This document shows positions 1 through 22,452 of a stretch of 22,452 nucleotides of DNA, in pieces. The stretch is from a virus: the IMG/VR virus record IMGVR_UViG_3300047481_000061, positions 1-22,452 of that record; one strand, 5' to 3'. Every line of letters begins with the position of its first letter. Within the stretch, counting starts at the first letter, position 1. Made by a program: the position numbers and the translations under genes. The notes below the pieces were generated by a model that was given only the letters and a program-made list of their open reading frames with translations, was not told where the DNA came from and ran no database searches.

Positions 1-289
1 CAGACATTGTTAATTTATCGGCAATGTGATATGAACGCATACGGCCATTAATGGTTCTTTGGCGTTGCTCAATTCTCTGGGTATTAAATTGCATTTCTCC
101 CCTATTATGATCAGATAAAATAATAAACTGATCTAGGAGGTTTGGGTCTGTTTCTCCTGTGGATGCCCCTACCTCTATACCATTAGGCACGTATAGGCCA
201 TTAGAGAGGGTTCCAGAGTTGTTTGACCATAATATACCCTGTGGTCTTGTATATCTACGTCTACCCGTTAAATAGGCACTAGTAGCCAT
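1..289 (-). CDS. Tail protein following the tape measure (N-terminal part only)
   Basis: The gene starts at 289 and runs off the low end of the window, so only the first 96 codons are visible. Its ATG overlaps the tape measure stop by one base (TAATG), which suggests translational coupling; a GGAGG lies 11 bases upstream, a little far. The protein begins MATSAYLTGRRRYTRPQG and is rich in Arg, Asn and Gly, with no signal peptide or membrane segment. In siphovirus genomes the gene after the tape measure usually encodes the distal tail or another minor tail protein at the tail tip. That is the likely role here, assigned from position rather than from a diagnostic motif. Confidence 0.7.
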   Translation of the reverse strand, partial: MATSAYLTGRRRYTRPQGILWSNNSGTLSNGLYVPNGIEVGASTGETDPNLLDQFIILSDHNRGEMQFNTQRIEQRQRTINGRMRSYHIADKLTMS

Positions 290-3200
290 TATACTCTTTG
301 CCTCCGAATTCTTTGTGAATCAACATTTTTAATTTCTCTCATTACTGCCCTAGCAATATCATTTGGATTTGAGTTGTTTCCATTAATATTAAACCCTAAG
401 TTATAATTATACACTGCCGTTGAGTTATCGCTCATAGATGTTGAAATATTGCTTACTGGAACTTGAGACATTTGACCACGGTTTAGCATTGAAGGATATT
501 TAGATTCATTTATTCTTTCAAGTAATGGACCGTAGGCTTTTGAGGCTGCTTTGTTCATTACAAACTCTCCAGGAGTTAACATTGTTGGCACACTGTCAGA
601 GCCAACTACCGTACCGCCAAACTTCATAGATTTACTTATTCCCATGCCACCTTTGCTTTGAGGCATTACTTGTCCACCGTACATTTTGCCTGGTATATTA
701 ATTTTTTGCCCTGGTTTAATTAAATTTGGATTTGAAATTTGTGGGTTTGCTTTAATTACATCTGAAAGGCTAACTCCTGCTGCCTTTGCAATTCCACTTA
801 ATGTATTACCAGACTTTACAGTGACAGTTGACCCTGTGCCTGTAACAGTTTTTGTATCAGTTACTATTTTTGTATCAGTTGCTACTTTTGCATCAGATAC
901 AAGACCTGGTAATGAGGCTAAAGACTTTTGAGCAGTAACAGCATCTGAAAGTGATTTTGCAAGTGCTGCAGCAGATCCTGCTTGACTTAAAAGTAAAGTG
1001 TTAAATGGTATTCCTGCTTTTTCTGCTGCATCAATAAGTCCAGCAAGACTATCTATTTCTGTTCTAGTTTGTCCAGCATAGTAAGCGCCATCTTTTAACT
1101 TTTCAACCTGAGAATTTAATTTTTCAATGTTTCTAGTAATTGAGCCAATAGTATTTTCAATTGTTTCTTTCTTTTGTTGTAAAGTTAATAGTGATTCTCT
1201 TTCAATTTTACTAATTTCTAATTGAAGTGTTTTATTTTGTTTTTCAATTTCAACCCTTCCAAGTGCCTTTATTTGAGCGTCACGGGAAAAGGTTAAAGCA
1301 TCTTTTTGTCCAGTTACAGAAGATGCTGCATTTTCTGCTCTTGCTTCTTGAGCAAGTTGTGCAGCAGCAGATATATCTCCACGAGTAAGTGCATCGGCAA
1401 TAGATAGTCTTTGTTTTTGAATATTTGCAATATTTTGATTAAGAGTTGCAATTTTATCTAAAGCCTCTATTTGTGTGTTATACCTTTGATTAATTGCATC
1501 TTCTTGTAAAGATATTGATTCAAGTGCAAAGTTGTTTGCATCAATTACAGCCTGGATTGGTTTAATTTGAGAATCTGTGATTTTTTGAATTTCATCATTT
1601 ATTGTTCTTAAACTTTCTTCTTGAATTTTTAAAGCATCATTTTCTGCTTTTATTTTTGATGCAAATTGAACGTCAATTAATTTTTCTCTAAGTTCTGCTT
1701 GTGCTTGATACTGTTGTAATTGTTTTTTGAACAAATTTGGTTTTTCCATATATTTTAATTCAGCATCAGTTTGACCTTTAATTGCTGCCTTATATTCATT
1801 AATTAGTGCAATAAGATTTGTTAATGACTGACCTTTACTATTTGCAAGAACTAAAGATGCTATTTCAGCATCATTTGATAATTCAGTTGCAGTTGCCTCA
1901 TCAACTTTTGCATTACGTAAAATAATGTATGCGTTAGTTTGATTTTGAATTGCTTTAATTCTTTCTTTTAATGGATTAGTTTTTCCAGCAGCAGAATTGG
2001 CTGCATTAGCAGCATCTTCAGCCTTTTTGTCGGCCTGAACAACCTTATTAATCGCACCAATTGTTTCATCATATAACTTTATTAATGCTTTTCTTCCTCT
2101 TTGTTGATCTTCATAGTCTTTTGATGCAAGAAGTTTAAAAATTCCGCTATCTTTATCTAAAACTCCACTGCTAATTAAGGCAAGGGTTTGCATTTGTAAC
2201 ACTGCACCTTTTAGATTTGCTAAAAATGGTGCTGCGTCAATGTTAAGTGATTTAAATATTTCCATTAAAACAAGTTTTTGATTTTCGGCACTAAGATTTT
2301 TGGTTGTTCCTAAAATTGCAAACATTGTTGCTTCAAAATCATCTGCGCTAATTAGTCCAAGTTTAAACATTCCAGCAGCAGAGTTTGAAACGGAAGATAT
2401 GGTTGTACTTAATTCAGAAAGAGATTTTTTAGCAGCATTTGACATTGTATCCAATGCACCTGGAGTTTTACCCTGAAATGCTTGCAATAAACTATTTTTA
2501 AATCCTTTAAACAATCCCTCTGCTCCAGTAGGCCCAACTTTTAAACTTTTTTCTAAACTCAAAATAATTGGTGCAATTTGAGTTTGAATTCCTTTAATTG
2601 ATTCTGCAGAAAGGTTAAGAGACTTAACGTCTAGTTTAATGCTTGTTTTACCAGCCTCTTCACGAAGTGCATCAACAATTGTTTGAACTTGTTGCTCTGC
2701 AAAACCCTGTGCCTTTAGATTAAGAGCAAGGGTTGTAAAAGCCAGTTTTGCTTCTTCTGCTGTAGCAGCAGAAAGTGTTTTAATAGTTGGAGCAAATTCT
2801 TTTTGGAATCCTTCATCTGCTCTTAATCTATCTCTTTCAGACCTTACATTTTTTCTTACAACTTCTCTATTTTTAAGATTAATTGGAAGTTTTGTTGGAA
2901 CAATGCCAAAGAAATCGCCTAGAGTTTTTACTTGTTGTGTAGTGGTTTTCATTGCATTTGAAAGACCATAAATATATTCTAATTCTTTTTTTCTTGCGTC
3001 ATTTATTAATTTAGTTGCAACAACAAATCCAGTTAAAGCAATTGCTGCTACTCCAATTTTAAGTTTTCCAATATTTGCAAGAATTCCTATAATTTTTCTA
3101 CCAGTAAGTAGTTGAAGTATAGATGATAAAGCAAATAATGGACCAGTTATAGTAAATAATATTTGAGAGAATTTTCCTAAGTTACCGCCAGCCATTGAAG

Positions 3201-6200
3201 CAACGCCTGACAATGCAGATAAAGCAAAAGTGCCACTCATAAATGCTTTATTTAATGAGTTCATTCTTTGATTAGCAATTACTATTTTTTGTTGTTGTTT
3301 TTTCATTAAATCTCTCATAGCATTTTCTTCATATGCTGCATTTAACACAGACATTGGAACGCCTGGTCTTGGCACGTTTGCTGCTACGGATCCTGGCTGT
3401 CCTAGTGCCCCGCCTGGAACAAATAATCCAGATGCTGTTTGAACCATACCTGCACCAAGTTTTTGTCCAACTCTTTTTGCATCATCTACATACTCTTGTG
3501 CTCCTAAAATTAATCCCTGCCCAGCATCTTGTCCTATTTTTTTCATTTTTCTTGATGGAGATGCTGCTTGTAAGGTTTCACGTAGTCCTTCTTCAACTGC
3601 AATAACCATGGAAGATCCAAAGTTTTTTGTTCTTTTTTTAATTGTTTCAATAACAAATTTATCTGCTTGAGCATTATATTGAGAAATATCTTGTTGTCTA
3701 TAACTTTGACCGCCAAGTTGTAATCCACCAAAAGTTTGACCAGTTGCAGAAGATGGAAGCGTAACTCTTTGTATTCCTCCGTGACCTTCACGTCCAGAAA
3801 CTCCACTTAATTGCGCTGTACCAAAGGTATCTCTTGATTTTATTAAAGCAGTTTTTGCTGCTCCTTCTAACATATTTTCTATTCCAGTTGCAATGATATT
3901 TTCAAAATCTCTTTCAGATACTACGTTATTTCCAACTTGTTTTAATGCCTGTCCAATAGATTTTCCAAACTCTAAAAGTCCTGGATCGTTAGGGTTTAAG
4001 TTATTTTGTTTTGCAATCATTGATGTAAATCTTGATCTATTTTGTCCTATAAATTTTGCTGATTCTCTTCCAGTTAACTGTCCTTTATTAAATGATGCTG
4101 GCATTGGAAATGTTAAATTAGACAACATTTTAACATTTTTATTTGTGTTTATCAATTGACTTGCAACCGCACCTGAACCAAGTTGCCTGCCCAATTCTTG
4201 GGCTTGAGATGCAGAAATCATTCTGCCAGGCGTTCCATGTGCAGCAACAATACCAGCATTTCCTTTAAATCCTCCTTGTGCTGCTGCTGTTGTTTTAGCC
4301 AATGGTATTGCTCCACCAGCAATTGTTTTTAGTTGATCCTGTAAACTTTTAGCCCTAACCCTACCTTTTGCTGTTAATTCATTTTCTGCATTTATCAAAG
4401 CATTTAATATTAAATCATCAATGTTTCCAATAACAGATGAAAGGCTTTTTGTTTCATTAATCATTCTTTGAATTGAAACTTGACCTTTTGGATTTACTGA
4501 AAAACTTCTACCGCCAAAAGAAATATTTCCATTTTCATATCCAGGAATATTACCTGCAATCATTCCTTGAATTAATCCTGCATATTTCTTTGTCATATCT
4601 GCTGGAATAACTGATTCTCCTGGAGATAGCATTGCTGGAACTATATCCCCTGCTCCTTTTGGTCCAGGTACTGAAACAATACCACTTGCTAGTCTCTTAG
4701 CACCTCTTCCTGGCATCATCATTCCAGGATTGTTAATTGCAAAGTTTCTTGCTGCTCCCGCTGCAGAGTTGTATGCTGAAATAAGTTTAGCAATTTGTGC
4801 TGTTTCTGCTGTGAAGGTTTGAGTTAATGTAGCATGTGTTTGATTAAGAGAGTGGGCTGCTGCTGCAGCATCTAGTTGTTCCATGGTCATATACTGGGTT
4901 TGTTCTCCAAGTATGCTTGTTTGACCAGTTAATCTTTGATACCCGCCACGAAGTGTTAAGAACAGTTTAATAATATTTGCTATACCATTTGCAAGCAAAC
5001 CAAATGTCATAAGAAGCACAGGACCTACCGCTCCAATACCAACTGTTAATAAAGTAATAAGTCTTTTGGTTCCAGACGAAAGATTAGCAAACTTTTCTAA
5101 TATATTTCCAACAAACTCTACAATTGGTGTTGCTGCTTCTAAAAATGCTTGACCAACTGGAACAAGCGCAATTTTAAGATCTTCAACAGTCTTTTTAAAT
5201 TTATTCATTGAAGATTCTGCTGACATACCCAACTCTTGTTCAGACAGTGCAGAAAGTTCTTCTACTGAAGAATTTGCTAAATCAAGAACACGAGCAGCCT
5301 GATTACCATCTTTGGCTACGTTAGCAAACAATGTTGATAGACGGGCAAACTGGAACTTACCAAACATTTGTTCAATTGCTCTTGCTCGTGAAAGTGGATC
5401 TAATGTATTAAGAGCATTGGCAAAACCAATAACTGTTGCCTTTAAGTCACCTTTATTTTTTTCAACAATTGCCGTTGCATTAATGCCAAAACTAGCAAGC
5501 ATATCCGATGCTTTTTTGGTTGGATTAATTAATGCTGCAAGACCTGATTTTAAAGCGTTGGCACCTTCTGATGCATTAATACCGCCCTCTTTCATTGCTG
5601 CAATAAAGAATGTTAAATCTTTTACATCGCCACCTAATTGCTGAATTACGGGGGCTACTTTTGGAATGGCAGTAGTAATATCATCAAGAGATACAACGGT
5701 TTGGTTTTCTACTGCGTTTAAAAAGTTAATTGAATCTGCAAGTTTTTCAGAAGACATACCAAAAGCATTTTGCAAAGATATTGTTGTTTCAAGTGCTTTT
5801 TGACTATCAACCTGACCAAGGATAGAAAGACGTGTTGCTTCTGTTGTCTGACGTTGTAAGTCTAGCCCTTGGAAGCCTGCTGCTGCAGCCTCTGCTGCCA
5901 AACCAACGGTAGTAGAAACCGCTACTCCATATTTAGTAAATTGTTTTGCTAGTTCTGTTATATCTTCTAATGCTCTTTGAGTTTCACCTTTTGGTGTAAA
6001 TAAATCTCCATAAACTTTTCTAAATTTTAAGGCTTGCGCTTCCATATCCATAAACGCTTTGCTTGCTGCTGTACCTACCGCCATTAATGGCAGGGTAAAA
6101 CCAACCATCAACTGACGTCCAGCCCATTGTGTATTCTTACCAAAGTTTAAAAGATTGGTAGATCCTTGTTTCATTAATTGATTAAATAATGCTTGTTTTT

Positions 6201-6687
6201 GTGCTGCTATTTGAACCCTGGTTGTGTAGTCACTCATATCCAATTGAGTTGGCATAATAGCCATTGCTCTCATTGCACCGTTAGTATCACGGCCCATTTT
6301 AATATATTGAGTTTGTAGTCGCTTTACACGTTCTTCTGCTACCTTGCCAATTGTGTCAAACTCTGATTTAAATAATCTACCAAATGTTTTTGTAGAGGCT
6401 CCCGCATAACGGAAGTACTCACGCATTGAAAACTTATTTTTTTCTAATGAGTCAGTAAATGACTCTGCAGATGTTCTAACTGTACGCATTTCGGCAGTGA
6501 AAGCGCCAATAGCGTTTATACTATTTAAAAGATTTTTTTGTAGACCTTTTTGAGCAAGGGCTGCTGCTTCACTTGATTTGGCTATTGAGGTGTGAAACTG
6601 AGATATCTGCCGTTGTAACGCTTTTAGTTGTGCTAATGCATTAGACGAATCAATATTAATGTCAATATTAGCATTAACATCAGCCAT
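289..6687 (-). CDS. Tail tape measure protein with internal LysM domain
   Basis: This 2132-residue protein would set tail length and be ejected through the tube at infection. Residues about 220-460 resemble the TP901-type tape measure core (for example AAEAAAAGFQGLDLQ and IAAMKEGGINASEG). Hydrophobic stretches lie at about 545-582 and 1150-1230, and a long Lys/Glu/Gln-rich coiled coil at about 1650-1865. Two copies of a short module found in tape measures occur: IVPAMLSPGESVIPA near 680 and SVPTMLTPGEFVMNK near 2032. Residues about 1954-2001 form a LysM-like domain (VKSGNTLSGIAKAAGVSL, ending KPGQKINIPG), probably peptidoglycan binding. The start is supported by GAGGTG upstream. At the usual rule of about 0.15 nm per residue the tail would be near 320 nm (inference). 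It follows the chaperone genes, as expected. Confidence 0.96.
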   Translation of the reverse strand: MADVNANIDINIDSSNALAQLKALQRQISQFHTSIAKSSEAAALAQKGLQKNLLNSINAIGAFTAEMRTVRTSAESFTDSLEKNKFSMREYFRYAGASTKTFGRLFKSEFDTIGKVAEERVKRLQTQYIKMGRDTNGAMRAMAIMPTQLDMSDYTTRVQIAAQKQALFNQLMKQGSTNLLNFGKNTQWAGRQLMVGFTLPLMAVGTAASKAFMDMEAQALKFRKVYGDLFTPKGETQRALEDITELAKQFTKYGVAVSTTVGLAAEAAAAGFQGLDLQRQTTEATRLSILGQVDSQKALETTISLQNAFGMSSEKLADSINFLNAVENQTVVSLDDITTAIPKVAPVIQQLGGDVKDLTFFIAAMKEGGINASEGANALKSGLAALINPTKKASDMLASFGINATAIVEKNKGDLKATVIGFANALNTLDPLSRARAIEQMFGKFQFARLSTLFANVAKDGNQAARVLDLANSSVEELSALSEQELGMSAESSMNKFKKTVEDLKIALVPVGQAFLEAATPIVEFVGNILEKFANLSSGTKRLITLLTVGIGAVGPVLLMTFGLLANGIANIIKLFLTLRGGYQRLTGQTSILGEQTQYMTMEQLDAAAAAHSLNQTHATLTQTFTAETAQIAKLISAYNSAAGAARNFAINNPGMMMPGRGAKRLASGIVSVPGPKGAGDIVPAMLSPGESVIPADMTKKYAGLIQGMIAGNIPGYENGNISFGGRSFSVNPKGQVSIQRMINETKSLSSVIGNIDDLILNALINAENELTAKGRVRAKSLQDQLKTIAGGAIPLAKTTAAAQGGFKGNAGIVAAHGTPGRMISASQAQELGRQLGSGAVASQLINTNKNVKMLSNLTFPMPASFNKGQLTGRESAKFIGQNRSRFTSMIAKQNNLNPNDPGLLEFGKSIGQALKQVGNNVVSERDFENIIATGIENMLEGAAKTALIKSRDTFGTAQLSGVSGREGHGGIQRVTLPSSATGQTFGGLQLGGQSYRQQDISQYNAQADKFVIETIKKRTKNFGSSMVIAVEEGLRETLQAASPSRKMKKIGQDAGQGLILGAQEYVDDAKRVGQKLGAGMVQTASGLFVPGGALGQPGSVAANVPRPGVPMSVLNAAYEENAMRDLMKKQQQKIVIANQRMNSLNKAFMSGTFALSALSGVASMAGGNLGKFSQILFTITGPLFALSSILQLLTGRKIIGILANIGKLKIGVAAIALTGFVVATKLINDARKKELEYIYGLSNAMKTTTQQVKTLGDFFGIVPTKLPINLKNREVVRKNVRSERDRLRADEGFQKEFAPTIKTLSAATAEEAKLAFTTLALNLKAQGFAEQQVQTIVDALREEAGKTSIKLDVKSLNLSAESIKGIQTQIAPIILSLEKSLKVGPTGAEGLFKGFKNSLLQAFQGKTPGALDTMSNAAKKSLSELSTTISSVSNSAAGMFKLGLISADDFEATMFAILGTTKNLSAENQKLVLMEIFKSLNIDAAPFLANLKGAVLQMQTLALISSGVLDKDSGIFKLLASKDYEDQQRGRKALIKLYDETIGAINKVVQADKKAEDAANAANSAAGKTNPLKERIKAIQNQTNAYIILRNAKVDEATATELSNDAEIASLVLANSKGQSLTNLIALINEYKAAIKGQTDAELKYMEKPNLFKKQLQQYQAQAELREKLIDVQFASKIKAENDALKIQEESLRTINDEIQKITDSQIKPIQAVIDANNFALESISLQEDAINQRYNTQIEALDKIATLNQNIANIQKQRLSIADALTRGDISAAAQLAQEARAENAASSVTGQKDALTFSRDAQIKALGRVEIEKQNKTLQLEISKIERESLLTLQQKKETIENTIGSITRNIEKLNSQVEKLKDGAYYAGQTRTEIDSLAGLIDAAEKAGIPFNTLLLSQAGSAAALAKSLSDAVTAQKSLASLPGLVSDAKVATDTKIVTDTKTVTGTGSTVTVKSGNTLSGIAKAAGVSLSDVIKANPQISNPNLIKPGQKINIPGKMYGGQVMPQSKGGMGISKSMKFGGTVVGSDSVPTMLTPGEFVMNKAASKAYGPLLERINESKYPSMLNRGQMSQVPVSNISTSMSDNSTAVYNYNLGFNINGNNSNPNDIARAVMREIKNVDSQRIRRQRV

Positions 6688-6709
6688 TTAGTTTCACACC
6701 TCTTTTAAA

Positions 6710-7039
6710 TTATTGAGCCATAGTTACGCCAAGAACGTCTGAAACTTCAGCAAGTTTAATACCTGATGCTGCTTCTACAATCTTGTAAACAGTTGGGAGA
6801 TCAATATTCTCCTCTAGTTTTTTTACGTCTTCAGAGAGTTCTGGCTTGTATTGTTTCATTGCAATCTGTACACACTCCATAAGAATGTCCATAGATTTTC
6901 CGTTATCTTCCGCCACTGCTCCCACACCCTCAAACTTCTTCATAAATGGACGAAGTAGAGAGATTTTTAGAGGACGTACTGTAACCTTTGTGCCATCAAT
7001 CAATGTAAGAGTAGTTTCCTCATACGTAGTTGTTGCCAT
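6710..7039 (-). CDS. Short tail assembly chaperone (G-like)
   Basis: A 109-residue protein directly upstream of the tape measure gene, the usual place for the chaperone that binds the tape measure during tail assembly. It is a clear paralogue of the N-terminal half of the next gene upstream: both begin MATT, share DGT, PLKI, LR.FM..FE and ECV.IAMKQY blocks, and end the shared part with a PT.Y....A.GI segment. It stops soon after that domain (GVTMAQ) and has no T-like extension. The start has a strong AGGAGG seven bases upstream. In most siphoviruses the G and G-T forms come from one gene by programmed frameshift; here the short form has its own gene. The chaperone role is inferred from position, size and paralogy. 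Confidence 0.85.
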   Translation of the reverse strand: MATTTYEETTLTLIDGTKVTVRPLKISLLRPFMKKFEGVGAVAEDNGKSMDILMECVQIAMKQYKPELSEDVKKLEENIDLPTVYKIVEAASGIKLAEVSDVLGVTMAQ

Positions 7040-7063
7040 TATTTCCTCCTATAGGTTATGTCA

Positions 7064-7072
7064 ATTATAGCA
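7064..7072 (-). promoter_or_regulatory. Extended -10-like element TGCTATAAT
   Basis: In the 58-base gap between the two chaperone genes the minus strand reads TGCTATAAT, a perfect extended -10 box, 24 bases before the ATG at 7039. No convincing -35 box is visible. The same word recurs in other gene gaps of this window. It may give the short chaperone its own transcript. Confidence 0.5.
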
Positions 7073-7097
7073 CGGTGAGTCTTTATTTTTTATTATT

Positions 7098-7793
7098 TTA
7101 TTTTGTTAAATCTTCGTAATCTAAACCATGTCCAATACCAAAACCAGCCTTTATGGCATTTTGTCCTTGAAGGGCTAGTATATCTTTTCCATCAGTTGTC
7201 TTACCTTTACTAAACACTCTAGCCTTCATATCTTCCCACTCTTTTTGTCCTCTTTTAGATTCAGACTGTTTATCTAAATCTACCCCTTGAATTGCAGCCA
7301 AAAACTTTTTTTCTTCGTAATCAAGTTCTCTACGACTAGCAAGGGTAGCCATTAATTCTGGCATAGATAAAGATTCTTCTAATTCTTTATAGTCTTTCCA
7401 AATACCCAGCAAAAATACCTCTGCTTCTATTTTTGCTAAATCTAATTCAGACCAAGTGCTTCCACTATCTTCTGCTTGTGAACTTACCGTTTCTTCAGAT
7501 TTTTCATTTATTCTAATTCCCGCTGCAACATCCAAAATAATATAAATAGTTGGCATATCAAGACTATCTTCTATGTCATTTTTATTTAAGGGTATTCCTG
7601 AATAATATTGTTTCATAGCAATTCTTACACACTCTAATAAGTGATCTACTGCTTCGTCATCATTTTTGGCTTTTTTAACATATTCAAAGGCTTCCATAAA
7701 CTCACGTAAATATTTTATTTTTAATGGATTAATTTCTAATTCTGTACCATCAACAAGATTGATTATTTTATTTTTATAGATAGTTGTTGCCAT
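7098..7793 (-). CDS. Long tail assembly chaperone (G-T-like, single frame)
   Basis: A 231-residue protein in two parts. Residues 1 to about 97 are paralogous to the short chaperone encoded just downstream (MATT start, DGT, PLKI, ECVRIAMKQY, MPT.Y). A Ser/Glu-rich linker at about 98-112 leads to a second domain (SELDLAKIEAEVFLLG, then YKELEESLSMPELMATL and LDYEEKKFLAAIQG) that resembles the T part of G-T chaperones. The whole fusion is read in one frame, so no frameshift is needed. In the known system G-T recruits tube subunits and the tape measure. A strong terminator lies upstream, between this gene and the tail tube gene. I see no good Shine-Dalgarno, only AGAAAGATT before the ATG. The T-like assignment rests on position and general character, not on a specific motif. 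Confidence 0.8.
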   Translation of the reverse strand: MATTIYKNKIINLVDGTELEINPLKIKYLREFMEAFEYVKKAKNDDEAVDHLLECVRIAMKQYYSGIPLNKNDIEDSLDMPTIYIILDVAAGIRINEKSEETVSSQAEDSGSTWSELDLAKIEAEVFLLGIWKDYKELEESLSMPELMATLASRRELDYEEKKFLAAIQGVDLDKQSESKRGQKEWEDMKARVFSKGKTTDGKDILALQGQNAIKAGFGIGHGLDYEDLTK

Positions 7794-7820
7794 AATCTTT
7801 CTATTCTATCATAAGCAAAA

Positions 7821-7848
7821 CAAAAAACCCACCTAATTAAAGGTGGGT
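7821..7848 (-). terminator. Rho-independent terminator after the tail tube gene
   Basis: On the minus strand an 8-bp perfect stem, ACCCACCT (7841-7848) pairing with AGGTGGGT (7827-7834), closes a 6-base loop and is followed at once by six T residues, G and more T. It lies 23 bases beyond the stop of the tail tube gene. It would reduce read-through into the chaperone and tape measure genes, as fits the large difference in copy number of these proteins. Confidence 0.9.
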
Positions 7849-7870
7849 CTTTGTTTAATCTAAGTCTAGA

Positions 7871-8512
7871 TTATGATTGTCCAAAGGTACGATCAATGAT
7901 CTTACCATAGGATGCTGATGTATCTTCAGGAAGAAGACGGAATGAAACTTCAAACATTGACGGTTCGTCACGCTTTGCTGACACAGTTACGTTCTCAATT
8001 GATAGAGCACGATATGCTGCATAGATTCGTTCTTTCTCCGCAAATGTTGCTGGATCACCAGATCCTGGACCAACAGCAACGATTCCTCGTTCTACTGGAA
8101 CATCTCCGATATCTCCTGCACTCAGGTTAAGTGTTTGACCTGTAGATGCTGCTTTGTTTCCTGTAAGTTTGGCATCATCATATGCTAAGGCTACAAGCAA
8201 GTTTTCTAAAGTTGCTTCGGCAAAAGCGGTAGCAAGATTAACCTGCATACCCTGCTTGTATAGTCTTGCAACGTCAAGAACTTGATCTACCTGGACTTCA
8301 CCGAAATCTGGTTGGAACTGTAGTTCTAAACCGTTCATTGTGTAACCAACGTTAGTATAAGAAGCGGCTGCTGTAAGTGTGTCCTTGTAAGACTCACTTG
8401 CATCAAGCACTGCTAGTGACGCTAAAGTTGATGGAGTCAAAGTATTGTCATTAATGAAGAATGCTGCTGCACCTACGATAATGTTATTTGACGTACCACG
8501 GCTATATGACAT
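7871..8512 (-). CDS. Major tail (tube) protein
   Basis: A 213-residue protein whose size, position before the chaperones and composition fit the tube subunit of a long-tailed phage. It is rich in Ala, Thr and Asp and probably mostly beta-strand (MSYSRGTSNNIIVGAAAFF at the start, MFEVSFRLLPEDTSASYGK near the end). Tube subunits stack as hexamers around the tape measure. The start has AAGAGGTGA upstream at good spacing, after a 74-base leader carrying a TATAAT. A strong terminator follows the stop, which marks it as a highly expressed gene. The call comes from synteny and general character; no single catalytic or binding motif is expected in this family. Confidence 0.85.
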   Translation of the reverse strand: MSYSRGTSNNIIVGAAAFFINDNTLTPSTLASLAVLDASESYKDTLTAAASYTNVGYTMNGLELQFQPDFGEVQVDQVLDVARLYKQGMQVNLATAFAEATLENLLVALAYDDAKLTGNKAASTGQTLNLSAGDIGDVPVERGIVAVGPGSGDPATFAEKERIYAAYRALSIENVTVSAKRDEPSMFEVSFRLLPEDTSASYGKIIDRTFGQS

Positions 8513-8573
8513 ATTTATTCACCTCTTTCATAAAGTATTTATTAAGTTGTATGGCGTGTTTCCTCTAAAAGCA

Positions 8574-8582
8574 ATTATACCG
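8574..8582 (-). promoter_or_regulatory. -10-like element CGGTATAAT before the tail tube gene
   Basis: The minus strand carries CGGTATAAT just past the stop of the upstream gene (8587), 61 bases before the tube ATG. It is one of the related TATAAT elements in the gene gaps, though it lacks the TG of the extended form. With the terminator beyond the gene it could give the tube gene its own abundant transcript. Confidence 0.4.
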
Positions 8583-8586
8583 CTCT

Positions 8587-9159
8587 TTATGTGTATCTAG
8601 AGTCTGAGTCAACCGAAACGTGGTAATCATACTCAATAATCAACTTGTTTACAAAGAGGGTTCTGGCCGAGGCCAATTCTGCGACGTCTCTGCTTTCATC
8701 TGCCTGATACACCCTTGTACTGTGAAACATAATATTAAAAGGAACAGATACTTCTGCATCAGAGTCTAAGATAGGATTATTGATGTTATAGGTATTTACG
8801 TCTTCTGCTGATGAGTCTTCACGATCAAGAGCGTTTGATATAACACGAACAGAGTCTATCAATTTGCCAACATCTGTAGAATAAATAAAGTATATTAATT
8901 GTTCTCTTTTGTGTAAATAAAGTGGAGTAGGCCTAAACCTCATTAATCTATCATAAACAATTAAAATAGGGCTTTCTGTCTGCCTAATTTGAATACTGTC
9001 ATTATATAGGTCTTCAATGTTAGTTGGAAACTGTGCTGGGATCATAGGGCTTGGGGTTACCAGATCTGAATCTGCTATAAGTTCGTAATGAGCCAATTCA
9101 GACAAAACATATCTATTTAAAAATGTTGGTGGAAATCCTGTGTCAGTTAATATAGTCAT
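8587..9159 (-). CDS. Putative tail terminator / neck protein
   Basis: A 190-residue protein located between the gp10-like gene and the tail tube gene, where siphoviruses usually encode the tail terminator that caps the tube and joins it to the head. The sequence has an alternating pattern compatible with an alpha/beta fold (SPILIVYDRLMRF, EQLIYFIYSTDVGKLIDSVR, ARTLFVNKLIIEYDYHV) and no membrane segment or signal peptide. It follows the upstream stop by four bases, so it is probably translated as part of the same operon. The function is inferred from position and size. I do not recognise a diagnostic motif, so another neck role is possible. Confidence 0.65.
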   Translation of the reverse strand: MTILTDTGFPPTFLNRYVLSELAHYELIADSDLVTPSPMIPAQFPTNIEDLYNDSIQIRQTESPILIVYDRLMRFRPTPLYLHKREQLIYFIYSTDVGKLIDSVRVISNALDREDSSAEDVNTYNINNPILDSDAEVSVPFNIMFHSTRVYQADESRDVAELASARTLFVNKLIIEYDYHVSVDSDSRYT

Positions 9160-9163
9160 AGTC

Positions 9164-9841
9164 TTATTCTACCCCAATTGTTGCATTAGTTATCCATTTA
9201 AAGCCAGTGTCAATTCCCTTACCTCTACCTGCTTTTGAGCCAGCCTTAAAGTTTTTCTTATAAAGTGTTGGTTTTTTAATGTAATCGTAAACTCCAGAAG
9301 CCTTTAAAAAAGATTGCTTAAAGTACCTAGTCATAAACTCATCAAACACAGATTCAAAACCGCCAACCACAAAATCTCCTCCTGGATTTTCAACCTTAAT
9401 TGGTTTGCTTGTAAAAACTTCTCCATTAGGTCCGTTAAACTTTAATACTTTAGATTTTGTTGGAGTGATTATTACTGGAATACCTTCTTCCATAATTTTT
9501 GCTTTATTATAAAATGGAGTACTCATGTTTTCAGAAACACTTCTTGATTGTCTAAATGTAGAGTTTACGGAAAGCCCTAAATTACTAACGGTATAACCTA
9601 AATTAAACAGTCTTGCACTTGGACTACCAGTTTGATTCCATTCATAGACATGGTGTAATGCTTTTGGATTTGCTCTGGCTTGAACATCAATATATTGCGC
9701 TAGTGCTTGAATAGTTCCTACCCCTAGTTTATCAAAAAATATTTTTTTACCACGATTAACACCTTCTAAAAATCCAAGGGAATAATTAACAATATTATTC
9801 ATTTGTTTAGTAAAGGATGTGGTGTTTGTTCTTGCTATCAC
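9164..9841 (-). CDS. Putative gp10-like head-tail joining protein
   Basis: A 225-residue protein in the slot of HK97 gp10-type tail completion or connector proteins, between the head-closure-like protein and the terminator-like protein. Visible features are an N-terminal helical region with LGFLEGVNRGKKIFFDKLG, a HHVYEW motif near residue 65, and a basic C-terminal tail (KKNFKAGSKAGRGKG). The start is GTG and overlaps the upstream stop by one base (TAGTG); AGGTG lies close upstream, which supports this start over the first internal ATG thirteen codons later. It may contact the capsid-side connector and the tail tube. The role is inferred from order and size. Confidence 0.65.
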   Translation of the reverse strand: MIARTNTTSFTKQMNNIVNYSLGFLEGVNRGKKIFFDKLGVGTIQALAQYIDVQARANPKALHHVYEWNQTGSPSARLFNLGYTVSNLGLSVNSTFRQSRSVSENMSTPFYNKAKIMEEGIPVIITPTKSKVLKFNGPNGEVFTSKPIKVENPGGDFVVGGFESVFDEFMTRYFKQSFLKASGVYDYIKKPTLYKKNFKAGSKAGRGKGIDTGFKWITNATIGVE

Positions 9842-10290
9842 TAGTCACCTACAGTCTGGTTTTCAGCCCTGCGCCATAACATTTTATAATATTCTGTATA
9901 TCCAAATGGGCCAGTAAAAGGTTCAACTGTTGCTACTTCGTATATTGTTCCTTTGCCTGATCTTGCGCCTGCTGTTTCTTTGTAAATAATGCTGTCCGAT
10001 GCATCTCTAATGTTAGTTATAAGTATGTTTGTCGTTGCATTGTTTGCGTTATTTGAAGAAAGTCTTGGGTCTTCTTTTGTTCTTGCAATAAGTTTATTTT
10101 CATACTTTAAAAAATTATCTGGCTTAACGTCTTCTGAGCCTAATCCGCCTACAGAGGTAGCGTTACAAGTAATTGTTCTATCGTATACCCAGTCTTTTGT
10201 AGGTTGGCCATAACTTCCTTGTGCAAGAATAGGGAAGTAAATATCAGCCTTCATTGGATATAGAAAGTCTGTTACTTCACACACTTCCAT
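9841..10290 (-). CDS. Putative head-closure (stopper) protein
   Basis: A 149-residue protein with a predicted beta-rich make-up: a start region FLYPMKADIYFPI, then GSYGQPTKDWVYDRTITCNA, and a C-terminal half with TIYEVATVEPFTGPFGYTEY. Small beta-barrel proteins at this position, after the connector gene, commonly plug the filled head (SPP1 gp16-like stoppers). Its ATG overlaps the stop of the upstream gene by one base (TAATG) and a GGAG lies inside that gene's end at suitable spacing. It in turn overlaps the next gene by one base. The assignment is from synteny and fold impression, not from a specific motif. Confidence 0.6.
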   Translation of the reverse strand: MEVCEVTDFLYPMKADIYFPILAQGSYGQPTKDWVYDRTITCNATSVGGLGSEDVKPDNFLKYENKLIARTKEDPRLSSNNANNATTNILITNIRDASDSIIYKETAGARSGKGTIYEVATVEPFTGPFGYTEYYKMLWRRAENQTVGD

Positions 10291-11291
10291 TACAACACTC
10301 CAGGACGAACAATATTATTAACATATTTAGACAAAATCTTGTCTACAATAATATTTCCAGTACCCTCAATCATTCTCTTGTCATATTGAATCTTAAATTG
10401 ATCAGTGCTGTAGTTGCTAATATATCTCTTGTAATAATCTAACTTGCCACATCTAATGTCTTCTACTAATAACTTTGTAGCATCTTGAATATCAATAGGC
10501 ACTACTTTATACCCTGTTTCTAATAATAATATAAGATCTATTCCTGTTGGAAACGCAACTCCAGGAGTTACAGTCATTGTGTTTCCGCTATCCTCTGTAT
10601 CAAAAAGAGAAAAAGAATCTGATGACCCAATTGGAATTCTTGCTGGACGTCTCTCTGCTCTATTTATAGCGCCTTCTGCTTGAACTGGATCTTTTGTAAG
10701 AGCAGTCTTATCTTTAGTAATTACGTATGTATAATCTGTTAATGCTGGGCCTTCTTCATCGTATACGTCATATACCAATACAGTATTTTCATATACCTTT
10801 AATATTTTGTGTACCCTTTTCCAAAGAGGAATATAATCTACCTCTTGCCCAACAATCTCAAAAAATTCACGTTCATAATAAAACCCACCAGTTATTGAAT
10901 CAATGATTGCTCTTGCTAAATTTTCATACTCTGTGTATTTAGCAATTTCTGTTGCAGATGTTTGATTGTTTGCTGCTGCTAAAAGTGTAGGATCTACGTA
11001 TGGACGTTTTACTTCTAAATTATCTTCAACAACAATGTCTCCACGATCTGCTAAAACAATACCACTTTCTTCTAAGTCTTCATGAATTGTTAAAGCGTAT
11101 GACTTATCGTATTTAATAAAGTCATCATCTAAAACATAAGTAACTTCTTTACTAGCGCTTGATGTTCTGTAGGCAACAACTTCTGACTGTTCTGCAACGT
11201 CTTCAATTACTATGACATATTTAGCATTAGCATCTGGAACTGTATATTTAACAGTTAAAGGATACGGGGGTAGACGGAGAATTACTGACAT
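10290..11291 (-). CDS. Putative head-tail connector (adaptor) with N-terminal beta domain
   Basis: A 333-residue protein, longer than most adaptor proteins at this place. Residues 1 to about 105 look like a separate beta-sandwich (VKYTVPDANAKYVIVIEDVA, then YALTIHEDLEESGIVLADRG). The remainder contains helices typical of a connector, with an N-terminal stretch around ENLARAIIDSITGG and a C-terminal block DATKLLVEDIRCGKLDYYKR. Adaptors of this class bind below the portal and seat the stopper. Its ATG overlaps the upstream stop by one base (TAATG) and its own stop overlaps the next ATG in the same way. The role is inferred from position; the extra N-terminal domain is unexplained. Confidence 0.6.
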   Translation of the reverse strand: MSVILRLPPYPLTVKYTVPDANAKYVIVIEDVAEQSEVVAYRTSSASKEVTYVLDDDFIKYDKSYALTIHEDLEESGIVLADRGDIVVEDNLEVKRPYVDPTLLAAANNQTSATEIAKYTEYENLARAIIDSITGGFYYEREFFEIVGQEVDYIPLWKRVHKILKVYENTVLVYDVYDEEGPALTDYTYVITKDKTALTKDPVQAEGAINRAERRPARIPIGSSDSFSLFDTEDSGNTMTVTPGVAFPTGIDLILLLETGYKVVPIDIQDATKLLVEDIRCGKLDYYKRYISNYSTDQFKIQYDKRMIEGTGNIIVDKILSKYVNNIVRPGVL

Positions 11292-11647
11292 TATGCTTTA
11301 GCGTAATAAGATGCTACTTCTTCAGGTGATGCTATACGCACTAGCCTGTGAGTGAGCCACTTTTCCGATGCCTCCTTTGAAACTATGTTATACCCCACTT
11401 TTAGTGAACCTAAGTTGTCCATATGAATATTTCTATCTGAATATAGTGCTATTTTATTTGTTAGATTTTTAGCCTTATCTGCTTCTTCTACAGTCTCTTC
11501 TGTTTTTTCTGGCGGAATCCAACTAGCCAAAATTTCTAAAATTTCAAGTTTTGTGTTTGCTTCAAATAACTCTATGTTGTTTTTCTTTGCGTATGCCTTT
11601 AGTGCCATTACTGTTTTATCTTTTAATTCATCTATTGTTAGATTCAT
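11291..11647 (-). CDS. Small protein after the capsid gene with SAP/Rho-N-like N-terminus
   Basis: I place the start at the ATG at 11647, preceded by AGGAG with a five-base spacer, giving 118 residues. A GTG six codons further upstream is in frame but has no ribosome binding site. Residues 1 to about 42 (IDELKDKTVMALKAYAKKNN and KLEILEILASW) have the helix-turn-helix spacing of SAP or Rho N-terminal-like domains. An acidic linker follows, then a distinct C-terminal block (LYSDRNIHMDNLGSLKVGYN, EKWLTHRLVRIASPEEVASY). Proteins with this combination are often found between the capsid and connector genes, but their function is unclear to me. It could be a head decoration or connector accessory protein. 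Confidence 0.65.
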   Translation of the reverse strand: MNLTIDELKDKTVMALKAYAKKNNIELFEANTKLEILEILASWIPPEKTEETVEEADKAKNLTNKIALYSDRNIHMDNLGSLKVGYNIVSKEASEKWLTHRLVRIASPEEVASYYAKA

Positions 11648-11670
11648 TTTTTCTCCTGTGTTCACTTGTA

Positions 11671-11679
11671 ATTATACCA
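11671..11679 (-). promoter_or_regulatory. Extended -10-like element TGGTATAAT
   Basis: The minus strand reads TGGTATAAT just after the terminator hairpin of the capsid gene and 23 bases before the ATG at 11647. There is no good -35 at 16-18 bases. Its place directly after a terminator suggests that it restarts transcription for the neck genes. Confidence 0.5.
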
Positions 11680-11687
11680 TCAGAATG

Positions 11688-11720
11688 ACAATAAGGAGGA
11701 CGGTTATTATGCCGTCCTCC
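11688..11720 (-). terminator. Terminator hairpin after the major capsid gene
   Basis: A 9-bp perfect GC-rich stem, GGAGGACGG (11712-11720) pairing with CCGTCCTCC (11695-11703), with an 8-base loop, lies 21 bases beyond the capsid stop. The following tract is TTATTGT, a weak T-run, so termination may be partial. It may also protect the 3' end of the capsid mRNA. Confidence 0.75.
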
Positions 11721-11741
11721 CTAGTACGTGATGATTATATT

Positions 11742-12887
11742 TTAGGAATCAGCACTATCTGCGTCAACATATGCGACTGCATCTAGTTCTTCCCAAGCAA
11801 GACCAAATCGTACGAATACTGTGTATTCAATTGTGTCTTTCTTTGGTTTGTATTCACGGTTTACAGTGATGTCTCTTTGGAAACCCCATACACGGTTAGC
11901 AGGGAATGTTAAATCAACATATCCTGATGGGTAGTAAGGAACCTCTAATACATCTACACCTAGTACACGAGTTGTACGTGCATTACCAAATGTTTGTGCA
12001 GCACCGTCCATGTAATCTTGACGGTTTGCTTGAGTGCTACCAGTGCGATCAGAGAACGCTGCTGAGATAGCATCTGCTAATGTACCGTTGTTACGAACAA
12101 TACCAGCAAAAGCATCAGTACCTGCATAGAACTTAAGATTTGCCTTAAGTGCACGGTATTTACGAGGCATTGCTAATAGCAAACCTTGCATTACTGATGT
12201 TGTGAAGTTGTCGTCTGATACTGTTGCAGCATATTCGTGAGCAGCATTTCCTACTGTTCCACGAGTTTGCTTTACGAAACCAGACATGATGGACAAGAAG
12301 TCTCCTGTTGCTCCATCACCGTTAATAGCAAGATCTTCAATATCGTTACCGAATGCGTTGGTCATTAATCGTACTAAACGATCTTCCAATGCTGCGCCTT
12401 CAATATTGTCTTCAAGTGCTTCAGTTGTTACTTCCCAATCAAGACGAATCTTTTTTGTTGTTAGTTCAACTTTTGTAAATCTTGCGCCAGTGTTTGTGTA
12501 GTTTGGTGAGCCTTGGTTTGCTGCACGAAGTACACGCTCTCCGACGTTGACTTTTTCAATTTCCATGGTGTTTGCTCTCATGGTGACACGACGGCCATCT
12601 TTAGCGAGGACAGTTGCATCCCAGACGTAGTCAATGAAACGTTGTGCTTGTTCAGGACGTAAAATACCTCCTGCGTTACCAGTTGGATTTACTGCGTTGT
12701 CTCCAGTTGTTACACCGAAGCCTGCAGTAGCAGTGTTACCAAGTTGTGAACCTACAGATGATCCTGCAGCGTTTAAACCTGTTGCACTACCTACACCACC
12801 AGATACAAGAGAACCTGCAGAGTTAATCTCTGAGCCATCTCCTGCGCCTGGATAGTTTTTTTCCAGATTTGTGTTTTGTTCCGACAT
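11742..12887 (-). CDS. Major capsid protein, HK97 fold
   Basis: A 381-residue shell protein placed right after the protease/scaffold gene. Residues 1 to about 75 are a Gly/Ser/Ala/Asn-rich arm of low complexity, unlike the charged helical delta domain of HK97. The folded part then starts with ILRPEQAQRFIDYVWDATVL, followed by a helix AALEDRLVRLMTNAFGNDIE, an ALAINGDG-type turn (DLAINGDGATGDF) and a C-terminal strand region (RDITVNREYKPKKDTIEYTV) typical of HK97-type coat proteins. The start has a perfect AGGAGGTGA six bases upstream, the strongest in the window after the nested scaffold site, which fits high expression. A hairpin terminator follows the stop. Confidence 0.93.
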   Translation of the reverse strand: MSEQNTNLEKNYPGAGDGSEINSAGSLVSGGVGSATGLNAAGSSVGSQLGNTATAGFGVTTGDNAVNPTGNAGGILRPEQAQRFIDYVWDATVLAKDGRRVTMRANTMEIEKVNVGERVLRAANQGSPNYTNTGARFTKVELTTKKIRLDWEVTTEALEDNIEGAALEDRLVRLMTNAFGNDIEDLAINGDGATGDFLSIMSGFVKQTRGTVGNAAHEYAATVSDDNFTTSVMQGLLLAMPRKYRALKANLKFYAGTDAFAGIVRNNGTLADAISAAFSDRTGSTQANRQDYMDGAAQTFGNARTTRVLGVDVLEVPYYPSGYVDLTFPANRVWGFQRDITVNREYKPKKDTIEYTVFVRFGLAWEELDAVAYVDADSADS

Positions 12888-12893
12888 TATTTT

Positions 12894-12902
12894 TCACCTC
12901 CT
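12894..12902 (-). promoter_or_regulatory. Perfect Shine-Dalgarno of the major capsid gene
   Basis: AGGAGGTGA on the minus strand is a nine-base perfect match to the 16S rRNA 3' end, six bases before the ATG. It fixes the capsid start and suggests very strong translation. Confidence 0.85.
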
Positions 12903-12915
12903 AGTGATTTTACCT

Positions 12916-13506
12916 TTAGTTAAATAGGTCGGCATTTGTGAGGAAACGACCGCCCCATAGGGATTTGTGAATCACTTGTGGTGATTCCTGTACGATCTCG
13001 CCTAGATCGCCAGACTTGCGGAAAGCGGTATCTTGCTCTACAAGATCTACTCGCTTGCCAAACTCGTTAAAGTTGCTCTTAATACCATTAACATCTGCTG
13101 TTACTGCATCAAGAGATTTTGTTACTGCTGTTACCTTCTCGTTAAGAGATTTGATAGTTGCAGCAAGATCGCCAAAGGCATTAGTAAGAGAAGTATTAAT
13201 TTCTGAAACTGCCTTGGCAACTTCTTCTTTAACATCTGCAATAGATTTTTCTACTGCGTTCTCTACTTCAACTGCTGCTTTTGCAACAGTAGAGTCTGCA
13301 CTAGCATCATCTGATTTAGCAAGAGCAAGTTCTTCAACTGCTGATGCTTCCTCAGCGACTGCAGGGGCTTCTGTTGCTTCTGCAACGACTTTTTCTGCTT
13401 CTGCAACAACTGCTGCTTCTGCATTTACCTCTGCTGGCTGTGCCTCTGGAGCAACCTGTGCATTTTCAACTGCAGTTTCTACAACTGCTTCTGTTGATTC
13501 TGTCAT
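12916..13506 (-). CDS. Nested in-frame scaffold protein (internal start in the protease gene)
   Basis: The codon for Met254 of the protease reading frame is preceded by AAGGAGGT with a seven-base spacer, a perfect ribosome binding site inside a coding region. Starting there gives a 196-residue protein that contains only the scaffold-like part: an acidic Ala/Val/Glu-rich segment, a coiled coil and the KSLWGGRFL tail. The domain boundary matches the internal start. The arrangement is the same in principle as lambda C/Nu3, where scaffold is made from an internal start in the protease gene. It would allow many scaffold copies per protease. The start is seen in the sequence; its use is inferred. 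Confidence 0.75.
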   Translation of the reverse strand: MTESTEAVVETAVENAQVAPEAQPAEVNAEAAVVAEAEKVVAEATEAPAVAEEASAVEELALAKSDDASADSTVAKAAVEVENAVEKSIADVKEEVAKAVSEINTSLTNAFGDLAATIKSLNEKVTAVTKSLDAVTADVNGIKSNFNEFGKRVDLVEQDTAFRKSGDLGEIVQESPQVIHKSLWGGRFLTNADLFN

Positions 13507-14265
13507 TGGATTTACCTCCTTAGTAATCTTAATTGTATTAATGCCTTTAGCACTATCAACTAAGAATTTTATCATTTCTGCATTATCTTTATCGTTCTTT
13601 TCTATAAAACCAATATTTTGCATCTTATTTCCAGTTACTGGGCTTGTTACTGAGTCAGATTCGGATACCATTACAATACCGTTTTCTGAATCCCAAAATA
13701 CATTTTCAATCTCTGCCTTAGATAAGTAACCACTTACGACATTCTGACCATTTACCTTTTCAATAGAAACAATGTTGGCAAATTGATTTGCTGGATTATC
13801 AACTAAAGAAAGTTCATGTAATTCATAGTTTTTAATTACACGAATTGTCTTGTCAATTTTCTCATCATAAGCGTCATCCCAAGTTTTAATATTTCCACCA
13901 ATTGAAAAGCCAGTGTATGTTCCATCTAAAACCTTTTCCCATGCATCTTGTGCACCTTTAGAAACATATGCTGAAACATAAACACCACTATAAAATTTTT
14001 TATCATTTGGATCAAAATACTTATCTTCTTTAAAAGAAACAATCTTGCCAACAGCACTTGGTTGGTGCATTTCACGAAGATTGCCACGAAAATTCTTAAA
14101 AGCCTCTACACTAGACTCTGTGGTTACAATATCACCTTGACGATCAACATTGTCAAGCGTAGCAAAACCAGATACCATACGGCGTTCAACGTCTATTTTT
14201 CCAATAGGCATTGATAGGCGAACATTGTCACCTTTAGTTTCCCAATGAGCCTTGTTTAATAACAT
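12916..14265 (-). CDS. Prohead protease fused to a C-terminal scaffold region
   Basis: A 449-residue protein. Residues about 18-170 match the HK97-type (S78/U35) maturation protease: MVSGFATLDNVDRQGDIV, a candidate catalytic His67 in REMHQPS, a candidate nucleophile Ser121 in YTGFSIGG, and the HELSLVDNPAN motif near 150-160. From about 254 the protein changes to an Ala/Val/Glu-rich region, then a coiled coil (about 335-420), and ends with KSLWGGRFLTNADLF, probably the capsid-contact tail. The protease would cut scaffold and capsid arms during maturation. No Shine-Dalgarno precedes this ATG; a TATAAT ends nine bases upstream, so it may be leaderless. It lies between portal and capsid genes as expected. 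An internal start at 13506 probably yields scaffold alone. Confidence 0.9.
   Translation of the reverse strand: MLLNKAHWETKGDNVRLSMPIGKIDVERRMVSGFATLDNVDRQGDIVTTESSVEAFKNFRGNLREMHQPSAVGKIVSFKEDKYFDPNDKKFYSGVYVSAYVSKGAQDAWEKVLDGTYTGFSIGGNIKTWDDAYDEKIDKTIRVIKNYELHELSLVDNPANQFANIVSIEKVNGQNVVSGYLSKAEIENVFWDSENGIVMVSESDSVTSPVTGNKMQNIGFIEKNDKDNAEMIKFLVDSAKGINTIKITKEVNPMTESTEAVVETAVENAQVAPEAQPAEVNAEAAVVAEAEKVVAEATEAPAVAEEASAVEELALAKSDDASADSTVAKAAVEVENAVEKSIADVKEEVAKAVSEINTSLTNAFGDLAATIKSLNEKVTAVTKSLDAVTADVNGIKSNFNEFGKRVDLVEQDTAFRKSGDLGEIVQESPQVIHKSLWGGRFLTNADLFN
13514..13521 (-). promoter_or_regulatory. Internal Shine-Dalgarno for the nested scaffold
   Basis: AAGGAGGT on the minus strand lies seven bases before the in-frame ATG at 13506. 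The protease start itself has no such site, so translation from the internal start is expected to be the stronger of the two. Confidence 0.75.
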
Positions 14266-14274
14266 GATTGTTAT

Positions 14275-14283
14275 ATTATAGCA
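14275..14283 (-). promoter_or_regulatory. Extended -10 TGCTATAAT at a leaderless-type start
   Basis: TGCTATAAT on the minus strand ends nine bases before the protease ATG, and no ribosome binding site lies between. Transcription starting six or seven bases after the box would leave only two or three bases of leader. Confidence 0.55.
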
Positions 14284-14290
14284 CTCGTTT

Positions 14291-14305
14291 TCTCAATTAT
14301 TGAGA
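14291..14305. repeat. 15-base palindrome over the portal stop codon
   Basis: The arms TCTCAAT and ATTGAGA are perfect inverted repeats around one central base. The portal stop codon (14297-14299) sits at its centre. It begins eight bases upstream of the TGCTATAAT element, where a -35 or an operator would lie. It lacks a T-run on either side and is not a terminator. Confidence 0.5.
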
Positions 14306-15901
14306 CGATCTGCCTTCACCCTGTGGATTACGGCCAGCAATTGTTGTTGGAGAATCTGAATTATTATTTGTTCGTTCTGAATCTCTTTCACGATTCCCTG
14401 CTAAATTTGCTCTAGCATCAGTTGCTTGTCTTGGTGACATTACAAACGGCTCATCTCCATCTGCTCTTAATGGCAAGTCTAACTTTTCACGAGCCTCATT
14501 TGGAGTCATAACCTGAGTTTTTACATATCTTTCAAGAATTTGGGATTGTGCAATTTCGTCAGTTAATGTTAACTCATTGAACTTAAGTTCAAGAATATCT
14601 GTTTTTTCTCTAATAACCTTGTTTATAATTTTTTCTAGGTGCCTTTGTGCTGGACGTGACACTTGTTCTTTGAATGTACGATCTTGGGAAAGTGCTGCTG
14701 CAATACCCGCAGAATCAGCACCACCTAGTTTTGAAATAGGTACCTGATGAGCAATTAAAATGTCATCACGATTTTGTTTACGATACTCTTTAAAAGAGCC
14801 ATCTTGTATGCCGTTTTCAATTGGTTCCATCTTAAACTCAACTTTATTGCCCTCTGTATCTCCAGGAAGCGGTATATAAAGAGTTCTGTGTGACTGAGCC
14901 TTAAGACCAGTTTGTAAAAATCTAAACATCTTATCTTCAGCGTCTCCTGATAGTTTTGCACCTTTTAAAGTTACAACATATCTTGGAACAGCCTTGTTTT
15001 CAAAGTAGTCAATATTATATTGAGAAGCAAGTTGATCTCCAATAAGAGATGGCATTGCTGAAATAATATCTGGAATACCATAAAATGTGTTTAAAGGTGA
15101 ATACTCTTTAAGATGGATAATCTCGTTAGGTCGTGGATCTGTACCTAGAGGATTTGCATTCTTTGCTCCAAAGTTTCTAAAGTAAACCACCTTTTGACCA
15201 ATAATCTGCACAAATCCATCACGTAAGCGTCGTATACGAACAGTAGTTGCAGGAATGTGACCAAGGTAGCCAATCTCTCCAGCAGTTGTTCTACCAACCT
15301 CAATAAAACCATTACCTGTTGCTTGAAGATCTGTATAGACTTTCTCCATTGTTTTTGTAAAACTATCATCATCATTTAAATTCTCTAGCCAGTCACGTAG
15401 TTGAATTTTTGCTCTTTCAATACGGTTACGAGCACGATCTACCGCTGCCTGATCTTCGTTCATTTCAAACCTTAATAACGTTCTATCTGAAATATCAAAA
15501 CGATATCCAAGACCTACAACGTTTTCTACCTTAGCATCAATAGCAGCATGATTAGCAAATGATGTGTCATAAAAGTTTGCTAGTTCGTACATGTTATATG
15601 GAGGGGTAATTACGTCAAATAGTCCGTAGCCATTTCTATATACCGTGCCAGGATTGATCTGTTTTGACCCTGCATTTGTTCCAGATGGGATTGCGTTTGC
15701 TGCATCCAAATATCTTTCATTAAATTCAGGGGCAGCGTATTTTGTTAAGTTGCGAGTTGTTCTGCGACGAAAATTTTGATCAAGTCCGACGTAATCTTTT
15801 AAAACATCCCAACTTTTATTAAATGGATCGTGTGATTTAAAAATACTATCTTCTTTTTCTTGTGTGTTAATACTTGCACGAATATATTCTTCGTCACTCA
15901 T
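14297..15901 (-). CDS. Portal protein
   Basis: A 534-residue portal of the HK97/SPP1-like class, which forms the dodecameric ring through which DNA enters and leaves the head. Recognisable segments are YNMYELANFYDTSFANHAAI near 100, the TGNGFIEVGR strand near 195, DPRPNEIIHLKEYSPLNTFY with GIPDIISA near 260-280, NIDYFENKAVPRYVV near 300, and HQVPISKLGG near 395, all in the order expected. The C-terminus is a long polar tail rich in Asn, Asp, Arg and Ser. The ATG overlaps the end of the upstream gene by eight bases (ATGAGTGA), implying coupled translation. Protease and capsid genes follow. No terminase gene is present in the window. Confidence 0.95.
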   Translation of the reverse strand: MSDEEYIRASINTQEKEDSIFKSHDPFNKSWDVLKDYVGLDQNFRRRTTRNLTKYAAPEFNERYLDAANAIPSGTNAGSKQINPGTVYRNGYGLFDVITPPYNMYELANFYDTSFANHAAIDAKVENVVGLGYRFDISDRTLLRFEMNEDQAAVDRARNRIERAKIQLRDWLENLNDDDSFTKTMEKVYTDLQATGNGFIEVGRTTAGEIGYLGHIPATTVRIRRLRDGFVQIIGQKVVYFRNFGAKNANPLGTDPRPNEIIHLKEYSPLNTFYGIPDIISAMPSLIGDQLASQYNIDYFENKAVPRYVVTLKGAKLSGDAEDKMFRFLQTGLKAQSHRTLYIPLPGDTEGNKVEFKMEPIENGIQDGSFKEYRKQNRDDILIAHQVPISKLGGADSAGIAAALSQDRTFKEQVSRPAQRHLEKIINKVIREKTDILELKFNELTLTDEIAQSQILERYVKTQVMTPNEAREKLDLPLRADGDEPFVMSPRQATDARANLAGNRERDSERTNNNSDSPTTIAGRNPQGEGRSSQ

Positions 15902-16289
15902 CTATAGCCCCTCTTCCATGCTTTTCTAATGTTTGTTGTGCTGCATGCCAAGCACCTAAATCATTCATTGAAGGAATTAGCCCTTCTTTCAATCTTGCTT
16001 TTTGTTCTGAATACTCTTCTTCACTAACTTGAGTTAGCCCTGGAACAAACACAGCCTTGCCAAGTCCATCATCTCCGTAGTGAATTGCAGCCTTTTTTAA
16101 CTCTGCAATTTTTGTAAGATCTCCACGATCAGACGGAATATTTAAAACTGAGCCTTCATCGTCTGTAAACCATTTACCACTAGATGTCTTATATACGTAA
16201 AGACCCCAGTCATAATGCTTATCTATTACCTGACGACGTACATTTTTAACATAAGGTTTACCAGTTTTTGGATTAATTAAAGATTCCAT
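15894..16289 (-). CDS. Small protein of unknown function upstream of the portal
   Basis: A 131-residue protein starting MESLINPKTGKPYVKNVRRQ. A GTG two codons upstream is also in frame, but a TATACT ends one base before it, whereas the same box ends seven bases before the ATG at 16289, the standard distance for a leaderless mRNA. I therefore prefer the ATG. Visible features are a basic N-terminal segment, a WGLYVYKTSSGKWFTDDEG stretch of probable beta-hairpin, and a charged helical C-terminus (EEEYSEQKARLKEGLIPSMN). No membrane segment or signal peptide is present. It overlaps the portal start by eight bases, which suggests a head-related job. I do not recognise the family. Confidence 0.75.
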   Translation of the reverse strand: MESLINPKTGKPYVKNVRRQVIDKHYDWGLYVYKTSSGKWFTDDEGSVLNIPSDRGDLTKIAELKKAAIHYGDDGLGKAVFVPGLTQVSEEEYSEQKARLKEGLIPSMNDLGAWHAAQQTLEKHGRGAIDE

Positions 16290-16296
16290 AACCACA

Positions 16297-16305
16297 AGTA
16301 TAGCA
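16297..16305 (-). promoter_or_regulatory. Extended -10-like TGCTATACT at a leaderless-type start
   Basis: The minus strand reads TGCTATACT with seven bases between the hexamer and the ATG at 16289 and no Shine-Dalgarno. This is the classic leaderless geometry of actinobacterial genes. It also overlaps the end of the upstream LamG gene. Confidence 0.5.
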
Positions 16306-16307
16306 GA

Positions 16308-19300
16308 TTATACTGGTGTAGATACGTTAGTTGACCATTCTACTTCTGCATATACATTTAATTTTTCAGGTTGATAAACCAAGCCTTCTCCATCATCAAC
16401 GATTATTTTATTTGTGCCTATATATGTTTTATAAATATCTGAGGGGTTAATGCCATAAAACTCTGATGATCCTATTACTAACATACCGTCCCAAGTAAAG
16501 TTATTAAACCAGAACTGCCAGTCATTTGTTGTAATACCGTCTGTTAATACCTGGAACCACGGCCTGAATGTTCTACTTTCAACCTCTTGTAGGCTGTTTG
16601 CTTGATAATAGGCAATGTTATTAAATAATATTGGTCCCGTCAAATTTATGCTTCCAAGGTATGAATTATAAACAAGAGAAGTTAAAAATGCTATACCTAT
16701 TGAAGACCACTCTTTAAGAGATAATACTGGCTCTCTTACTAGACTTCCATTTAAATAAAATCCAACACCATTATAGGGAACGCCATTTTGGTTTAAAACA
16801 AAAACTCTGCCTCTATCTAGATCTGCGCTGTTTGCTTGTAGGTAAAACTTAAGAGTTCCGCTTTTGTGATTAATTTCAAAAATCTCTGTTGCTGTTGCTG
16901 GAAATGCATCTTGATCATATCTCAGCCATAACTGCATAGCGCTTACTTTATAATCTGTTGCTAACTCTTTATTGATTGGTAAAGTTAATCCCCGATTTTC
17001 TAAAATATTAATTTCACCACGAACCTCAATACCAGATGTTTTTGTGAGGTATAAGTATGGGGTGCTTTCTTTATATATGCTAAATGGGTTTTTAGACTTA
17101 TAATCAAAATAAATACCATTCTTTTTATATGGGAATAGGTCTACTCCAAACCTAGTTCCCACAGGATTAAAAGAGTTGTCATTAAACGCTTGAGATGCTA
17201 ACTGTAACTTATTTAATAAAATAGGCTTGGTTAAAACTCCACGGCTGTTAAACTCAAGGCTGTAGACAATTGCAAGTTGATTAAAATCTACTGACTTAAT
17301 TGGGTAAATTAATGTATTATTTAATATTTCAAACCTTGTAGTTTCCCAATCTTCATAATTATTTAAGTCAAGAACTTTATATTCATCTGGTGCCTCTTCA
17401 TTAGCAAAAGAAGTGGGAACGTTAGCCCCATCTGCAACATACTGAAAAGTTACATAACTTTTTATTTGTGCACCATCCGTATTGTAATAATAGGAAGATG
17501 CTCCAGACTCTTGCTCTAAAGTGGTTGTTGTTGGGTACCCTAAGTTAAACTGTAAAAAGTCTATTTCATAAAACTCTTGACCGCTGCTATTTTTTACAAA
17601 TTGAGCAAAATAAGAAAGTGGAAGGTAGTCTTGCCAATATCCAGCAACACCTATGTCTAAGAAATATTTTTCATATGCCTCTGATGGAAGTATTGTATAA
17701 CTAGCAGTGTGATCAATTAATTCTTGGCCTTTGTCTAATTCAATAAATCCATTGCTATCTAGATAATCTACTATTTTTGTAGAATTTAAGGTTGTGCATA
17801 GTCCTAGGGAATAAAGTCTTCCAGTAAATGTAAACTCTCCAGAATCATCTCCACACACGTACATTTTTAAAGAACTTTGATTTCCAAAAAATGAACTTAC
17901 ATTGCTGCCAAATTTTTCTGACAATGTTTTTATGTTAAATCCAACTGCAAAAAGACTGTTAGCAGAAATTGCGCTAGAGGTAAACAATAACTGTGTGGTT
18001 CCATTATAGGTCAAAGAATATTTAATTAAGTTTCCATCTTTAAGAATTGTAAAATAGTTATTGTTTAAAGGATTATATATTTTAAATAATATTTCATCTG
18101 ACGCTAGGTTGTGAGAACTAAACACTCCATAACAACTTTCAACCTCACTTGGCAATAAATTAAACCTTGAAAAATTTATATATGAATCAATAGAACTCCA
18201 AGTGTTGTTAGGTCTAAATGATAAAAATTTATCAGTAATAACAGGTCCAGACTCGTTGTCCTGTATGTCTTTATTGTCATCATATAATTCTTGCAATGTT
18301 TTAGTGTCTAAAAATATTTCTGGCAAGACATACTCTGGTGTTCTTAAATTTGTTTGAGTAGTTGCTAAATTATCAAAACTGCCTTGATCCCAGCCAGCAA
18401 AATCTGGATAGTTATAGTTGGCAGTATAGTCTGCAAATGAATAATCTATAAAGGCGGTAGTTCCACCATAAGATGAATTAATTCCTTCTGCAGAAATAAC
18501 TCCTTGTCCATAGACCCATCTACGTTTTGCAACTGTGACTGGAACTTGATAAGAATATATAGCAACACAGTCAATTTCAAATGGATATACATCGCTACTT
18601 GCATAAAACCCCAACCAATCTTGACTATCTCCACTGTTGTCAAGTTCTTCTGGAAGAGTTAAACTGGCGGTATCTAAAGACAGTGACAATACTTCTTCGC
18701 CATTAACCAATAAAGATGCAGAATCTTTAATTAAACGAATATGAATAAGCATTGGTCTAAACCATTCACTTACGAAATGCGATCCAAATTGATTACCAAT
18801 AACTAATGTTAAAAATCCATCTTCAACATACAGGCCATCTTCTGAAGATATTGGTCCAAAAATTTTAAATGGTGTAGATGTGTTTGCTGCTATTCTTGCC
18901 CAAAACTCAATTGTATAGTCGTTGTACTGCCCTTTTTTATTTAAAAATCCTTTTCCTGGAATAATTAACGATGCATCAGTATTTGGTTCCAATCGTGTAA
19001 CACCGCTTGCGCCAAAGACTAATGGAACACCAGCATTCTTACATTTTAATCCACCTTCAGTAATATAGTATCCAGAATCTTCTGCTACTCCATAGGCTTG
19101 TGCTTCTACTGCATCGTATCCACCATAAATACTTATGTCTGCTGGAACTGTTGTTTCTGTTGCCCCATTTAAAGAGTATGTATTAAACTCTTCATTCCAT
19201 TGGCCCAAAGTTATTCCATTTATATAAAATTCGTTATCTGATGATACGGCTGATCCTTCAAAAATTTTAATTTTAAAAACAAGTCTTAGTTGTGCAGATA

Positions 19301-19772
19301 CATTTGGTATATTAAAGGTTTCAGAAATAAATCCCCATTTTTGATAAAGAGTGGTTGTAAAGGTTTTTAATTCTTGAACTATAGTTGATGTACTTGGATC
19401 TGTATATTCATAGCCTATAGAAACATTTTGCAAATAAATACTATTTGAATAAAAGTATGATCCTACAGTAAAAGTTCCAAGATCTTCAAGAGTATTAAAA
19501 TTAAGTATATTTGGGCTAACAATTGATGCCTCAAGTGTTTCTGATATGGGCACGTTAACTCTAATTCTTGACAAGTGACTATCTACAAATGGTTCATTTA
19601 AATCTTGAAAAGATAATGCAAGTGTCGCATCTGTTGGTGTCCACGCTGTTGCAAGATTACGCTGTGCTTCAGTAATTAAACTTTTATAGTTAAGGGTATC
19701 GTCTAGTGCCCACAAAACTAACGGATGCTCAGAGTATATTTTTTCTGCATATAAATTTGATGGGGTAGACAT
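16308..19772 (-). CDS. Large LamG/concanavalin-like structural protein
   Basis: A 1154-residue protein with repeated jelly-roll-like segments. The clearest is residues about 265-410 (DYTIEFWARIAANTSTPFKI, then LIHIRLIKDSASLLVNGEEV), a LamG-type pattern. Weaker similar regions lie at about 525-665 (FKIYNPLNNNYFTILKDG) and 920-1060 (MQLWLRYDQDAFPATATEIF, VGFYLNGSLV). The C-terminus is a separate block around INPSDIYKTYIGTNKIIVDD. No signal peptide or membrane segment is present. Such proteins usually bind glycans or decorate virion surfaces, so a receptor-binding or minor tail role is likely. It is unusual that it lies upstream of the portal rather than with the tail tip genes. GAGGATAGGAG precedes the ATG at good spacing. 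Confidence 0.82.
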   Translation of the reverse strand: MSTPSNLYAEKIYSEHPLVLWALDDTLNYKSLITEAQRNLATAWTPTDATLALSFQDLNEPFVDSHLSRIRVNVPISETLEASIVSPNILNFNTLEDLGTFTVGSYFYSNSIYLQNVSIGYEYTDPSTSTIVQELKTFTTTLYQKWGFISETFNIPNVSAQLRLVFKIKIFEGSAVSSDNEFYINGITLGQWNEEFNTYSLNGATETTVPADISIYGGYDAVEAQAYGVAEDSGYYITEGGLKCKNAGVPLVFGASGVTRLEPNTDASLIIPGKGFLNKKGQYNDYTIEFWARIAANTSTPFKIFGPISSEDGLYVEDGFLTLVIGNQFGSHFVSEWFRPMLIHIRLIKDSASLLVNGEEVLSLSLDTASLTLPEELDNSGDSQDWLGFYASSDVYPFEIDCVAIYSYQVPVTVAKRRWVYGQGVISAEGINSSYGGTTAFIDYSFADYTANYNYPDFAGWDQGSFDNLATTQTNLRTPEYVLPEIFLDTKTLQELYDDNKDIQDNESGPVITDKFLSFRPNNTWSSIDSYINFSRFNLLPSEVESCYGVFSSHNLASDEILFKIYNPLNNNYFTILKDGNLIKYSLTYNGTTQLLFTSSAISANSLFAVGFNIKTLSEKFGSNVSSFFGNQSSLKMYVCGDDSGEFTFTGRLYSLGLCTTLNSTKIVDYLDSNGFIELDKGQELIDHTASYTILPSEAYEKYFLDIGVAGYWQDYLPLSYFAQFVKNSSGQEFYEIDFLQFNLGYPTTTTLEQESGASSYYYNTDGAQIKSYVTFQYVADGANVPTSFANEEAPDEYKVLDLNNYEDWETTRFEILNNTLIYPIKSVDFNQLAIVYSLEFNSRGVLTKPILLNKLQLASQAFNDNSFNPVGTRFGVDLFPYKKNGIYFDYKSKNPFSIYKESTPYLYLTKTSGIEVRGEINILENRGLTLPINKELATDYKVSAMQLWLRYDQDAFPATATEIFEINHKSGTLKFYLQANSADLDRGRVFVLNQNGVPYNGVGFYLNGSLVREPVLSLKEWSSIGIAFLTSLVYNSYLGSINLTGPILFNNIAYYQANSLQEVESRTFRPWFQVLTDGITTNDWQFWFNNFTWDGMLVIGSSEFYGINPSDIYKTYIGTNKIIVDDGEGLVYQPEKLNVYAEVEWSTNVSTPV

Positions 19773-19789
19773 AGTTCTCCTATCCTCTT

Positions 19790-19798
19790 ATTATAGCA
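19790..19798 (-). promoter_or_regulatory. Extended -10-like TGCTATAAT before the LamG gene
   Basis: TGCTATAAT on the minus strand lies in the 35-base gap after the reductase gene, 17 bases before the ATG. The ribosome binding site GGATAGGAG lies between the box and the start, so this would be a leadered transcript. Confidence 0.5.
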
Positions 19799-19807
19799 GG
19801 ATGAAAA

Positions 19808-21838
19808 CTAATATAATTTAATTTCGCAGGCATCCGTACTACAGTATTTTTCAGATTCAGCATCAAGATTATCTTTACCGTCATAGATAGCAGACCAATC
19901 AATTTTGCCAATTGTTCCAACATAAGAGTTATATTCTTCTTTTGTTATTTGAGTATATGGCTGTTGTGGATATGTTTGGTTACCCATTGGTAAGAATGAC
20001 ACTGCTTTGAGTTGCCCCTCGTACATATGAAGCGCTGGAGCAATGTGCTTAGATTCTAACTCTTTGTCAAATGAAAGAGTTACAGATACACCATTATCAG
20101 ACCAATACTTTTGGGCGGTAGCAGCCAAACCAATTTTTTCAAAAAGACTTACATCTTTTTCAGAACGAGGATGTCCAGATGCTACTGGGAAATATACTAC
20201 TGAGGTATTTGCAGAGACTATGTCATCTTCAATTTTATACCCTGCTGCTTTAAATAAATGAATCATTGGATCTGTGTTTCCAAACCTTATAGCACGAAGA
20301 TAAAATGCTCCGCCAGGACCCCAATGAACTCCAGGTGTTGCACCAGATAATAGTGATACAGAGCCAGAAGGTTTGACGGTAGTTACACGAATTGATTCAC
20401 GTACACATAACCACTCCGAATATGTATGGTCATATGCACGAATTTTTTTATACCCTTCGTCCATCCACTCACGAATTACTGGCATACCCTTTGTATCTGC
20501 AAATGATGCAATGCCAGTTAAAGATGTTCCAATGCGACGATTACGTTGCATAATTCCATTTGTGGTTTGCCAATGTGTTGGCATTAACGTAACAGTCTTG
20601 CCGTACAAATATGCAAACTTTAGTGTACGGAGAAAATCTTCCTTATCTTCATGACGGTTTAAATGAACCTCTACAAGAGTACACAATTCATAAGACTCTA
20701 GTGGTTGTTCAGCACATGGATTAAATCCCATGACACGAGAATCTTTATAGTCTGGAGCATCTGCAAGTCTTCCATAATTTCTAGCAACATCTAGCCAAAT
20801 AAATCCTGGCTCACCATTATTTGAAATTAAATCAACATAGTCTTCATATTTTGTTCCAACTTCTGCAGCAATAGAATTATTAGACATCCATGCCCAACCT
20901 GGATTTTTTGAATCAAAAGAATTTCTTTCTGGAAAAACCTCTGAATTTTTTAAATTAATAAAATCTTGATCTCCTGGTAGTCCTAAAGCCAAGGTAGCAG
21001 AACGACGAACATTTCCAGAAACAACGCATGTACCAATAAGGTTAACAATATCTACTATTGCTCTAGAATCAAGTTTTTCTCCTGCTCTACCGCCGATTAC
21101 CGCATCTATCTTGTTGTGTAGTGCAATAAGTGGTGCTGGACCGCTAGCAACCCCTCCAAAGCCTTTTATAGGGGCACCTAGGGGGCGGATAAGGTCATAG
21201 TTAAACTTCTGTATAGCCTGATTAGGGCGTAGATATGAGTTTAAAAGCATTCTTACAGAATCTACCCAGCCTTCACGAGTATCTGGTATATCCCATATAT
21301 TTTCTGGTTCTGTGGGGGCATAAATAGGCATTTCTTTGTCTTGACCAATAGTGTCAAACCCTACACCTATACCTAGCATTAAAGCATCCATTACCCAAGC
21401 AAATAAGGCTCCTGGATCATTACGATCAATATCTCTTGTTGATACCATTGCACAATTTTGCAGGGAAGCAGAATTACGTCTTTCCATAGTCATAGGAGTT
21501 CCAAATGCCCATAAACCACGACCTGGTGGTGTCCATTTTAAATTAAACATACGATCATAGGCTTCTTGAGCAGATTTTTGAGCCTTGTTATCATTCCAGG
21601 GTAGTCTATTGTCTTTAGCGTGATTTTTTTGTACTGAGTACATTCCTTCAATTACCCGTTTACAAACCTCATGCCATCTTTCTTTTGTACCGTCTTCTTT
21701 CATGCGAGAATAGGTTCGTATAAAGGTAATTTCACCCAATGAGTTAGAGCCTGCATCTGTAAAACCAAAAGGGGCTGATACTCCAACATACTTGTTTATG
21801 AATTCATCTGTTAAACGAAAAGAAAAGACCTCTGACAT
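19808..21838 (-). CDS. nrdJ: Ribonucleoside-triphosphate reductase, class II, monomeric, B12-dependent
   Basis: A 676-residue enzyme that reduces ribonucleotides to deoxyribonucleotides using adenosylcobalamin. It aligns with the Lactobacillus leichmannii enzyme along its length. The expected residues are present: Cys129 in LQNCAMV and Cys386 as the redox pair, Asn373-Pro-Cys375-Ala-Glu377 with Cys375 as the thiyl radical site, and a C-terminal pair Cys666-x4-Cys671 for re-reduction. RLPDTREGW-like (DTREGW, 186-191), IRPLGAPIKGFGG and NVRRSATLALG motifs are also typical. The segment between GVGF (158-161) and DTREGW is about 30 residues shorter than I recall for L. leichmannii. It would supply phage DNA synthesis. 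It sits alone between structural genes, after a terminator and behind its own -10-like box; only a weak GGAAAA precedes the ATG. Confidence 0.96.
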   Translation of the reverse strand: MSEVFSFRLTDEFINKYVGVSAPFGFTDAGSNSLGEITFIRTYSRMKEDGTKERWHEVCKRVIEGMYSVQKNHAKDNRLPWNDNKAQKSAQEAYDRMFNLKWTPPGRGLWAFGTPMTMERRNSASLQNCAMVSTRDIDRNDPGALFAWVMDALMLGIGVGFDTIGQDKEMPIYAPTEPENIWDIPDTREGWVDSVRMLLNSYLRPNQAIQKFNYDLIRPLGAPIKGFGGVASGPAPLIALHNKIDAVIGGRAGEKLDSRAIVDIVNLIGTCVVSGNVRRSATLALGLPGDQDFINLKNSEVFPERNSFDSKNPGWAWMSNNSIAAEVGTKYEDYVDLISNNGEPGFIWLDVARNYGRLADAPDYKDSRVMGFNPCAEQPLESYELCTLVEVHLNRHEDKEDFLRTLKFAYLYGKTVTLMPTHWQTTNGIMQRNRRIGTSLTGIASFADTKGMPVIREWMDEGYKKIRAYDHTYSEWLCVRESIRVTTVKPSGSVSLLSGATPGVHWGPGGAFYLRAIRFGNTDPMIHLFKAAGYKIEDDIVSANTSVVYFPVASGHPRSEKDVSLFEKIGLAATAQKYWSDNGVSVTLSFDKELESKHIAPALHMYEGQLKAVSFLPMGNQTYPQQPYTQITKEEYNSYVGTIGKIDWSAIYDGKDNLDAESEKYCSTDACEIKLY

Positions 21839-21863
21839 TTATTTTCCAACTTTCTATTAAAAT

Positions 21864-21869
21864 ATTATA
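21864..21869 (-). promoter_or_regulatory. Candidate -10 box of the ribonucleotide reductase gene
   Basis: A perfect TATAAT on the minus strand lies 25 bases before the ATG and downstream of a terminator. The -35 region is occupied by an inverted repeat (21872-21892) rather than by a good TTGACA match, so the promoter may be regulated or need an activator. Confidence 0.5.
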
Positions 21870-21871
21870 AG

Positions 21872-21892
21872 TACTTTGTAAAATCCAAAGTA
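21872..21892. repeat. Inverted repeat in the reductase promoter region
   Basis: TACTTTG (21872-21878) and CAAAGTA (21886-21892) form perfect 7-bp arms with a 7-base spacer. It begins two bases upstream of the TATAAT, so a protein bound there would affect that promoter. A related repeat lies at 21964-21990. It does not look like an NrdR box. Confidence 0.5.
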
Positions 21893-21914
21893 GTTCCTAA
21901 GTATATCATAGTTT

Positions 21915-21946
21915 AAAAAGAAAAACACGCTTGTTTAAGGCGTGTT
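21915..21946 (-). terminator. Rho-independent terminator between fibre and reductase genes
   Basis: On the minus strand AACACGC (21940-21946) pairs with GCGTGTT (21924-21930) around a 9-base loop and is followed by TTTCTTTTT. It ends the fibre-like gene transcript before the reductase gene. The other strand has no T-run after the stem. Confidence 0.85.
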
Positions 21947-21963
21947 AATCTTTAGTTTAGAGT

Positions 21964-21990
21964 TAGTGCTTTGTATTTTATAAAGTACTA
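21964..21990. repeat. Imperfect inverted repeat at the fibre gene stop codon
   Basis: TAGTGCTTT (21964-21972) and AAAGTACTA (21982-21990) are 9-bp arms with one mismatch and a 9-base spacer; the stop codon forms the end of one arm. Its core resembles the repeat at 21872-21892, and the two flank the terminator. Confidence 0.4.
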
Positions 21991-22452
21991 TGCACCAATC
22001 AACATTAATTCGCTAAATGCTGCTCCTGCTGCTGGAGTTGAGAAAGAGAATGTTCCAGAACCATCTGTTGTCAACACTTGTCCTGCTGAACCATCTGCTG
22101 AAGGAAGTGTCCAAATTCTATTTGTTGAAACAGTTTCTGGAGCCTTAAAACCAACATAGTGGCTTGAGTCTGTGTCTGCTAATCTAAGTTCTTTGGTAGC
22201 AGAAAGGAATAAGTGTTCTGAAGATGTCCATGAGTCTGTAGCATCTACCCAGTTAAATGTCTTATCAGTAGTTCCCTTTAATGTTATACCGCCACCATCT
22301 GCAGTTACGTCTGTTGGTTCTGCAGTATCTCCAAGAATAATATTTTTATCTTCAACAACAAGGTTAGTTGAGTTAATATTTGTAGTTGTTCCATTGACTG
22401 TTAGGTTACCAGAAAGTGTTAAGTCTGTTCCTGATACCGCACCAGTAAATGT
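21988..22452 (-). CDS. Tail fibre-like structural protein (C-terminal part only)
   Basis: The frame is open from the high end of the window to the TAG at 21990, giving 154 residues of the C-terminus. The sequence is low in charge and rich in Thr, Gly, Ser and Asn, with TLSGNLTVNGTTTNINSTN followed by VVEDKNIILGD and TVSTNRIWTLPSADGSAGQV. This pattern is common in tail fibre and other repetitive structural proteins of aquatic phages and is usually a trimeric beta-structure. It ends AGAAFSELMLIGA. A terminator follows. With the LamG protein it probably forms the outward-facing part of the virion. The N-terminus and start lie outside the window. Confidence 0.8.
   Translation of the reverse strand, partial: TFTGAVSGTDLTLSGNLTVNGTTTNINSTNLVVEDKNIILGDTAEPTDVTADGGGITLKGTTDKTFNWVDATDSWTSSEHLFLSATKELRLADTDSSHYVGFKAPETVSTNRIWTLPSADGSAGQVLTTDGSGTFSFSTPAAGAAFSELMLIGA

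Follow-up and report, generated by a model that had tools for sequence, protein, structure and literature searches.

An internal Shine–Dalgarno site conserved at the protease/scaffold junction of a phage prohead protease gene, downstream of a predicted leaderless start

We propose that a single reading frame in a family of tailed phages encodes two proteins by two modes of initiation, with a protease–scaffold fusion translated from a leaderless mRNA and the scaffold domain alone translated from an internal Shine–Dalgarno (SD) sequence. Based on the sequence features and their conservation among relatives, we give this reading a probability of roughly 0.8. The DNA analysed (hereafter the window) is a virus record of 22,452 bases with a tailed-phage head and tail module on its minus strand, where the protease gene sits between the portal and major capsid protein (MCP) genes (Table 1). 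The first-pass annotation of this gene had correctly picked out the internal SD, but missed both the promoter belonging to the SD-less start and the conserved hairpin described below.

Table 1. Features of the protease–scaffold locus in the window
Feature	Position	Strand	Details
Portal gene	14297–15901	−	Upstream of the protease gene
Extended −10 promoter TGCTATAAT	14275–14283	−	9 nt ahead of the full-length ATG
Full-length protease–scaffold gene	12916–14265	−	449 aa, 48.8 kDa; S78_2/XkdF-type capsid maturation protease with predicted in-frame scaffold domain
Protease core, residues 23–166	13768–14199	−	Alignment A5; pLDDT mostly 85–90
Conserved hairpin, 39 nt, 16 bp	13527–13565	−	−59 to −21 relative to the internal ATG; abuts the ribosome-binding region
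Internal SD AAGGAGGT	13514–13521	−	7-nt spacer aaatcca, then ATG
Nested ORF, predicted scaffold	12916–13506	−	Met254 to stop; 196 aa, 20.5 kDa, pI 4.27
Predicted long helix/coiled coil, residues 328–417	13015–13284	−	AlphaFold2 model
Conserved C-terminus of predicted scaffold (A414..KSGD..., S.WGG.FL)	12919–13026	−	Invariant or nearly invariant A5 columns
MCP gene	11742–12887	−	SD-led (AGGAGGT); phrog_1623, 4e-71; next gene after protease–scaffold
Terminator-like hairpin after MCP, 12 bp	11692–11723	−	Compensatory changes in relatives

The 449-residue ORF belongs to the Peptidase_S78_2/XkdF-type prohead proteases, as judged from profiles scoring above their curated cut-offs (Pfam PF14550, 29.3 bits against 24, and PF04586, 24.4 bits against 21); in PHROGs it matches phrog_9427, ‘head maturation protease’, at 1e-114 over residues 3–446. 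A Foldseek search of viral structures also matched the full-length protein to XkdF and prohead proteases. The AlphaFold2 model of the full-length protein, built on 53 homologues, shows a confident protease core, disorder at residues 243–333 and a single long helix at residues 328–417. Residues H67, S102, S121, E151 and S153 are invariant in 53 homologues (alignment A5), and this set, H67 and S121 among them, may include the catalytic residues. Homologues from Streptomyces and Rhodococcus phages have a zinc-ribbon-like segment, C..C...M.NIG, between protease and scaffold (alignments A3/A5; P0001 residues 188–222), the cysteines of which are absent from the window's clade.

Inspection of the internal site confirmed the SD, the seven-base spacer and the ATG of Met254 (13504–13506), which is in frame with the protease ORF. 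The duplex of this SD with the anti-SD has an energy of −13.3 kcal/mol, the strongest among all gene starts of the window (−11.5 for the MCP), and no other in-frame start within the protease ORF is better than −5. The full-length start lacks an SD (duplex energy +0.7), as had been noted before. Met254 had also been placed exactly at the change from protease to an acidic coiled coil; the C-terminal part is indeed acidic and helical, with 19% Ala, but Met254 opens the disordered linker, and the coiled coil begins about 75 residues further on. When the ORF was shuffled, AAGGAGGT with an in-frame start appeared in 13.7% of the synonymous shuffles and 0.35% of the codon-order shuffles. Synonymous shuffles recreate the site often because Lys-Glu-Val...Met already permits it; thus the window sequence alone is not decisive, and it is the comparative data that decide.

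We compared 280 loci, with some contigs represented twice; 277 are in-family, and L175, L176 and Alicyclobacillus phage MMB025 are outgroups. The in-family loci comprise 66 distinct 40-nt contexts around the internal start, reach down to ~30% identity to the window protein and include cultured Streptomyces and Rhodococcus phages. Loss of the internal ATG or its SD without replacement in related phages had been named in the first-pass annotation as an observation that would speak against a nested gene; in all 277 in-family loci, a strong SD (duplex of −11.4 kcal/mol or better) is followed at the protease/scaffold junction by an in-frame start codon, ATG or GTG. In cultured Streptomyces phages this start is, for example, codon 255 of Daubenski (MADERKDD...) and codon 268 of Faust (a GTG, with AEENKNSE... 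after it). As a control, a comparable internal site was present in one of 510 portal and MCP gene copies from the same loci. The SD is read as AAG.GAG.GTN (Lys-Glu-Val) in the window's clade and mostly as AAG/GAA.GGA.GGT (Lys/Glu-Gly-Gly) in the Streptomyces and Rhodococcus phages; as both the codon phase and the encoded peptide differ between these groups, selection acts on the nucleotides. The site shifts its phase between clades yet remains at the junction, although the linker is otherwise unalignable. Among the Stanwilliamsviridae-like loci (Streptomyces-phage clades), Gly-Gly is written GGA.GGT in 43 of 44 cases at the SD, compared to 0 of 159 at other Gly-Gly pairs. Furthermore, synonymous change, counted by parsimony on trees for each clade, reaches its gene-wide minimum in both main clades at the SD or immediately ahead of it (0/5000 permutations each). 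By sequence, the family has what distinguishes nested protease–scaffold genes, namely a conserved in-frame internal start with an SD at the domain junction. This pattern weakens beyond the family: in L175 and L176 (27–31% identity) the junction has no start and the best site is near the C-terminus, and phage MMB025 carries AAGGAGG-N11-GTG, with a long spacer, at its own junction and has an SD-led protease start.

A promoter abutting the full-length start explains why this start lacks an SD. The window has four copies of the motif TGNTATAAT, all on the coding strand and just ahead of a gene start. Across 122 distinct contexts, TANNNT lies 5–11 nt ahead of the protease start in 96%, compared to 0–3% for the portal, MCP and internal starts, and an SD at or below −7 kcal/mol is found at the protease start in 0–1%; for the MCP and internal starts, 95–100% of contexts have an SD. 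The −10 element is 9–10 nt from the ATG in the window's clade and the Rhodococcus phages and 6 nt in most Streptomyces phages, where the full promoter pattern is TTGNNT-N17-TANNNT-N6-ATG. TANNNT is the standard −10 element of actinobacteria, in which roughly one fifth of primary transcripts, or more, are leaderless (PMC4895711, PMC3898074), with ~21% of primary transcription start sites having a 5′ UTR under 9 nt in S. coelicolor (PMC4895711) and 22–26% leaderless mRNAs in M. tuberculosis (PMC3898074). The spacing between −10 and AUG matches that of leaderless mRNAs. On the simplest interpretation, the protease mRNA starts with its own AUG or only a few nucleotides from it, and we predict it to be leaderless or near-leaderless. 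In the window's clade a leader of 2–4 nt is as likely as none, because the −10 is 9–10 nt from the ATG.

The hairpin ahead of the internal SD has a folding z of about −3 in the window's clade, and codons 234–247 have one synonymous change where 73 are expected. Across 157 loci (78 haplotypes) the hairpin changes only in its three-base internal loop or by replacement of a U-G with a C-G pair, and in the distant members of the clade 93.5% of cells pair, compared to at most 52% when the hairpin is slid. The covariation score in this clade was not above that of shuffles (83/500). The structure is likely in the window's clade. The Loccivirinae have different hairpins at a similar place, with three pairs changed on both sides (1/500), all in the divergent locus L203; no clear hairpin was seen at the corresponding place in Samistivirus-like and Rhodococcus phages, and an Rfam search with the hairpin gave no match. 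In the SD-opening test, the wild-type SD was more open than in 92–99% of synonymous shuffles in L001, L245, L084 and L203, and the same excess was absent in L083, L082, L086, L092 and L204. The hairpin lies just outside the ribosome footprint. This position and the partly positive opening test suggest that the hairpin could act as an insulator.

The hairpin after the MCP gene shows compensatory changes among relatives (GGGAGGACGG/CCGTCCTCC versus GGGCGGGTAG/CTACCCGCC) and is likely the end of the capsid transcript; an TGGTATAAT promoter follows it at 11671–11679 (−). With the promoter before the protease, the protease/scaffold gene and the MCP gene, it would complete one unit with three products, the starts of which are predicted to be leaderless, SD-led and SD-led. 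Gene 11291 (start region at 11650–11680 (−) of the window) was considered as a further leaderless gene and rejected, as relatives indicate an SD-led ATG just downstream; the gene probably does not start at its annotatable GTG, 5 nt past TATAAT. Several relatives (L016, L097 and others) have there a short leaderless mini-ORF that is out of frame, ATG AGC ACA GGA GAA TTA TGA, the stop codon of which overlaps the ATG of gene 11291. A second stretch depleted in silent-site change was observed at 12919–12966 (−), residues 434–448, where the scaffold gene ends, just before the MCP leader.

Other features were noted elsewhere in the window. Between tail-tube-like and chaperone-like genes, at 7823–7852 (−), lies another terminator-like hairpin, of 12 bp and accompanied by a T tract. 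Ahead of the tape-measure gene, two neighbouring ORFs, 6710–7039 and 7098–7793 (−), look paralogous (MATT.Y ... LLECVRIAMKQY) and are possibly two forms of a tail-assembly chaperone made by gene duplication instead of frameshift. The tape-measure protein gene itself (289–6687 (−)) encodes a LysM domain near the C-terminus (residues 1956–1999), and a gene for a B12-dependent (class II) ribonucleotide reductase (19808–21838 (−)) adjoins the structural module.

Gene order, acidity, the coiled coil and the analogy with known systems suggest that the nested product is a scaffold, which would be made in excess over the protease, and its conserved C-terminus could be a capsid-binding segment. Sequence matches in the PDB were generic coiled coils, and Foldseek against the PDB gave no significant structural match, including to any known scaffold. 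This result would also fit a nested product that is real but has another role, e.g. as a chaperone or inhibitor of the protease. Such a role is unlikely given the order portal–protease–nested ORF–MCP, the acidic helical protein with its conserved C-terminus, and the examined flanks of the relatives, in which no other scaffold is annotated. A scaffold could also be freed by self-cleavage from a single full-length protein, as in P2 gpO, with internal initiation playing a minor part. Protease and scaffold domain do form one ORF here, and genes with such a single product exist (P2, as described in PMC8508860); self-cleavage leaves unexplained, however, why the strongest SD of the window is internal and kept in all in-family loci and why the protease start has none. 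We therefore regard self-cleavage as the main source of scaffold as quite improbable, although it may operate together with internal initiation.

The remaining alternatives concern the two start sites. It might be argued that the internal SD-like string is incidental, with selection on the peptide (Lys-Glu-Val or Glu-Gly-Gly) and no internal initiation, as 14% of synonymous ORF shuffles recreate the site and the surrounding peptide is well conserved within the window's clade. The clades, however, encode the SD in different phases and with different peptides, its GGA.GGT is never used at other Gly-Gly pairs, and start codon and spacing remain functional in the unalignable linker. We reject a chance or peptide-level origin on the basis of the phase change and codon choice, which leave this explanation with hardly any probability. 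An internal promoter, TTGATA-N16-TACAAT (13532–13559), producing a separate scaffold mRNA could in principle account for the silent-site conservation; it has the right distance and matches 10 of 12 positions of the sigma-70 consensus. But promoter-like sites number 61 compared to 58.6 by chance, nothing similar occurs at this place in the Streptomyces phages, and relatives have TACTTC, AACTTC, TATTTC, TCTTTC or TGCATC instead of the −10, with the outer and inner stems kept. We dropped this very unlikely candidate because its −10 is lost in relatives retaining the hairpin stems. For the full-length start, the protease might be translated by coupling to the portal gene on a long mRNA, with TATAAT merely starting a downstream transcript. 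In the window, 31 nt separate the portal stop codon from the protease start, and in Stanwilliamsviridae the genes preceding the protease are still closer; coupling, however, needs no −10 at a fixed 6 or 9–10 nt from the AUG, and since this spacing is constant within clades we consider coupling improbable.

In our preferred reading, leaderless and SD-led starts share one frame; we infer from the conserved sequence features which RNAs and proteins are made, in what ratio, and that the nested product serves as scaffold. Transcription from the dedicated promoter would begin at the protease AUG itself or no more than a few bases from it, and leaderless initiation would yield a small amount of the protease–scaffold fusion. 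Many more ribosomes would start at Met254 through the internal AAGGAGGT, producing the scaffold domain alone in larger amount; in the window's clade the hairpin just upstream probably holds this SD open. The MCP would be translated next from its own strong SD, and the post-MCP hairpin probably terminates the transcript. The scaffold tail of the full-length protein would carry it into the procapsid, as the minor species relative to free scaffold. On messages that read through from upstream, the protease AUG would lack an SD, so that scaffold and capsid protein would be the main products. We raise only tentatively, and consider somewhat doubtful, the further idea that the start modes are a device for stoichiometry and timing, with limited protease from leaderless (70S-type) initiation on its own promoter, scaffold from every transcript and a regulatory hairpin. 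The hairpin would then adjust the supply of scaffold, either as an insulator or as an operator to which ribosomes, scaffold or capsid protein respond.

Nested scaffolds are established in other phages. In lambda C/Nu3 the scaffold is nested in frame at the C-terminus of the protease gene (Shaw and Murialdo 1980, as cited in PMC8508860). The window gene resembles it in the nested C-terminal in-frame scaffold predicted here and in its location between portal and capsid genes, and differs in its protease start, which has a promoter abutting the AUG and not an SD-led leader. The first-pass annotation equated the two designs in principle, and the arrangement would work alike; but the window protease is not a relative of lambda C by descent, as Pfam and PHROGs assign it to S78-type prohead families and not to S49/ClpP. 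The lambda C protease is ClpP/S49-like, compared to S78_2/XkdF in the window. Phage Mu also has a protease gene with a nested scaffold, and for the Mu-like Pseudomonas phage PaMx73 one has been proposed on the same kind of evidence, with Val177 preceded by ACGAGGA (as described in PMC4378225). Compared to Mu and PaMx73, the hosts of the window family are unrelated, its SD is much stronger and conserved across genera, and a leaderless protease start has not been described for those phages. In phage P2, protease and scaffold come from one gene, gpO (as described in PMC8508860). The window family differs from P2 in its strongly conserved internal start. To our knowledge, no internal scaffold start is known in P2.

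The closest comparison is the ‘capsid maturation protease’ of Stanwilliamsviridae (phrog_9427), which is homologous over the whole length (37–42% identity) and shares the gene order, the internal SD and the promoter before the protease AUG; unlike in the window gene, the start codon is often GTG, the SD is in another codon phase and the hairpin is different or absent. The Stanwilliamsviridae records examined annotate a single protein and no nested scaffold, and a search of non-subscription literature found no report of a nested scaffold for this protease family or for Stanwilliamsviridae. The protease protein matches 127 Streptomyces phage records and hundreds of metagenomic contigs, and the nested ORF would supply the missing scaffold in a large actinobacterial phage group annotated with one protease gene. 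Nested scaffolds themselves are known from lambda and Mu, and the pairing of a leaderless protease start with an SD-led scaffold start is new as far as we found. If the two start modes are as predicted, this family would be a clear-cut natural case of one frame in which leaderless initiation is paired with SD initiation to set the ratio of enzyme to scaffold.
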